Positions 1 to 64,000 of a stretch of 64,000 nt of DNA are shown piece after piece. The notes under the pieces were generated by a model. The model worked only from the letters and a program-made list of their open reading frames with translations. It ran no database searches and was not told the DNA's origin. A program made the position numbers and the translations under genes. Each line of letters starts with the position of its first letter. The first letter of the stretch is position 1. The DNA comes from Prochlorococcus marinus XMU1405 (GTDB lineage Bacteria; Cyanobacteriota; Cyanobacteriia; PCC-6307; Cyanobiaceae): assembly GCF_017696275.1 (NCBI RefSeq), contig NZ_JAAORF010000003.1:186001-250000 (forward strand). The letters run 5' to 3'.

Positions 1-66
1 GCGTTTAGATTATGAAATGAAGAACACATATCTATATTTATGTAGGTAACTAATTATTAGAATGTT

Positions 67-1965
67 TTATTTAACAATATATCTTTTCAAAATTTCTTTC
101 CAATTTTTATATAAAACTTTATTACTTTTAAAATAAAAATGGGGACTCGTATCAACGTAAAGTAATGTATTAGTTCGATTTGGATTTGTAAGACTACAAA
201 AATTATCTGGACATAGGAAAGAATGAAAATCTACATATTTTACATTTCTTGACTTTGCTATCTTCTTATAAACTTTTGAGAGATTTTCTCTATCGATTAA
301 GGATGCTTCTCTTGAAACTTTGCAATCTGAAAAGTTTCCATTTTTTACTACATTAATCAAATAATATTCAGAATTTTGGCATGGTTTAGGTACAGCATCA
401 ACTAATATCAAATCTGTTTTGTTTTCTAATGTTATATTTTTTAGATTATTTAATTGTTTTTCGAGATTATTAAGTAAATAAAAATCAGTTTCCCTAGGTA
501 ATTTTTTATTTTTATCTTTATTTTTAATTACATCATCTCTTTCAGTTGAAAAAATAACAATATCATCAGACCTTAAATTTTTTTGTAAAAATTTAAGCAA
601 ACTCTCATACTCTTTTTTTTCTTCATACTCCCTTATGTTTGTCCAAATATCTCTTTTCCTTCCAGCTAATGGATTTATCCTGAATTCAACAAGTGAGTTA
701 AAAGGGTTTTTTATAGATTTTTTTTCTAGCGCATATAAAATACTTTGAACATGATTAGCAGAATGACTGTCCCCAATAACAAAAATCCTGGCTTTTGCAT
801 TTAAATTTAATGAAGTGCAAATTGAATTATCACTCTTAAGGTATAAATCTTTTAAGTTAATTAAATTTTCGCATTCAACTTGTTTTGATCCTTTATTTGA
901 TAACTGAAAATATGGATTTTGCCAAGGAGAAATTTTATTCCCATAATTAAAAACTTTTTGAAAAAAAGGATATTTATAGTTTTTAAAAAAGAAAAATTGA
1001 TTAGGGAAAATTATACATAAAAAATAAACAAACCCAAAAACTAAAAATTTTAAAGATTTTATATTCAAAATAAACTTGTTAAAGAATTTTTCAATAGTGA
1101 GGTAATTTAGTATTGAAATTAATATTGAAATAAGTAAAGCAAAAACTCCCCCCAATAATGAATTACCCCATATCCATCTAGAAATTACTAAACAACCCCA
1201 ATGCCATAAATATAAAGAATATGAAATTTTTCCTATTGAGACCATTAATCTACTACTTAAAATTTCTCCTACTATTTGAGATTTTCTAATGTTAATCAAT
1301 AATAAAGATGTCAATAAAACAACTAATGGTGTAGAAATAACAGCATAAGAATTAGGTAATAAAAAAATTAAACAAATTAGTAATAAAGAAAATTCAGATG
1401 ACAGAATTTCTGAGAATTTCGAAAAAACACTTTTTTTATTAACTAATAAGAAGACTAATACTCCTGCAGCAATCTCCCAAAATCGAAGTGGCATTAAAAA
1501 ATAAGCTGCTGGCTGATTGATTTGATAAAAGAAGATAAAGCTTAAAAAAGAGATCGCAAAAAAACCACTCATCCAATAAAAAAGATTTTTTTTACGACCT
1601 AAAATTCCTTTTCCAAATCCAGTAAACCAATATATTAAAGGGAAAATAAAATAAAATTGTTCCTCAACTCCCAAAGACCAAGTATGCGTAAAAGGATTAA
1701 GTAAGGTTGAATCTGCGAAATAATCTGTTGCAGTTCTATAAAATGTAATATTAGATATACCTAATAAAGCTCTCTCTGCATAAGCTAAAAAGTTAGAGGG
1801 GTGTGGATTAAATAAACATATTAAGACTGTAATAATAACCACATATAACGCCAATGAAGGTAGTATTCTTTTTATTCTTCTTAAATAAAAGCCGGTTATA
1901 AAATCCTTAAAGTTATTATATTTTCTTTTAATTAATGAAGAAGTTATTACAAATCCCGAAATCAC
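67..1965 (-). CDS. OafA/YrhL-type membrane O-acyltransferase with C-terminal SGNH domain (copy 1; 5' end lacks a normal start)
   Basis: Integral membrane acyltransferase expected to acetylate or acylate surface polysaccharide at the inner membrane. About ten hydrophobic segments fill residues 1-325. The acyltransferase-3 signature THTWSLGVEEQF lies near residues 93-104 and SYSLYLWHW near 249-256. A periplasmic SGNH hydrolase-like domain follows, with GDSH at 398-401 and a candidate D-x-x-x-H (DTSPH) near the C-terminus. The only usual start in frame is the GTG at 1965, which begins inside the first conserved block. The reading frame continues upstream to 2121 and encodes the missing family N-terminus, including the conserved NH and GYLGVDIFF, but without ATG, GTG or TTG. 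The gene may therefore use a rare start or be 5'-damaged. It is paralogous to the gene at 10322-12373 and ends the minus-strand sugar operon. Confidence 0.8.
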   Translation of the reverse strand: MISGFVITSSLIKRKYNNFKDFITGFYLRRIKRILPSLALYVVIITVLICLFNPHPSNFLAYAERALLGISNITFYRTATDYFADSTLLNPFTHTWSLGVEEQFYFIFPLIYWFTGFGKGILGRKKNLFYWMSGFFAISFLSFIFFYQINQPAAYFLMPLRFWEIAAGVLVFLLVNKKSVFSKFSEILSSEFSLLLICLIFLLPNSYAVISTPLVVLLTSLLLINIRKSQIVGEILSSRLMVSIGKISYSLYLWHWGCLVISRWIWGNSLLGGVFALLISILISILNYLTIEKFFNKFILNIKSLKFLVFGFVYFLCIIFPNQFFFFKNYKYPFFQKVFNYGNKISPWQNPYFQLSNKGSKQVECENLINLKDLYLKSDNSICTSLNLNAKARIFVIGDSHSANHVQSILYALEKKSIKNPFNSLVEFRINPLAGRKRDIWTNIREYEEKKEYESLLKFLQKNLRSDDIVIFSTERDDVIKNKDKNKKLPRETDFYLLNNLEKQLNNLKNITLENKTDLILVDAVPKPCQNSEYYLINVVKNGNFSDCKVSREASLIDRENLSKVYKKIAKSRNVKYVDFHSFLCPDNFCSLTNPNRTNTLLYVDTSPHFYFKSNKVLYKNWKEILKRYIVK

Positions 1966-2121
1966 AAAAAATATATCTACACCTAAATATCCACTCGGAA
2001 GAAAATCTTTAGAGAGGTGATTTAAAACTACAGCAATTACAGCAAAAGCTCTAAGTCCATCAATTTCTGGAATATAAGTGTTTTTTTTTCTAGAGACAGA
2101 GTCTATGATTATAAATAAATT

Positions 2122-2421
2122 CTAATTTTTTATTATAACTATAATTATAAATTTTTCTCAAGGGCAGATAAATAGATATATTTATATACTGGAATATTTT
2201 TTAAAGTTATCTTATCTTATGGTTGTTCTTATTTTTAAATAGCTTATAAGTAAAATAAAAAATTTAAAATTTTTTGTAATTAATATTTCAAAAATATTCT
2301 GTGAAGAATTTTAAATTTTGTTAATCTAACCAAGTATGAAGATAAAAATTTCCTTTATATGAAAAATTTTCTTTAGTAATTTTTTAATTAAAAATAAATT
2401 TAGATTTCAATAGATATATTT
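2122..2421. other. AT-rich intergenic stretch without a recognisable gene
   Basis: About 300 bases between the stop that bounds the acyltransferase frame and the end of the glycosyltransferase-like gene. It is almost only A and T, with short A and T runs. I see no ORF with a domain, no tRNA and no strong GC hairpin. It could hold the promoter of the acyltransferase, but no clear -35/-10 pair can be assigned. Confidence 0.5.
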
Positions 2422-3312
2422 TTACTTCCTAAAATTTAGAAAATAAAATGCAAGGTTGAATATACAGTTAATAGTCTTAAAAGGATTTCTATAGTATCTT
2501 AAATTTCTATAAACTAAATAAAAAAACCAAATTAAAATCTGGCAATCTAATTTATTATTAGAATATATATATAAGACATCCCTAAAAGCTAAAACTTCTT
2601 GTGTTTGATTGATTTTATATTTTAATTTATGTTTTTCGACTGTTTCCAAAGATTTCTTTCTTGAAGCCCAATTTGAATTGTCATAATTCATATAATATGA
2701 CTTAACAGTTTTTATTTTATATTTACCTCTTTTTAAAATTGACCAAATAAAGCATTGATCATACATGGGATGAATCCAAATATCAGTTTTATATTTAACG
2801 AATTGACTACATGTATTGAATAAATTATTTGATGATATTGCAGCATAATAAGCTAAATTTGGTCCTCTTTGAAATTGATATTCCCAGAAATTATATTTTT
2901 TATTTGGTTCTAATTTATTATTTGTTTTAATGCTGGGATCACTTGGAATAGCTAAAACAATTTTCTCTTTTTGATTTTTCTGCAATATATTTAAAAAATT
3001 TACTAATGATTCGATATGAATTTTGTCATCATCAGTTAAAGATAAAGTAAAATTGGAATAAAAATTTTTAGTCAGATAATAATAATCTTTTTGATGACTT
3101 CTAACTTTAGATGAATAAAAAATATTATATCTGCCCTTAAAATCTTTATGATAAACTTCAACATTCAATCCCTCCCTCCTTCTATCTGCAATAAAAAGAT
3201 TAAGATTAATATTTTTATCTATTTTTTTCTTAATTGAATATAAAGCCTCAATATCATTAATACATTTTTTTATATTGTATGCACAGAGCCAAATAATATT
3301 AATTTTTAACAT
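2422..3312 (-). CDS. Putative glycosyltransferase (GT-A-like, TDDD motif)
   Basis: A 296-residue soluble protein of the sugar cluster. The N-terminal half has alternating strand-like segments (INIIWLCAYN, LNLFIADRR) and ends in TLSLTDDDK at residues 89-97. This resembles the DxD metal/nucleotide-sugar site of GT-A glycosyltransferases. The C-terminal half is rich in Tyr, Lys and Asn. The assignment rests on this motif and on its place between a sugar C-methyltransferase gene (start 73 bases away) and an acyltransferase. Role inferred: transfer of the CDP-linked sugar made by the upstream genes onto a surface glycan. I do not recognise a closer family. Confidence 0.5.
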   Translation of the reverse strand: MLKINIIWLCAYNIKKCINDIEALYSIKKKIDKNINLNLFIADRRREGLNVEVYHKDFKGRYNIFYSSKVRSHQKDYYYLTKNFYSNFTLSLTDDDKIHIESLVNFLNILQKNQKEKIVLAIPSDPSIKTNNKLEPNKKYNFWEYQFQRGPNLAYYAAISSNNLFNTCSQFVKYKTDIWIHPMYDQCFIWSILKRGKYKIKTVKSYYMNYDNSNWASRKKSLETVEKHKLKYKINQTQEVLAFRDVLYIYSNNKLDCQILIWFFYLVYRNLRYYRNPFKTINCIFNLAFYFLNFRK

Positions 3313-3384
3313 AAACTTAAAGGATATAATTAAAAATATTTAGATATCTTTTCTTAAAAGATAGAAATAAAAAATTCCATAAGA

Positions 3385-4608
3385 TTACCATTTCTTAAAA
3401 TTAGGAATAAATGTATAAATATCTTTGTTTTTAAGGGATGTTGAAATTTCCTCTACGATATTCCATGGGAAAATTATTATTTTTTTTATATTTTCTTTCT
3501 CTAATTTATCGGCACTAAGAATTGGAATCAAACTTCCGGGCATATATTTATTTTGCTTACTTGGTGAATTATCTACTATAAATTTAATCAGATCTCTTTT
3601 TACTCCTGCGAAGTTCAATAAAGTATTAGCTTTCGCAGCGGCTCCATAACCACAAACTATATCATTTTCAATCTTCGAATTTAATAAAAATTGTAAAAAA
3701 TTATCTTTTATTTTTTCTGCATTTAATTGAAGATTCCTGAAAATTTCAATGCTTTCTATATTAAAGGCTTTTTCTTTTTCAAGAATCATAAATACATTTT
3801 TAGAAACATCCTTTTTTTTATCTTTTGATAGCCAAACTCTTAAGCTACCTCCATGAGTATTGATGCTCTCAACGTCAAATAAATTTAACCCAAATTTTCT
3901 AGACAACCTTCTAATAAAGCTAAGACTTAAATAACTATAATGCTCATGATAAATAGTATCAAACTGATTATTAATCAATAAATTTAATAAATGTGGGAAT
4001 TCAATACTAAAAATCCCACTTTCTTTAAGTATAAATTTAGCGCCTTTTATAAAATCATTTATATCAGGGACATGGGCTAAAACATTATTTGCAACAATTA
4101 AATCGACTCCTGTTTCTGGAATTAAATTCTCATTTTTCAAACGATATGCTAACTTTTCACCAAAAAATTCTTTTACTGTTTTTATACCTTTTTTTTCAGC
4201 CTCTAATGCGGTTTCATGAGTAGGTTCAACACCAATACATTTAATACCAAGTTTTTCAACATATTGAAGAAGATATCCATCGTTGCTTGCTATCTCAATT
4301 ACAAAACTATTCTTGTTTAAATTGAATCTTTTTGCTGCCTTCTCAACATAATCTTTGGCATGATTACACCAGCTACTGGAAGTACTAGAAAAATAAGCAT
4401 AATCTCTCGTAAAAAGCTCATTAGCTTTTGCATATTCTGGAAGTTGCGCTAACCAACATTTATTACAGACAAAAAGCTTTAATGGATATGTAACTTCCTG
4501 TATATCTAATTGTTCTTTAATCAAATATGCATTACTAGGGGGGTGATTACCTAAGTCAAGGACAGGTTCTCCTAAATTATTATCACAATGCCTACATTTA
4601 AATATCAT
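3385..4608 (-). CDS. NDP-sugar C-methyltransferase (TylC3/NovU-type, zinc-site N-terminus)
   Basis: SAM-dependent methyltransferase expected to add a C-methyl branch to an NDP-4-keto-6-deoxysugar. The three-part layout of the family is visible. An N-terminal zinc-binding domain has Cys5, Cys8, Cys48 and Cys51. The SAM fold has its glycine motif at VIEIASNDGY (103-112). A C-terminal segment carries GYGAAAKANTLLN, typical of the Methyltransf_14 domain. At 407 residues it matches the usual length of about 410. Its start overlaps the end of the upstream epimerase-like gene by 11 bases, so the two are probably co-translated. With rfbF and rfbG upstream, the likely substrate is CDP-4-keto-6-deoxyglucose or an epimer; the exact carbon methylated cannot be read from sequence. 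Confidence 0.85.
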   Translation of the reverse strand: MIFKCRHCDNNLGEPVLDLGNHPPSNAYLIKEQLDIQEVTYPLKLFVCNKCWLAQLPEYAKANELFTRDYAYFSSTSSSWCNHAKDYVEKAAKRFNLNKNSFVIEIASNDGYLLQYVEKLGIKCIGVEPTHETALEAEKKGIKTVKEFFGEKLAYRLKNENLIPETGVDLIVANNVLAHVPDINDFIKGAKFILKESGIFSIEFPHLLNLLINNQFDTIYHEHYSYLSLSFIRRLSRKFGLNLFDVESINTHGGSLRVWLSKDKKKDVSKNVFMILEKEKAFNIESIEIFRNLQLNAEKIKDNFLQFLLNSKIENDIVCGYGAAAKANTLLNFAGVKRDLIKFIVDNSPSKQNKYMPGSLIPILSADKLEKENIKKIIIFPWNIVEEISTSLKNKDIYTFIPNFKKW

Positions 4609-5134
4609 CTTTAAGTAAAGGTAAAGTTTTATCCCTTGAGCTTACTACAGTAACATTTAGTGGCCAATTTATATTTAAAGAAGGATCATTCCAGCGAATT
4701 CCAGATTCATAATTTGGGGCATAATTTTTTGAATGCAAATACAAAAGCTCACAATTATTTAAGAGGGTTTGAAATCCATGCGCACATCCATCTGGAATTA
4801 TTAATGCATTACTTTTTTTTTCGCATAATTCATATGCGATCCATTTCTTATATGTTTCTGAATATGGTCTCAAATCTACTGCAACATCCCATACTTTACC
4901 TTTAATACATCTTATAATTTTATATTCTGAAAAAGGAACTTTTTGAAAATGTAATCCCCTTACTGAGCCTTTCAGCTTAGTAAATGAAATATTTACTTGA
5001 GATATCTGTTTTTCAGACCATATATCTTTTGTAAATTTATTATTTTCTTTAAAGCAACTTAAGAAATAACCTCTTTCATCTTCAATTTTTGGAGTTTGAA
5101 TTTCTAATACCCCTTTTATGTATGGTGTTTCCAT
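4598..5134 (-). CDS. rfbC: RmlC/RfbC-like NDP-4-keto-6-deoxysugar 3,5-epimerase
   Basis: Cupin-fold epimerase acting on a 4-keto-6-deoxysugar nucleotide. Family landmarks are visible: the early DERGYF segment, SVRGLHFQ with the catalytic-type His62, the VWDVAVDLR strand and PDGCAHGFQTL with His119. The length of 178 residues is normal for RmlC. There is no rmlA, rmlB or rmlD here; instead it sits between rfbF and a C-methyltransferase gene. It therefore probably works on the CDP-sugar (3- and/or 5-epimerisation) rather than on dTDP-rhamnose precursors. The symbol denotes family only. Confidence 0.8.
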   Translation of the reverse strand: METPYIKGVLEIQTPKIEDERGYFLSCFKENNKFTKDIWSEKQISQVNISFTKLKGSVRGLHFQKVPFSEYKIIRCIKGKVWDVAVDLRPYSETYKKWIAYELCEKKSNALIIPDGCAHGFQTLLNNCELLYLHSKNYAPNYESGIRWNDPSLNINWPLNVTVVSSRDKTLPLLKDDI

Positions 5135-5252
5135 TTAATAAAATTATAATTTGTAAGACGATTCCGAAATTTTTTGAATTGATAATTTCTTAAAATTCGA
5201 AATTTTAATAAATAACATGTCTTGATAAATAAAGAGAAAAAGGCAATTTAAA

Positions 5253-6029
5253 CTAATCCCATTTTTTCCATGGGGCCACTTTTTTTTGCCAAAGTTCTTC
5301 TAATTTATTTTTATCACGTAAAGTATCCATCGGCTGCCAAAAATCTTTATGCTTAAAAGCAACTAATTCATTTTTTTTTGCTAAAACTGGCAAAACTTCT
5401 TCCTCCCAACTTGTATTGTCTCCACTAATTAGGTTAATAACCTCATTCTTCAAAACAAAAAATCCACCATTTATCCAAGCATTATCTCCATCTGGTTTTT
5501 CTTGAAAATTACTTATCAAATCATCTTCTATCTTCAAAGCGCCATATCTTCCAGGTGGCTGAACAGCAGTCATAGTGGCTAATCTATTTTTTTTATTATG
5601 GTATTTAATCAGCTTGTCTATATTTACATTTGATAATCCATCACCGTAAGTAAAGCAAAATGACTCGTCAGCTTCAAGGAAATTTTGCACTCTTTTTAGT
5701 CTTCCACCTGTTTGCGTACTTTCACCGGTATCAATAAGAGTAACTTTCCATGGTTCTGTTTTCCTTTCATGAATCTGAATTTTGTTATTTTCGTGAAAAT
5801 TAAAGGTTACATCGCAATTATGCAAAAAATAATTTGCGAAATATTCCTTTACTAAATAACTTTTATATCCGCAGCAAATAATAAATTCATTAATGCCATA
5901 AGAACTGTATAGTTTTAAAATATGCCAAAGGATTGGCTTTCCTCCTATCTCAACCATAGGCTTTGGTTTTAGATGAGTTTCCTCGCTTAATCTAGTACCA
6001 AAACCCCCTGCCAAAACAACCAGTTTCAT
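5253..6029 (-). CDS. rfbF: Glucose-1-phosphate cytidylyltransferase
   Basis: Makes CDP-glucose from CTP and glucose-1-phosphate, the first committed step of CDP-deoxysugar synthesis. The nucleotidyltransferase signature is at the N-terminus: VVLAGGFGTRLSEET (residues 4-18) followed by KPKPMVEIGGKPILWHIL. Further family segments are TYGDGLSNVN, AVQPPGRYGALK and the C-terminal FWQPMDTLRDKN. The 258 residues equal the usual RfbF length. It lies 104 bases downstream of rfbG and is transcribed with it. Confidence 0.95.
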   Translation of the reverse strand: MKLVVLAGGFGTRLSEETHLKPKPMVEIGGKPILWHILKLYSSYGINEFIICCGYKSYLVKEYFANYFLHNCDVTFNFHENNKIQIHERKTEPWKVTLIDTGESTQTGGRLKRVQNFLEADESFCFTYGDGLSNVNIDKLIKYHNKKNRLATMTAVQPPGRYGALKIEDDLISNFQEKPDGDNAWINGGFFVLKNEVINLISGDNTSWEEEVLPVLAKKNELVAFKHKDFWQPMDTLRDKNKLEELWQKKVAPWKKWD

Positions 6030-6133
6030 ATCAAATTGATCTCCTTAAAATACATTATAAATATTATTCAAATAATGTTAATTATTTTAAAAATTTGATA
6101 AAGTATAATTCCATTTTTAATATAAATTCTTTT

Positions 6134-7195
6134 CTATTCCAATAAAAAAGAATTTATATTTTCTTTAATACACTCATAAGGAGAGTTCCCATTATTCACG
6201 TCTTTGTACCATTTAACTGTTTGGTATAAAGTTTTTCTAATATCCCATTTTGGAGACCAATTTAGTTCTTTTTGAGCTTTATTTATAGAAAGCGCCAAAT
6301 ATTTCGACTCTGACGGTTGATTACCTAATATTTCTATTTCCAAATCGTTTCCCCAATAAACTGAAATTAAATAAACTAATTCTTGAACAGATAAAATATC
6401 ATCCAATTTAGGTCCAAAGTTATATTCGAAGCTTGTTTGTTTATTCATCTGTTTTTCCGCCAATGTCATGTATCCCCATAAGGGGTCTAATACATGTTGC
6501 CATGGTCTTACTGCTTCAGGATAACGAAGTTTAAGAGGTGCACTTTTTATAAGTGATCGAATAGTATCTGGGACAATACGATCTTTAGCCCAATCACCTC
6601 CGCCAATGACATTTCCTGCTCTGACTGTAGCAATTTTTATATTATTTCCAAAGAAAGATTTACGCCATGATTTAGTAGCTAATTCTACTGCTGTTTTACT
6701 CGAACTATAAGGATCATGGCCCCCAAGCTTATCATCCTCTTTAAAACCATTAATCTTTGAGATGTTTTCATAAACCTTATCTGTAGTTACTATTATAACT
6801 GAGCAATTTTTGAGAGATCTTAAAGATTCAAGTAAATTTATAGAGCCAATTACGTTAGTTTCCCAGGTAAGTTTAGGGTTGGAATAACTTTCTCTTACGA
6901 GTGGTTGAGCTGCAAGATGAAAAATCACATCTGGATTAAATTCTAAAATTGCATCCTTAAGTTCATCACTTCTTCGTATATCAATATCATCATGAGTATA
7001 TAAATTTTTATCAATGTTTTCTTTAAAATTACTATCTTCGATCAAAGAATTGTAAAGCACGTTTGTTGAGTCAGGCTTAAGAGCAATACCCTTAACGAGA
7101 CTTTCATAATTCAAAAGACAACAAGTTAACCAAGATCCCTTAAAGCCTGTATCACCAGTGATTAATACTTTTTTATTTTTCCAGAAGTTAATCAT
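6134..7195 (-). CDS. rfbG: CDP-glucose 4,6-dehydratase
   Basis: Short-chain dehydrogenase that converts CDP-glucose to CDP-4-keto-6-deoxyglucose with bound NAD. It shows the Rossmann motif TGDTGFKGSW (13-22), the TTDK active-site segment (137-140) and the catalytic Tyr163/Lys167 pair in PYSSSKTAV. GGDWAKDRIVPD and RPWQHVLDPLWGY are typical of RfbG. At 353 residues it has the expected length. It is the first gene of the minus-strand sugar operon and is divergent from the aminotransferase gene across 348 bases. Confidence 0.95.
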   Translation of the reverse strand: MINFWKNKKVLITGDTGFKGSWLTCCLLNYESLVKGIALKPDSTNVLYNSLIEDSNFKENIDKNLYTHDDIDIRRSDELKDAILEFNPDVIFHLAAQPLVRESYSNPKLTWETNVIGSINLLESLRSLKNCSVIIVTTDKVYENISKINGFKEDDKLGGHDPYSSSKTAVELATKSWRKSFFGNNIKIATVRAGNVIGGGDWAKDRIVPDTIRSLIKSAPLKLRYPEAVRPWQHVLDPLWGYMTLAEKQMNKQTSFEYNFGPKLDDILSVQELVYLISVYWGNDLEIEILGNQPSESKYLALSINKAQKELNWSPKWDIRKTLYQTVKWYKDVNNGNSPYECIKENINSFLLE

Positions 7196-7543
7196 CTTAA
7201 ACCAATTACTTTTATTTTACTTCATTAAAAGAATTCAATGTTTTTTAGAGTGATATTTACTTTTATAAATAGCTAATTATTTTTAAAATTTTTAAAAATA
7301 CCTTTTACTTAAAATTATAATATGATTTCTTCAAATTAATTAACTAATTAATTTTAAAAGATGGTTTATTTTAAAGAATATTTAATTTAAATTGTAAAAT
7401 TTTCAAAATTATAAATATCAAATTTTTTTAAATCTAAATTTTAAAGTTAATTATTAATAATAAGACTTTAAGAAACTGATTTTAAAAAAGAATTTCTTTT
7501 AATATTGTTTGTACTATTATGAATTAGTAATTCATTATTTAAA
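7196..7543. promoter_or_regulatory. Divergent intergenic region between rfbG and the aminotransferase gene
   Basis: A 348-base, extremely AT-rich region that must contain the promoters of both sugar operons. On the plus strand, TATTAT at 7515-7520 is a possible -10 box 24 bases before the TTG start at 7544. No convincing -35 or operator was found, and I see no ORF or RNA gene. Confidence 0.4.
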
Positions 7544-8683
7544 TTGGAAGATAAAAAATTTATTCCTGTTTTCAAACCACTTATAGAAAATGAAGAAATA
7601 GAATCTGCCATAGAATCATTAGAATTAGGTTGGTTAGGAATGGGTAGTTACGTAAATAAATTTGAGAATGAGGTAAGAAAAATATGTGACATTGAAAATT
7701 CAAAAAAAAGAGACCTCGCAGCTGTAAGCACTGGACATGCTGCAATTCATTTATCTTTATTAATGATTGGAGTAAAAGCAGGGGATGAAGTGATAACTCC
7801 ATCTTTTAATAATTCTGCTGATTTTCAAGCTATAAAAGCTTGTGGTGCAGATCCGGTTTTTGTAGACGTAAATAAAGATACTTTATGTATTGATTGCGAT
7901 AAAGTTGTTGAATTAATAAATACAAAAACTAAATGTATTATTGCTATGGATTATGATATTCATCTATGCGACCATAATAGATTAAAAGAAATATCTAAAA
8001 AATATAATATTCCAATTTTGCATGATGCTGCTCATTCCTTTGGCGCTTATTATGAAGGCATACCAATTGGAAATCAACATCAATATACAATTTTTAGTTT
8101 TGATCCTGTAAAAACAATCACTTGTATAGATGGAGGAATTATTGTGACTTCAAATCCTGCTGAAATAAAGAGAATACATGCTAAACGTCTTATTGGTATG
8201 ACCCAATCTGCAAATTTAATGTATACAAATTCAAGAGCATGGACTTATGATATGAATGAAATAGGATTTAGATATCATATGGCAAATACTCATGCTGCCA
8301 TTGGATTAGCCCAATTAAATAAACTTGATAATATAAGAACAAATCGTCAAAGAATATGCAAAAAATATTATGATTCTCTTAAACATAATAACTGGCTTAT
8401 AGCCCCTAGTGGAGAATTCGACAATATAAACCCGTTCTTATATTATATAAGAGTAATAAATGATCAAAGAGATAAGCTTAGGGAATATCTTAAAAACCTT
8501 GGAATTGATACTGGAATTCACTGGCAACCAGGACACAAATTTTCTTTTCTTAAAAATGAAAAAAGAGGAGATCTTAGTATTACAGAAGAGATCGCTAAGC
8601 AAATATTATCTTTACCGTTACACTCAAACATGTCAGAAGAAGAACTGGATTATATTATATCCGCAATAAATAATTTCATTTAA
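7544..8683 (+). CDS. DegT/DnrJ/EryC1/StrS-family sugar aminotransferase
   Basis: PLP-dependent transaminase expected to aminate a keto-deoxysugar nucleotide. HDAAHSFGA near 160-168 supplies the Asp that pairs with the PLP ring, and FSFDPVKTIT (184-193) holds the Schiff-base Lys190. RfbH, the CDP-4-keto-6-deoxyglucose 3-dehydratase of the same fold, has His at this position, so the Lys argues for true transamination. The 379 residues fit. The start is a TTG; an in-frame stop lies 24 bases upstream and there is no ATG. It is followed 4 bases later by an N-methyltransferase gene, which supports an amino-sugar product. Confidence 0.88.
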   Translation: MEDKKFIPVFKPLIENEEIESAIESLELGWLGMGSYVNKFENEVRKICDIENSKKRDLAAVSTGHAAIHLSLLMIGVKAGDEVITPSFNNSADFQAIKACGADPVFVDVNKDTLCIDCDKVVELINTKTKCIIAMDYDIHLCDHNRLKEISKKYNIPILHDAAHSFGAYYEGIPIGNQHQYTIFSFDPVKTITCIDGGIIVTSNPAEIKRIHAKRLIGMTQSANLMYTNSRAWTYDMNEIGFRYHMANTHAAIGLAQLNKLDNIRTNRQRICKKYYDSLKHNNWLIAPSGEFDNINPFLYYIRVINDQRDKLREYLKNLGIDTGIHWQPGHKFSFLKNEKRGDLSITEEIAKQILSLPLHSNMSEEELDYIISAINNFI

Positions 8684-8687
8684 ATAC

Positions 8688-9467
8688 ATGGATTATGGTA
8701 CTGATTATGCTGAAATTTATGACATCCTTAGTTCTCATAAAAAATATAAAATAGAGACTAATAGACTTCATACATTTCTTAGCGAAATTGGTATAGATAA
8801 AAATAAAGATAATATTTTAAGTGTTGGATGTGGAACTGGAACTCATGAATTACTTTTGGCTGATAAAGATTTTTCCATAGTGGGAATTGATGCATCAAAA
8901 AATATGATTGAAAGAGCTAAAAGCAAAAACAATTTTAAAAATATTTATTTCATTCCTAAAACTTTGGAGGATTTCAATCCTTCAAAAAAATTTTCTTTTG
9001 CATATTCACTCTTTAATGTTATAAATTGTTTATCAACACTTTCAGATTTAATAAGTTTTTTTAAACATCTAAATAAAAATTTAAACCCATCTTCGAAAAT
9101 TTACATTGAATTTTGGCACTCAATACCATGTATTATTGATCCTCCAAAAAAAGTAATTCGTAATTATGTTGATAAAAATCAAAAATATAATTTAAAAAGA
9201 ATTGCTACTCCAGCTAATAATTTTATTAACCAAGAAGTAATTATTAAATATCAAATAGAGGGTGAAAATAATGGCAAAATTATTAACTTTCAATCCACAC
9301 ATAAAATTACTCTTTTTACAATTCTAGAAATAGAATATGCTCTTCAAATAAATGGTTTTGAAAATATAAGTTTTTATAGCGCATTACCAGAGATGAAAAA
9401 ACTTAATAAAGATGAATTAATAAAAGAAAGGATGATAGCAATTGTTGCAAACAAAATAAAAGTTTGA
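8688..9467 (+). CDS. DesVI/TylM1-like sugar N-methyltransferase
   Basis: Class I SAM methyltransferase, probably N-methylating the amino sugar made by the preceding gene. The SAM-binding loop is ILSVGCGTGTHELL (43-56). The residues after it follow the pattern of N,N-dimethyltransferases of amino-deoxysugars: the DASKNMIERA acidic strand, the SLFNVINCL segment, IEFWHSIPC and the C-terminal ITLFTILEIEYAL. At 259 residues it is close to that family. Only 4 bases separate it from the aminotransferase stop. Substrate and number of methyl groups are inference. Confidence 0.75.
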   Translation: MDYGTDYAEIYDILSSHKKYKIETNRLHTFLSEIGIDKNKDNILSVGCGTGTHELLLADKDFSIVGIDASKNMIERAKSKNNFKNIYFIPKTLEDFNPSKKFSFAYSLFNVINCLSTLSDLISFFKHLNKNLNPSSKIYIEFWHSIPCIIDPPKKVIRNYVDKNQKYNLKRIATPANNFINQEVIIKYQIEGENNGKIINFQSTHKITLFTILEIEYALQINGFENISFYSALPEMKKLNKDELIKERMIAIVANKIKV

Positions 9468-9511
9468 ATAAGGCAATCTCTATATAATAAAGTTGAAAAA
9501 TAATTATTAAT

Positions 9512-10273
9512 ATGACGCAAGATTTTACTTTTTTATCTAATCTTTCAAAAATAATATTAAAAGATGGAACTGAATTACCTTTAAATGATCCAAAGGCTTT
9601 TGAAGTCATAAGTAAAGCTTGGATAAGAAGTGGATGGGATACGAAATATGTATATAGCTTTTCATGGCTTGGAAGGCCAATAATTCAATTACCTGAGGAC
9701 ATCATAAGAATTCAAGAAGTAATTTATGAAGTAAAGCCAGACGTAATAATTGAAACAGGTATTGCTCATGGGGGTTCATTAATTTTTTATGCTTCAATAT
9801 TAAATGCTCTTGGTAAAGGAAGAGTTATAGGAATAGATATTGAAATTAGAAAACATAATCGGGAAGCTATTGAATCACATAATCTTTCCAAATTTATTAC
9901 TCTTTTTGAGGGAAGCTCTATTGATAAAAATATCTTTAATTCTGTTAAGTCGAATATCAATAAGAAAGAAAAAGTACTTGTAATTTTAGATAGTAATCAC
10001 CTTAAAGATCACGTTTATGAAGAGTTACAATTATACTCTGAACTGGTATCAATCGATAGTTATATTGTTGCTTGTGATGGAATAATGAAAGATGTATGCG
10101 GCGCTCCAAGAACACGACCAGACTGGGAATGGAATAATCCTTTATCTGCAATAGATGAATTCATCACATCTAATAATAAATTTATAATTGAGGAACCTAA
10201 ATGGCCATTTAACGAGGGCAGTATAAAAGATAGAGTGACATATTGGCCTAAAGCTTTTCTTAAAAGAATTTAA
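9512..10273 (+). CDS. CmcI/cephalosporin-hydroxylase-family methyltransferase
   Basis: Belongs to the family named after cephalosporin hydroxylase (CmcI), whose members in sugar clusters act as SAM-dependent O-methyltransferases. Family features seen: YSFSWLGRPIIQLPED (48-63), VIIETGIAHGGSL (78-90) as the SAM loop, VIGIDIEIRKHN, LVILDSNHLKDHV and ACDGIMKD. Length is 253 residues. It is the last of three plus-strand sugar-modifying genes and faces acyltransferase copy 2. Likely role: O-methylation of a glycan sugar; the position is unknown. Confidence 0.8.
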   Translation: MTQDFTFLSNLSKIILKDGTELPLNDPKAFEVISKAWIRSGWDTKYVYSFSWLGRPIIQLPEDIIRIQEVIYEVKPDVIIETGIAHGGSLIFYASILNALGKGRVIGIDIEIRKHNREAIESHNLSKFITLFEGSSIDKNIFNSVKSNINKKEKVLVILDSNHLKDHVYEELQLYSELVSIDSYIVACDGIMKDVCGAPRTRPDWEWNNPLSAIDEFITSNNKFIIEEPKWPFNEGSIKDRVTYWPKAFLKRI

Positions 10274-10280
10274 ACTCATA

Positions 10281-10300
10281 GTAGAAGATTATCTACACTA
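10281..10300. terminator. Weak hairpin between convergent genes
   Basis: A 5-bp stem GTAGA (10281-10285) pairs with TCTAC (10292-10296) across a 6-base loop in the 48-base gap between two convergent genes. A T-rich stretch starts near 10319. The stem is short, so its role as a terminator is tentative. Confidence 0.3.
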
Positions 10301-10321
10301 GATTATTATTAGCAGGATTAT

Positions 10322-12373
10322 TTATTTTTTTTTATATTTATCTGAACCTAAATAATTTTCATTAGTAATAAAATATAAAATTTTTCGCATTAAAGTTTCA
10401 GCACCTAACTCAGATAAATGATCAGTATCCCCAGGCCTAAAATAAATATTATATTCTTCTATATCTCTACAACAATTTATCTCATTAATAGGATCAATAA
10501 ATTTTATATTATCAATACTTTCAAGACTTTCCTTGAATTTATTATTTAGATTAATCGCATTCCTTTTTTCTTCTTTTAAAACATATTTAGGTGGGAAAGG
10601 CCTAAACCATTCTTTGCTTGATATTTTAAGTAAGTTATTCCTCATTGTTGCGCCTACAAAAATTATTTTTATACCTTTTTGGTCAGCTTTTTTTGAGAAG
10701 TTAATTAATGTATTTTTATAAATTTGAAATTTTGCTTCACCTTCAGAAGGCAAATTACCATTTTTATCATACAAATTATGTCTAACATCTCTAAGAGAAT
10801 TATCGCCAAGATGCGAAAGGTGATAATTATAAATAACCACAACATCATTTTTAGAAAGAAATTTCAAAATTTTATTAGTAGCTAATTTTAAATACCGATC
10901 ACACTCTTTTGGTTTTAGGCCATTTTCAGGATAAGGGAATGGACAGCCATTAAATGAATAATTGATTAAATTATTGCCTTCATTAAATACCAGTTTTTGA
11001 GACTTCATTAAAGTTAAGTTATGACTATCTCCAACAAAAGCAACAGTTCTACCATTTTTATTTTGAGGATTATAAATTATACATTTTTCAAAGATATTAA
11101 GCATATCTTTTTCTGAGTAGCTTTTTTCTCCATGACAAACCTTTCCGTTTATTTCTTTTTTAACTGAATATATATTATCTCTCCAATTATTAGTAATTTC
11201 ATTACCATTATCTAAGCTATCTCTACCTAAATAGAGTTTGCCCTTCAAAGGATTTTCAAAAATAAAAAGAAAGCTACCAGAAAAGATTAAAAGTAAAATC
11301 CCCTTTAATATTGTTTTCCACTTATATAAACTCCATACTTTATTTCTAAATGGTTCCTCTATCCACTTATATGAAGCTAGAGAAATCAAATAAATGATTG
11401 CCAATTGAAAAGGAACACTCCAAAAATGAACTCCTATTGAAAATCTACTTATACAAAGAACTGACCAATGCCACAGATAAAGAGAGTATGACATTTTACC
11501 TATGTGAAGAACTTTTTTATTTACAAAAAAATTAAAAATATTACTCCCTCTCTTAAGACAACAAATTAGTAATGAAGTTAAAAATACTATTGAGATTGTT
11601 GCTAAAACTGAGAAATTAATTGGCAGACTTAGTACTATAACAATTAATAAAAAAATGATTAAAGGATTCAAATTAGTTAATTTTTTTGTAAATTTTTTAT
11701 TACTTTTTAAGATTAGAAACGTAAGACAACCTGCTGCCATTTCCCAAAACCTTGTAGGCATTAAAAAATATGCAGCACTTGGATTTAATCTGCTAATTAT
11801 TATGTAACTTGAGAGAGAAAGAAAAATTAAAAAGATTATAGTAATAAAAAGATTTTTGATACCATTTTTAGATTGTTTACCAAAACCTGAAAACCATATT
11901 AAAAATGGAAATAAAAAGTAAAATTGCTCCTCTAAGTCAAGAGACCAAGTATGAGTAAAAGCATTAAATTGGGTTGATTCTGCAAAATAGTCTGTAGATT
12001 GTTTAAGAAGGTAAAAATTAGAAAGACCAAATAAAGAAGTTATTCCTGTACGCAATGTTATTAAAGGAAATGGATTAAAAAAACATATAAGCACCCCAGT
12101 AATAAGTGTGAAAGGTATTAAGGCAGGAATAAGTCTCTTAATACGTCTTTCAAAGAAACTAATTAGGAAATCTTGGAAATTTTTATTCTTTCGCCAAGCC
12201 AAGGATGATGTTATTACATATCCAGAGATAACAAAAAAAATATCTACTCCTAAGTATCCTCCAGGCAAAATATTCTTATTAAAGTGATTAATAATAACAG
12301 CAATTACTGCAAAGGCCCTCAGTCCGTCTATTTCATTTCTGTATTTAGATTTTATTAAATTTGTATTATTCAA
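10322..12373 (-). CDS. OafA/YrhL-type membrane O-acyltransferase with SGNH domain (copy 2)
   Basis: Complete 683-residue paralogue of the gene at the window start. It begins with a proper ATG and the family N-terminus: EIDGLRAFAVIAV, conserved His30 and GYLGVDIFFVISGY. The signature THTWSLDLEEQFYF lies at 140-153 and SYSLYLWHW near 295-303. About ten membrane helices run up to residue 372. The periplasmic SGNH part has GDSH at 448-451 and a DTDH near the C-terminus that supplies the Asp/His pair. It should transfer acetyl or another acyl group to surface polysaccharide. It ends convergently with the CmcI-like gene; upstream lie about 240 AT-rich bases and tRNA-Ala. Confidence 0.9.
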   Translation of the reverse strand: MNNTNLIKSKYRNEIDGLRAFAVIAVIINHFNKNILPGGYLGVDIFFVISGYVITSSLAWRKNKNFQDFLISFFERRIKRLIPALIPFTLITGVLICFFNPFPLITLRTGITSLFGLSNFYLLKQSTDYFAESTQFNAFTHTWSLDLEEQFYFLFPFLIWFSGFGKQSKNGIKNLFITIIFLIFLSLSSYIIISRLNPSAAYFLMPTRFWEMAAGCLTFLILKSNKKFTKKLTNLNPLIIFLLIVIVLSLPINFSVLATISIVFLTSLLICCLKRGSNIFNFFVNKKVLHIGKMSYSLYLWHWSVLCISRFSIGVHFWSVPFQLAIIYLISLASYKWIEEPFRNKVWSLYKWKTILKGILLLIFSGSFLFIFENPLKGKLYLGRDSLDNGNEITNNWRDNIYSVKKEINGKVCHGEKSYSEKDMLNIFEKCIIYNPQNKNGRTVAFVGDSHNLTLMKSQKLVFNEGNNLINYSFNGCPFPYPENGLKPKECDRYLKLATNKILKFLSKNDVVVIYNYHLSHLGDNSLRDVRHNLYDKNGNLPSEGEAKFQIYKNTLINFSKKADQKGIKIIFVGATMRNNLLKISSKEWFRPFPPKYVLKEEKRNAINLNNKFKESLESIDNIKFIDPINEINCCRDIEEYNIYFRPGDTDHLSELGAETLMRKILYFITNENYLGSDKYKKK

Positions 12374-12610
12374 ACCAAAATTAAAAATAACACACCTTAA
12401 TTATCTTATAAAAAAGTGTCTATTCTTGATTGTTAATTATTCTTTTTTTTACGTAATCGAGATTTGCTGACAAATTATAGCTTTCATTAATAATTCCATT
12501 AAGAGAATTTTCCAAAATTTAGCTATATCCTCAACTATCAACCCATTTAATTCTAATCATTAGATTCATAATAATCACCCAAATATTTTGCTATCACAAA
12601 TAAAATTTTA

Positions 12611-12683
12611 TGGAGCCAAGGGGATTCGAACCCCTGACCCCCTGCATGCCATGCAGGTGCTCTACCAGCTGAGCTATGGCCCC
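12611..12683 (-). tRNA. tRNA-Ala (anticodon GGC)
   Basis: 73-nt cloverleaf on the minus strand. The acceptor stem GGGGCCA pairs with TGGCTCC, with discriminator A. The D-arm contains GCTCAGCTGGTAGAGC, the anticodon arm is CCTGC-ATGGCAT-GCAGG with GGC at positions 34-36, and the T-arm is GGGGTTCGAATCCCC. CCA is not encoded. It lies inside the polysaccharide region, between acyltransferase 2 and the gmd-fcl cluster. Confidence 0.97.
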
Positions 12684-12924
12684 TTAGAGAAATAATAATG
12701 CATCTTTTAAAAATTAAAAAGTAAACTTTTTTAATATATATGAGAACTAAAAAAATTTTTTTCAACAATTAATGATTACTTTATTTTTAATAAAATGTTT
12801 AATCAAACAAAAACAAATTATTATTAATTTTATTTATTAAAAACCTTACATATATTGTTTAATAGAATTAATAATATAATTCTATAAAGTAAATTATTAT
12901 AAATAACTTTATAAAAATATCTTT

Positions 12925-13854
12925 ATGAGAAATATTGCAGAACAAACAGGTTTACTTTTTGGGTCTTGCTGGCCAGAATTCACAAAAAAACAATATGAAG
13001 AATCTGTTAATTTATTTACTAAAAGAGCTTTAGCCAATAATTTTGATCTTAAGTGGATTGAAGGTAAGTATTGCCTTGATGCAGGATGTGGCGGAGGAAG
13101 ATATTCTGTTGCATTATCTGCTCATGGTGCAAAAAAGATAATTGCAATGGATATATCTAAGACTGGAATAAAGGAGGCATCTGAGAGAACCAAAGACATA
13201 AGTAATATTTCATATGTTAATGCATCTGTTCTTGATATCCCTTTCCAAGCAAATGAATTTGATTTCGTTTGGTCAGCAGGAGTTATACATCACACGACAG
13301 ACTTTAACAAAGCATTATCAGAATTATCTAGAGTAAACAAATCTGGGGGTAAATTATTTTTATTAATTTATGGAAGTGGAGGCTTAAGATGGAAAGCAAT
13401 TAAATCTTTAAGACCAATAGTAGTCGATTTAGGAGATAATTTTTTAAGTAATGCTATAGATGAAGCTGGTTTACCTGCAAATAATAAATATCACTTTAGG
13501 GACGATTTAACAGTACCTATTCAAAAATTAACATCAAAAAAAGAAATTATAGAACTTCTTAAATTAAATAATTATGAGAATATAGAGAGATGGGAAGGTG
13601 AAACTTTTGATCATGAAAGTAGTTGTGAAAAAAGTTTAGATGATTTGAGAAAACAGCTTATTGTTTGCAAAGCAATGATAGATATTTCAACCACACCACT
13701 AGAAAATTGCTTATCCAAGCTTTGTTATGAGATCAGTCAAAATTATGTTAACTTTTCTGAGCAAACAATACTAGATAAAAACCTTACTGAAGCGCAAAAA
13801 AAAGAAATAATTATTGGTCAAGGTAATCATAGAATTACGGCAAATAAAAAATAA
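12925..13854 (+). CDS. Class I SAM-dependent methyltransferase of the polysaccharide cluster
   Basis: A 309-residue methyltransferase with the SAM motif CLDAGCGGGRYS (50-61), the acidic strand AMDISKTGI, and DFVWSAGVIHHT as the motif after the SAM pocket. This resembles UbiE/Methyltransf_11 proteins. The C-terminal 130 residues do not match a family I know. It sits 16 bases upstream of gmd and is on the same strand, so it is probably in an operon for a fucose-containing glycan. Substrate unknown; a sugar or lipid-linked glycan is the reasonable guess. Confidence 0.75.
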   Translation: MRNIAEQTGLLFGSCWPEFTKKQYEESVNLFTKRALANNFDLKWIEGKYCLDAGCGGGRYSVALSAHGAKKIIAMDISKTGIKEASERTKDISNISYVNASVLDIPFQANEFDFVWSAGVIHHTTDFNKALSELSRVNKSGGKLFLLIYGSGGLRWKAIKSLRPIVVDLGDNFLSNAIDEAGLPANNKYHFRDDLTVPIQKLTSKKEIIELLKLNNYENIERWEGETFDHESSCEKSLDDLRKQLIVCKAMIDISTTPLENCLSKLCYEISQNYVNFSEQTILDKNLTEAQKKEIIIGQGNHRITANKK

Positions 13855-13870
13855 ATAATCCTTTACCTTT

Positions 13871-14998
13871 ATGAGTGCAAAAAAAGCTTTAATAACAGGG
13901 ATTACAGGGCAAGATGGAAGTTACCTAGCAGAATTTCTTCTTAATAAGGGTTATGAAGTTCATGGCATTAAAAGAAGATCAAGTAGTTTTAATACAGAAA
14001 GGATAAACCATCTTTATCAAGATCCTCACGAAAACAACCCAAATTTAATATTGCACTACGGAGATTTAACAGATAGTACTAATTTAATAAGGATACTTCA
14101 AAATGTGCAGCCTGATGAGATATACAATTTAGGTGCCCAAAGTCATGTTGCTGTAAGTTTTGAAACTCCAGAATACACAGCTAATTGTGATGCGATTGGA
14201 ACTTTAAGACTTCTAGAGGCAATCAGAATATTAAACCTTACGAAAAAAACAAAATTTTATCAGGCCAGCACGAGTGAACTTTATGGGAAGGTATTTGAAA
14301 CTCCTCAAAAAGAATCAACACCTTTCTATCCTAGGAGTCCGTATGGCGTAGCTAAACTTTACGCCTATTGGATCACAATCAATTATAGAGAGGCTTATGG
14401 AATTTTTGCTTGTAATGGAATTTTATTTAATCATGAGAGTCCTAGAAGAGGAGAAACTTTTGTGACCAGAAAAATTACACGCGGATTGACAAGGATTGAT
14501 GCTGGTTTAGATAAATGTATTTTTCTAGGTAATTTAAATGCAAAGAGAGATTGGGGTCATGCAAAGGATTATGTAAGAATGCAATGGTTAATGCTTCAAC
14601 AAGATGATCCAGATGATTATGTTATTGCTACAGGAAAGATGTACACCATAAGAGAATTTATTGAGACTTGTGCAGTTAAGCTTAAATGGAACAACTCTCA
14701 ATATAAAAAAGGAATAATTTGGGAAGGTGAAGGCCTTAATGAGATAGGCAAAAGAGCCGATACTAAAGAAATAGTTATTAGAGTTGATAAAAGATACTTT
14801 AGACCTACAGAGGTAGAAGAATTAGTAGGAGATGCTGAAAAAGGATTTAAAAAATTAGGTTGGGTTCCAGAAATAGAATTAGAAGAGATGATTGAAGAAA
14901 TGATTGAGGAAGATAAAAACAAAGCATCTGAAGAATCAATACTTTTGAAAAAAGGATTTAATATAAAAAGTTCTTTTGAATCTCCTCCCACTAATTAA
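13871..14998 (+). CDS. gmd: GDP-mannose 4,6-dehydratase
   Basis: Converts GDP-mannose to GDP-4-keto-6-deoxymannose, the first step to GDP-L-fucose and related sugars. It shows [11 protein letters not shown] (9-19) for NADP binding, the STSELYG active-site segment near 133-139 and the catalytic Tyr158/Lys162 in [23 protein letters not shown] is a strong Gmd signature. The 375 residues match. It lies 12 bases before fcl, forming the classic gmd-fcl pair. Confidence 0.97.
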
Positions 14999-15010
14999 AA
15001 TATTTGATTA

Positions 15011-16018
15011 ATGATTAAGAAAATACGCTTTAGTGACAAAATCTTTTTAGCCGGTTCATCTGGAATGGTTGGGAATGCCGTAAAAAAAAGTCTCGAAAAA
15101 GCTGGTTATGGTATGAAGATTCATAATGGGCAAATACTTTTTCCCTCAAAAAAAGAATTAAACTTATTAGAAGAAAATTCTGTTAATAATTGGTTTAAAG
15201 AAAATAAACCTGAAGTGGTGATATTAGCGGCCGCAAAAGTTGGTGGTATTTATGCAAACTCTCATTATCCTGCTGAATTTTTGCTAGAGAATTTAAAAAT
15301 CCAAATTAATGTAATTCAATCCGCCTGGAGGCACAATTCAAGAAGATTAATTTTTTTAGGAAGTAGTTGTATATATCCAAAGTTTGCTGATCAACCAATA
15401 AAGGAGGAGTATCTTTTAAATAGCTCATTAGAAGAAACTAATCAGAATTACGCTATAGCAAAAATAGCTGGTTTAAAACTATGTGAGTCATTAAGATCAC
15501 AATATGGTTTTGATGCTATTACATTAATGCCAACAAATTTATATGGTCCCCACGATAATTATCACCCAGATAATAGCCATGTAATAGCTGCTTTAATAAG
15601 AAAATTTGTTATTGCAAAAAAAGAAAATTTATCAAAAGTTATCTGTTGGGGAACTGGTTCAGCACTTCGAGAATTTATGCATGTTGCAGACCTTGCTGAT
15701 GCAATAATTTTTTGTCTTGAAAACTGGGATCCTACTTCCATTAACTCTCCAAAAGATGATTTTGGTAATTCACTAAATCATTTAAATGTTGGAACGGGGA
15801 TTGATATTTCGATAAAAGATTTATCTTATAAGATTTCAAAAATAGTTGGATTTAAAGGAGAGATTAATTGGGACAAATCAAAACCTGATGGGACTCCAAG
15901 AAAACTATTAGATGTTAGTAGGATAAAAAAATTAGGCTGGTCTCCAAAAATAGATTTAGATACTGGAATTAAAAAAACACTTCAACAACTTGATTTGCCA
16001 TCTCTCTATAATTTTTAA
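15011..16018 (+). CDS. fcl: GDP-L-fucose synthase (4-keto-6-deoxymannose epimerase/reductase)
   Basis: Completes GDP-L-fucose synthesis by 3,5-epimerisation and NADPH reduction. It has the Rossmann motif AGSSGMVGNA (14-23), GSSCIYPK (117-124), the catalytic Tyr147/Lys151 in NYAIAKIAG, MPTNLYGPHDN, and REFMHVADLADA. The length of 335 is slightly above the usual 310-320. It follows gmd closely. Alternative symbol: wcaG. Confidence 0.95.
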   Translation: MIKKIRFSDKIFLAGSSGMVGNAVKKSLEKAGYGMKIHNGQILFPSKKELNLLEENSVNNWFKENKPEVVILAAAKVGGIYANSHYPAEFLLENLKIQINVIQSAWRHNSRRLIFLGSSCIYPKFADQPIKEEYLLNSSLEETNQNYAIAKIAGLKLCESLRSQYGFDAITLMPTNLYGPHDNYHPDNSHVIAALIRKFVIAKKENLSKVICWGTGSALREFMHVADLADAIIFCLENWDPTSINSPKDDFGNSLNHLNVGTGIDISIKDLSYKISKIVGFKGEINWDKSKPDGTPRKLLDVSRIKKLGWSPKIDLDTGIKKTLQQLDLPSLYNF

Positions 16019-16082
16019 TTTAACTCAGTATTAATAAATTTAAATTCGCATGGAGATATCATTTCATACAAAAATTAATTAT

Positions 16083-16113
16083 TTATAGATTTTTATAATA
16101 AAGAAATCTATAA
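16083..16113. terminator. 10-bp perfect inverted repeat between convergent fcl and the Wzz-type gene
   Basis: TTATAGATTT (16083-16092) is perfectly complementary to AAATCTATAA (16104-16113), with an 11-base loop. It lies in the 144-base gap between two convergent genes, where a bidirectional terminator is expected. The stem is mostly A-T and no long T run follows, so efficiency is uncertain. Confidence 0.5.
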
Positions 16114-16162
16114 AAGTAATTTTAATAAAGGAAAAAATTACGGATCAATTTAATTGAAATTT

Positions 16163-17878
16163 CTATATAAAAAATATTCCATCAAATTTAATATTGAAAA
16201 ATTTTTTCTGTTTCTCAATATGAATTAAATCTAATTCTTTTATCTTAAATTGCTCCATAATAAGTATATTTAAATCACTTGAAAGTAATTTCGAGTAATC
16301 ATCATTGTCAGAAAAAAACGAAATATTTTTATTTTGAATATTTTTATTTATTTCTAATATTAAATTGTTAAAGTTTGAGATTTTTTCTGAAGAAATCTTA
16401 CCAACTTTTATAATCTTGATCTTAGATGCAGAATTATTTTTAATAAATTTAGCGAAAAAAGCCTCTTCATCATTATTGAATAAATTTGATTTCAAGTCTA
16501 TTACATCAATAATAGGCAGAGAAATACGATAAGCTATATTATCATTTTCAAAAATAATTCCTGATTTTCTTTCTTTAATAAAAAGGCCAAGAGAGGAAAA
16601 GAAAAATCCTAAGGCCAGGCCAAATAGACCTATTCTAGTTCTGCTTGGAGCTACAGGTTGATCTAGTAGCATAGGATTTGTAATTAATTCCCATGGATCT
16701 TCAAACTTTGCTTGTTCAAGTTTAATAAGTGCCAAATCACTTTCAAGTCTTACAAGAGTAGATTCATCTCTACTTGCTTCCCTAAGTAATTCTTTATATT
16801 TTAATAAAACACCTTTTGGTCGCATAGCAGCTTCCTTTAAAGCTTCTGCTTCCAATTTTGCTGCTTTTAAATATTTAATAGCTCTTGTTTTAAGAAGATC
16901 TATAGTTAAATCCCTTTTTTCTAATAATTTAATTATAGGTCGACTTCTATCTGTATATTTTGTACGTAATTCTACTAACTGATTCTCAATAACTTGTAAT
17001 TCGTTTGGCGAATCTTTTTTGTTTAATCCTGGTATAGTTGATCCAATATATTGAAGGGTGTCTGTATCAGAGGGACTAATTTGATTAATTTTTTTTATTT
17101 TTAAATTAATTTTTCTAATTTCATTAGATGCTTCAACTCGAATATTTTCGACATTAATATTTGACAAATAAGAGAACTTAGAACTTAATGGATTCTGGAA
17201 TTCTGTCTTCTCATTTAGCAAAGCGTTTTTATCTAAAAAAACCAAATCTTGATCGATTGCGAATTCTTGTGCCCTCTTTAGGGAAGTAGAGCTCTTTTCT
17301 TTATAAAAACTTATTTGCTCAAGTAAATATTCTTCTGTAAGTTTTTGATATCTTTTTTTGTTTTCACTAGAGTAATCTTGATATATTAAAGACATTTTTT
17401 TCAAAGCTGGAACAATTACTTTTTTATCTGTATCTCGATAAGCGATATTTAGAATGGAAGTATCATTCTCCAATTCAACTAGCAAGTTCTTTTTCCACTT
17501 TGAAAAAATTATTTTATTCTCTTCATCAATGTTTTTACTTGCATTAACGAATTCGTAAATCGGCATAAGCACTGAAGGACTTTGCAAAATACCAACTTTA
17601 GTTTTTAAATTATTTAATTCTTCATTTCCTATAATTTTCGAAAGGGGGCCTGAAGTCAAAAGTGGATTATTATTAATTTTATTTTCTGAATTTAATACAA
17701 TTTGGAACTGACCTTCCCAAACTCTTTTTAAATTAAGGGAATAAATACAAGCGAATATGAATGTTATAAAAGATATAGCAGATATTATTTTCTTGTTCCT
17801 ATTAAGGAAATTTAAAAAGACCTTTATATCAATCTCTTGATTATTAATATCATTCATATCTTGAAAAGATTTGTACAT
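16163..17878 (-). CDS. Wzz/Wzc-type polysaccharide chain-length determinant without kinase domain
   Basis: Inner-membrane co-polymerase that sets glycan chain length and links polymerisation to Wza-type export. A first membrane helix lies near residues 34-50. A long charged, coiled-coil-rich periplasmic region follows, and a second helix (IGLFGLALGFFFSSLGLF) sits about two thirds along, preceded by the Pro-rich DQPVAPSRTR typical of the family. The cytoplasmic tail of roughly 140 residues has no Walker A motif and no Tyr cluster, so it is not an active BY-kinase as in Wzc. The gene starts 4 bases after the Wza-type gene stops, so the two are translated together. Confidence 0.8.
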   Translation of the reverse strand: MYKSFQDMNDINNQEIDIKVFLNFLNRNKKIISAISFITFIFACIYSLNLKRVWEGQFQIVLNSENKINNNPLLTSGPLSKIIGNEELNNLKTKVGILQSPSVLMPIYEFVNASKNIDEENKIIFSKWKKNLLVELENDTSILNIAYRDTDKKVIVPALKKMSLIYQDYSSENKKRYQKLTEEYLLEQISFYKEKSSTSLKRAQEFAIDQDLVFLDKNALLNEKTEFQNPLSSKFSYLSNINVENIRVEASNEIRKINLKIKKINQISPSDTDTLQYIGSTIPGLNKKDSPNELQVIENQLVELRTKYTDRSRPIIKLLEKRDLTIDLLKTRAIKYLKAAKLEAEALKEAAMRPKGVLLKYKELLREASRDESTLVRLESDLALIKLEQAKFEDPWELITNPMLLDQPVAPSRTRIGLFGLALGFFFSSLGLFIKERKSGIIFENDNIAYRISLPIIDVIDLKSNLFNNDEEAFFAKFIKNNSASKIKIIKVGKISSEKISNFNNLILEINKNIQNKNISFFSDNDDYSKLLSSDLNILIMEQFKIKELDLIHIEKQKKFFNIKFDGIFFI

Positions 17879-17882
17879 TAGA

Positions 17883-19031
17883 TCAATCTGATACTGCTTT
17901 GATTAATCCATATGTAGAAAAAACACCTACAAATGGATTTGTAATTTCAGTTATTACTTCGGAAGTTGAGGTAAATATATTCTGACCAACATAAAGAAAA
18001 TCTCCATCTTTCATGTAGGGATTTTTATAAGATCCCCTTTTTGCATTTCTCCTAAATGAAAATTTCCTTTTATCAACTGTTCCATCATTATTAAATCTTA
18101 CAAAAGTTATAGGTCCTCTTACAATTTTGGCCCCACCAGCCATATCAATTGCATCATTTAAAGCTCCTGATCTAGAAATTTTCGTTAAACCAGGGTTAAT
18201 GACCCTACCATTTACGAACACATTCACAAATCTAGAATTAAGAGATGAAGAAATAGCTTTTCTCAAGAGTTGATTTTGTGGCAAACTTGTTTTACCTATC
18301 TTTATAAGATCCGAATCATATATTCTTATGTTTTGACTGTTATCACCTTTGGTCAAAAGATCATAAAAATTTAAATTTGTGATTTTTTTACCACCACCTT
18401 CAGAAATTTTTTCTCTTCTTATAATTTTAATTTTTTCAAGATCACTATAATTTGTAATTCCTCCACTTGCTCTTATAGCATCAAAAACTGTTGGGAAAAA
18501 ATCTGATTGATTAATTATTTTATTATCTTGAAAAGAACTATTTTCTTCTAATAAAAGATTATCACTACTTTCAACACCACTTCCTGAACCAACTGAAAAA
18601 GATCCTCTTAGGGTCTTTAATCCAGGGTTAACAACCTCTCCTTCAACAAAAACTCTTAAGGGACGATAACTAAGAACTGTAGTCTCAACATCTGGTGATT
18701 TGACAAACTTCAAGTAAGCCTCATTTAGTAATAAATTTAATTCATTAATAGATAGTCCATTAACGTAAACTCTCTTTAAGAGAGGTACATAAATAGATCC
18801 CTCACCATCAACTTGTACAGCTGCATTAAGTTCAGGTAAATCTCTTGAAATAATTATTTTAAGTTTGTCACCTGGTCCAATAATATAATCGTTGATAGGG
18901 CTAATTTTTAAAAAATCAACGGTTAACTGATTATCTTTAGTATTTGTTGAAGAATATACTAAAGGAGTATTAAGATTATTGGCTAACGTAAAAAGAAAAA
19001 CAAAAGTGCAATATAAAAACTTATTTTTCAA
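17883..19031 (-). CDS. Wza-type polysaccharide export protein with SLBB domains
   Basis: Periplasmic/outer-membrane export component for capsule or LPS-like glycan. An N-terminal hydrophobic signal (residues 6-18) is followed by the Poly_export motif YIIGPGDKLKI near 50-60 and strands such as GSIYVPLLKRVYVNGL. Two SLBB-like modules follow (VFVEGEVVNPG and VFVNGRVINPG, each followed by a segment ending in GGI or GGA). No lipobox Cys is evident. At 382 residues it is typical. It is paired with the Wzz-type gene downstream, and the products of the sugar genes upstream in the window are plausible cargo. Confidence 0.88.
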   Translation of the reverse strand: MKNKFLYCTFVFLFTLANNLNTPLVYSSTNTKDNQLTVDFLKISPINDYIIGPGDKLKIIISRDLPELNAAVQVDGEGSIYVPLLKRVYVNGLSINELNLLLNEAYLKFVKSPDVETTVLSYRPLRVFVEGEVVNPGLKTLRGSFSVGSGSGVESSDNLLLEENSSFQDNKIINQSDFFPTVFDAIRASGGITNYSDLEKIKIIRREKISEGGGKKITNLNFYDLLTKGDNSQNIRIYDSDLIKIGKTSLPQNQLLRKAISSSLNSRFVNVFVNGRVINPGLTKISRSGALNDAIDMAGGAKIVRGPITFVRFNNDGTVDKRKFSFRRNAKRGSYKNPYMKDGDFLYVGQNIFTSTSEVITEITNPFVGVFSTYGLIKAVSD

Positions 19032-19100
19032 ATCTTAAAAGTATACTTTTGGTAATTATAACCTAATCACCAAACAAAGAAACTACGAAAAATCAAAAAA

Positions 19101-19718
19101 TTATATTTTCCTCCATACTGCAAGCAACTTTCCTTGAATAACGACATCATTTGGACTTAATTCAATAGCTTCGTAAGATGGATTTGCTGCTTCAAGAAAT
19201 ATTTTTCCTCCTTTTTTAAAAAAATACTTTAAAGTTGTCCCTAAACCTGGAACCATTGCACTAACAATCGTTCCATTTCTAAGCGAGTACGAATCTGTAA
19301 TTGGCTCCATCAAAACCATATCTCCATCAGCAATACATGCATCTATCATAGAGTCTCCATTAACTGTAAGAGCAAAAACATTTTTCTTCTTTAAAACATC
19401 AGAGATATCTAAATTTTCTTGAACATCAGAATAAGTTTCAATTAAACCTCCAGCTGCAACTGAACCCATTATTGGTACACCTTCAATAATTTCATCAACT
19501 ATTTGCATTGTTCTAGCTTTTCCTTCTTGCCAAGATATATATCCTTTTTCTTGTAAATGCTTTAAACGACTTTGAATTGGAGCAGGAGATTTTAATCCCA
19601 TAGCTTGCATCATTTGCCTAATGGATGGACTATGTTGAAATTCTTTCATGTAATTTTTTATCCATCCATATAACTCATTCTGAGCTTGGGTAAGATCATC
19701 CCCTGAGATAGTTCCCAT
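19101..19718 (-). CDS. lexA: LexA SOS repressor
   Basis: Repressor that self-cleaves when RecA filaments form. The N-terminal winged helix (PSIRQMMQAMGLKSP, 31-45) binds DNA. The cleavage site is Ala89-Gly90 in SVAAGG, and the catalytic dyad is Ser123 (GDSMID) and Lys164 (TTLKYF), so auto-cleavage should work. The length of 205 is standard. Two matches to the cyanobacterial LexA box lie just upstream, which suggests autoregulation. It lies downstream of argF on the same strand (57 bases). Confidence 0.96.
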   Translation of the reverse strand: MGTISGDDLTQAQNELYGWIKNYMKEFQHSPSIRQMMQAMGLKSPAPIQSRLKHLQEKGYISWQEGKARTMQIVDEIIEGVPIMGSVAAGGLIETYSDVQENLDISDVLKKKNVFALTVNGDSMIDACIADGDMVLMEPITDSYSLRNGTIVSAMVPGLGTTLKYFFKKGGKIFLEAANPSYEAIELSPNDVVIQGKLLAVWRKI

Positions 19719-19748
19719 AAAACAAATGTACTCTAATACATTTGTACC
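19719..19748 (-). promoter_or_regulatory. Two tandem LexA-box-like sites upstream of lexA
   Basis: Read on the minus strand, GGTACAAATGTATT (19735-19748) and AGTACATTTGTTTT (19719-19732) each match the published cyanobacterial pattern RGTACNNNDGTWCB with one mismatch, in the second half-site. Their starts are 16 bases apart, and the second abuts the lexA ATG. This fits autorepression but has not been tested. Confidence 0.42.
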
Positions 19749-19775
19749 CTTTTATTGATTAGTTCGCAAGTATTC

Positions 19776-20705
19776 CTATTGAAGAATGCAAGATAAAAGA
19801 GCTTGTTGAGCATGTAATCTATTTTCCGCTTGATCAAAAATTCTACTTTTGTGACTTTCAAATATCTCATCAGTAATCTCTTTGGATCTATAAGCAGGAA
19901 GGCAATGAAGAATAATTGCATCTTTAGCAGCTTTACTAACTAAATCACTGTCAATAGTGAATCCATTAAAAACTTTTTCTTTCTCATCCTTTTGATTTTC
20001 TTCACCCATAGATGACCAAACATCTGTATAGAGAACATTTGCCCCTAAAACAGCACTATTAGGATCGTTAGTAATTTTCAACAAATTCTTATTTTTATAT
20101 ATTTCATATGCTTTATTGATCACCAAAGAGTTAGGTTCATAACCTTTAGGACATGCAATCCTAACTTCTACTCCTAATAACGCCCCACATAAAATAAGAG
20201 AATTTGCGACGTTATTACCGTCTCCAATAAATGTCAAAACTACTTCTTTAAAATCAAGAAATTCCTCTTTAATAGTTAAAAAATCAGCTAATGCCTGACA
20301 TGGATGTTCTAAATCTGTAAGAGCATTTATAACTGGCTTCGTAGACCATTTAGCATATTCTTCCAAATTTGAATGATCAAATGTTCTAATTGCTATTACA
20401 TCGCAATATCTACTTAGAACTCTTGCAGTATCTTTAATTGGCTCGCCTCTCTCTATTTGTGATGTTGTCGGGTTGAGGTCAATAGTGGTTCCACCAAGCC
20501 TAGTCATCGCAACTTGAAAACTAACTCTTGTACGAGTAGAAGACTTATCAAAAATTAATCCTAAAACTTTATTGTCAAGATCAATATTAATTTTTTTATT
20601 TTTAAAAACACTAGCAAGCTCTAAAATATGTAAAAATTCTTCAGTGGATAGATCCAAGCCTGACAAGAAATTTTTTTTAGCAAGCTTTTTTGGTTTTAAC
20701 ATCAA
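19776..20705 (-). CDS. argF: Ornithine carbamoyltransferase
   Basis: Makes citrulline from ornithine and carbamoyl phosphate in arginine synthesis. The carbamoyl-phosphate loop SSTRTR is at 55-60, followed by LEHPCQALAD and the catalytic-Cys motif HCLPAYR near 270. The length of 309 is normal. It lies 25 bases downstream of ftsH on the same strand. Confidence 0.97.
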   Translation of the reverse strand: MMLKPKKLAKKNFLSGLDLSTEEFLHILELASVFKNKKINIDLDNKVLGLIFDKSSTRTRVSFQVAMTRLGGTTIDLNPTTSQIERGEPIKDTARVLSRYCDVIAIRTFDHSNLEEYAKWSTKPVINALTDLEHPCQALADFLTIKEEFLDFKEVVLTFIGDGNNVANSLILCGALLGVEVRIACPKGYEPNSLVINKAYEIYKNKNLLKITNDPNSAVLGANVLYTDVWSSMGEENQKDEKEKVFNGFTIDSDLVSKAAKDAIILHCLPAYRSKEITDEIFESHKSRIFDQAENRLHAQQALLSCILQ

Positions 20706-20730
20706 TATTTCTAGATAGATCTAGATTGTA

Positions 20731-22593
20731 CTATGCGGGCATTTTACTCTCTGCTAAGAGAGTTTTAAGATCCTCCCCCTCAATAACTTCTTCTTGGAGA
20801 ATTTTTTGGGAAATAGATTCGAGTAGGGGTAAATTATTCCTTAAAATATTTAGTGCAGTCTCATGAGCATCATCAACGAGATCTCTAACTTCTTTATCTA
20901 TTGCTTGAGCGGTAGCATCACTAACAGATCTTCTTGGATTATTTCCATTTCCTAAGAATTGACCCCCTCCCTGTTTGTCGTAAGCAAGCGGGCCAAGAAT
21001 ATCACTCATTCCGAATGTGCCAACCATTTGTTCTGCTATATCGGTAGCTCTTTGTAAATCATTAGAAGCACCTGTGGTTATTTTGCCAAAAACTACTTCT
21101 TCAGCAGATCTTCCTCCAAGAAGTGTAGCTATTTGTCCTTTTAATTCTTCTTTTGAATTTAAGAATCTTTCTTCAGTTGGCAATTGGAGGGTATAACCAA
21201 GTGCACTCATACCTCTTGGTACGATTGAAATCTTAGCAACTTTTGAGCCCCCAGGCATAAGATGACCAACTATTGCATGACCGACCTCATGGTAAGCAAC
21301 AACTTTCTTTTCATCATCTTGCAAAACACGACTTTTCTTTTCCAGACCAGCAACAACTCTTTCTATCGCTTCACTTAAATCTTGTTGTTCTACACTTTTC
21401 CTTTTAGCTCTAGCGGCAAGTAAAGCAGCTTCATTTACCATGTTAGCCAAATCAGCACCTGCGAATCCACTGGTAGCTTGGGCAATTGAATCTAAATCTA
21501 TGGAATCTGCGAGTTTAACTTTTTTTGTATAGATCTCTAATATAGTTTTTCTTCCGGATAAATCTGGTCTATCTACTAAAACCTGTCTGTCAAACCTTCC
21601 AGGTCTTAAAAGTGCCGCGTCAAGAACTTCGGGTTGGTTGGTGGCCGCAAGAACTATAACTGGCTTATCGGTTGAAGCAAATCCATCCATTTCAGTGAGT
21701 AATTGGTTTAAAGTTTGTTCTCTCTCATCATTTCCACCAACTACTCCCATAGATCCTGAGCGACTTTTACCAATAGCGTCTAATTCGTCAATAAAGATTA
21801 TACAAGGTGCTTTTTTCTTAGCTTGTTCAAACAAATCCCTAACTCTTGCCGCACCTGCACCAACAAAAAGTTCAACAAATTCAGAGCCTGAAATAATGAA
21901 GAAAGGAACTTCTGCTTCTCCTGCAACAGCTTTTGAAAGAAGAGTTTTTCCTGTCCCTGGAGGGCCTACAAGAAGAACTCCTTTAGGTATTCTTGCACCA
22001 ATGTCTGTATATCTCTCAGGTCTTTTTAAAAAATCAACTATTTCGGTTAATTCATCTTTAGCTTCATCAACTCCTGCGACATCAGCAAAAGTCACCTTTG
22101 ATTCATCATCAGGGACGTAAACTTTAGCTTTACTTTTTGTAAAACTAAGAGCTCCTTGAGCACCACCGCCTCCCATGCTTCTTCTAGCAAAGAATTGTAA
22201 AACAAGGATAAAAATTAGAGGAGGAACAACCCAACTTAAAATGGTTGAAAAGAAATTAGGTTTCTTTGGAGGGGCAGCAGCAAATTCGACTCCTTTACTT
22301 TCAAGCCTTTGTGGTAGGTCCATATCGAAAATTGGGGTTGTTGCTAAAACAGAAGGTGCGCCCTCTTCAGCTCCATTTAACTCATATCTAATTTGTTCTT
22401 GTGTAATGTATGCACGCTTAACTTCACCATCGTTAACCTGATCAATAAATAGAGAGTAAGGAACTCTTGGAATTTGCATATTTTGATTAGGGAAAAGGCT
22501 ACTAAACAAAAGTAATGCTCCAACTCCTATCAAAATAATATTTACAATTCCAAAACGTCTATTAGGTTGATTATCGTCTTGTCTTATCGGCAT
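20731..22593 (-). CDS. ftsH: ATP-dependent membrane zinc protease FtsH
   Basis: AAA+ protease of the thylakoid or plasma membrane. Cyanobacterial FtsH homologues degrade damaged membrane proteins such as PsbA. Two N-terminal helices (about 17-33 and 117-135) bracket a lumenal/periplasmic domain. Walker A is GPPGTGKT (210-217), Walker B is IIFIDELDAIG, the arginine-finger region is RPGRFDRQ, and the zinc site is HEVGH (435-439). At 620 residues it is full length. The 115-base upstream gap carries GTAC-core repeats described separately. Confidence 0.97.
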   Translation of the reverse strand: MPIRQDDNQPNRRFGIVNIILIGVGALLLFSSLFPNQNMQIPRVPYSLFIDQVNDGEVKRAYITQEQIRYELNGAEEGAPSVLATTPIFDMDLPQRLESKGVEFAAAPPKKPNFFSTILSWVVPPLIFILVLQFFARRSMGGGGAQGALSFTKSKAKVYVPDDESKVTFADVAGVDEAKDELTEIVDFLKRPERYTDIGARIPKGVLLVGPPGTGKTLLSKAVAGEAEVPFFIISGSEFVELFVGAGAARVRDLFEQAKKKAPCIIFIDELDAIGKSRSGSMGVVGGNDEREQTLNQLLTEMDGFASTDKPVIVLAATNQPEVLDAALLRPGRFDRQVLVDRPDLSGRKTILEIYTKKVKLADSIDLDSIAQATSGFAGADLANMVNEAALLAARAKRKSVEQQDLSEAIERVVAGLEKKSRVLQDDEKKVVAYHEVGHAIVGHLMPGGSKVAKISIVPRGMSALGYTLQLPTEERFLNSKEELKGQIATLLGGRSAEEVVFGKITTGASNDLQRATDIAEQMVGTFGMSDILGPLAYDKQGGGQFLGNGNNPRRSVSDATAQAIDKEVRDLVDDAHETALNILRNNLPLLESISQKILQEEVIEGEDLKTLLAESKMPA

Positions 22594-22638
22594 AGTTTAT
22601 GTCAAGTTTGAACTTATTATAAACTAAACCATTAGTTT

Positions 22639-22680
22639 CCGTACCTGTAATGTTTTTTTTGGGTGAGAACCGTACGGTAC
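22639..22680. promoter_or_regulatory. GTAC-core repeats and a GC-rich palindrome upstream of ftsH
   Basis: CCGTAC occurs at 22639-22644 and again at 22670-22675, exactly 31 bp apart (about three helical turns). The second copy is part of a perfect 10-bp palindrome, ACCGTACGGT (22669-22678), with a third GTAC core at 22677-22680. These GC-rich blocks stand out in the AT-rich gap between ribD and ftsH. A regulator-binding role is inferred. Confidence 0.35.
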
Positions 22681-22708
22681 TTTGACCCATAAAAATTAGT
22701 ATTGAAAT

Positions 22709-23809
22709 TTAATTTTTAAATCTACTCTTAACACATATGTCATTGCCAATCAAACTAACATCAGAATCACTTAGTTTGATAATTCCATGCATTTCTTCAA
22801 AATTAAAATCTCCCAAGGGATTCATACTATTCCCTCCACCTAAAATTTTTGGAGCAATAAAAGTAATAAGTTCCTGAATACAATTAGATTGAATAGCGGC
22901 AGTAGCCAATCTGGGGCCACATTCCCAAAGAACTTTATTACATCCTCTTTTTGCAAGTATTTTTGAAATTAACTCTGGATTATCTGATGATACCTTCTCA
23001 ACATCAACACATTTTGGAATCCTTGAGAGGTAGCTTTCATTTGCTGTAGAAGAATCATAAATAACTAAAGTTTTTGCTCTATCACAATCCCAAAGATTAG
23101 CTTTTGAAGGGAGATCTAAACTTTTTGTGAAAACAACTCGCAAAGGCTCAGGATTTTTAGAACCTCTAGTAGTCAAAAGTGGGTTATCTCTTCTTAATGT
23201 GTTTCCACCAATAATTATTGCATCAAATTCTGCTCTAAAAGAGTGAACTAATGACCTTGATTCTTCATTAGTAATCCATTTACTTTGTCCATTTTTTAAA
23301 GCTATTCTTCCATCAATACTCATTGCCCATTTAAGAACACCAAATGTCTTTTTAGTAATATTCCTATGAATGAAAGCCTTGTTTAAATCTAATGATTCTT
23401 TTTTACATAATCCTAAGTGGACTTGTATTCCAGCTTCTTTTAGCAGCTTAATACCTTTACCAGAGACTCTTTTATCAGGGTCTTCAATAGATATATATAC
23501 CTTTTTTATACCCGAGGATATCAGCTTATCTACACATGGAGGTGTTTTACCTTGATGGCAACAAGGTTCAAGATTTACATACATTGTTCCACCTTTAGCA
23601 TCCTTTTTTAAATTATTAAATGCCATTGCCTCTGCATGAGGCATCCCTGCCTTGAAATGAAACCCTTCAGAAATAAGATTTCCATTCTTATCAAGTATCA
23701 CTGCTCCCACCCTTGGGTTTGGACTCGTTGTATTTTTGCCTAAAGAAGCCAAAAAAATTGCTCTTTTCATCCATTTTGTATGGCTTACATTTTTTTCAGT
23801 CATCTCCAA
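22709..23809 (-). CDS. ribD: Bifunctional riboflavin deaminase/reductase RibD
   Basis: Performs the deamination and ribose-reduction steps of riboflavin synthesis. The deaminase part has PHAEAMAF with His58/Glu60, and EPCCHQGKTPPC with zinc ligands Cys83 and Cys92. The reductase part starts near residue 155 (VLKWAMSIDGRIALKNGQS) and contains IIIGGNTLRRDNPLLTTR and VLWECGPRLATA. Its 366 residues are typical. A start at Met3 is equally possible. It lies 9 bases after the DUF3122 gene. Confidence 0.95.
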   Translation of the reverse strand: MEMTEKNVSHTKWMKRAIFLASLGKNTTSPNPRVGAVILDKNGNLISEGFHFKAGMPHAEAMAFNNLKKDAKGGTMYVNLEPCCHQGKTPPCVDKLISSGIKKVYISIEDPDKRVSGKGIKLLKEAGIQVHLGLCKKESLDLNKAFIHRNITKKTFGVLKWAMSIDGRIALKNGQSKWITNEESRSLVHSFRAEFDAIIIGGNTLRRDNPLLTTRGSKNPEPLRVVFTKSLDLPSKANLWDCDRAKTLVIYDSSTANESYLSRIPKCVDVEKVSSDNPELISKILAKRGCNKVLWECGPRLATAAIQSNCIQELITFIAPKILGGGNSMNPLGDFNFEEMHGIIKLSDSDVSLIGNDICVKSRFKN

Positions 23810-23818
23810 AAATCAAAT

Positions 23819-24319
23819 TCAGTTTATTGATCTCCACTCTTTAACAACAAAAGGAGGAACAGGTAACTCAGAAAAAACTCCCGACAAAGATAATCTTAAT
23901 GGTCTATTTTTATCTAAATTTTTAATCAATTCATCAAGATCGAATTCTGCTGCAGCTTGTCTTCCATCATTTGCCAATTCAACATTAAGTAATGTTTTAT
24001 CATCTAAAAGCCACTGTTTTCTACCTGATTCAACTCTCAAGTCAGTGGGATGATCAATCCTAAGATTTCCTGGATATCCTATTACTCTCAAGATCAATTT
24101 ATCTTCAAAAAAAGGTGATTTATAAGCTACTAATTGCCAAGTTTCAAAGTCCAAATCTCTTAAAAACTCACTGCTAGCATTTATTAATTCTCCATTTATT
24201 TCTGTTTCTGCAACTTCTGCGGATACTGTCAATGGGTTAAAAATAAAGGATAGTAGTAAAATTAAAGGTAATATTTTTTTTAAAAAAAATTTTTTATTTG
24301 ATTTTGTAATTTTCTTCAT
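23819..24319 (-). CDS. Secreted DUF3122-family protein
   Basis: Conserved cyanobacterial protein of unknown function. The N-terminus is a clear signal peptide: a Lys-rich start, then ILPLILLLSFIFNPLTVSA, with cleavage likely after the Ala. The mature part contains LVAYKSPFFEDKLILRVIGY and the tail PVPPFVVKEW, which I associate with DUF3122. I chose the internal ATG at 24319 because it gives a standard signal peptide; an upstream ATG at 24343 adds eight residues. It overlaps the end of the preceding small gene by 26 bases. Function unknown; periplasmic or lumenal location inferred. Confidence 0.75.
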   Translation of the reverse strand: MKKITKSNKKFFLKKILPLILLLSFIFNPLTVSAEVAETEINGELINASSEFLRDLDFETWQLVAYKSPFFEDKLILRVIGYPGNLRIDHPTDLRVESGRKQWLLDDKTLLNVELANDGRQAAAEFDLDELIKNLDKNRPLRLSLSGVFSELPVPPFVVKEWRSIN

Positions 24320-24599
24320 TTTCAGAATCCATAAGGGCATCAAGAGTAACAGCTGTTCTTACAATAGCTTGGTATCTTTTGATTATTTTACGATTTTTTT
24401 CTATAACTCGAGATAAATTCAAAGTGTCTTTTTCAGAATAGCTAGATGCTAAATCGTTAGAATCTTCTTCAATAAACTCAAATTCACTATCTTTATTTAT
24501 CAGAGTTAATAATAAATCATGTAATCTCTTTCTTCTTTCAGACAATTGATTTATTATGAAAGCTCGAACAATCATAAGATAATTTAATAAAACATTCAA
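24294..24599 (-). CDS. Conserved small hypothetical protein
   Basis: A 101-residue, strongly charged, mostly helical protein. The N-terminal part (FIINQLSERRKRLHDLLLTL) and the C-terminal part (VIEKNRKIIKRYQAIVRTAV) look amphipathic, separated by an acidic linker. No signal peptide and no domain I recognise. It overlaps the DUF3122 gene, so the two are probably co-translated. It is divergent from cobL with only 29 bases between starts. Confidence 0.6.
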   Translation of the reverse strand: MNVLLNYLMIVRAFIINQLSERRKRLHDLLLTLINKDSEFEFIEEDSNDLASSYSEKDTLNLSRVIEKNRKIIKRYQAIVRTAVTLDALMDSENEENYKIK

Positions 24600-24628
24600 A
24601 TAGATAAGTTTCTTTTAATTAAATATTC

Positions 24629-25903
24629 ATGACTGAAAAAAAAAGAAAAATTCATATAGTAGGAATTAATTCTTATAAATTTGAAGATCTATCTTTCGAA
24701 TTACAAAATCTATTTCAAGAGACAGTTTCTATTGCAGTTCCAAATTCATATTTTGAAGAAATAAAATCATGGAGCGAAAATGGTTTAGAAAAAAAGAAAT
24801 TATTTTTTTCGAGCAACAGTAATAAGGAACTTGTTAACTGGCTTAGATCACAAAAAACTGATGTTATTTTAATTTCGAGAGGCGATCCACTTTGGTTTGG
24901 CATAGGGAGAATACTACTAGAAAATTTTTCAAAAGATGAATTAAGTTTCTACCCTTCAAATACTTGCATTCAATTAGCATTTAGTAAGTTAAAAATCCCA
25001 TGGCAAGATACTGTTAACGTGAGTATTCACGGCAGAGATTCGAATAGGCTAGTAGAGGCTCTTAAAACAAGGCCTTCAAGTTTGGCTATTATTACAGATT
25101 CATATAACAAAAGTTTAGAAATAATCAAAAAAAACTTATTAGAATTAAATCTTATTGACTTCTATGATTTTTGGCTCTGTGAAGAGATTGGTTTCGAGAA
25201 TGAAAAGATAAGAAAATTAAATCTTAAAGAATCATTACCATCTGATATATCAAGTTTGAACATTGTTGTTCTTATAAAAACAAAGAAAAATTACTCAAAT
25301 AATAATCTCCCTCTTTTCGGAATCAGTGACCATATTTTTAAGACTTTTGATGATAGACCAAACTTATTAACTAAAAGGGAGGTTCGCGTTCAAATATTAG
25401 CTGCTTTAGAGCTCCCAAGAAATGGTGTCATCTGGGATATAGGAGCAGGTTGTGGGTCAATTGGTTTAGAGGCACTAAAGTTAAGGCCAAATTTAGATTT
25501 GTTTTGTATCGATAAAAGAATTGGCTCAAAAGAATTAATACTAGAAAACTCGAAGAGGCTTGACGTCAAACCAAAATTCATTTTTGAGGAAGACATAAAT
25601 TTTACCTTGAATATGAATAATTTAAGTTCTCTTGAAAAACCTAATAGATTAATAATTGGAGGATGTGATAAAAAAACTAAACTCCAGATTATTAATAAAC
25701 TTTCCCAAGATATGGATATTGGAGACATTATCGTTATCCCAATAATTAATATTCAAACTATTAAAGAATTGAAAGAGGAATTAGAAGATAAAAATTTCAA
25801 AACAAATTTAAATTTAATTCAGACCTATAAAAGCTTAAGTATTGCGGAGGGAATGAGACTAGAACCAAATAATCCCGTTTTTCTATTAAAAGGGAAAAAA
25901 TAA
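24629..25903 (+). CDS. cobL: Precorrin-6Y C5,15-methyltransferase (CbiE-CbiT fusion)
   Basis: Corrin-ring methyltransferase of (pseudo)cobalamin synthesis. The N-terminal half is a CbiE-type tetrapyrrole methylase, with ISRGDPLWFGIGR as the product/SAM loop near 81-93. The C-terminal half is a CbiT-type class I methyltransferase with decarboxylase function, with IWDIGAGCGSIGLEAL near 268-283. At 424 residues it is the usual fused length. It ends 12 bases from the convergent nadK. Confidence 0.93.
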   Translation: MTEKKRKIHIVGINSYKFEDLSFELQNLFQETVSIAVPNSYFEEIKSWSENGLEKKKLFFSSNSNKELVNWLRSQKTDVILISRGDPLWFGIGRILLENFSKDELSFYPSNTCIQLAFSKLKIPWQDTVNVSIHGRDSNRLVEALKTRPSSLAIITDSYNKSLEIIKKNLLELNLIDFYDFWLCEEIGFENEKIRKLNLKESLPSDISSLNIVVLIKTKKNYSNNNLPLFGISDHIFKTFDDRPNLLTKREVRVQILAALELPRNGVIWDIGAGCGSIGLEALKLRPNLDLFCIDKRIGSKELILENSKRLDVKPKFIFEEDINFTLNMNNLSSLEKPNRLIIGGCDKKTKLQIINKLSQDMDIGDIIVIPIINIQTIKELKEELEDKNFKTNLNLIQTYKSLSIAEGMRLEPNNPVFLLKGKK

Positions 25904-25915
25904 ATTTAAGTATTT

Positions 25916-26824
25916 TTATTTATCAGGTTTTGCCACATGGGGTAAACCCCAACCTAGTTTATTTCTTAAAACTTGGAAAAATTCGTGATCTTCAAGTCTA
26001 ATAAATTTTACTGAGTGTTTACTTTTTCTTATTAAAACCCTATCTTCAGGCCAAACATAACAACCAGCATTGCCATCAACAACCATTACTAACCTTTCAG
26101 GAGTTGCAGGAAAAACAGTTACTGGCTCTGAATCATTAAAAACCAATGCCCTAGATGCCAATGAATGTGGAGCAATTGGAGTTAATTGCACGACTGGACA
26201 ATCAGGTGTGATAACTGGTCCTCCAGCACTTAGAGAATAGGCGGTAGAACCAGTTGGAGTAGATAAAATTACTCCATCAGCTGAAATATCCACAGGAGCA
26301 TGTCTACCTATAGAAATTTCAAAGTGACACATACTTGTTAGAGGTTCTCTATGAAGAGCCATCTCATTAAGGCAAAGAGACTCCCATCTCCTCTGATCAT
26401 TCCTCATTACACTAATGATAAAGCAAGTTCTTTCTTCAATATCCCAATTTCCATCAATTATTTTATCTATAGCCTCATCTAGGTTAGATAAATAAGCTTC
26501 CGCAAGAAATCCTAAATGACCAGTATTTATTGTAAGAATTGGAATTTTAGCAGGTGCCGTTTGCCTTGCAGCAGAAAGTACAGTCCCATCTCCCCCTAGA
26601 ACAATTGCAAATTCCATTGATGAATCAAACCCCTCAGGTACACAATTCGTATATCCCAAAGGACGAACATGTTGATCAGGATTTGCGAAACCAACCATCC
26701 CTCCAGAGCTACTAACTCTTACAACTTCAAAATTAGATTTTTCCAATTTTTTTTGAACAGAAGTTGCAGTTTGAACAGCTAGTTCCTTTCCATCATTAAC
26801 GATTAGTCCTGCTTTACGTACCAA
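25916..26824 (-). CDS. nadK: NAD kinase
   Basis: Phosphorylates NAD to NADP. It has the [11 protein letters not shown] motif (GGDGT at 77-81), [21 protein letters not shown] and [17 protein letters not shown], all hallmarks of PpnK/NadK. The length of 302 is normal. It lies downstream of pheS on the same strand with a 70-base gap. Confidence 0.96.
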
Positions 26825-26894
26825 CCAAAAAATTAAAACTAGAACTATCTTAAACTAATTTGTTGGACAATCCTAATTTAAGAATTAAATACTA

Positions 26895-27902
26895 TTAGAA
26901 CTGTTCTAAGAATCTAATATCATTTGTATAAAATTTTCTGATGTCGTCGATCTGATGTCTCACCATACAAAATCTCTCAACTCCTAATCCTGCTGCAAAA
27001 CCAGTCCATTTCTCAGAATCTATTCCTAATTTTTCTAAGACCTTTGGATCAACCATTCCGCAACCCATTACTTCTAACCATTTACCTTTCCACTGAACGT
27101 CTACTTCTGCCGAAGGTTCAGTAAATGGGAAATAACTAGCTCTAAATCTTACAGGAATATCTCCAAAAAAGGCCTTTAAAAATGTAAGAACTGTTCCTCT
27201 TAAATGACTAAAATTAATGTCTTGATCGATACATAGAACCTCAACCTGATTAAATACAGGGGAATGAGTAGCATCTACTGCATCTCTCCTATATACTCTC
27301 CCGGGCGCAATAATTCTTACTGGAGGAGGATTCTTCTCTAAGTATCTTATCTGAACAGGAGAAGTATGGGTCCTTAAAAGTCGATTTTCATCTAAGTAGA
27401 AAGTATCCTGCATATCTCTTGCAGGATGATTTTTGGGTATGTTGAGAGACTCAAAATTATAAAAATCAGTTTCTATTTCAGGGCCACTTTCAACTGAGTA
27501 TCCTAAACCACAAAATATATCTATTATTTCGTCTTGAGTTGAAATCAAAGGATGTTTATTCCCAGGGGGTGTTCCAATTGAAGGGATAGTTACATCAATT
27601 TTTTCTTTTTTAATCTTTTTATCTAAGGCTTGGCTGTTTAGTTTATTTTTTCTTTCAGTTATTAGTTCTTGCAAATTTATCTTTACCAAGTTTGCCTTCT
27701 GGCCAATAATTGGTCTATCAGTAGCAGATAATTGACCCATTGTTTTCAAGATGATTGATAAATCACCTTTTTTCCCTAGTAAGGAAACTCTCAATTGATC
27801 CAGTTCTTCATGAGTATTAGAATTATCTATATTATTTTTTGCTATTAGAGAAAGATTATTTAGTTTTTCCTCAATTTGACTTAATGATTCAATTTGACTC
27901 AC
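26895..27902 (-). CDS. pheS: Phenylalanyl-tRNA synthetase alpha subunit
   Basis: Catalytic subunit of the alpha2-beta2 enzyme that charges tRNA-Phe. An N-terminal coiled coil is followed by class II motifs: [27 protein letters not shown], the [12 protein letters not shown] segment of motif 2, and [12 protein letters not shown] in motif 3. The length of 335 is standard. The beta-subunit gene pheT is not in this window. Confidence 0.97.
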
Positions 27903-27970
27903 TGATATAGTAAAAATAAGTATTGCTTTATCTTACTTAAATATCGTCCATAAATAAAATGTCTTGATTA

Positions 27971-28780
27971 ATGAAACCGTTAAATATATTAATTAGTAAT
28001 GATGATGGGGTTTTCGCGGCGGGAATAAGAGCTTTAGCAAAATCTGCCCAAAAAAGAGGACATAAGGTAAAAGTAGTATGTCCTGACCAAGAAAGATCAG
28101 CTACTGGTCATGGTCTTACTTTGCAATCCCCATTAAGAGTGGAAAAAGCTGACGAGTTATTTGGACAAGGAATTGAAGCTTGGGGATGTTCCGGCACACC
28201 TGCTGATTGCGTCAAATTAGCACTATCAGAACTCTTGGATCATAAACCTGATCTGGTACTATCCGGAATAAATCATGGACCCAATTTAGGGACAGATATT
28301 TTTTGTTCAGGCACAGTCGCTGCAGCTATGGAAGGCACTTTAGAAAATGTTCCTTCCATGGCAATAAGTGTTGCTAGTTTTAAATGGAAGAATTTTGAAT
28401 TTGCTGGAGAAATTGCAATGAATATTGCCGAACAAGCAATTAACGATAGTTGGCCAGCTTCCCTTTTATTAAATTTGAACATACCCCCCTGCGAAAAAAA
28501 CAAGATAAAAGAATTATCCTGGACAAGATTATCGGTAAGAAAATATAAAAATCAATTTTCTAAAAGGGAAGACCCGAGGGGTGATGATTATTATTGGTTA
28601 GCAGGTGAAGTTGTTTTAGATCTTAAATCGAAAGGTTACGGTCCTAAGAATTGGCCTAGCGATGTATCTCAAATACAAGAAAATAAAATATCTCTTACAC
28701 CTGTAGAACCAGATTTATTTTGGAGAGGTAATTTAGATGACTTACCTAAAATTAATAATTCATTTGTAAATCCTTCTTAA
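27971..28780 (+). CDS. surE: 5'-nucleotidase SurE
   Basis: Metal-dependent survival-protein nucleotidase acting on nucleoside monophosphates. It shows the N-terminal ISNDDGV metal site (Asp11/Asp12), the [14 protein letters not shown] loop, [15 protein letters not shown] and YSGT-like [12 protein letters not shown]. The length of 269 is standard. Its last 21 bases overlap the end of the convergent DUF3611 gene. Confidence 0.96.
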
Positions 28781-29293
28781 AAGCCATAAAGAAAAGCAAA
28801 GTCCAAAAAAGTGAGCAGCGATAACTTGCGTGTTACTGAGAACTGATAATATTTCAAGACCAGTAATTGGGATATCAGATGTCGCTGTTATTAATTGTCC
28901 AGTCGTTTGAGAGGATGCTTGTATAAATAAGGCTCCCATAAGAGCTTGATATCCAATTAATCCAAACAAAATTCCAAATAAATCAACTACTAGTCCTCGT
29001 TTTATCAATTTACCGGTTTGTCCTCTTGATGGTCTTGCATTGCTTGCGATTGCTCTTCCTGTTCTAACTATTAACCAACCTTGCCAAAGACTAAAAAGTA
29101 GTAAAATCAGGGATATTGTTGTAAGTGATAGACCAGGCGCTAAGCCAAGCTGTCCTTCGCTGTTATTTACAACATTTGAAAAAAGCAATACAGCTGCAAC
29201 AACAACACCTAAAATGGACTGAACCCAAAAGCGTATCCATCCAATGCGCCGCATTCCAAATGAAAGGGACTGAAAATCCATTTTGTCAGACAT
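28760..29293 (-). CDS. DUF3611-family membrane protein
   Basis: Conserved cyanobacterial/plastid-type membrane protein of unknown function. Hydrophobic segments lie near residues 22-42, 57-77, 106-130 and 155-175. [16 protein letters not shown] at the N-terminus and the polar stretch near 78-103 ([16 protein letters not shown]) fit DUF3611 as I know it. The length of 177 agrees. It is divergent from ribF. Confidence 0.75.
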
Positions 29294-29361
29294 TCATTTG
29301 ATTGAATAAACTGTAATCAATCCAAATTTGCCACTAAAATCATAAAATTGCACGTAATCTT

Positions 29362-30285
29362 TTGATCTCTTTAATATCGCCATCTGAAGTTAAGAGTCCT
29401 ACCTCAATAGCTATTGGAAGTTTTGATGGCCTTCATGCTGGCCACAGACAATTAATAAAAAGTGTAGTTGAAGAAAATCAATATACCCCAACAATTGCAA
29501 GCTTCTGGCCTCATCCGAGAGAAGTTCTTTACAAAGAGATGCGACTTAGACTTGATCTCCCTAATGAAAAACTATCTATTCTTGAAAATCTGGGGATTGA
29601 ACAATTAGTTCTGATTCCTTTTGATATGGAACTATCCAAATTAAGTGCAGAAAGATTCGTAAGAGATATTTTGATAAATCAACTACAAGCAAAAAACATT
29701 TCTGTAGGTGCTAATTTTAAATTTGGTTTCAGAAGAAGTGGAGATATAAATACAATAAAAAATATGATTAAGGATACAGATATTAAACTAAAAATTATTC
29801 CAATTTTAGAAGACAAGGAAGGTAGAATCAGCAGCAGCAGAATAAGAGATCTATTAGAGAAAAGTGATCTGAAAAATGCTTTCAAAATTCTTAATAGGCC
29901 TTATAGTTTTAATGGAAAGGTTGTTAAAGGTAAAGGAATTGGAAAAAGTATAGGATGGCCTACCGCAAATCTTGAAATAGATGGTAGAAAATTTTTACCA
30001 GGAGAGGGAGTTTACGCATCTTGGACAACCATAGAAAATTCCAACAATAAAATTGAATCTGTTATGAATCTTGGCTCTCAACCAACAATAAATCCTTTAT
30101 TGCCATCTGCAGTTGAAGTTCATTTAATAAATAAAGATATCAATCTATATGGTTTAAATCTATCTGTTGAACCAGTTGAAAAACTTAGATCGCAAATCAA
30201 GTTCAACAATATAGATCAACTTTCTAATCAAATTAAAAAAGATAGAGATAATGCTCTAAAAGTTTTTAAAAACTACAAAAAATAA
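29362..30285 (+). CDS. ribF: Bifunctional riboflavin kinase / FMN adenylyltransferase
   Basis: Makes FMN and then FAD from riboflavin. The N-terminal nucleotidyltransferase has GSFDGLHAGH (19-28) and SSSRIRDLL. The C-terminal kinase has GKVVKGKGIGKSIGWPTANL and GVYASWT. The length of 307 is normal. The start is a TTG and the family N-terminus begins only a few residues later, so it is credible. It is followed 7 bases later by thiE. Confidence 0.95.
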   Translation: MISLISPSEVKSPTSIAIGSFDGLHAGHRQLIKSVVEENQYTPTIASFWPHPREVLYKEMRLRLDLPNEKLSILENLGIEQLVLIPFDMELSKLSAERFVRDILINQLQAKNISVGANFKFGFRRSGDINTIKNMIKDTDIKLKIIPILEDKEGRISSSRIRDLLEKSDLKNAFKILNRPYSFNGKVVKGKGIGKSIGWPTANLEIDGRKFLPGEGVYASWTTIENSNNKIESVMNLGSQPTINPLLPSAVEVHLINKDINLYGLNLSVEPVEKLRSQIKFNNIDQLSNQIKKDRDNALKVFKNYKK

Positions 30286-30292
30286 ATTACAA

Positions 30293-31348
30293 ATGCTGAA
30301 TTCCAATACTAAAGACGCTGAAGATTTAAGAATTTATCAAATTATTGACGCTAATTTAGATAGAGCCAGAGAAGGACTAAGAGTATTAGAGGATTGGGCT
30401 AGATTTGGACTAGGCAAAGAAAAATATGTTGAAAAGATTAAAAATTTTAGACAAATTTTAGGAAAAAATCATTTAGAAGTTTATAAACAATCAAGAAATC
30501 ACATTGAGGATAAATGTAAAGGATTGACTCATCAAGATCAATTCAACAGAAAAACTTCTGAGCAAATTATTAGTTCTAATTCAGCTAGAGTTCAAGAAGC
30601 ATTACGAGTCATAGAAGAATTCTCAAGGGCGCAGAATCATGAACTTTCAAAAATCGCTTCTGAAATTAGATATGAAATTTATACTATTGAAATTGACTTA
30701 TTGAGTTATGGCAAGTTTAAGAAGTCGGAGGAAATATTAAGAGAAAATGATTTATATGTAATCACAGATCAAAAAGACAATTTATTAGAAATAATTGAAG
30801 AGATTTTAATTGCTGGAGTAAGAATTATTCAACATAGATTTAAAACGGGAACTGATCAAGATCATCTTCAAGAAGCAATTCAGATTAAAAATCTATGTAA
30901 AAGATATAATTCTTTGTTTATCGTTAACGATAGAGTTGATATAGCTCTGGCATCTAACGCTGATGGGATTCATCTTGGTCAAGACGATTTAGATTTAAAA
31001 ACCGCAAGAAAACTATTAGGTTTCTCAAAAATTGTCGGTGTAAGTGCAAATAATGCAATTGATATTTCAAATGCTCTTAAAGATGGTTGTGATTACATAG
31101 GAATAGGGCCAGTATTTGAAACTACAACAAAAAAGAATAAAAAACCTTTAGGTATTGAAAATATCAAAACATTAACAAAGGATTTAAATATTCCTTGGTT
31201 TGCTATTGGCGGAATCAAGTCAAATAATATTTCATATTTAAAAAGTAATGGGTTTAAAAAAGTCGCCTTAGTTTCGGAATTAATGAATTCTGAAGATCCT
31301 AAAGAAGACGCTATGATGATTCTAAAAAAATTGTCTCATGAAAATTAG
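30293..31348 (+). CDS. thiE: Thiamine-phosphate synthase, cyanobacterial two-domain form
   Basis: Joins the thiazole and pyrimidine halves of thiamine. The first 140 residues form an extra helical domain found in cyanobacterial ThiE (DANLDRAREGLRVLEDWARF, VQEALRVIEEFSR). The ThiE barrel follows, with LYVITDQ near 157, GIHLGQDDL, YIGIGPVFETTTKKN and WFAIGGI. The length of 351 fits this architecture. The 3' end overlaps thiS by 11 bases. No TPP riboswitch is visible upstream. Confidence 0.95.
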   Translation: MLNSNTKDAEDLRIYQIIDANLDRAREGLRVLEDWARFGLGKEKYVEKIKNFRQILGKNHLEVYKQSRNHIEDKCKGLTHQDQFNRKTSEQIISSNSARVQEALRVIEEFSRAQNHELSKIASEIRYEIYTIEIDLLSYGKFKKSEEILRENDLYVITDQKDNLLEIIEEILIAGVRIIQHRFKTGTDQDHLQEAIQIKNLCKRYNSLFIVNDRVDIALASNADGIHLGQDDLDLKTARKLLGFSKIVGVSANNAIDISNALKDGCDYIGIGPVFETTTKKNKKPLGIENIKTLTKDLNIPWFAIGGIKSNNISYLKSNGFKKVALVSELMNSEDPKEDAMMILKKLSHEN

Positions 31349-31547
31349 GGTAAATGGAGAAGAAAAAAAAATAGAACTTGATAAAGAAAATGCTCTACTA
31401 TCTACAGCTCTTCAACTTATGGGTTATAAACCAAACACAATTGTAGTGGAGTTAAATAATTTAATTATAAATTCAATGAAATGGGAAAAAGTGAAACTTA
31501 AAGATGGGGATAATTTAGAAATAGTTTCAATAGTTGGTGGTGGGTAA
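31338..31547 (+). CDS. thiS: Sulfur carrier protein ThiS
   Basis: Ubiquitin-fold protein that carries sulfur as a thiocarboxylate for thiazole formation. It is 69 residues long and ends in the required Gly-Gly (IVSIVGGG). MKIRVNGEEKKIE is the typical first strand. Its start overlaps the thiE stop region, so the two are coupled. Confidence 0.95.
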   Translation: MKIRVNGEEKKIELDKENALLSTALQLMGYKPNTIVVELNNLIINSMKWEKVKLKDGDNLEIVSIVGGG

Positions 31548-31656
31548 AAGAAAAAACTGATATATCAAAATCTTCATATTTTTTTAAGTTTAAGCTTGAA
31601 ACAATAACCATTTTTTTTCTGTTTTCGTTTTATATTCTTAATACTTAAATATATCA

Positions 31657-31824
31657 ATGAAAGAAAAATTCGATAATAATTCCAGATCTCTTAAATGGGA
31701 ACAAAATGGAGAGTTGGCACACAAAGACCTTTCTGAGTTAATAGAAAGACTAAAAAATGTAGAAAGTGAACATACATCTTCTGAGCTTTCGAGATTAGGT
31801 ACAAAATCAAACACAAAAAATTAA
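31657..31824 (+). CDS. Small hypothetical protein (55 aa)
   Basis: ATG to TAA ORF encoding a charged 55-residue peptide. It begins MKEKFDNNSRSLKWEQNGEL, and its middle (LAHKDLSELIERLKNVESEH) looks like a single amphipathic helix. It has no signal or membrane segment. Read on the plus strand between thiS and larB, it fills an otherwise empty gap, and its amino-acid mix looks like real protein. No family recognised. Confidence 0.55.
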   Translation: MKEKFDNNSRSLKWEQNGELAHKDLSELIERLKNVESEHTSSELSRLGTKSNTKN

Positions 31825-31891
31825 ATTTGTTACTTAGATCTTGTTTTTATGAAAATTTATACCAAATTATAGTTACGGAATATAAAAATAA

Positions 31892-32023
31892 ATGCCTAAA
31901 AGATTTCCAGAGTGGATAAATACAGAAGTCGTAATTAAGGCAATCAAAATGAGAGAGGAAGGAATGCTTTCAAAACAACTTAATTTATGGATAGAAAACC
32001 TGTTAGAAATAGAAAAAAAGTAA
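31892..32023 (+). CDS. Small hypothetical protein (43 aa)
   Basis: ATG to TAA ORF starting MPKRFPEWINTEVVIKAIKM. The composition (Trp, balanced charges, helix-forming residues) is protein-like. It ends 5 bases from the convergent larB end. No domain recognised. It follows the 55-aa ORF on the same strand after 67 bases and may share its transcript. Confidence 0.5.
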   Translation: MPKRFPEWINTEVVIKAIKMREEGMLSKQLNLWIENLLEIEKK

Positions 32024-32028
32024 ATCGA

Positions 32029-32685
32029 CTAGGAAATACTTTTAATAATTCTCAGAGCTGCCATTGCGGCTCCATAACCATTATCTATATTCATAACTGC
32101 AATACCTGGAGAACAACTTGACAACATGCTATTTAAAGCAGTTCCTCCATCCTTGCTAACGCCATAGCCGACTGAGACAGGAACTGCAATTATCGGTTGT
32201 GCAAACAAACCTCCAACAACAGTTGCCAAAGCTCCCTCCATTCCAGCACAAACTATTAATACATCATATTTATTAATCTCCTCTAATTGACTAATTAATC
32301 GATGAAGACCAGCTACTCCAACATCTATAAAGGATTGACAAATCACTCCATAAATTTCAAGAGATAATTGAGCTTCAAGTGTTACTGCCAAATCACTTGA
32401 GCCTCCAGAAATTATGGCAACTTTTTTATTTGTATTTATTTTATTAATATTTTTTCCAATTATTAGGCAATTTGCATCTTCATAGAATCTTGCTTCGGCA
32501 TACAAATCTAAAAGATAATTAGCCTTTTCACTATTAATCCTAGTAATGAAAACAACCTCATTTTTACTTAAAACATTTTCAGATAATCTCTTTAATTGGT
32601 GGATACTTTTATCTTGCCCCCAAATAGCCTCAATGAGTCCAAGTCTCTCTCTCCTTTGAAAATCAAACTTTATATCAAAATTCAT
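32029..32685 (-). CDS. larB: LarB-family pyridinium-3,5-biscarboxylic acid mononucleotide synthase (PurE-like)
   Basis: LarB carboxylates and hydrolyses NaAD in making the nickel-pincer cofactor; older annotations call it NCAIR mutase-like. It has the PurE-like fold signatures AIISGGSSDLAV, FIDVGVAGLHRL, VCAGMEGALATVVGGL and PVSVGYGVSKDGG. At 218 residues it is in range, perhaps short at the N-terminus. It is the last gene of the ispF-TIGR03792-larB run and overlaps its neighbour by 4 bases. The partners LarC and LarE are not in this window. Confidence 0.85.
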   Translation of the reverse strand: MNFDIKFDFQRRERLGLIEAIWGQDKSIHQLKRLSENVLSKNEVVFITRINSEKANYLLDLYAEARFYEDANCLIIGKNINKINTNKKVAIISGGSSDLAVTLEAQLSLEIYGVICQSFIDVGVAGLHRLISQLEEINKYDVLIVCAGMEGALATVVGGLFAQPIIAVPVSVGYGVSKDGGTALNSMLSSCSPGIAVMNIDNGYGAAMAALRIIKSIS

Positions 32686-33128
32686 CTTTGCTTATCTAAC
32701 TCTCCTTCATAAATTAATTTAAAAGGATTTTCTCTTACATTTAGAGCAGTTTTAACATTATCTTCAAATTTCTGTTGGATTACATTTACTTCTTTCATTG
32801 GTATGCTTTTCCATAATTTTTTACTTTTCCAATTCACCAATATTAAAGCTTCTTCTTTTTCTTTATCCCAAAATAATTGTCTTCCCAAAAAACCATCTTG
32901 AGAAGATAACCATGGCTCCCATATTTCTTTTTCAGCATTCAACCATGCTGCTTTTAAATCGGCAGGGACTTTAAGTCTTAATTCCTCTATGACCATTTCA
33001 CCTTGATAATTATCCATAGTAAGAGCTTTTAAATTGGGAATATCAAATTGGAAGATTAAAACTACTAAGCATATTAAAACTAAACAAAATCTTTGAAATT
33101 TTTTTTTCAAATTTAAATTTAATTTCAT
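32682..33128 (-). CDS. TIGR03792-family conserved cyanobacterial protein
   Basis: A 148-residue protein with an N-terminal hydrophobic anchor or signal (about residues 12-28). A compact domain follows: [19 protein letters not shown], then [17 protein letters not shown] and [14 protein letters not shown]. This looks like an antibiotic-monooxygenase-type alpha/beta fold and matches the TIGR03792 family as I know it. Function unknown. It overlaps both neighbours by 4 bases, so it is tightly coupled to ispF and larB. Confidence 0.75.
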
Positions 33129-33625
33129 TTTTTCTCAAGTAGTACTACTGAATGGCAACTTATACCCTCTTCTCTTCCTTCTGGACCCAATTTTTCATTA
33201 GTAGTTGCTTTAATACCAATTAAATTTTCATCAATATTTAAGATCTCAGAAATGTTTTTTTTCATTAGTTTTATATGTGGCATCATTTTGGGTCTTTCAG
33301 CGACAAGAACACTATCAATATTATTTATTTCCCAACCATCTTGTCTTATAAAGTCAATTACTTTTGATAACAAAAACAAACTATCAGCATTTTTCCATTT
33401 TTCATCGGATGGGGGGAAATACTTTCCTATGTCTCCCAGCGATAATGCACCCAATAATGCATCCATTATTGAGTGACTTAAAACATCAGCATCACTATGA
33501 CCATCCAATCCTAAATTTTCAGGATGATGCAATTTCACACCTCCAATAATTAAATCTCTATCCTCTACTAATCTGTGAATATCGTATCCATTTCCGATGC
33601 GAAACTTTGGAAAATTATTAGTCAT
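33125..33625 (-). CDS. ispF: 2-C-methyl-D-erythritol 2,4-cyclodiphosphate synthase
   Basis: MEP-pathway enzyme of isoprenoid synthesis. The zinc ligands are visible: Asp15 and His17 in GYDIHRL, and His51 in [27 protein letters not shown] is the CDP-binding region. The length of 166 is standard. Its first codons ([10 protein letters not shown]) are echoed at the end of trmD 1.3 kb away, across a one-gene islet; this is described as a finding. Confidence 0.96.
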
Positions 33626-33643
33626 GCTTCCTAAATTCTCTTA
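33578..33643. repeat. Islet boundary repeat, ispF side
   Basis: Imperfect direct repeat of 34951-35014. It spans the first codons of ispF and the 18 bases upstream of its ATG. On the minus strand it reads AAG AGA ATT TAG, 5 bases, then ATG of ispF, which looks like a former trmD end (Lys-Arg-Ile-stop) tightly joined to ispF. The ispF-coding part is about 77% identical to the other copy, and the outer 9 bases (ATTCTCTTA on the plus strand) are identical. Confidence 0.65.
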
Positions 33644-33792
33644 TCACATAAATCTTACAGTTTAAACCTATAAACACTCCTAAGAAATGATTATTATCTA
33701 AACACTATAGCAAACTTAATAATAAGTTTTTTAAATAACAATAAAAACATCAGCGGTAATATCTATAATTTTTTTTAGATTGTTTGCTAGAA

Positions 33793-34608
33793 ATGAAATT
33801 TATAGATTCTTTGAAGGTAGCAACAAAAGAATTTATAAGAAATTTTGAGGATGATAAAGATAAGGTTCAACCTCCTTATGGAAATCAATATAATTCAAGA
33901 ACCTCCCAAAAAACATCAAACACTATTGCAAATTTAATAATGCAAACAGACAATGATATTTTTGAGAACATTAAAATTTTTGACCAAAAAAGAAGGATTA
34001 AATTTCCTCATGCATTTTCTGCAGATTGGATAGATATGCTTTATTTGATAGGAGTATTAAAATTAACTACTCCAAAAAAAATTGTGGAATTAGGCAGTGG
34101 AGTTAGTACTTGTGCAATTGCAAGTGTTCTTTCCAAATTAAATTATAAAAGTGAATTTATTTCTCTTGATGATTCAAAAGAATGGGGAGACTTAACAGAT
34201 TCATTAATTAATTCATTAATTTCATTTCAAAACTGCACATACAAACAAGTTATTTCCCCTGTAAAAAAATATAAAGTTAACAATATAGATACACTCGGTT
34301 ATGAACATTATCCTCAAGGATTCTGGGATTTTATTTTGATTGATGGTCCACCTCTTGATAAAGCAAATTGCTCATTAGATCCGATAAGATCAAATTCAAT
34401 TACTGACCAAACAATAATTCAAATAGATGGAAGAAACTATAATGTAAAATATTTGTCTGAATGCCTTAAGGTAAGTAAAGATTCTGACTGGAAAAGATAT
34501 AGATTTGCCTACCCCTGCGATGATACTATTTTTATAAATGTCAAAAATAGAAATTTTTCTGAATTCCTTTCATTATTTAAAGGTTCTTTAAATGACTCTC
34601 TGCTTTAA
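33793..34608 (+). CDS. Class I SAM-dependent methyltransferase-like protein (single-gene islet)
   Basis: About 271 residues from the ATG; a TTG three codons upstream at 33784 is an alternative start. A Rossmann SAM motif IVELGSGVSTCAI lies about 100 residues in. FISLDDSKEW is the acidic strand and FWDFILIDGPPL a late strand typical of predicted O-methyltransferases. Substrate unknown. It is on the opposite strand from ispF and trmD, with AT-rich flanks of 158 and 327 bases. It lies between the two imperfect repeats, so it looks like an acquired gene inserted into an older trmD-ispF operon. Confidence 0.65.
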   Translation: MKFIDSLKVATKEFIRNFEDDKDKVQPPYGNQYNSRTSQKTSNTIANLIMQTDNDIFENIKIFDQKRRIKFPHAFSADWIDMLYLIGVLKLTTPKKIVELGSGVSTCAIASVLSKLNYKSEFISLDDSKEWGDLTDSLINSLISFQNCTYKQVISPVKKYKVNNIDTLGYEHYPQGFWDFILIDGPPLDKANCSLDPIRSNSITDQTIIQIDGRNYNVKYLSECLKVSKDSDWKRYRFAYPCDDTIFINVKNRNFSEFLSLFKGSLNDSLL

Positions 34609-34935
34609 AATTTTTGCAGTCTAAAACTTTTATCATAGAAAATTAAATTAATTATCTAAGTAAATAAGCTAAATGATTTTTCTAGTCTAAAAATAATCTT
34701 TATTGATGTAGTTAATTAAACAATCTTACTTTTTAGAATTATATTGCAGATAATATTCAATTATTTTTCTTAATTTAGAAAAAAAATTTTTATTATTTAT
34801 ATTTATTATTTAAATTTTCCCTTTTTAGATAATTATCTGTAACTTTATTGTGATTTGTAATTTCTGGTTCGTTTGAAGAAACTTAATCTGTGACCCATCT
34901 GTAATTTGTATATTACCACAAGAACCCAGTTATAA
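34609..34935. other. AT-rich non-coding flank of the islet
   Basis: A 327-base gap between the convergent methyltransferase gene and trmD, with long A/T runs near 34770-34820. No ORF, tRNA or clear terminator hairpin. The 10-mer TAATCTGTGA near 34886 also occurs near 33569 in early ispF codons, which may be a further ispF remnant or chance. Confidence 0.5.
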
Positions 34936-35718
34936 CTACCAATCAGGGTAAATGTCGTATTCATTACCTATTCTAAATTTCATGAATTGATTATATTCTT
35001 TTATTATTCTCTTACTTTGTGGGGATTTTTTGTAGTTTTCATTTGAAATTAAGTCGCTTCTTCTCTCCAATGTTCTTTCAATACTTTTTCGTTTTCTCCA
35101 TGATTTAATCTCTTCATGATTACCGCTTACTAAAATATCTGGCACTTTCATATCTTTAAAAGTTAACGGCCTCGTATATTGAGGATATTCCAATAAAGAA
35201 GCATTATGACTCTCATCAACTAAGGAGTCTGGATCACCAAGAGTTCCTGGTAATAATCTAGTCAAGCCATTAATTATTGAGATAGCGGGTATTTCACCCC
35301 CAGAAAGTACGTAATCGCCAATCGATATCTCTTCATCAGCTAACCGCCTAATCCTCTCATCAAAACCTTCATATTGACCACAAATAATTATTATTTGATT
35401 CAAAGTGGACCATCTCGCAAGATCCTTTTGCTTTAAGACTTTACCCTGTGGGGTCATCAACAAAGTTTTACTTTTAGGTGATTTTTTAATTGATTCATAT
35501 GCTTTATATATAGGTTCAGGTTTTAGTACCATTCCTGCTCCTCCTCCATAAGGCTTATCATCTACTTGTCTGTAAGAACCTTCACCATATTCTCTCAAAT
35601 CATGTAAATTTAGATCGATCAAATTCTTATCTAAAGCTCTTGTTATAACCCCTAAATTATTTATTAATTCAAAAGCTTTAGGGAACAATGTAATTACATC
35701 AAAATTAAAACTACTCAT
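34936..35718 (-). CDS. trmD: tRNA (guanine-N1)-methyltransferase TrmD with acquired C-terminal tail
   Basis: Methylates G37 of tRNAs to prevent frameshifting. The SPOUT-fold signatures are [35 protein letters not shown] and [10 protein letters not shown], with the trefoil-knot loop intact. The last 22 of 260 residues, after KRI at 236-238, do not look like TrmD. They contain [10 protein letters not shown], nearly the same as the start of IspF. The tail is probably read-through into an ispF remnant after the islet inserted. It starts directly after era ends (0 bases between). Confidence 0.95.
34951..35014. repeat. Islet boundary repeat, trmD side (ispF 5' remnant inside trmD)
   Basis: Partner of the repeat at 33578-33643. 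On the minus strand it encodes the TrmD tail with [11 protein letters not shown], matching Isp[12 protein letters not shown] in 9 of 10 residues over KFRIGN-x-YDI. The place of the ispF ATG is no longer an ATG, and the TAG seen in the other copy is replaced by sense codons. Confidence 0.65.
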
Positions 35719-36630
35719 CTAGAAATCTTCCTCATAACCAAACTCAATTAACCTTGATTCTTTTTTTCTCCAATTTGGAACAACTTTCACAAACAACTCT
35801 AGGTGAACTGGACCATCAATTAATTTTGTCATATTTGATCTTGCTGACTGACCAATCATTTTTAACATTGAACCTTTCTTTCCAATGAGAATGCCTTTTT
35901 GAGTGGACCTTTCAACAATAATGGTAGCCAAAATAGCTGTAAAAACTTTTCCATTTTTCCTTTTCATTTCCTCCCTCTTTTCTATCTTTACTGCGACACT
36001 ATGAGGTACTTCTTCTCTTGTATTTTTTAATACCTGTTCTCTTACTAAATCAGATAATAAGTTATCTAATGGTTGGTCGCAAATCGTCTCTTCGCCATAA
36101 AGCTTTGGTCCCTCAGGAAGAAAATTAAAAGCCATGTCGACTAGTTCAGAACATCCTTCTCCTTGAGAAGCACTTACAACTTGAAAGTTTCTATTAATTC
36201 CAAAAAATCTTCTATATTGATTTAATCGTAAATTCCTAAATTCTTTATTAACCAAATCCCACTTATTTAATGCAACAATAAACTCAGTTTTATTTGCGAG
36301 TAGAAAGTTCAAAATATATTCATCACCTCTACCAGGTTCTTCACTTGAATCAATTACAAAAATTACCATATCAACTCCATTAATTGCAGATTTTGCGTTT
36401 TTTACTAATATCTCTCCAAGTCGATGATGAGGTTTATGAACACCTGGCGTATCAACAAAAATTATTTGCCCATTGACTGTAGTAAGTATTCCTTTTAGTT
36501 TATTTCTAGTAGTTTGCGCTATTGGAGAAGTAATTGTTATTTTTTCTCCAATCAATTTATTTATTAAAGTAGATTTACCCACATTTGGCCTTCCTAGTAA
36601 AGTTACAAACCCAGATCTATAATTGGCCAA
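35719..36630 (-). CDS. era: GTPase Era
   Basis: Essential GTPase that binds the 3' end of 16S rRNA during 30S assembly. The G motifs are clear: GRPNVGKST (13-21), FVDTPGVHKPHH, LNKWDLV and SASQGEG. The C-terminal KH domain contains ERSTQKGILIGKKGSMLKMI. The length of 303 is normal. It is followed immediately by trmD. Confidence 0.97.
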   Translation of the reverse strand: MANYRSGFVTLLGRPNVGKSTLINKLIGEKITITSPIAQTTRNKLKGILTTVNGQIIFVDTPGVHKPHHRLGEILVKNAKSAINGVDMVIFVIDSSEEPGRGDEYILNFLLANKTEFIVALNKWDLVNKEFRNLRLNQYRRFFGINRNFQVVSASQGEGCSELVDMAFNFLPEGPKLYGEETICDQPLDNLLSDLVREQVLKNTREEVPHSVAVKIEKREEMKRKNGKVFTAILATIIVERSTQKGILIGKKGSMLKMIGQSARSNMTKLIDGPVHLELFVKVVPNWRKKESRLIEFGYEEDF

Positions 36631-36668
36631 AGACTTTTAATGCATCAATAATAAAATTCTGATCAAAA

Positions 36669-37196
36669 ATGGAAAAAAAAACCATAAATTTAAAAGAAGC
36701 TTCTTTCACTCAAGCAATAAACATATCAGCACAATGGTGCAAAGAGTGGGGTGAAGATTTACTCAGCGAAGAGGTTTTAGCAGATAGAATCGCAGAGCTA
36801 ACTAAAACAAGAAATGGACTTAGAGGATTTTTTGCATACGCTTTATCAGATAAAGATTGTTTTTTGTTAGATAAACTTCCTTTTTCTCTAATTTACAAAC
36901 TGAACGAAGGTGGTGATGCTGTAACAGAAATAGTAGTAAAAAATTTAATAATGAGTTCCGCTCAAATTATTATTCATCGAAGAGATAATAATCATGAATA
37001 TGAGATTTCATCGGAAAACATTTCAGATAGATGTAAGGCTATTTTAAGATTGCTAGAAACTAAGTCAGTTACAAAGTCTGTCAATCAAGTTCTTGGAGAC
37101 TTAGATGATATGGGCAATAGTTTTGATAATTCAGTAAAGTATGACTCAGAGCAAAAGGAATTTATAAAAAAACAAATTCGTGATATAGCCCATTAA
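36669..37196 (+). CDS. Conserved hypothetical protein
   Basis: A 175-residue soluble protein divergent from era (38 bases between starts). The N-terminal 110 residues look globular: AINISAQWCKEWGEDLLSEE, GLRGFFAYALSDKDCFLLD, and the strand pair EIVVKNLIMSSAQIIIHRR. The last 35 residues are charged and acidic. No membrane helix or signal. I do not recognise the family. A hairpin follows its stop. Confidence 0.6.
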   Translation: MEKKTINLKEASFTQAINISAQWCKEWGEDLLSEEVLADRIAELTKTRNGLRGFFAYALSDKDCFLLDKLPFSLIYKLNEGGDAVTEIVVKNLIMSSAQIIIHRRDNNHEYEISSENISDRCKAILRLLETKSVTKSVNQVLGDLDDMGNSFDNSVKYDSEQKEFIKKQIRDIAH

Positions 37197-37200
37197 AAAA

Positions 37201-37223
37201 GCGTAGAAATAAATCTACGCTTT
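37201..37223. terminator. Bidirectional hairpin terminator
   Basis: GCGTAGA (37201-37207) and TCTACGC (37214-37220) form a perfect 7-bp stem with a 6-base loop. It is preceded by A residues and followed by TTT. It lies 4 bases past the stop of the plus-strand gene and 25 bases from the end of the opposing gene, so it can serve both. Confidence 0.75.
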
Positions 37224-37247
37224 AGACTAGTTATTTAAATAATGTGT

Positions 37248-37985
37248 TTAGTCTCTTCTTCCACCGCCTTGAAGTGCAATCATTAATCTCAATATAAAAA
37301 CAAAAAGATTTATATAAGTTAAATACATACCCAAAGCTCCTGCAAGGTATTGATCGTCATTATATCTTCTTGGCATTGTATAGAAATCAACAAAAGACAT
37401 TGCAACAAATAAGACAGTTCCAAATCCTGCAATTATCAATTCGAGTCCTGAACCTCCAAAAACTCCTGGAGCAAAGAATCCTCCAATTAATTGGACAAAC
37501 ATTGCTATAAGCAGACCTATCAATCCAAGACCAACAACACCGCTTAGTGCTTGACCTACACTATCACTCATTCTTTGGCCAGTGTAAGAGGCAATAACGA
37601 AAGTTATACCAGTAGCTAAGGCAGCTGTTCCAACCGAACCAATACCAATTGTTCCTATTGCTAAAGCAACTATTCCACTTAAGGTGAATCCAGTTAACAA
37701 ACTAAATCCTGTCAACAAGGGTAGGGCCTTCGCATTATTTGCATTATTTGCAGCACTTGTGGCTATAAAAAACAAAATCAATTCTGCAATTAAAGCAACT
37801 ATTGATAGAGGCTGGAAAAGCCCAGGATTTGTTGCTATGAGTGAGACACCTGCTAAAACGCCTAAAGAAGTTAGAACCATACCTCCACCAACGTAAGGTA
37901 AAGCTTTTTGAACAACATTAGGTCCAACAATTGAACTAGTTTGTGCTTCACGAATAGCTTGATTGAAATTACTACTTGCTGGCAT
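37248..37985 (-). CDS. Bax inhibitor-1/YccA-family membrane protein
   Basis: Seven hydrophobic segments fill residues 30-240, with short loops. Near the C-terminus are FVDFYTMPRRYNDDQYLAGALGMYLTYINLFVFIL segments (quoted only to locate them), where the acidic YNDD region is typical of BI-1/YbhL proteins. Members are linked to calcium leak and FtsH interaction in other organisms; here the role is unknown. The length of 245 fits. It lies downstream of phoH. Confidence 0.85.
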   Translation of the reverse strand: MPASSNFNQAIREAQTSSIVGPNVVQKALPYVGGGMVLTSLGVLAGVSLIATNPGLFQPLSIVALIAELILFFIATSAANNANNAKALPLLTGFSLLTGFTLSGIVALAIGTIGIGSVGTAALATGITFVIASYTGQRMSDSVGQALSGVVGLGLIGLLIAMFVQLIGGFFAPGVFGGSGLELIIAGFGTVLFVAMSFVDFYTMPRRYNDDQYLAGALGMYLTYINLFVFILRLMIALQGGGRRD

Positions 37986-38057
37986 TTTTTTTTTAAATAT
38001 GGACTTATTCTACTCGATTTTTAAAATTTCAGGGTACGGATCTCCAGAGTTATGAAG

Positions 38058-39014
38058 TTATTGATAAGCCTCAATAATTTTCTGAACTAAAGGATGACGA
38101 ACTACATCTTCAACAGTTAAATAACAAAATTTTATACCTTGAGTTTTAGAGAAAATTCTCGATGCTTCAATGAGGCCACTTTCCTGATCTTTTTTTAAAT
38201 CAATTTGTGTATTATCTCCATTTACAACCATTTTTGATCTCTCTCCTAATCTGGTCAAAAACATTCTCATTTGAGAGCAAGTAGTATTTTGTGCTTCATC
38301 CAGGATAACTATGGAGTTGTCTAAGGTTCTGCCTCTCATAAATGCCAAAGGAGCAACTTCAATAATTCCCTTATCAATTAAAGAATTTGTTCTGTCAATC
38401 CCGAAAATACTATGTAAAGAATCAAATAGGGGTCTTAAATATGGATCTACTTTTTGTTGCAAATCACCAGGTAGGAATCCCAAACTTTCACCAGCTTCTA
38501 CTGCTGGTCTGGTTAAAACAATTTTTTCAATTTTTTTCTCGTTCAATAACCTTGCCGCGCAAACAGTTGCTAAAAATGTCTTACCAGTTCCAGCAGGGCC
38601 AATTGCGAATGTAAGATCAAAGTTTTCAATAGATTCAACATATTCTTTTTGCCTTATAGTTCTTGGTCTTAAAAATCTTCCTTCTTTGGAACGCGCAAGA
38701 ATTTTTTTTCCAAGTTCAGCATGTGAAGAAGATTCGCCCATATTTAAAGAACTTAAAGCCGCTTTAAGATCTACCTCTGGGACTTCTAACCCTTGTTCCC
38801 AAATTGGTCTTGTTAGTTCCACTAATGCTGAGGCTCTCTCAATTTTAGATATGACACCGTTCATCTCAAGTTGTAAGCCTCTTATAGTTAGAGAAACTCC
38901 TGTAAGAGATTCAAATTTTTTTAAGAAAGAATTACCAGGTCCAGATAATGCTGTAGCGGCATCAGAGCTTGGCAAATCTATTTTGAAGTGACCAGTTTTG
39001 GAAACTTCCTTCAT
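38058..39014 (-). CDS. phoH: PhoH-family ATPase (PhoH-like RNA helicase/NTPase)
   Basis: It has an N-terminal KH-like part and a C-terminal PhoH ATPase domain. Walker A is GPAGTGKT (139-146), then LTRPAVEAGE, LPGDLQQKVDPYLRPL, and Walker B with SIVILDEAQNTT. The length of 318 is normal. PhoH proteins are associated with RNA metabolism; despite the name, phosphate regulation here is not evident. It follows rpsP (36 bases) in the ffh-rpsP-phoH run. Confidence 0.94.
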   Translation of the reverse strand: MKEVSKTGHFKIDLPSSDAATALSGPGNSFLKKFESLTGVSLTIRGLQLEMNGVISKIERASALVELTRPIWEQGLEVPEVDLKAALSSLNMGESSSHAELGKKILARSKEGRFLRPRTIRQKEYVESIENFDLTFAIGPAGTGKTFLATVCAARLLNEKKIEKIVLTRPAVEAGESLGFLPGDLQQKVDPYLRPLFDSLHSIFGIDRTNSLIDKGIIEVAPLAFMRGRTLDNSIVILDEAQNTTCSQMRMFLTRLGERSKMVVNGDNTQIDLKKDQESGLIEASRIFSKTQGIKFCYLTVEDVVRHPLVQKIIEAYQ

Positions 39015-39050
39015 CTAGTTATTTTATAAGAATAAAAATTTATCAAATTA

Positions 39051-39416
39051 CTAGCTTTCAGCTTCATTACTCTCGCTTTCAGCTTTACTACTATCATTTT
39101 CTTCATCTTTAGTTTTAGCCTTAGCTAATTTTTCTTTATCTAACTTTGCTTTACCAATTGCGATAGAAGGTCTTTCTGTTTTTTCTAATAGCCCTCCCTT
39201 TTCTAATAAAGTTCTCACAACATCAGTTGGCTGAGCACCCTGAGTAAGTCTTGTTCTTAAAGCTTCTGTGTCAAGCCTAGTTTCCTTAGTTCTTGGATTA
39301 TAAAAACCTAGTTCTTGTAGAGGTCTACCATCTCTTCTGGAAGTACTATTGCATGCAACAATTCTGAAACTTGCCTCTTTTTTCTTTCCAAAGCGCTTAA
39401 GGCGCAATTTAATCAT
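39051..39416 (-). CDS. rpsP: 30S ribosomal protein S16
   Basis: Small-subunit protein. The core [20 protein letters not shown] and [16 protein letters not shown] is canonical. At 121 residues it is longer than the roughly 80-residue core. The extra C-terminus, rich in Lys, Glu and Ser, is disordered-looking and common in cyanobacterial S16. It lies between ffh and phoH. Confidence 0.97.
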
Positions 39417-39470
39417 TTTAAATTAATGCGTTTTTAATAATAATATCATTTAAAGGTAAAAATATAGAAA

Positions 39471-40940
39471 CTATAAATCTGCAAAGCCTTTTTTCTTTTT
39501 ATTATTTTTTTGTTTTTTCATTGGCTTATTACCACTCATTCCTCCCATTCCTGGCATTCCTCCCATTCCTGGCATCCCTGGCATCCCTCCCATTCCTGGC
39601 ATTCCTCCCATTCCTGGCATTCCTCCCATTCCTGGCATCCCTCCGTTCGACATTTGTTTCATAAAGCCTCTCATTCTTTGAAAGTCAGCTAATACTTTAT
39701 CTACATCTTTTGCCTCATAACCGCTACCCTGAGCGATTCTTTGTCTTCTTGAAGGGTGAGCAGCAAGAACCTCAGGTTTTTGTTTCTCCTCAAGAGTCAT
39801 TGAAGAGATCATTGATTCTATTTTCTTAAGTTGATCTTCTCCATCTTTTATCATCCCATCATCAATTTTATTCATTCCAGGAATCAATTTAATCAATCCC
39901 CCAAGTGATCCCATCCTTTTAATTAATCTCATTTGCTTAACAAAATCATTAAAATCGAAAGTCGCTTCTTGAAGTTTCTTTTGCATCGCTTCTGCATCAG
40001 CAAGTTCAACTTCTTTTTGTGCTTTTTCAACAAGTGTCAATACATCGCCCATGCCTAAAATTCTGCTGGCCATTCTCTCTGGATGAAATGGTTGCAGTGC
40101 CTCTATTTTTTCACCTACACCTATAAATTTAATTGGTTTACCACTTATTTTTCTTATTGATAAAGCAGCTCCACCCCTTGAGTCACCATCCAACTTAGTT
40201 AATATGGCCCCTGTGATTCCTACTTTTTCATGAAATGACTTTGTTAAGTCTGCAGCTTCTTGCCCAATCATTGAATCAACAACAAGCAAAACCTCATCAG
40301 GATTAGAAACTTCTTTTATTCGAACCATTTCACTCATCATGGAGTCATCAATTTGCAATCTTCCTGCGGTGTCAATTATTATCGAATTAAAATCATTTTC
40401 ACTAGCAAAATTCAATGCATCCTTTGCGATCTCTTCTGGTTTGCTATTTTTTTCTTTAGCTGAAAAAACTTCCAAGTCATATTGACTTCCCAATGTTTTA
40501 AGCTGCTCAACAGCTGCTGGTCGATAAATATCTGCAGCCACCAAAAGAACTTTTTTATCTTTTTCCTTCAAATAAAGTCCTAATTTTCCTGTTGCAGTTG
40601 TTTTGCCAGCTCCCTGAAGTCCAGCCATCAAAATGACTGTAGGACTATTTTCATTCTCGTTTAAGGGAGAATTTTCATTCCCCATAATATTAATCAATTC
40701 TTTATTTACAACTTCTATAAATTTTTGACCTGGGTTTACACCCCTAACTACTTCTTCTCCAATTGCTTTATCCTTGACATCTGATATAAATTCTTTTACT
40801 ACAGACAAACTAACATCTGCATCAAGGAGTGCTCTTTTTACCTCCTTCAAGGCATCGTTAATATTATTTTCACTAATTTTTGCTTCGCCTCTTAAACCCT
40901 TTACTGCGTCTTCAAAGCGTGAAGAGAGTTCATCAAACAT
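39471..40940 (-). CDS. ffh: Signal recognition particle protein Ffh
   Basis: GTPase that binds signal peptides and SRP RNA and targets nascent membrane proteins with FtsY. The N domain is followed by the G domain with P-loop GLQGAGKT (107-114), IIDTAGRL and TKLDGDSRGGAA. The Met-rich M domain contains KQMRLIKRMGSLGGLIKLIPG. The C-terminus carries a Gly-Met-Pro tandem repeat near residues 444-470. The 489 residues match cyanobacterial Ffh. Confidence 0.97.
   Translation of the reverse strand: MFDELSSRFEDAVKGLRGEAKISENNINDALKEVKRALLDADVSLSVVKEFISDVKDKAIGEEVVRGVNPGQKFIEVVNKELINIMGNENSPLNENENSPTVILMAGLQGAGKTTATGKLGLYLKEKDKKVLLVAADIYRPAAVEQLKTLGSQYDLEVFSAKEKNSKPEEIAKDALNFASENDFNSIIIDTAGRLQIDDSMMSEMVRIKEVSNPDEVLLVVDSMIGQEAADLTKSFHEKVGITGAILTKLDGDSRGGAALSIRKISGKPIKFIGVGEKIEALQPFHPERMASRILGMGDVLTLVEKAQKEVELADAEAMQKKLQEATFDFNDFVKQMRLIKRMGSLGGLIKLIPGMNKIDDGMIKDGEDQLKKIESMISSMTLEEKQKPEVLAAHPSRRQRIAQGSGYEAKDVDKVLADFQRMRGFMKQMSNGGMPGMGGMPGMGGMPGMGGMPGMPGMGGMPGMGGMSGNKPMKKQKNNKKKKGFADL
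39537..39646. repeat. Tandem repeat in the 3' end of ffh
   Basis: The unit CATTCCTCCCATTCCTGG and shorter variants recur on the plus strand, coding on the minus strand for GMGGMPGM-type repeats. It is locally GC-rich and low in complexity, so it is prone to copy-number change and to spurious ORFs in other frames. Confidence 0.85.
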
Positions 40941-40987
40941 TATTAAAAAGTAATTTTAATTATTATAGATGATCTTGAAGTTTGTAA

Positions 40988-43093
40988 TTACAAGCCGCTC
41001 ACGAAATCAACCAATTTCCACGATTTATTTGAAAAACCCAAAATATATTTAACTTTTAGGGGATTTAAAGATGTTTCATTAATAAATTCTCCAGAATTCT
41101 TTACTAACTTCTCTAGATAATTCAATTCTACTAAAACAACTATCCGAGATGAGGTTTGCGATTCAAGATCAATCTTACGTATTTGGGAATTAATCTCCTT
41201 ATAAATTCCTTTCTTGATATCGTTCTGTCTTTCTTCGATTGTTCGATCAATTAGACCTTTACTAACAATCTTGGAAAGATTAATTTCATTCTTTCCAGCT
41301 AAGTAATTACTTTTACTTAAAAGCCATTCATTAATTAAATTCCTTATATCTTCCAAAGAAGGTGAAGCAGTATTAAGTTCTTTGAATTCATAGGAAATAA
41401 TTGAAGTAGATTTCTCAGGATTAGAAGTTAATTTATTTAAAGGATTTTTTTTTATTTCTTGAATAATATCTTTCTTAATAACCTTTTTATTCTCATCTAC
41501 GGCTATAAGAGCTTTATCTGCATCAGCGTCATTCTGAAGTGAGTTTTTAAAATTATTTCTTAAAAATCCAATCCCAATACCAAATGCAAATAAGATTAAA
41601 AACACATATACATAAATCAAATAAGGTGACCCACCAATAATCTCTTGATCCTTCAAAAATTCACCAAAACTAAACTTTAATTCAGCAATTTTTTCAATTA
41701 AGTACCTATAAGCTTCTATAGGTTTGTTCTTAAAGATTTCCTCATTAAATTTATTCTCTTGGATATCAATCTTTTCATATTCTTGTTTAATGCCACCAGG
41801 CCAAGGTAATCTTCTTTCATCTAAATTAACCGAGGAACTATCAAAATCTTCAGTAATGTTTATTGAAGATTCTTTTTTTATCTGTTGCTTTTGAAGATTA
41901 GATTTAATTGTAGTCTTGATAGATTTCTTTTCTAATTTTTCAATAAATTCCTGAATTTCTCTATCTTCAAACCAAGAATCTAAATCTACTTCTTTTAAGT
42001 CAATGTCTCTGTAACCAACTAAAACATCATTCTCTAACCAATTTTTACAGAAAATACATATAGCTTCTAATTTATTACCTGGATAATTATTAAGCCAATC
42101 TTGTAAATTTTCATCAGAACTGCTAGAGAACCTTGCAGAAGCTTGATCAATATCCGCTAAAAGGAGATCTAAGCAACCTATGAGAGGCATTGAATCAAGA
42201 CCTGATAAATTCAGTTTCTTTAAAATTCTTCTTGCTTCAAATAATTTTTCAGGTTTTCTTCTTGAGAATCCAATTGCTGTTAAAGATAGAAAAGCTAAAA
42301 ATCCTGCTTCTAATGAACCTCTTTTTTGTAATTCAAGAAACAAATCTATCTGTTCTTGTACTGTCAAAAATGGCTTTATTTGTTTAAAAAAAGCTTCAAA
42401 TTCTTGCTGATTTAGATAATTTCTATATTCAGATTTATTATTACCTTCCAAACCACCTCTTTTGATTATTAAATTTTCCAACATACTTAATCCTTTTTTA
42501 TGCGAATCCTGATCATTTAATTCTCTACTAAGCAAATCTAGGATCCTGTAAGGAAGCAGAGCAAGCAGATCTTCTTCCAGTTCTTGTCTTCTGTCTCCAA
42601 GCTTTCCCATTCTCTGAAGGAGTTGTATCCCCTCAGATAAAAAGTCTGCAGCGTTTGAGTAGGATCTAAGCTGCTGTTCATGAATTGCTGAATCTCTTGC
42701 GGTTAAAGCAGCTAACAAAGTAAGATCTGCTTCTCTACTACTTCCTAAAGCTGGAGTTTGGGGAGGCTGCAAAGCTTTTCTTGTCATTTTAAAAGCTTCT
42801 TTTGGGGAACCTGATTCCCAAAGAAGTATTAAGCCTGCTACTTCTCTATTTGAAGAAAACTCTAATCCAGATGAACCATTTAATAACAAGTTTTCGTATT
42901 CTCTTCTGTTTTCTGGATTTGTAAGCAAATCAGCAGTTAGGCGAAGCAACTCTGATCTTTGGGTTAAAACTTCATAAGTAAATCCCTCATCAGGAGTTTT
43001 GTCCAAACGTAATTGAAAAGCTCTTAATATCTCCTCAGAGGATGCCGAGGGGCTGACGCCAATTAAACGAAAATGGTCTAATGGAAGTTCCAA
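40988..43093 (-). CDS. ftn2: Cell division protein Ftn2/ZipN (ARC6 homologue)
   Basis: Cyanobacterial divisome organiser that tethers FtsZ to the membrane, ancestor of plastid ARC6. The first 70 residues are J-domain-like (LPLDHFRLIGVSPSASSEEI). A long helical region follows, then one membrane helix near 503-524 (YVYVFLILFAFGIGIGF). The C-terminal part from about 580 has the ARC6 IMS-like fold, ending KVKYILGFSNKSWKLVDF. The length of 701 is typical. It is divergent from pdhA. Confidence 0.92.
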   Translation of the reverse strand: MELPLDHFRLIGVSPSASSEEILRAFQLRLDKTPDEGFTYEVLTQRSELLRLTADLLTNPENRREYENLLLNGSSGLEFSSNREVAGLILLWESGSPKEAFKMTRKALQPPQTPALGSSREADLTLLAALTARDSAIHEQQLRSYSNAADFLSEGIQLLQRMGKLGDRRQELEEDLLALLPYRILDLLSRELNDQDSHKKGLSMLENLIIKRGGLEGNNKSEYRNYLNQQEFEAFFKQIKPFLTVQEQIDLFLELQKRGSLEAGFLAFLSLTAIGFSRRKPEKLFEARRILKKLNLSGLDSMPLIGCLDLLLADIDQASARFSSSSDENLQDWLNNYPGNKLEAICIFCKNWLENDVLVGYRDIDLKEVDLDSWFEDREIQEFIEKLEKKSIKTTIKSNLQKQQIKKESSINITEDFDSSSVNLDERRLPWPGGIKQEYEKIDIQENKFNEEIFKNKPIEAYRYLIEKIAELKFSFGEFLKDQEIIGGSPYLIYVYVFLILFAFGIGIGFLRNNFKNSLQNDADADKALIAVDENKKVIKKDIIQEIKKNPLNKLTSNPEKSTSIISYEFKELNTASPSLEDIRNLINEWLLSKSNYLAGKNEINLSKIVSKGLIDRTIEERQNDIKKGIYKEINSQIRKIDLESQTSSRIVVLVELNYLEKLVKNSGEFINETSLNPLKVKYILGFSNKSWKLVDFVSGL

Positions 43094-43206
43094 ACAAATA
43101 TCCTATTGAAAATTCTTAGACAAATTTTATCAAGTTAAAAATATTTTTCATAAGGTCTTACAGACTTATTAAAAAAAATCATGAAAATCGACCTTCACGG
43201 CTTAGA

Positions 43207-44280
43207 ATGTTAACAAATCAAAACTTCATTAAGGTATTTTTCTTGGAAACACATGTAGAGAGAATCTCAAATCTTCAAGACATAAAAAAAGCCCAATTAA
43301 ATCGAGAAACCGGATTATTTCTTTATGAAGATATGACCCTCGGGCGAAGATTCGAAGATAAGTGTGCAGAAATGTACTACAGAGGAAAAATGTTTGGTTT
43401 TGTTCATTTATACAACGGACAGGAAGCTATAAGCACTGGAGTAATTGGCGCCATGAAAAAGAAACATGATTGGTTTTGTAGTACCTACCGCGATCATGTC
43501 CATGCGTTAAGTGCAGGAGTTCCCTCCTTTGAAGTTATGAGTGAGCTTTTTGGCAAAGCTACAGGTTGTAGTAAAGGAAGAGGAGGATCAATGCACTTAT
43601 TTTCCAAAGAACATCACTTATTGGGAGGATATGCATTTATTGGAGAAGGGATTCCAGTTGCTTTAGGATCAGCCTTTTCAAGTAAATACAAAAAGGAAGT
43701 TGCAGGTAATAAAAGTAGTGATGCAGTAACTGCAGCATTTTTTGGAGATGGGACCTGCAATAATGGTCAGTTTTTTGAATGTTTAAATATGGCGCAATTA
43801 TGGAAATTACCCATAATTTTCGTTGTTGAGAATAATAAATGGGCTATTGGTATGGCTCACGATAGAGCAACCAGTAATCCCGAAATCTGGAGAAAAGCCT
43901 CTGCTTTTGGGATGCATGGCGAAGAAGTTGATGGCATGGATGTATTAGCAGTAAGAGGAGCAGCACAAAGAGCTATTGAGCGAGCTAGAGCAGGAGAAGG
44001 TCCCACTCTTTTAGAATGCTTGACCTATAGGTTTAGAGGCCATTCTCTTGCAGATCCTGATGAATTAAGGTCTGAGAAAGAAAAGGAGTTTTGGGCGAAA
44101 AGAGATCCTATAAAGAAATTAGCCAAAGAAATTATTGATGGGAAATTCGCAACAGAAGAAGAATTAAAAAGTATTGAAAAGAGAATAGATACAGAAATCT
44201 CTGAATCAGTTAAAAATGCCTTAGATGCACCTGAACCACCCTCAGAGGAATTAACTAAATATATTTGGGCCGAAGATTAA
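43207..44280 (+). CDS. pdhA: Pyruvate dehydrogenase E1 component, alpha subunit
   Basis: Thiamine-diphosphate enzyme that decarboxylates pyruvate. The TPP motif runs from [11 protein letters not shown] to [10 protein letters not shown] (GDG...NN). Phosphorylation-loop-like [14 protein letters not shown] and [12 protein letters not shown] are also present. At 357 residues it is normal. A TTG at 43243 starting [10 protein letters not shown] is a plausible alternative start, since homology begins near there. Lpd, the E3 subunit, is encoded at 52811-54250. Confidence 0.96.
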
Positions 44281-44281
44281 T

Positions 44282-45223
44282 TTAAATACTGCTTGGTAAT
44301 TTTCTAGTTAAATTTCGTAATTTTCTTAATGCTTTAAGTTCAACTTGCCTTACTCTCTCCCTAGAAACTTCTAGTAATCTTCCTATTTCAGCTAATGTAT
44401 GTCTTTCATTTCCATCCAGTCCAAACCTCAATTTAAGAACATGTTGCTCTTGCTCGCTCAAATGACTCAGCCACTTCCCAAGTTGCTCTTGATGCATTTT
44501 CTGTTCAACTTGATCTAGAGGCTCTTCATTGTTACTATCTGCAATTAAATCGCCTAAAAAGCTACGACCATCATCTCCATTAACTGGAGCATCTAAACTA
44601 CTCGTTGATAATGCTTGTCTTAAAACAGAATCCAATTCTTCTACATCAATCTCCATTGCTTCTGCGATTTCAATTCTGCTTGGCATCGCACCAAGTTTAT
44701 GCGCTAACTCTCTACTAACTTTTCGTATAGATGCTAGTCTCTCGCTTAAATGAACTGGCAAACGGATCGTTCGTGATTGGCATGCAATTGCTCTAGTCAT
44801 ACTTTGTCGAATCCACCAAAAAGCATACGTTGAAAACTTATATCCTCTTGTTGGATCAAATTTTTCAACAGCCCTCTCCAAACCAAGTGACCCTTCTTGA
44901 ACTAAATCAAGAAGTTCAAGCCCTTTACCTTGATATTTTTTTGCAACACTGACAACTAGTCGTAAATTTGCTTTCATCATTCTCTCTTTGGCTCTTCTAC
45001 CAATTTTTATTGTCCTTTTTTGCTGAATTGTAAATTCTTTAGTTTTTTCATTTAATTGACCATCTTCTGTAAGAATCATCATCTTCTGAACTTGATTACC
45101 CAATTCAATCTCTTCAGCAGGTGTTAATAAAGGCACTCTTCCTATGTTCTGTAAATACCAACTAATAGGATCATTCCCTCTTCTTTTTTGTGGCTCTGCT
45201 TCGACTGGTAATGATGAAACCAT
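44282..45223 (-). CDS. Group 2 RpoD-type sigma-70 factor
   Basis: Alternative sigma factor of the type numerous in cyanobacteria. Region 1.2 starts at [18 protein letters not shown]. Region 2 has [16 protein letters not shown] and the -10-binding [19 protein letters not shown]. Region 4.2 has [20 protein letters not shown]. It lacks the long N-terminal region of SigA, and the 313 residues fit group 2. Only 1 base separates its stop from that of the convergent pdhA. Confidence 0.93.
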
Positions 45224-45363
45224 TTTATGACCTGAATTAGGTATTAAAACTTTCCTACATTTTTTTGTAAATAGCCCAATATTTAATGCGCTCTTCAGAT
45301 TTCATGTAATATTTGTATATTTATGTGTTTAAAACTAGAAATAACTCTCTTAAATTGTTTCTT

Positions 45364-46929
45364 TCAAGATATTTGTCTCATTTTTCTATTTCTCATTAAT
45401 CTTGATAATTCATCACCAATAGCAGATGCATTTGACCCCTTTTTACATTTTGATGCAGCAAATGAATGTAAAAGTACGTATTTCGCAAAAAATTCAGTTG
45501 ATATTTTTTTACTCAAGTTTAAATCAATTGCAGAACTGCCAGCTATAAACCCAGATAAAAGATCACCCAATCCTGCTCTTGCTGTCTGAGAATCAGTCCC
45601 AAAAAGTTGCCATACTTTTTTATTATCAGCAACTATGCTGTTAGCTCCTTTTAACAAAATACCAATATTGAATTCTTTTGCTGCATTAAGAGCTAGTTCA
45701 ACATTAGTCTCACCTTTAATATTAGGGAATAACCTAGAAAACTCTTTTATATGTGGTGTAATCCATGTTTTAAATTTTCTTTCAAAAAAGAATTTTGATC
45801 CTAATTGAGATTCCGAAATTCTATTAAGTGCATCAGCATCCAAGATCAATAATCCTCCAAAATCCATAAGATAGTCTTTTGATTTTTGCCAATCATCATT
45901 ATCAATTCCTATTCCTGGACCGACAGCTAATGAATCAAAAGCACTTAAATCAATATTCCTTAATGCACTTAATAAAGATGCATTCCCATTTTGGTTAGAT
46001 TGCATAGTTTCTTTTAAAACTATTTCTGGGGCAACTTGCCAAATAGATTCAGCAACTATCTCAGGAAGGACCGCAGATATAAAGCCTGCTCCACTTGATA
46101 TAGCCCCTTTTAATGCCAAGTATGCAGCACCGGGATATTTTTCACTTCCGGCTATTATTAATGTCCTACCTCTTTGATATTTGTTGTAATTTTTTGGTAG
46201 AGAAGGTAAATCAATATTTTTTATATCTTTGTAAGTAACCTTAAAAATCTTTTTATCAACTTTGGACAGTTTACTAGTAGACATCCCAACATCTATATGG
46301 TGCAATTCTCCAATAAAAGGCAAAGCAGAATCTTGGGTCAACCCAATTTTATAAAGACCAATGACCAAGGTATAATCTGCTCTTACTGCATTATCTAAAA
46401 AAGGCTCTCCTTTATCAGGACATAATCCTGTTGGAATATCAATACTTATTACCTTTCCATATTTTTTATGAAATTTTTGATTAAACAGTTTAATTAATTT
46501 ATCATCAACTTTTCTTGTTTGATTATTACCAAAAACTGCATCAATCCAAAGCTCTTTCCCATTTGCATCAGGAGGCTCTACTAATTTTGTGACACCAATA
46601 GATGTAAGATAATTAAGGTGGTTATTTGTTAATGTTTTTTTTATCGGGAATGGACACCATACCTGAACATAAAAACCTCTCAAAAAAAGTTCTCTAGCAA
46701 TTACTGCACCATCCCCGCCATTATGCCCAGGACCTATAAAAACAGTTATTCCATGCTTGAGAAGAGGTTTCTTTTTTAAGAGCCATCTACTAATTTGGAT
46801 ACCAGCTTTTTCCATCAATGCTTCTTGTGGCATTCCATCAGAAAACATTTCTTTCTCTAATATCAACATTTGCTTTGAATCAACAATTAAATGTTCAGAG
46901 TCAATTGTTGGCCATACAATTTCATTCAT
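45364..46929 (-). CDS. nnr: Bifunctional NAD(P)H-hydrate epimerase / ADP-dependent dehydratase
   Basis: Repairs hydrated NAD(P)H. The N-terminal YjeF epimerase domain (1 to about 215) has IGPGHNGGDGAVIAREL and IDIPTGLCPDKG. The C-terminal ribokinase-like dehydratase has LIIAGSEKYPGAAYLA, AVGPGIG, LDADALN and the catalytic Asp in ARAGLGDLLSGFIAG. The length of 521 matches the fused form. It is divergent from mnmA, 46 bases apart. Confidence 0.94.
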   Translation of the reverse strand: MNEIVWPTIDSEHLIVDSKQMLILEKEMFSDGMPQEALMEKAGIQISRWLLKKKPLLKHGITVFIGPGHNGGDGAVIARELFLRGFYVQVWCPFPIKKTLTNNHLNYLTSIGVTKLVEPPDANGKELWIDAVFGNNQTRKVDDKLIKLFNQKFHKKYGKVISIDIPTGLCPDKGEPFLDNAVRADYTLVIGLYKIGLTQDSALPFIGELHHIDVGMSTSKLSKVDKKIFKVTYKDIKNIDLPSLPKNYNKYQRGRTLIIAGSEKYPGAAYLALKGAISSGAGFISAVLPEIVAESIWQVAPEIVLKETMQSNQNGNASLLSALRNIDLSAFDSLAVGPGIGIDNDDWQKSKDYLMDFGGLLILDADALNRISESQLGSKFFFERKFKTWITPHIKEFSRLFPNIKGETNVELALNAAKEFNIGILLKGANSIVADNKKVWQLFGTDSQTARAGLGDLLSGFIAGSSAIDLNLSKKISTEFFAKYVLLHSFAASKCKKGSNASAIGDELSRLMRNRKMRQIS

Positions 46930-46975
46930 AATGAGTACAAAGCAATTGAAGTACTGTTCAAAAATTTAAACTTCC

Positions 46976-48133
46976 ATGTTAAAGACACAAAAGGATAAAA
47001 AATTAGAGAACTTTTTTTCTTCTAATAATAAAACTAAAAAGAAGAAAAATATTATTGTAGGTCTTTCTGGTGGCGTAGATAGTTCCCTTTCAGCTGCCCT
47101 TCTTGTAGAAAGAGGCTGGGATGTTGAGGGACTAACTCTTTGGCTAATGAAAGGACAAGGCTCCTGTTGTTCTGAAGGATTAGTAGATGCTGCTGGCCTT
47201 TGTGAAGATTTGGGAATTAATCATAAAATAATAGACTCAAGAGAAATTTTCGAAAGAGAGGTAATTAAAAAAACTACTGAAAGCTATGAGAAAGGATTCA
47301 CTCCACTTCCATGTTCGATGTGCAACAAGAATGTGAAGTTTGAAGAGATGCTCAATTACGCAATAAGCAAAAAAGACTTTACTCATATTGCGACCGGACA
47401 TTACGCAAGGATAAACAAATCATCTTATGCTAAAAAACTTAATTGCAACAGCCTTGTATTTAAGGAATTCCTTCTTCTTAGAGGTGCTGACAAAAACAAA
47501 GACCAAAGTTATTTTCTTTATTCTCTTTCTCAAGAAGTACTAAGCAGATTAGAATTTCCTCTTGGCGAAATGAAAAAAGAAGAAACAAGAAAGGAAGCAC
47601 TCAGATTAGGCCTTAGAACTGCTCAAAAACCAGAAAGTCAAGATTTATGTTTAGTTGAGCATTATGGATCAATGCAGATATTTATCGACAAACACATAGA
47701 ACCCAAAGAAGGAAAAATTGTACATGTAAAGGGGAAAGTCCTTGGAACTCATAATGGAATTCAGCACTTTACCGTAGGTCAGAGAAAAGGGTTGGGCATT
47801 GCTTGGCCGGAACCACTATATGTAAAAAGTTTAGACAAGGTAAAAAACATAGTTTATGTAGCAGATAAAAGTGATCTATTTAATAAAGAAGCAATAATTA
47901 GTAAGGTTAACTGGGTTTCAATCGAAGAACCTGAGCAAGAGATAGAAGTAGAAGCACAAATCAGATATAGAAGTAATCCAGTAAAAGGTACATTAATACC
48001 TTTGAAAAATTTAAGTAATACAACTACAACATTTAAATTAATTTTTGAAGAAAGTCAAAGTTCGGTAACGCCCGGACAAGCTGCAGTTTTTTATAAAGGA
48101 GAAATTTTATTAGGTGGTGGATTAATTAGTTAA
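46976..48133 (+). CDS. mnmA: tRNA-specific 2-thiouridylase MnmA
   Basis: Thiolates U34 of tRNA-Lys/Glu/Gln. The PP-loop is GLSGGVDSS (29-37). The catalytic cysteines sit in [11 protein letters not shown] and in [12 protein letters not shown], and the [19 protein letters not shown] segment is typical. The length of 385 is slightly long because of a Lys/Asn-rich N-terminus before the domain. Its last 8 bases overlap the convergent lnt. Confidence 0.96.
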
Positions 48134-49613
48134 TTTTCCAAAAGAAATTTAATCCCATAAACAATATAAACAAAAACAAAATAGGTTTATCTCCAAATTT
48201 TGTATAGAAAGTCTTTTCGGATGAAAAATTAGGGAACACTATTTCATTTTGCTCAACATCATAATCTAAAAGTTTAATTATTTTTCCATCATCTTGAACT
48301 AAACCCGAAGGGCCAGTATTTGATACTAGTAAATTATTTTTCTTATTTTCAATACTTCTTAATCTAGCCAAAGATAAGAATTGATTATAAAGCTTAGCTG
48401 GATATGGATCTAAATTTGCTGCAGTTATTATTAGTTTTGCACCGCTATTAATTGCCTTTCTTATTTCTAGTCCATCACTAATTTCGTAACATATTGCTAC
48501 TGCTAGTGGGGGTGTAAATTTAGGATCAAAGAATCTTGAATCAGAGCCTGATTGAATTCCTCCTACTGCAGATAATCCTCTTGAAAAACTATCTAGAAAT
48601 CTAGGTATTTTTTCACCTATTGGAACAAGTCTATTTTTATCTATAAATGTGGTAGAAGATTTATCTCCAATTTGAAATCCGAGTAAAGAACTTCTCAACC
48701 CATTATTTGAATTTCTGAAACCTCCTGACAAGGTATTAACCTTAATGCCTTTAGAAAAATAAAAATTATTAGATAGAGTTCCTTCAGGAGCAACAAGAAG
48801 TTTCGCTTTGTTTGATAAAGCATATTTTTGAGCGATAGATAGCTTTTCTTCAATAAATTCATCATTTATTTTTAATTTTTCTCTTGTTGGTATATTAGTT
48901 TGCCAAATAGCTACTGGATATTCATAATTTCTTTTTATTGGAGTTGTTAAACCTCCAAATAAATGTAAGAAAATAAAAACCAAAAGTCCTAAAAGAAATA
49001 TTTTTTTATAATGAAGGTTTCTTTTCCATCTACCTTGAATATAAAAAATCCAAAATCCAATCAATATTTGTAATACGCATAAACCACTTGCACCAATCCA
49101 TCTTGCTAAACCAGCAAGATAAATATCACCTGGTATAAGACTCTCTCCTAAACCTATCCAAAAAAAAGGTGTTTGAGAAAGTATCAATTCACCAATACCC
49201 CAAGTCAAAGATAAAAAAAATACTTTTACTGTTAAAGATAATATTTTCATTTTGAAAACATCCTCTTTCCAGAGAATAATTTCAACTAATAATCCCCATA
49301 AATAAACTAATATCCCACCCAAAAAAGCGCAAAATAATAATATTAAAATGGCAATAATTAAACTTGTAAGCTTTGAAAACCCAAGCCATGTCAATGGATG
49401 AAGATCATAAAGCCAAGAATGACTTATCAAGATAAAGAAAAAACCCCACCAAAAATTTGCTATTTTTCTCTTACTTCCCTTCCATAAAATAAATAATGAT
49501 ATCGGCATAAAAATCAGCCAAAAATGAGTTGAAACTGAAATTCCTCCTAAAATCCCTCCTAAACAAGGGTAAAAATATTGTCTTAAACTTTTAATTTGAG
49601 TTGGGATTAACAA
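48126..49613 (-). CDS. lnt: Apolipoprotein N-acyltransferase
   Basis: Adds the third acyl chain to lipoproteins in the plasma membrane. Several membrane helices occupy the first 220 residues. A nitrilase-like domain follows with the Glu-Lys-Cys triad: [18 protein letters not shown] and [10 protein letters not shown]. One more C-terminal helix ends the protein. The length of 495 is normal. It is divergent from the FKBP gene. Confidence 0.92.
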
Positions 49614-49699
49614 TCTAAAATTTCGAAATTAAATTTATAATCACCCATTTATTGTACCTTCATTCTGTAAACTAAGTTTTAGTAACTTTCAAAATTTAA

Positions 49700-50272
49700 G
49701 TGAAAGAAGTCTTTATTAGTTTTGCAGTTTTTGTTTTTTGTGTTTCATTAACTCTTTTCAGTCAATTTAATTCACCTCAAGTTGTTAATGCTGCTGAATC
49801 AGAAACTCAGTCAGTTCAAAGAACACCTGCTGCAAAATCATTAAATGTTTCAAATAATAATCTATTTGAACTAGATCCATCAGATCCAAATCCTATACTT
49901 TTCGCTATGGCAGAAGAAACACCATCAGACAACAATTCAAGGACTACAGAAAGTGGTCTAATCATTGCAGATATCGTAAACGGGGAAGGAGATGAGGCTA
50001 GTGCTGGACAAACAGTTACTGTAAATTACACAGGAACGCTAGAAGACGGGACACAATTTGATACCAGCATTGGCAGAGCTCCATTCAGCTTTCCCTTGGG
50101 TGCTGGACGAGTTATAAAAGGTTGGGACGAAGGTGTAGCAGGCATGAGAGTTGGAGGCAAAAGAAAATTAACAATACCTCCGGAACTTGGATACGGATCA
50201 AGAGGAGCTGGAAATGTAATACCTGCTAATGCGACTTTAATATTTGAAGTTGAATTATTAAAAGTCAATTAA
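49700..50272 (+). CDS. Secreted/lumenal FKBP-type peptidyl-prolyl isomerase
   Basis: Folding catalyst exported or anchored by an N-terminal hydrophobic segment (residues 3-20, then VVNAAE). The FKBP domain spans about 85-190: [57 protein letters not shown] and [14 protein letters not shown], with active-site aromatic positions intact. The start is GTG. It precedes sodN by 78 bases. Confidence 0.93.
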
Positions 50273-50350
50273 ATTAAGTAAGAAAAATATCTAAGACTTT
50301 TCAATTTAGTTAATCTCCAAGTAATATATATACAACAGCAAAAATTTGAA

Positions 50351-50824
50351 ATGTTAAGTAAATTCATCAATTCTTTTCTAGATAAAAAATCCCCAATGAC
50401 AGTTCATGCTCACTGCGATGGTCCTTGTGGTGTTTACGACCCAGCATCTACGAGAGTTGCAGCTGAAGCAGTTTTATCAATGACAAAAAAACTTATTGCA
50501 TTAGAAGCTCCTTCTAGCACTGATTCAGCAGAATGGGCTGCATACAGTAATACATTTTCTAGATATGTTGCAGTTAAAGAAGAGCAAGCAAAAGAAACAA
50601 AGAAAGAGATTCTAATTTTGTGGACAGATTACTTTAAACCAGTTCACTTAGAAACTTATCCAGACTTACATGAAACCATTTGGAAGGCGGCCAAATTATG
50701 CAGTGCATGCAAAGTTAATATTGACTTAGCCCAAGCTGAAGAACTTATGAGTTATGTAGAAAAAATTCATAATATTTTCTGGGCTTCAAAAGGAAGATCA
50801 GACGCTTTTGTAAAAGCTAGTTAA
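50351..50824 (+). CDS. sodN: Nickel superoxide dismutase precursor
   Basis: Detoxifies superoxide with nickel instead of iron. The Ni-hook is HCDGPCGVYD, with His21, Cys22 and Cys26. The preceding 20 residues (MLSKFINSFLDKKSPMTVHA) form the leader that must be cut off so that His becomes the N-terminus. The mature protein is a four-helix type of 137 residues, as expected. It sits directly before a maturation protease gene and near a Ni permease gene, giving a complete NiSOD module. Confidence 0.98.
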   Translation: MLSKFINSFLDKKSPMTVHAHCDGPCGVYDPASTRVAAEAVLSMTKKLIALEAPSSTDSAEWAAYSNTFSRYVAVKEEQAKETKKEILILWTDYFKPVHLETYPDLHETIWKAAKLCSACKVNIDLAQAEELMSYVEKIHNIFWASKGRSDAFVKAS

Positions 50825-50907
50825 TCAGAGTTATTTTCAAAAGTTTTTTTGATTTTATTTTATTTTTTTTAGGTTTAAGAAAAACCGCGATTATTAGTGG
50901 TGAATCT

Positions 50908-51225
50908 ATGTTTCCTTACCTAAAAGAGGGCGACATTGTATTCTTTAAAATATATAAAAAGAATAAATCAATACTCAAAAATCGACAAATTGTTATTTTT
51001 AATCACCCAATTAAAAATAAAAGCCTAATAAAAAGGATAAATTCAGTAAATCAAAATAATGTTGAGGTTATTGGCGACAATATTGAATTTAGCGAAGATA
51101 GTAATAAATTTGGATTAATCAATAACGAAAAAATAATTGGGATTGTCACCTCTAAATTAATTATTCCTAAATTAAAAAATTTTTTAATTCAAAAAAACAG
51201 AAGCACCTCTTTGAATCCAAAATAA
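50908..51225 (+). CDS. sodX: NiSOD maturation protease SodX (S26 signal-peptidase family); true start upstream
   Basis: Cleaves the SodN leader. The S26 signature around the nucleophile is ISGESMFPYLKEGD, with the Lys in SLIKRI as general base and VIGDNIEFSEDSNKFG as the C-terminal box. The first ATG (50908) is the Met right after the catalytic Ser, so the real N-terminus must lie upstream. The frame is open back to 50821 but offers no ATG, GTG or TTG. One extra T in the run at 50863-50870 would link a TTG at 50849 to this frame. The 3' end overlaps the convergent Ni permease gene by 42 bases. Confidence 0.85.
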   Translation: MFPYLKEGDIVFFKIYKKNKSILKNRQIVIFNHPIKNKSLIKRINSVNQNNVEVIGDNIEFSEDSNKFGLINNEKIIGIVTSKLIIPKLKNFLIQKNRSTSLNPK

Positions 51226-51855
51226 TCCCAAAGAAAAGGAAAGCCCTCCTGCTACAGCTATTAATCTTTTAATAAATTTTTGACTTGCTTTAAAGGTAGT
51301 AAAAGATATTAAACAAGTAAAAAGATTCATACTTATGATTGAACCAATCAAATATGAAATCAAATATAAGCAAGCGCTTGTTAAAGGTAGTGCTAAAGCA
51401 GGAAGAACTGCAAGAAAATGTGAACCTCCAGCTATACCGTGAAGCAAGCCTAAACCAGTCAAAGCATGTGAGTGCTTTATATTATTTTTTTGTTCCTTGA
51501 CATGAAAGTGAAAGTGACGATGAGCAATTCCATTCTCATGCTTATGTGAATGCGAGTGGATACTTAATTGAAAAGAATTTTTTATAGCAAATACTCCAAC
51601 AATTAGAAGTGAAATTCCAACTAGGAATTCGGCAATACTAGAAAATTTGTTTAATGGCGTAATATCCTTAATAAAAATCGCTAGAAAAGCTAACAAAAGG
51701 ACTCCTGAAGAATGTCCCAAGCCCCATGAAAAACTATTTTTAAGAGCTTTTTGGGGATTATTAATCGCTGCTGGTGCCATTGCAATTAGATGATCAGCGC
51801 CACTAACTACATGCACAATTCCTGCGACTATACCTGTTAAAATTACAGTCTGCAT
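51184..51855 (-). CDS. NicO/UreH-type nickel permease, probably serving NiSOD
   Basis: Six-helix membrane transporter of 223 residues. The metal motif HVVSGADHLIAMAP is in the first helix, with GLGHSSGVLL in the second. The His-rich loop HSHSHKHENGIAHRHFHFHV and GLLHGIAGGSHFLAV are typical of Ni/Co permeases. Its position beside sodN and sodX supports nickel supply to SodN. Specificity for Ni over Co is inferred from context. Confidence 0.88.
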   Translation of the reverse strand: MQTVILTGIVAGIVHVVSGADHLIAMAPAAINNPQKALKNSFSWGLGHSSGVLLLAFLAIFIKDITPLNKFSSIAEFLVGISLLIVGVFAIKNSFQLSIHSHSHKHENGIAHRHFHFHVKEQKNNIKHSHALTGLGLLHGIAGGSHFLAVLPALALPLTSACLYLISYLIGSIISMNLFTCLISFTTFKASQKFIKRLIAVAGGLSFSLGLFWIQRGASVFLN

Positions 51856-51910
51856 ATATATTCAGTACAACTCTGTTTATTCAATTTTATAGCACGATTT
51901 GAAGTCAATA

Positions 51911-52798
51911 TTAAATTGAGTTAAATAATTTCTTGAACGATTGTTCAATATCAGCTTCTCTCATAAAAGTTTCACCAATTAATACTCCCATGATTCCAAT
52001 AGATCTAAGCGATTCTAAATCTTCGGCACAATTAATTCCAGATTCACTTATGGGAATAATATTTTGTTTTAAAAATATATCTGCATAAGTATGCATCAAT
52101 TCTTTTGATGTTTTTAAATCCGTTTTAAAAGTCTTTAAGTCCCTATTATTTATTCCAATCAAATTAAAAGATTTTAACTTTAGAATCCTTTCTAACTCAT
52201 TAGAGTTATGTACTTCAACGAGAACACTCATCTTTAAATTATCAGCTATTTTCTTTAAATAAATTAAATCATCATCACTTAAAATCGCAGCGATTAATAA
52301 TATTGCATCAGCACCAGATACCCTTGCTTTATAAATCTGATAAGCAGAAATAATAAAATCTTTGCAGAGTAGAGGGAGATTAGTTGATTTCCTTACAGTT
52401 TCGAGTATTTCATAACTACCTTGAAAAAACCTTTTATCGGTAAGTACTGAGATACATGATGCACCTAATCCTTCATAACATATTGCTATGTTTTCAGGGT
52501 TAAAATCTTTTCTAATAACTCCTTTACTCGGACTAGCTTTTTTTATTTCAGCAATAACTCCTGGTTTTATTTTTGACTCCAAAATATTTTTGTAAAAATC
52601 TTTGGGAGAAGGAAGTTTTTCAATTTTTTTTATGAGATCTTCTAAAGAGACTATTTTTTTAAAATTCTTAATTTCAATATCCTTGTGCCATACGATTTCT
52701 TCCAGAATATTTTTTGCTTGTGCTTCTCTATGAGGTACAGCATATTCTAAATTTTCTACCCTTACTGTTGGATTTGGTGGCCTGCGTCTTATCTCCAT
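51911..52798 (-). CDS. trpC: Indole-3-glycerol-phosphate synthase
   Basis: Closes the indole ring in tryptophan synthesis. The barrel signatures are [60 protein letters not shown] and SESGI. The length of 295 includes a cyanobacterial N-terminal extension ([20 protein letters not shown]). It lies 12 bases downstream of lpd. Confidence 0.96.
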
Positions 52799-52810
52799 TA
52801 ATTTAAGATA

Positions 52811-54250
52811 TTATTTTATTTGAGAAGCCGCTTGTTTATATGCGACCTCAACTACTTCACTAAGAGTAGGATGAGTATGAACTTCTTTAGATAATTCAAT
52901 TACATCTTGGTTTCTTGAAATAGCGTTCGAAATTTCTTGGATTAAATCAGCTGCATGTAACCCAAAAATATGAGCACCTAATACTTTCCCATTATCTTTA
53001 TTGAAAATTAACTTTAGCAATCCATCACTCTCCAATTCAGCCAATGCTTTTGAATTAGCCTTAAAGAAACTTTTGACAACTCCCAAAGTAAAATTTTCTT
53101 TTGCAGATATCTCTTTAGCTTCAACTTCAGAGAGACCAACTGAACTTATCTCTGGGTGAGTAAAGGTTGCTGCAGGGATACTCTTATAATTAATTTTGAC
53201 ATTAGCTCCGCAAATATTTTCAACAGCAATAGTACCCTGCGCTGCAGCTGTATGGGCAAGCATTAGTTTACCCGTTACATCTCCAACAGCCCAAATGTTA
53301 GGTATTATTCCATCACCATTCTTAACTCTCATTTGATCATCTACAGGAATGAACCCTTTTTCTGTTTCGATACCAACCGACTCAAGATTTAAGTTATTAC
53401 TATTAGGACTTCTGCCAGTTGCGACAAGTACAGCGTCAACTTCTAAAGTTTCTACAACTTCTTTAGATTTTGCATCAGTCAGTTCTATTTTTACAGGGCA
53501 TCCAGGTGTTATTTTTGTCGCAAAAACATTTGATTTTGTTTCTATATCTCTTGCTTGAATAAGGTTCTTTTTAGCAATTTTGGTGATGTCTGGATCAAAT
53601 GTTGGCATAATATTCTCCAAAGCCTCGATCATGGTAACTTCACAACCAAGCGCGGTATAAACATCAGCAAATTCTAGACCTATATATCCGCTTCCAATAA
53701 TTGCTATCCATCTTGGAAGCCACTCAAGTTTAACCGCATCATCGCTAGTAAATACGGTCCTATTATCCAAAGTTATTCCACGGGGCACAAAAGGAGAAGA
53801 GCCTGTTGCTACAACAATATTCTTACATGTGAAAATTTTATCAATTCCGTTTTTATCTCTTACACCTACTTTTTGATTTCCTTCAATTCTTCCAATGCCC
53901 AAAATAATTTCAACTCCACTCCTTTTTAGAGTTTTTGTTAAATTTTCTCTAACATTTAAAACTAAATTATTTGCATGATTTGCAATTTTTGATCTCTCGA
54001 ATCTTACTGGTGAAGCATGTATACCAAATTTAGCCAAATGTTCATAATTAGCTATTTCTCTAACTTTTCCACTTGCAGCCAAAAGAGCTTTAGATGGAAC
54101 ACAACCCTTGTTAACACAAGTGCCTCCCATATCAGAAGATTCTACTATTGCGACTTTCAGTCCCTTACCAGCAGCATGTTTAGCGGCATCAAAACCTCCA
54201 TATCCTGCTCCAATTACTATTAAATCAAAATCAAAACTTGAATCAGTCAC
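52811..54250 (-). CDS. lpd: Dihydrolipoamide dehydrogenase (E3)
   Basis: Flavoenzyme that reoxidises lipoamide in the pyruvate dehydrogenase complex and glycine cleavage. It has the FAD motif VIGAGYGGF (12-20), the redox disulfide Cys45/Cys50 in GGTCVNKGC, the NAD motif IIGSGYIGLEFA and the C-terminal THPTLSE active-site base region. Its 479 residues are typical. It is followed by trpC and preceded by the SpoU-type gene, all minus strand. Confidence 0.95.
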   Translation of the reverse strand: MTDSSFDFDLIVIGAGYGGFDAAKHAAGKGLKVAIVESSDMGGTCVNKGCVPSKALLAASGKVREIANYEHLAKFGIHASPVRFERSKIANHANNLVLNVRENLTKTLKRSGVEIILGIGRIEGNQKVGVRDKNGIDKIFTCKNIVVATGSSPFVPRGITLDNRTVFTSDDAVKLEWLPRWIAIIGSGYIGLEFADVYTALGCEVTMIEALENIMPTFDPDITKIAKKNLIQARDIETKSNVFATKITPGCPVKIELTDAKSKEVVETLEVDAVLVATGRSPNSNNLNLESVGIETEKGFIPVDDQMRVKNGDGIIPNIWAVGDVTGKLMLAHTAAAQGTIAVENICGANVKINYKSIPAATFTHPEISSVGLSEVEAKEISAKENFTLGVVKSFFKANSKALAELESDGLLKLIFNKDNGKVLGAHIFGLHAADLIQEISNAISRNQDVIELSKEVHTHPTLSEVVEVAYKQAASQIK

Positions 54251-54261
54251 TTTTTATTTAT

Positions 54262-54972
54262 TTATTTAGAGGTGTATGCGACTCTTTTTCGTTCAAGTAA
54301 TAACGGAACTGCAACACAAGCCACATTTAATGATTCTACAATCTCGCTATGCGGAATTGTAATTGTTTCATTAAAAGCTTCTTGAATTTTTTTATGAATA
54401 CCTTGACCTTCATTACCCAAAATTAATGCTGTACGTCTAGACCAATCAACTTCCCAGTAAGGTTTTGAAGGTTTTTTTGAATTCTCATTATGGCTACTAG
54501 TAGAGAAAATCTTAAATCCTACATTTGATAATTCAGACAAAGACTTAATTAAAGAATTTAATATTTGTTCTTCAATGCCATCAAATCTTAAAAATGGCAG
54601 ATGAAAAACTGCACCTGATGATGCTCTTAATACCTTTTGGCCTAATGGGTGCGCACCTCCAGCTAAAAAAATTGCATTCACACCCGCAGCTAAAGCGGTT
54701 CTAAATAGATTACCCATATTCCCAGGATCTTGAATTCTGTCGAGAACAAGAACAAAATCATCTTTTCTATTAAATTGATAATTAGGTATTGCTGACATCT
54801 CTACTAAAGCTGCTATCCCATCTGGATTAATTGTTGAAATCGCAGATGCTAAGACTTCCTCTGAGACAATATTTATTAATGACTCATCAAATTTTTTGCT
54901 TAGATTTTGATTCTTTCTTAGCCATTTTTCGGTAACTAAAATCTTAGAGGGATTTTTTCCAGACTTCAGCAA
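54262..54972 (-). CDS. SpoU/TrmH-family RNA 2'-O-methyltransferase; N-terminus extends beyond the usual start
   Basis: RNA ribose methyltransferase. The knot signatures are LVLDRIQDPGNMGNLFRTA, LILGNEGQGI and SLNVACVAVPLLLE. The TTG at 54972 begins inside the substrate-binding domain. Upstream in frame, to about 55083, lie 37 more residues that look like the family start (ITSKNNNLVKRFRSF and FFCIEGTHLIEE). However, no ATG, GTG or TTG exists before the stop at 55138-55140; an ATA lies at 55083. Full length would be about 273 residues, normal for the family. The rRNA or tRNA target is unknown. Confidence 0.85.
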   Translation of the reverse strand: MLKSGKNPSKILVTEKWLRKNQNLSKKFDESLINIVSEEVLASAISTINPDGIAALVEMSAIPNYQFNRKDDFVLVLDRIQDPGNMGNLFRTALAAGVNAIFLAGGAHPLGQKVLRASSGAVFHLPFLRFDGIEEQILNSLIKSLSELSNVGFKIFSTSSHNENSKKPSKPYWEVDWSRRTALILGNEGQGIHKKIQEAFNETITIPHSEIVESLNVACVAVPLLLERKRVAYTSK

Positions 54973-55293
54973 TTCTTCAATGAGATGTGTACCCTCTATG
55001 CAAAAAAAGTCCTGATCTTTTGGAGATGATCCTCTTTTAAATGATCTAAATCTTTTAACTAGATTATTGTTTTTACTAGTTATTTTTAAAAAAGTATTTT
55101 CTATGGGTATTTTGAAAAATTTGTTATCAACTATATTTTAATTACATAAATATTTTGATCAATTATTTATTAAATTTTTATTTTCCAAGAAATCAAAAAA
55201 TACATTTTCACTTTTAATTAATATTCATGACGTTACATAGGGTGGACTTAATATTATTAGTTTGTCATGATGAATCTAATAAATTAAGTCTTA

Positions 55294-56664
55294 ATGATTT
55301 GCGGAAGCAAAACGAAGTCATATCTTAAATCCCAAAATTTAAAGATTCTTGGCCAAGGCAAGTTAAATGGAATAGTTGAAATAAGTGGTGCGAAGAATTC
55401 CGCCTTAGTTTTATTAGCCTCATCATTGCTAACTAATGAAAAAATAATTCTTGAAAATGTACCTTTTCTCACTGATATTGAAAAGATGGGGAATATCTTA
55501 AAGAATTTAGGAGTGAATTTAGTTCGTAAAAACAACCAACTAGAAATAGATCCAACAACTATTTCGATTAAAGAACTTCCATATGAACTTGTTAAAGGAT
55601 TAAGAGCAAGTTTCTTTTGTATAGGTGCACTATTAACTAAATTTGGAGAAGCTCAAGTACCGTTACCAGGTGGATGCAATATTGGTTCAAGGCCAATAGA
55701 CGAGCACATTAATGGACTTATCGCATTAGGAGCAGACATTATTATTGAAAAGGGAATTGTCAAGGCAAAAACAAGGGGGAACAAAAATAGACTTCTTGGC
55801 ACTCATATTAAATTAAATTGTCCAAGTGTAGGAGCGACTGAAACTTTAATAATGGCAGCATCTTTAGCCAATGGAAGAACTACTATTGAAAATGCTGCGA
55901 GAGAGCCTGAAGTTCAAGATTTATGCCAAATGCTTAATAAAATGGGGGCAAAAATTTATGACTCCGGTAAAGAAATAATTATTATTGATGGTGTTAATAA
56001 GCTTGGCGGATGTACTCATAAAGTAATTCCAGACCGAATAGAAGCTGGAACTTTTCTAATAGCTGCTGCTGCAACTTCCTCTTCAATAACAATTTCTCCA
56101 GTAATCCCTCATCATCTTGAAGCTGTTACTAATAAGCTTCAAGAGAGTGGGAGTAAAATTACGATTAAAGGTAATTCGATTTCTATCAAGAGTAAAGAGA
56201 TTAAAGGAGTGGATATTGAAACAGCCCCTTTTCCAGGCTTTCCTACTGATTTGCAGGCACCATTTACAGCTCTAATGACAATCGCAAATGGTGAATCAAA
56301 GATAACTGAAACAATTTTCGAAAACAGAATGAATCATATTTATTTACTTAATGAAATGGGCGCCCATATCAAACTTAACAAAAACGTTGCTCACATCAAA
56401 GGTGTTAAAACAATTAATGGGATGAATCTAGTTGGCTCAGATTTAAGGTCATCAGCTGCATTAATAATTGCTGGAATCATCGCAAAAGGTAGTAGTAAGA
56501 TCTATGGATTAGAACATTTAGATAGAGGTTATGAAAATTTTGAATTAAAACTAAAGAAGTTAGGTGTAAAAATAATTAGAGAGATAAATAAAAATACTAT
56601 TGAGGAGAATGGATATAAAATTGAACCTAAATCTAAGAATATTTCAAAAATTGAAGCAGCTTAG
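55294..56664 (+). CDS. murA: UDP-N-acetylglucosamine 1-carboxyvinyltransferase MurA
   Basis: First committed step of peptidoglycan synthesis. It shows ISGAKNSALVLL with Lys35/Asn36, and the loop LPGGCNIGSRPIDEH with catalytic Cys128, so it should be fosfomycin-sensitive by family. FPTDLQAPFTALMT, DLRSSAALIIAG and HLDRGYENFELKLKKLG follow. At 456 residues it is slightly long because of N- and C-terminal tails. Confidence 0.96.
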   Translation: MICGSKTKSYLKSQNLKILGQGKLNGIVEISGAKNSALVLLASSLLTNEKIILENVPFLTDIEKMGNILKNLGVNLVRKNNQLEIDPTTISIKELPYELVKGLRASFFCIGALLTKFGEAQVPLPGGCNIGSRPIDEHINGLIALGADIIIEKGIVKAKTRGNKNRLLGTHIKLNCPSVGATETLIMAASLANGRTTIENAAREPEVQDLCQMLNKMGAKIYDSGKEIIIIDGVNKLGGCTHKVIPDRIEAGTFLIAAAATSSSITISPVIPHHLEAVTNKLQESGSKITIKGNSISIKSKEIKGVDIETAPFPGFPTDLQAPFTALMTIANGESKITETIFENRMNHIYLLNEMGAHIKLNKNVAHIKGVKTINGMNLVGSDLRSSAALIIAGIIAKGSSKIYGLEHLDRGYENFELKLKKLGVKIIREINKNTIEENGYKIEPKSKNISKIEAA

Positions 56665-56700
56665 TATGTTCCAACAATATTTTTAAAATAAAAAGTTGAT

Positions 56701-56811
56701 TTAAACGAAAGCAACGTTAATTAGAGAAATACAACCCAAAAATAATATAAACAAAGCTAGAAAACGATTAGACCAAGTTTTATTTAAACCATTAAATTTG
56801 AATTCGTTCAT
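56701..56811 (-). CDS. Single-helix microprotein B (36 aa)
   Basis: ATG to TAA ORF, MNEFKFNGLNKTWSNRFLAL followed by a hydrophobic helix (FILFLGCISLINVAFV) that runs to the C-terminus. It overlaps the preceding microprotein by 4 bases (ATGA), the usual sign of translational coupling. It resembles small thylakoid subunits in size and layout but matches none I know. Function unknown. Confidence 0.6.
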   Translation of the reverse strand: MNEFKFNGLNKTWSNRFLALFILFLGCISLINVAFV

Positions 56812-56915
56812 GCCCAAGTTCCGTTATTTGATCCGAATGTTGTAAGTATAGTCACCGCAATAAAAAGATAAGGGACAAATTTAAAGGATAATTTTTTAGC
56901 TTGAGTTTTAGACAT
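56808..56915 (-). CDS. Single-helix microprotein A (35 aa)
   Basis: ATG to TGA ORF. A Lys-rich start MSKTQAKKLSFKF is followed by one hydrophobic helix VPYLFIAVTILTTFGSN and a short tail ending NGTWA. A basic N-terminus and a single helix suggest a membrane protein with a cytoplasmic N-terminus. It is the first of a two-gene overlapping unit downstream of nothing else on this strand, in the murA to tRNA-Leu gap. Confidence 0.6.
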   Translation of the reverse strand: MSKTQAKKLSFKFVPYLFIAVTILTTFGSNNGTWA

Positions 56916-57162
56916 TTGTTTTTTATAAAAAATATAACACAATATTACTAATCATGAAGCTATCTTTTATAAAAAAAGACTTTTAAGCGTATTTAGTTAC
57001 AAAAATGTATCATAAATGTTAAAATTTTCTTTTTTTACCTGATTTCTTGTCAGCAAATGCAATAAATAATTCTATGTTTTTATCGAAATTTTTAACTTTT
57101 GACAACCGTTTTTTTGATAAATGTTCCTTGACCAAAACAATAGTCAATAAGTTGATTTTTGT

Positions 57163-57168
57163 TATAAT
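57163..57168 (+). promoter_or_regulatory. -10 box for tRNA-Leu and argD
   Basis: A perfect TATAAT lies 27 bases before the mature 5' end of the tRNA, which places the start of transcription near 57175. No good -35 is found at 16-18 bp spacing. Confidence 0.6.
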
Positions 57169-57195
57169 AAAAAAGTTCATTTTTTCAAAAGCCTT

Positions 57196-57277
57196 GGGAG
57201 CGTGGTGGAATTGGTAGACGCACCGCACTCAAAATGCGGCACCTTCGGGTATGTCGGTTCAAGTCCGACCGCTCCCA
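57196..57277 (+). tRNA. tRNA-Leu (anticodon CAA)
   Basis: 82-nt class II tRNA. The acceptor GGGAGCG pairs with CGCTCCC, with discriminator A. The D-arm has TGGTGGAATTGGTAGACGC, and the anticodon arm is CCGCA-CTCAAAA-TGCGG with CAA at 34-36. A long variable arm (CACCTTCGGGTATG) precedes the T-arm GTCGGTTCAAGTCCGAC. CCA is not encoded. argD begins 5 bases later. Confidence 0.97.
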
Positions 57278-57282
57278 CTTTG

Positions 57283-58458
57283 ATGAATACCTATAGTCGA
57301 TTCGATATATCTTTTAAAAAAGGAAAAGGTTGTTGGCTATGGGACAAAACAGGTAAAAGGTATCTTGATGCAGTCGCTGGAATAGCAACTTGTAGTCTTG
57401 GACATAGCGACAGAGTCTTAAGAAGAAGGTTATCAACTCAACTAAAAAAGATTCAGCACATTTCTAATCTCTACAACATTGAAGAACAAGAACAATTAAG
57501 CAGAACTTTAACGAATATGAGTTGTGCTAAAAGCGTCTTCTTCTGCAATAGTGGTGCGGAAGCAAATGAATCAGCAATTAAATTAATTAAAAAATATGGT
57601 AATACAACAAATAAAGGTAAAGGATCAATTATTCTCGCAGCAGAATCCAGCTTTCATGGAAGGACGCTTGCATCCTTGAGTGCCACCGGACAGCCCAAAT
57701 ATCAAAAAGGTTTCGAACCAATGATTCAAGGGTTCAAATTTTTTAAATTTAACAACTTTGATTCGGTAAAAAAATTATTTGAAGAGTGTGAAAAGAATGA
57801 TCAAAAAATTTCCGGCGTTTTAGTTGAACCAATACAAGGAGAAGGTGGCGTAATTCCTGGAAGTAAAATATTTTTTAAAAACCTGAGAGAAATATGTGAT
57901 AAATATAATTCCCTTCTCATTTTAGATGAGGTCCAAAGTGGAGTAGGTCGAACAGGGAAAATGTGGGGTTATGAGAATTTAGGAATTGAACCTGATGGAT
58001 TCACCCTTGCTAAAGGATTAGGAGGAGGTCATGCAATTGGAGCATTATTGGTAAAAGAAAAAGCCAACATTTTTTCTCCAGGAGATCATGCAAGCACTTT
58101 TGGAGGGAACCCATTCGCCTGTAAAGCTGCCCTAACTGTATTAGAAGAAATAAATAGAAGAAATATTATCAATAATGTTTATCTAAGAGGGGAACAATTA
58201 AGTGCTGGGTTTGAAGAATTGTTAAAAAAATTTCCAGATATTATTAGCGGGAAAAGAGGTTTAGGTTTAATACAAGGTCTTGTGATCAATGATGATTATG
58301 CTGATGCAAAAAAAATTACATTAAAAGCTTTTGATAAAGGATTACTGGTTGTTCCTGCAGGAGGAAATGTTGTAAGGATTGTCCCACCATTAGTTATATC
58401 TCGAAGAGAAATTAATATTCTTTTGGATAAGCTAAATTCAATTTTTGAAGAGTTATAG
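57283..58458 (+). CDS. argD: Acetylornithine aminotransferase
   Basis: PLP enzyme of arginine synthesis. I start it at the ATG at 57283, because the family N-terminus (MNTYSRFDISFKKGKGCWLW) begins exactly there; any longer frame would run through the tRNA. Visible are FFCNSGAEANESAIKL, LILDEVQSGVGRTG with the PLP Asp near 215, and TLAKGLGGG with Lys244. Length 391. With the tRNA-Leu 3' end only 5 bases upstream, no separate ribosome site exists outside the tRNA. Confidence 0.95.
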   Translation: MNTYSRFDISFKKGKGCWLWDKTGKRYLDAVAGIATCSLGHSDRVLRRRLSTQLKKIQHISNLYNIEEQEQLSRTLTNMSCAKSVFFCNSGAEANESAIKLIKKYGNTTNKGKGSIILAAESSFHGRTLASLSATGQPKYQKGFEPMIQGFKFFKFNNFDSVKKLFEECEKNDQKISGVLVEPIQGEGGVIPGSKIFFKNLREICDKYNSLLILDEVQSGVGRTGKMWGYENLGIEPDGFTLAKGLGGGHAIGALLVKEKANIFSPGDHASTFGGNPFACKAALTVLEEINRRNIINNVYLRGEQLSAGFEELLKKFPDIISGKRGLGLIQGLVINDDYADAKKITLKAFDKGLLVVPAGGNVVRIVPPLVISRREINILLDKLNSIFEEL

Positions 58459-58469
58459 CAATTTAAATC

Positions 58470-59702
58470 TTGAAAAATGCAAATCTAAAAATTTTTGAAT
58501 TATTATCTCCCAAATATGAAAGGGATAATATCAAATTAGATTTATCAAGAATTAAAAAAGCACTTCAAGAACTTGGTAATCCTTGCAATAATATCCCTGC
58601 GATACAGATTATTGGAACCAATGGAAAAGGATCAATCGCGGCATATTTAGAAAGTATACTTTTTGAAGCTAAAAGGAATTTCGGTGTAACGACATCTCCT
58701 CATCTTTTGGATGTATGCGAGAGGATTAGAGTTAATAAAAAAAATATTGATAAAACTGATTTTGAAAAAATCTATAGGTTAATAGAAAAAAATTTGTCAA
58801 CATTTGAATTAACTCCTTTTGAAAAAATCATTTGCTGCGCACTAAATTTTTTTGACCATAAAAAAGTTGAATTACTCATTCTTGAAGCTGGCTTAGGGGG
58901 AAGATTAGACGCGACAACAGCCCATAAATTTAGACCAATCATTGCTATTGGGAATATTGGCTTAGACCATAAAGAATTTCTTGGAGATACGATTGAAAAA
59001 ATTGCCGAAGAAAAATTAGCAGTTATCGAAAAAAACTCAATTGTTATCTCATGCAATCAAAATAGTCAAGTTGAAAATTTAATAACCAAAAAAGTTAAAG
59101 AGGTGGGAGCAGAAATTATTTGGAAAGATTCAATTTCAAAGAGCTATGAGCTTGGATTAAAAGGAATTTTTCAAAAGCAAAATGCTTCGGTAGCTGTTGG
59201 GGCAATTGAAGCTCTGAATAATTTGGGATTTAATATAAAAGAAAAACACATATCAGAAGGTCTTAAAAAAACAACTTGGAACGGAAGGCTAGAAATAATA
59301 AATTATTTCAACAAAGAAATTCTTGTAGATTGTGCGCATAATTATCCTGCTGCAAAAGCACTCTCTAAAGAGCGAAGCAATTGGGAGAATGAAGATAAAG
59401 GAATTTATTGGATTTTAGGTGTCCAAAGACAAAAAGATATTTACGCAATATTAAAAACACTTTTAAAGAGAAATGATCACTTATTACTTGTGCCAGTACC
59501 AAACCAACCTAGTTGGCAATTAAATGAACTCTCTCATATAAAAGAAATTGACTTTCAAAAAACAATTGAATTTAAAACATTTGAACTTGCCATTGAGTAC
59601 TTGTATTCCTTAGAAAAATGGCCACCTAATCATCCTGTTCTAACAGGTTCTATTTTTTTAGTTGCTGAATTTATTAAATTTGCGAATAAAGAAAAATGTT
59701 AA
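58470..59702 (+). CDS. folC: Folylpolyglutamate / dihydrofolate synthase
   Basis: Adds glutamate to folates (and makes dihydrofolate). The P-loop is IIGTNGKGS (47-55). TTSPHLLDVCERIRVN, LEAGLGGRLDATTA, IGLDHKEFLGDT and ILVDCAHN are all Mur-ligase-type motifs of FolC. The length of 410 is normal. The start is TTG, 11 bases after argD. Its 3' end overlaps the convergent oxidase gene by 4 bases. Confidence 0.94.
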   Translation: MKNANLKIFELLSPKYERDNIKLDLSRIKKALQELGNPCNNIPAIQIIGTNGKGSIAAYLESILFEAKRNFGVTTSPHLLDVCERIRVNKKNIDKTDFEKIYRLIEKNLSTFELTPFEKIICCALNFFDHKKVELLILEAGLGGRLDATTAHKFRPIIAIGNIGLDHKEFLGDTIEKIAEEKLAVIEKNSIVISCNQNSQVENLITKKVKEVGAEIIWKDSISKSYELGLKGIFQKQNASVAVGAIEALNNLGFNIKEKHISEGLKKTTWNGRLEIINYFNKEILVDCAHNYPAAKALSKERSNWENEDKGIYWILGVQRQKDIYAILKTLLKRNDHLLLVPVPNQPSWQLNELSHIKEIDFQKTIEFKTFELAIEYLYSLEKWPPNHPVLTGSIFLVAEFIKFANKEKC

Positions 59703-61051
59703 ATTTTAAATTGGTCTTTTACTTCCCAACCTTTCAATTTCCCTGGATTTAATAGCCCTTTAGGATCAAATCTTAATTTCGCTTTTACTTGATCTGCATC
59801 CACAACTCCGAGACCTCCGCCTTCAACTGTTAAAACATGAGGATTAAAAATAAAAGCACCAAGTTTCTTACAATCTTCCATTATTTCATTTAATTCTTCT
59901 GCCCCATTCCACTTTAATACAGGCAAAGCCGCTAATCGCGGTGATCCTTGTTGAGAAACTGCCTCTATATGCCAAAGAACTTTTTTACCCCATTTTTTTC
60001 TCAAAAAATTAATTAATCCTAGTTCATTATTAAGTGGCAAAAGCATCTGTAAATACGTCCAATTTTTATCCCTAGACCTCATATGAAGAGTTGTATGATT
60101 CCAGACGACTTCAGAAATTCCATTCGCGAGCTTTTCTTCTTCCCCAAGTAGGGTAGATTCAACTTTAAATTTTTTACAAATTAGCTCGATGGTTTTTATT
60201 CCTCCAAGAGTAGATTGAATTAATATCTTGTGACTTCTAGTTTTACTTTTAAACCATTTTGGCATTTGATCTACAATTTCTTCTTCAAGAATTGCTCCTA
60301 ATTTCAGATTAATTGCTGCGCTAGTAAGAGTTTTTAATATTTCTATTGTTTTTTCAAATTCAATACAGTCGATTACTAATGAGTACCACTTACGTTTGAT
60401 ATCAGTGGCAAGTAATAAAGAAGTAATTATTCCATTAGTACCATAAGCATGATTTAGAGGTTCGGATTCTTCAGCATCAAATTTTAATAATGCAGGTTTT
60501 TCATTCATCGTTACTGCCTCTAAACCTATAAGATTTCCTGGATCTCTTAAAAATCCCCACCTAATGGAACCTATACCTCCTGATCCACCTGCGATAAAAC
60601 CTCCAATTGTTGCAGTTTTCCAAGTACTAGGAAGTAACCTCAATTCCCTCCCATATTTCTCTAATTGTTTATTCAAATCTCCCATAACACAGCCAGACTG
60701 TACTTTTACAAAGCCTGTATCTGGATCAAATTCTTCTAACTTATTAAATTCACTCATCTGCATCACAACCCCCTTAAATAATGGGACGGCTTGTCCATAA
60801 TTACCTGTACCTGAACCCCTTAAAGTAAGTGGGATAGATAATTCCCAACAAATTTCTGCTACTTCCTTTACCGCTTTGTGATCACTAGGTCTTACCACCA
60901 AATCAGCAATACATTCATCTAATTTTTCAGTAAGGATTGGAGAGTAGTTATAAAAATCTTTTGAAAGTCTTTTTACATCAGATTTATTTTCAATGATTTC
61001 TAAGTTTTTGACTTCTCTAAATTTGTCTATAAATTTAAGTTTTGATATCAT
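59699..61051 (-). CDS. FAD-binding oxidoreductase, GlcD/lactate-dehydrogenase type
   Basis: Flavoprotein of the vanillyl-alcohol-oxidase (PCMH) fold. The FAD-binding N-terminal half has LTLRGSGTGNYGQAVP and TIGGFIAGGSGGIGSIRWG. The C-terminal half ends with FDPKGLLNPGKLKGW, typical of GlcD-like enzymes. The length of 450 fits. Likely oxidises a hydroxy acid such as glycolate or lactate, but the substrate cannot be read. It lies downstream of the amidohydrolase gene (37 bases), so the two may be co-transcribed. Confidence 0.85.
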   Translation of the reverse strand: MISKLKFIDKFREVKNLEIIENKSDVKRLSKDFYNYSPILTEKLDECIADLVVRPSDHKAVKEVAEICWELSIPLTLRGSGTGNYGQAVPLFKGVVMQMSEFNKLEEFDPDTGFVKVQSGCVMGDLNKQLEKYGRELRLLPSTWKTATIGGFIAGGSGGIGSIRWGFLRDPGNLIGLEAVTMNEKPALLKFDAEESEPLNHAYGTNGIITSLLLATDIKRKWYSLVIDCIEFEKTIEILKTLTSAAINLKLGAILEEEIVDQMPKWFKSKTRSHKILIQSTLGGIKTIELICKKFKVESTLLGEEEKLANGISEVVWNHTTLHMRSRDKNWTYLQMLLPLNNELGLINFLRKKWGKKVLWHIEAVSQQGSPRLAALPVLKWNGAEELNEIMEDCKKLGAFIFNPHVLTVEGGGLGVVDADQVKAKLRFDPKGLLNPGKLKGWEVKDQFKI

Positions 61052-61088
61052 TGATAAATTTTTATGCGTTAGTATATAAATTAGCCAA

Positions 61089-62324
61089 TTAGCAATATAA
61101 TTCGCCGTTTATAAATACTTTTCTCTTTAAATTGCTCGAAAAAATATCTGCCCATCTTTGTGCATCTAAAATCACAAAATCAGCAGGACAACCTTTTTTA
61201 ATTAAACCATCCCATTTTAAATTTAATAATCTGCTTGGAGCTAAAAAAATAGAAGACAGAGTCATTCTCTCCCAGGGATTTAGTTGAAGCATAGGCATCG
61301 AGCAGGACAACGTATAAAAAGGGTCAAAATTACCAAATGGGTACCAAGGGTCTTGAACATTATCACTACCAAGAGATACATCCACATGTGATTTTTGTAA
61401 TTGCTTTATTGGCGCAACTGGTCTTTTTAATGAAGTAGTTTTATTACTTCGATTGAGCAGCCAAAAATTTGTTAGGGGTAAGGCAATAACCTTAATATTT
61501 TTCTCAGCCATTTTTTCCCCTAAATTTGTAATCTCATTATTACTTAGAGAAATAAGACTACTCAAATGACTACAAGTGATCGGAATACTATTAATATTTA
61601 AATTTTCGATTGTTTCTAATAAAACTTTTATCCCCGCTCCAGGTTCAATAATTGATTCATCTATATGCAAATCAATTTCTAATTTATATTTTCTCGCAAG
61701 AAGAAGCATCTTTGCTAGAAATTTGCTTGTATCTTTTTTATTAAAAGGAGGTACAATAACACCTCCTAAAATGCCTCCATTAGAGAAAAATATTTTTGCC
61801 AAATCTTCTCCATCAGTTGTATCCCAGAATTCCAATGGAGCTAGAGCAACGTATTGTAAAGTCAACTCAGATAAAAATTTTTTTTGTAATTTAAAAAGTT
61901 CAATCCAAATATCAATAGATTGACCTTTGTATGTATCAATATGACTTCTAATTGCTCGGTATCCATTTTGTATAGCAAGTTTTAATGATTTCTCAACTCT
62001 TTCAAGAACCTTATCTGTAGTTCTAGTTTTATGTTCTTCAAGATTTACTGATAATGCTCCTCGATAGTTTGATTCCAGATTAGGAAAGTCTGCCCATGTA
62101 AAAGATTTATCAAAATGCGAATGCGTTTCAACAAATCTTGGGAATAAAATATTTTTTGGTTTTGTAATTTTATTTTTTAAAGGCTTTAACTCAGAAACAA
62201 ATCCATCCTCCCAACTAATGGAAACTGAACATAAATCCTCTACATCGATAATGAGGTTATCTATATCTTCTATTAAACAAAGGCTTCTGGGAATAAGAAC
62301 CTCAGCTGTGCCGGAATTATTCAA
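61089..62324 (-). CDS. Cytosine-deaminase-like metal-dependent amidohydrolase
   Basis: Amidohydrolase-superfamily protein. Metal-site motifs are ETHSHFDKSF with His68/His70, IDLHIDES, TCSHLSS and SLGSDNVQDPWYPFG. The order and the DNxxDP(F/W)YPxG motif follow cytosine/isoguanine deaminases (CodA). The length of 411 agrees. Plausible role: deaminating cytosine or a related N-heterocycle for nitrogen salvage; the substrate is unproven. Confidence 0.82.
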   Translation of the reverse strand: MNNSGTAEVLIPRSLCLIEDIDNLIIDVEDLCSVSISWEDGFVSELKPLKNKITKPKNILFPRFVETHSHFDKSFTWADFPNLESNYRGALSVNLEEHKTRTTDKVLERVEKSLKLAIQNGYRAIRSHIDTYKGQSIDIWIELFKLQKKFLSELTLQYVALAPLEFWDTTDGEDLAKIFFSNGGILGGVIVPPFNKKDTSKFLAKMLLLARKYKLEIDLHIDESIIEPGAGIKVLLETIENLNINSIPITCSHLSSLISLSNNEITNLGEKMAEKNIKVIALPLTNFWLLNRSNKTTSLKRPVAPIKQLQKSHVDVSLGSDNVQDPWYPFGNFDPFYTLSCSMPMLQLNPWERMTLSSIFLAPSRLLNLKWDGLIKKGCPADFVILDAQRWADIFSSNLKRKVFINGELYC

Positions 62325-62453
62325 ATTTTTAAATTTTTCTTTTATTTTAAATCATAAGAAAACTTTACTGAATTAGAAAATAATTCAAATTTCTCTAAAA
62401 GATAAAAATAACTATGAAAAATTACCCTTGAGTTGTTAAATTTATAAATGTGA

Positions 62454-62527
62454 GGCGGGCGTCGCCAAGTGGTTAAGGCAGCGGCTTGTGGCGCCGCTAT
62501 TCGGGGGTTCGAATCCCCTCGCTCGCC
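62454..62527 (+). tRNA. tRNA-His (anticodon GTG)
   Basis: The cloverleaf has the His-specific extra G(-1) at 62454 opposite C73. The acceptor GCGGGCG pairs with CGCTCGC. The anticodon arm is GCGGC-TTGTGGC-GCCGC with GTG at 34-36, and the T-arm is GGGGGTTCGAATCCCCT. It precedes miaB by 72 bases. Confidence 0.97.
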
Positions 62528-62599
62528 CTCAAAAATATTGCAGCAAAATTATTTAACTTGTAATTTTGAATTAAAGAATCATAAAAAATTCCTAGTAAA

Positions 62600-63994
62600 G
62601 TGCTAACAAAAACAAAACTAGACGAAAAAAAAACTCAAAAGAATTCAACTACTGGCAGTTATTGGATAACCACATTTGGATGCCAAATGAACAAGGCTGA
62701 TTCTGAGAGAATGGCTGGGACATTAGAGAAAATGGGATACACCAGAGCAGATAATGAATTAAATGCCGATTTGGTCTTGTACAATACATGCACTATTAGA
62801 GATAATGCAGAGCAAAAAGTTTATAGTTTTCTAGGAAGACAAGCAAAAAGAAAGCACAAAACACCTAACTTAAAACTTGTTGTTGCAGGTTGTCTTGCGC
62901 AGCAAGAGGGAGAATCCTTACTAAGAAGAGTCCCAGAACTTGACCTAGTAATGGGCCCTCAACATGTAAATAACCTTGAGAATCTTCTGGGAAAAGTTGA
63001 TTTAGGAAATCAAGTTGCTGCTACAGAAGAAACCTTTATCTCTGAAGATATAACAAGTGCCAGAAGAGAAAGCTCTATTTGTGGCTGGGTTAATATCATC
63101 TATGGATGTAATGAAAGATGTTCATATTGTGTAGTCCCCTCTGTCAGAGGGAAAGAGCAATCAAGATATCCAAATGCGATAAAAAGTGAGATCCAAAAAT
63201 TAGCTAATGATAATTTTAAAGAAATTACTCTTTTAGGTCAGAACATTGATGCTTATGGTAGAGACCTTCCAGGAACTACAAAAGAAGGAAGAAAAGAGAA
63301 TACCCTAACTGATCTTTTGTATTATATTCATGATGTTAAAGGAATTCGCAGAATAAGATTTGCTACTAGTCATCCAAGATATTTTTCAAAAAGGTTGATT
63401 CAAGCTTGTTATGAACTTGATAAAGTCTGTGAACATTTCCATATCCCCTTCCAAAGTGGAAATGATGAAATTTTAAAGAAAATGTCCAGAGGTTATTCTA
63501 TTAAAAAGTATAAAAATATTATCGAGAACATAAGGTCATTAATGCCAGATGCATCAATCACAGCTGACGCAATAGTTGCTTTCCCAGGAGAAACCGAGCA
63601 ACAATATCAAGATACATTAAAGCTAATATCAGAAATTGGCTTTGATCAGGTGAATACAGCAGCATATTCTCCAAGACCAAATACGCCTGCAGCAGTTTGG
63701 ACGAATCAACTTTCGGAAGAGGTAAAAAAAGCTAGATTACAGGAAATTAATAATTTGGTCGAGAAAACTGCTAGGAGTAGAAATCAAAGATATGTCAATA
63801 ATATCGAAAGCGTTTTAATTGAGGGTTTAAATCCAAAAAATTCCTCTCAAATTATGGGTAGAACTAGAACAAATAGATTAACTTTCGTAGAGATTCCCAA
63901 AAACATTAACTTTAATTTTTCCTTAGGAGATGAGATAAATGCCAGGATAAATGAAGCAAGACCTTTTTCTTTAACAGGACAACTTTCTTTATAA
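62600..63994 (+). CDS. miaB: tRNA-2-methylthio-N6-dimethylallyladenosine synthase MiaB
   Basis: Radical-SAM methylthiotransferase acting on A37 of tRNAs. The N-terminal cluster ligands are Cys28, Cys64 and Cys98; the radical-SAM cluster is Cys170, Cys174 and Cys177 in [32 protein letters not shown] and a C-terminal TRAM domain ([14 protein letters not shown] region) complete the protein. The start is GTG. At 464 residues it is typical and complete within the window. Confidence 0.96.
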
Positions 63995-64000
63995 ATTTTG

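What the first reader, a model, noticed from the sequence alone, without database searches (positions are those of the whole stretch)
34936..35003. TrmD has lost its stop and carries an IspF-like tail
The last 22 residues of TrmD follow KRI and contain [10 protein letters not shown], against [10 protein letters not shown] near the IspF N-terminus. If the native protein ended at KRI, as the other repeat suggests, TrmD is 238 residues plus a tail from another enzyme's coding sequence, in the original ispF frame. This is a natural small chimera at the end of an essential tRNA enzyme.
Basis: partly seen in the sequence, partly recalled or inferred. Interest (0 to 1): 0.55.

Follow-up and report, generated by a model that had tools for sequence, protein, structure and literature searches.

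The report
Insertion scar splitting fused TrmD-IspF gene
In many relatives of this ocean Prochlorococcus-like bacterium, a tRNA-modifying enzyme and an isoprenoid enzyme are encoded as one joined gene; here a small piece of mobile DNA appears to have inserted exactly at the joint, and the odd tail on the first enzyme is the scar it left.

Summary
In detail: TrmD (34936-35718, -) ends in 22 residues with [10 protein letters not shown], like the IspF start [10 protein letters not shown]. The story runs the other way. In 112 of 149 listed genus genomes ispF lies in a 392-410-codon frame, fused to trmD wherever read; the window is one of 37 with ispF alone. Fused frames appear in ten other genera; 0 of 15 outgroups are fused. 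Split and fused genes agree up to R-I-G-N on the TrmD side and from G-N on the IspF side, sharing GGTAATG. The last TrmD codons (EYDIYPDW*) and the DNA after them are foreign: 96% identical over 45 nt to an insertion in another genus whose adjoining trmD is 47% identical. Two genomes carry a full-length integrase in this gap, others remnants; five loci show tandem element junctions. Best explanation: the tail is the attL scar of a site-specific, tyrosine-integrase-type insertion that ends TrmD with its own peptide, gives IspF a new start, and leaves cargo (here a methyltransferase-like ORF without a convincing match in 264 other genus genomes). The window copy has no integrase and an eroded right end. 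Activity was not tested.

The parts
34936..35718 (-). trmD, 260 codons; residues 1-238 ordinary TrmD, 239-260 the tail
   Evidence: (TIGR00088 277.7 bits, PRK00026 291 bits)
34963..34983 (-). remnant of the trmD-ispF fusion joint, ATG AAA TTT AGA ATA GGT AAT (MKFRIGN); its ATG is the position that is a start codon in all 45 fused genes counted
34962..34968 (-). attL overlap heptamer GGTAATG (inferred crossover region)
34936..34962 (-). element-encoded end of TrmD, GAA TAC GAC ATT TAC CCT GAT TGG TAG (EYDIYPDW*); its first base is the last base of the heptamer
34836..34935 (-). left end of the insertion with four same-strand TYACARA motifs (34898-34904, 34887-34893, 34854-34860, 34836-34842), possible integrase arm sites (inference)
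33784..34608 (+). cargo ORF, 274 aa (ATG at 33793), class-I methyltransferase-like by eye only (..VELGSGVSTC..); no match in Pfam, NCBIfam or PHROGs; opposite strand to trmD and ispF
33596..33783 (-). right end, eroded: none of the TYACARA motifs left, but the element-type ispF start ATGACTAATAATTTTCCAAAGTTTCGCATC (33596-33625, [10 protein letters not shown]) is kept
33589..33595 (-). attR overlap heptamer GGAAATG inside ispF
33125..33625 (-). ispF, 166 codons, now with its own start
   Evidence: TIGR00151 209.3 bits

Best explanation
The TrmD tail is the left attachment scar (attL) of a small integrative element that inserted by site-specific recombination into a fused trmD-ispF gene. Crossover lies in the 7-bp GGTAATG that codes for G-N of the conserved IspF motif RIGNGYDIH, just before the codons for its Asp and His. 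Upstream of the crossover the tail is the old fusion joint (..MKFRIGN); downstream it is element DNA that adds EYDIYPDW and a stop. At the other end the element supplies an ATG and a short new N-terminus (here [10 protein letters not shown]) that restores a complete ispF. One gene becomes two, with cargo between. Shown by sequence: fusion in relatives, a shared breakpoint, foreign ends conserved across genera, variable cargo, integrase and integrase remnants in this gap elsewhere, tandem junctions. Inferred: that this integrase did the joining, that the TYACARA repeats are its arm sites, that the fused frame makes a bifunctional protein, and that the window copy lost its integrase and right-end motifs after insertion.
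For: IspF in a 392-410-codon frame in 112 of 149 listed genus genomes, alone in 167-193 codons in 37 incl. the window (150 rows listed, best matches first; 214 of 266 genomes matched). Fused frames by length in at least 10 other genera among listed rows, read in sequence for five of them. 0 of 15 same-class outgroup genomes show a fused-length frame; two g49 genomes have the genes adjacent with an in-frame TGA. The window's trmD and ispF have fused genes among their nearest relatives; the TrmD tree needs 24 state changes over 107 loci. Breakpoint: identity to the nearest fused gene is 0.80-0.91 up to the joint, 0.62-0.76 over the next 12 nt, then 0.06-0.34 on the trmD side (n=30); it goes from 0.17-0.41 through 0.60-0.62 to 0.91-0.95 on the ispF side (n=64). 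Left end of the window 96% identical over 45 nt to L132 of another genus, against 47% in the 60 nt before the crossover; means over 144 cross-genus pairs 0.61 and 0.42. TYACARA per kb, forward/reverse, in 58 gaps: left ends 4.40/1.29, right ends 4.25/0.46, cargo 0.71/0.69, trmD 0.64/0.06. Full-length integrase in the gap of G156 and G045 (46-47% identical), fragments in G271 and G299, weakly G357; 11 of 12 aligned family members hit Pfam Phage_integrase at E 0.01 or better, and the G156 protein hits a PHROG integrase at 1e-20. Tandem junctions ..RIGN|[EG]YDxYPDW* in 5 loci, 4 of them starting at an ATG.
Against: No integrase in the window gap, and none found in the window genome with this query. 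Of 56 gaps with ORFs of 80 aa or more only 2 hold a full-length one, so most copies are at best remnants. Most relatives of the integrase lie elsewhere: 3 of the 18 genus genomes with a match (E to 0.001) have it beside trmD, and the next closest protein (G308, 44%) has no trmD or ispF in its held flanks. The window right end lacks the repeats. Of 63 split loci 29 kept a recognisable joint, so some splits may be older or of other origin. The left profile was computed on rows chosen partly for similarity at the joint. Core-arm complementarity is only modestly better in the deduced attP (4.0 of 6; 5.1 of 9) than in fused genes (2.9 of 6; 4.7 of 9) and no better than in attR (3.9; 5.0), so much of it is built into the codons. 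Viral, phage and plasmid collections gave no more than one 23-residue match. Well-supported branches force only 6 state changes on the TrmD tree and 3 on the IspF tree.
Confidence: 0.82

Rival explanations
1. The split allele with its cargo now moves mainly by ordinary homologous recombination between strains (flanking trmD and ispF homology); the site-specific insertion is ancient and no longer active. This would change who moves the DNA, not that the tail is an insertion scar.
For: 54 of 56 gaps with ORFs have no full-length integrase; 8 gaps share the same export-like gene as if inherited; window ends are eroded on the right; fused and split states are mixed on both gene trees.
Against: Left ends are more alike across genera than the trmD directly beside them (best pair 0.96 against 0.47); tandem junctions and integrase remnants at the junction; the window cargo has no convincing match in 264 other genus genomes.
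Confidence: 0.35
2. One reading: TrmD ended at KRI, lost its stop, and captured a piece of ispF.
For: The tail is ispF-like and in frame.
Against: Relatives continue [24 protein letters not shown] into complete IspF (frame lengths); the KRI* upstream of ispF is at chance level.
Confidence: 0.03
3. Split is ancestral in these lineages; the fused gene arises repeatedly by deletion between the TrmD tail and the ispF start.
For: Excision of an inserted element would produce exactly this; outgroups are unfused.
Against: Fused-length frames span at least 10 other genera; a TrmD tail with RIGN before any fusion is unexplained; that part of the tail varies in split genomes while 50 fused rows keep R, G, N, G, Y and D without exception.
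Confidence: 0.08
4. Convergent C-terminus: YPDW is a functional TrmD ending unrelated to ispF or mobile DNA.
For: In 33 tails ending YPDW (32) or YPNW (1), of 64 split tails read, codon positions 1-2 are 97-100% conserved while position 3 of Y, P and D varies; an unrelated small ORF in the window genome also ends YPDW.
Against: DNA identity extends past the stop codon into the non-coding left end; the peptide also follows an element-type start in tandem junctions, away from trmD.
Confidence: 0.06

Closest known systems
Tycheposons of Prochlorococcus (Hackl et al.; original not held, known here only through passages of PMC10872708 and mentions in PMC10187409)
   Same: Cargo-carrying integrative elements of streamlined marine bacteria with a tyrosine recombinase and a fixed target.
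   Different: Described in those passages as bordered by tRNA genes and 4-200 kb; here the target is a protein-coding joint and the trmD-ispF gaps measured are about 0.2-5.7 kb.
Picocyanobacterial integrase of Flamholz et al. (PMC10187409, passages read)
   Same: Unusual tyrosine integrase in variable islands of Prochlorococcus and Synechococcus.
   Different: Described as typically upstream of tRNA-Phe or tRNA-Cys; trmD and ispF are not mentioned in the text. Whether the proteins are the same family was not tested.
Tyrosine-integrase genomic islands that split a gene and restore it (Islander, PMC4383910, start of abstract seen in a listing)
   Same: Target gene split, regenerated by island sequence, displaced fragment marking the other end.
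   Different: Target is the joint of two enzyme domains, not a tRNA gene; both halves stay in use, so the insertion un-fuses a gene instead of leaving one dead fragment.
TrmD (TIGR00088) and IspF (TIGR00151)
   Same: Both proteins exceed the family cut-offs.
   Different: In many relatives they share one frame; in the window they are two genes with element-made ends.

Membership tests
Tyrosine-recombinase integrative element | integrase gene in the element | tested here: not met
   Window copy: the gap holds only the 274-aa ORF and the query found no match in the window genome. Met in G156 and G045 at the same place
Tyrosine-recombinase integrative element | integrase with recombinase catalytic residues (in relatives that have it) | tested here: met
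   12 aligned proteins: invariant R315, K354, R439, H440, Y471 among others (their catalytic role is recalled); 11 of 12 hit Phage_integrase, best 9.2e-12. G156 itself is below the Pfam cut-off (20 of 27.1 bits) but hits a PHROG integrase at 1e-20. No PDB sequence match
Tyrosine-recombinase integrative element | short shared overlap at both ends and in the empty site | tested here: met
   GGTAATG at attL, GGAAATG at attR of the window; GGTAATG in 33 of 50 fused rows
Tyrosine-recombinase integrative element | inverted-repeat core arms | tested here: inconclusive
   6-nt arms: attP 4.0, fused 2.9, attR 3.9, shifted controls 0.5-1.7; 9-nt arms: 5.1, 4.7, 5.0
Tyrosine-recombinase integrative element | excision and integration activity | not testable with these tools
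   needs circles or biochemistry
Tycheposon | integration at a tRNA gene | tested here: not met
   the breakpoint lies inside a fused protein-coding gene
Bifunctional TrmD-IspF fusion | single open frame in relatives | tested here: met
   read in sequence; frame lengths
Bifunctional TrmD-IspF fusion | one fused polypeptide is made | not testable with these tools
   an internal start codon (ATG 40, GTG 4, TTG 1 of 45) could also give free IspF
Integron gene cassette | integron integrase and attC sites | not tested
   considered only; gap ORFs lie in both orientations

The most novel reading that the evidence does not exclude
A family of small mobile elements is tuned to the joint of an essential fused gene: each brings a ready-made C-terminal peptide (YPDW, DPWFDD or DWFWDM type) for the upstream enzyme and a leader and start for the downstream one, so insertion reversibly converts a TrmD-IspF fusion into two free enzymes while loading cargo such as methyltransferases. 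The peptide, kept at protein level, would be a functional cap for TrmD.
Probability: 0.4. Interest if true: 0.75.

Novelty: new variant of a known kind. Interest (0 to 1): 0.6.

Why it matters
It explains an odd protein tail as a recombination scar and exposes a recurrent integration spot inside what is one gene in many sampled Prochlorococcus genomes, giving a handle on how streamlined ocean cyanobacteria take up cargo outside tRNA sites. It also points to a natural, repeated un-fusing of two enzymes generally held essential, a ready comparison of fused and split states, and warns that the split TrmD may be read as a lineage-specific protein feature.

Tried and rejected
Rejected: stop loss at KRI; a homologous copy of the trmD end upstream of ispF (chance level). 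Carriage on viruses or plasmids was looked for and not found: attP pattern in viral contigs 0; G156 integrase in viral contigs 1 locus with a 23-residue match; G045 integrase in phage and plasmid records none. Led nowhere: AlphaFold2 of the cargo from one sequence (mean pLDDT 32.7; no fold search made); PDB profile search with the integrase alignment (0 matches); the second proteins of the G156 and G045 elements had no Pfam match and in PHROGs only one unnamed family at E 0.096, so my early label 'Rep-like' rests only on an H-x-H pattern seen by eye; promoter scan found fewer sites than shuffles (4 against 11.3) and no terminator. One search used a mistaken 33-aa reference for one of its two proteins.

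Selection to keep in mind: the list is sorted by match and cut, so 112 and 37 of 149 lean towards close relatives. 36 split genomes of that list besides the window were fetched or already held; in four of these stretches (L066, L072, L082, L083) trmD was not found. The distant loci were chosen by hand, those mostly because their match ran to the end of the tail, so 33 of 64 YPDW/YPNW endings is not a frequency estimate. L002 duplicates L061: it was dropped but is in the means. L170 and L171 (adjacent genes, no insertion) are in the right-side mean, in the 63 and in the 64. The 50 fused rows include five duplicates; one search counts 45. In one search, 107 loci remained after dropping duplicates and short matches.

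Full report
What is there. TrmD runs 34936-35718 on the minus strand, 260 codons, and ends [26 protein letters not shown]. IspF (33125-33625, -) begins [19 protein letters not shown]. Between them lie 1310 nt holding one 274-aa ORF on the other strand (33784-34608, +). Both enzymes exceed NCBIfam cut-offs and gave one match each in the genome.

Relatives are fused. A search of the genus with IspF matched 214 of 266 genomes. Of 149 genomes in the 150 listed rows (best matches first), 112 have ispF in a frame of 392-410 codons and 37, including the window, have it alone in 167-193 codons (remaining matches were not listed). Wherever such long frames were read, they run from TrmD through [27 protein letters not shown] or the like into complete IspF. 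Across the family, listed rows show fused-length frames in at least ten other genera, five of them read in sequence. None of 15 same-class outgroup genomes shows one, and two g49 genomes have the genes adjacent with an in-frame TGA between them. So fusion is a picocyanobacterial trait that very likely predates the window's split. Named hits of the same protein are Prochlorococcus genomes such as AG-402-N23 and AG-347-K20; the window genome itself is unnamed.

The window was a fused gene. Its TrmD lies nearest to a set that is mostly fused (four of the five nearest rows) and its IspF (first 20 residues left out) has five fused nearest rows, up to 99% identical to a fused one. The TrmD tree needs 24 changes of state over 107 loci and the IspF tree 21, though well-supported branches force only 6 and 3.

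Breakpoints. On the TrmD side, 30 split rows with a recognisable joint match the nearest fused gene at 0.80-0.91 up to RIGN, at 0.62-0.76 over the next 12 nt, then at 0.06-0.34. On the IspF side 64 rows go from 0.17-0.41 through 0.60-0.62 to 0.91-0.95 at the same codons. The rows of the first profile were chosen partly on similarity there; those of the second were not. The shared stretch is GGTAATG (window: GGTAATG and GGAAATG). A test for inverted-repeat core arms was inconclusive.

The foreign ends. The window's 45 nt after the crossover are 96% identical to those of L132, a genome of another genus, while the 60 nt before the crossover are 47% identical; over 144 cross-genus pairs the means are 0.61 and 0.42. 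The identity runs past the stop codon. In 58 gaps both ends are rich in TYACARA on one strand (4.40 and 4.25 per kb against 0.71 in cargo). In the window the left end keeps four such motifs, the right end none: an eroded copy.

Mobile machinery. In G156 a 505-aa integrase starts 76 nt after the trmD stop, and in G045 a 524-aa relative (46-47% identical) lies in the same gap; fragments lie beside trmD in G271 and G299 and a weak one in the gap of G357. These are 2 full-length copies in 56 gaps with ORFs of 80 aa or more. Of the 18 genus genomes with any match, 3 have it beside trmD (G045, G156, G271); the other relatives lie elsewhere, as does the 44%-identical one of G308 as far as its flanks show. 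Of 12 aligned family members 11 match Pfam Phage_integrase; PHROGs calls the G156 protein an integrase at 1e-20. Five loci (L071, L138, L141, L167, L066) contain a joint in which an element-type ispF start runs into the TrmD-type tail (..RIGN|[EG]YDxYPDW*; four of the five start at an ATG), as expected where two elements sit in tandem. Cargo differs from genome to genome, but one methyltransferase-like gene recurs at this site in different genera at 70-74% identity. The window cargo matched, of 265 genus genomes searched, only itself and one weak 35-residue stretch with stops in G180.

The tail under selection. In 33 tails ending YPDW or YPNW, codon positions 1 and 2 of those residues are 97-100% conserved while third positions of Y, P and D are 61-76%, and the upstream K-F-R-I-G is down to 42-64%; in 50 fused rows R, G, N, G, Y and D are invariant and I is 98%. 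The ispF-derived part drifts and the end peptide is kept, apparently as peptide; common descent of the element ends may add to this. Other split genomes end DPWFDD, DDPWLD or DWFWDM, and some show no such motif. An unrelated 46-aa ORF elsewhere in the genome also ends YPDW; the pattern has 61 hits in 52 of 81 genus genomes against 1 for the reversed control (hits not examined one by one).

Mechanism. Best reading: a tyrosine-integrase element inserts at GGTAATG in the IspF motif RIGNGYDIH of the fused gene, closing TrmD with its own peptide and giving IspF a new start. In fused genes the codon seven before the crossover is ATG, GTG or TTG in 45 of 45, so free IspF may already be made from fused genes; this is inference. 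Activity, circles and protein products were not testable here.

Literature. Nine searches of the held library listed no paper whose title or abstract start describes this site or a TrmD-IspF fusion (listings only). Beyond listings I saw passages of PMC10187409, the abstract and passages of PMC2784084 (no mention of trmD or ispF) and passages of PMC10872708. The original tycheposon paper is not held, so it may report the site.

Noticed in passing
L104:1375-1515 (window genome C1, about 337 kb; outside the window): A 46-aa ORF with no Pfam match ends ..GGDFNYPDW*, the same last four residues as the TrmD tail; the YPDW-stop pattern has 61 hits in 52 of 81 genus genomes against 1 for the reversed control, hits not examined one by one.
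   Followed up: partly
L174-L178, L190, L193-L196: Relatives of the integrase (about 30-36% identical) have upstream a gene ending ..HHRKVxNHY* (one copy matched Pfam Flavin_Reduct): a possible second protein-coding integration site.
   Followed up: partly
L064, L067, L070, L094, L098, L165, L166, L168: Eight split genomes carry the same 407-426-aa gene (looks like an SLBB polysaccharide-export protein by eye) between trmD and ispF, about 50-84% identical: perhaps an older, inherited occupant of the site.
   Followed up: no
33700-33723 and 33918-33941: 24-nt direct repeat (92%) linking the eroded right end and the cargo ORF, perhaps a remnant of another copy of the cargo gene.
   Followed up: no
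L170, L171: In two g49 genomes trmD and ispF are adjacent with an in-frame TGA between the frames, a possible pre-fusion state.
   Followed up: no
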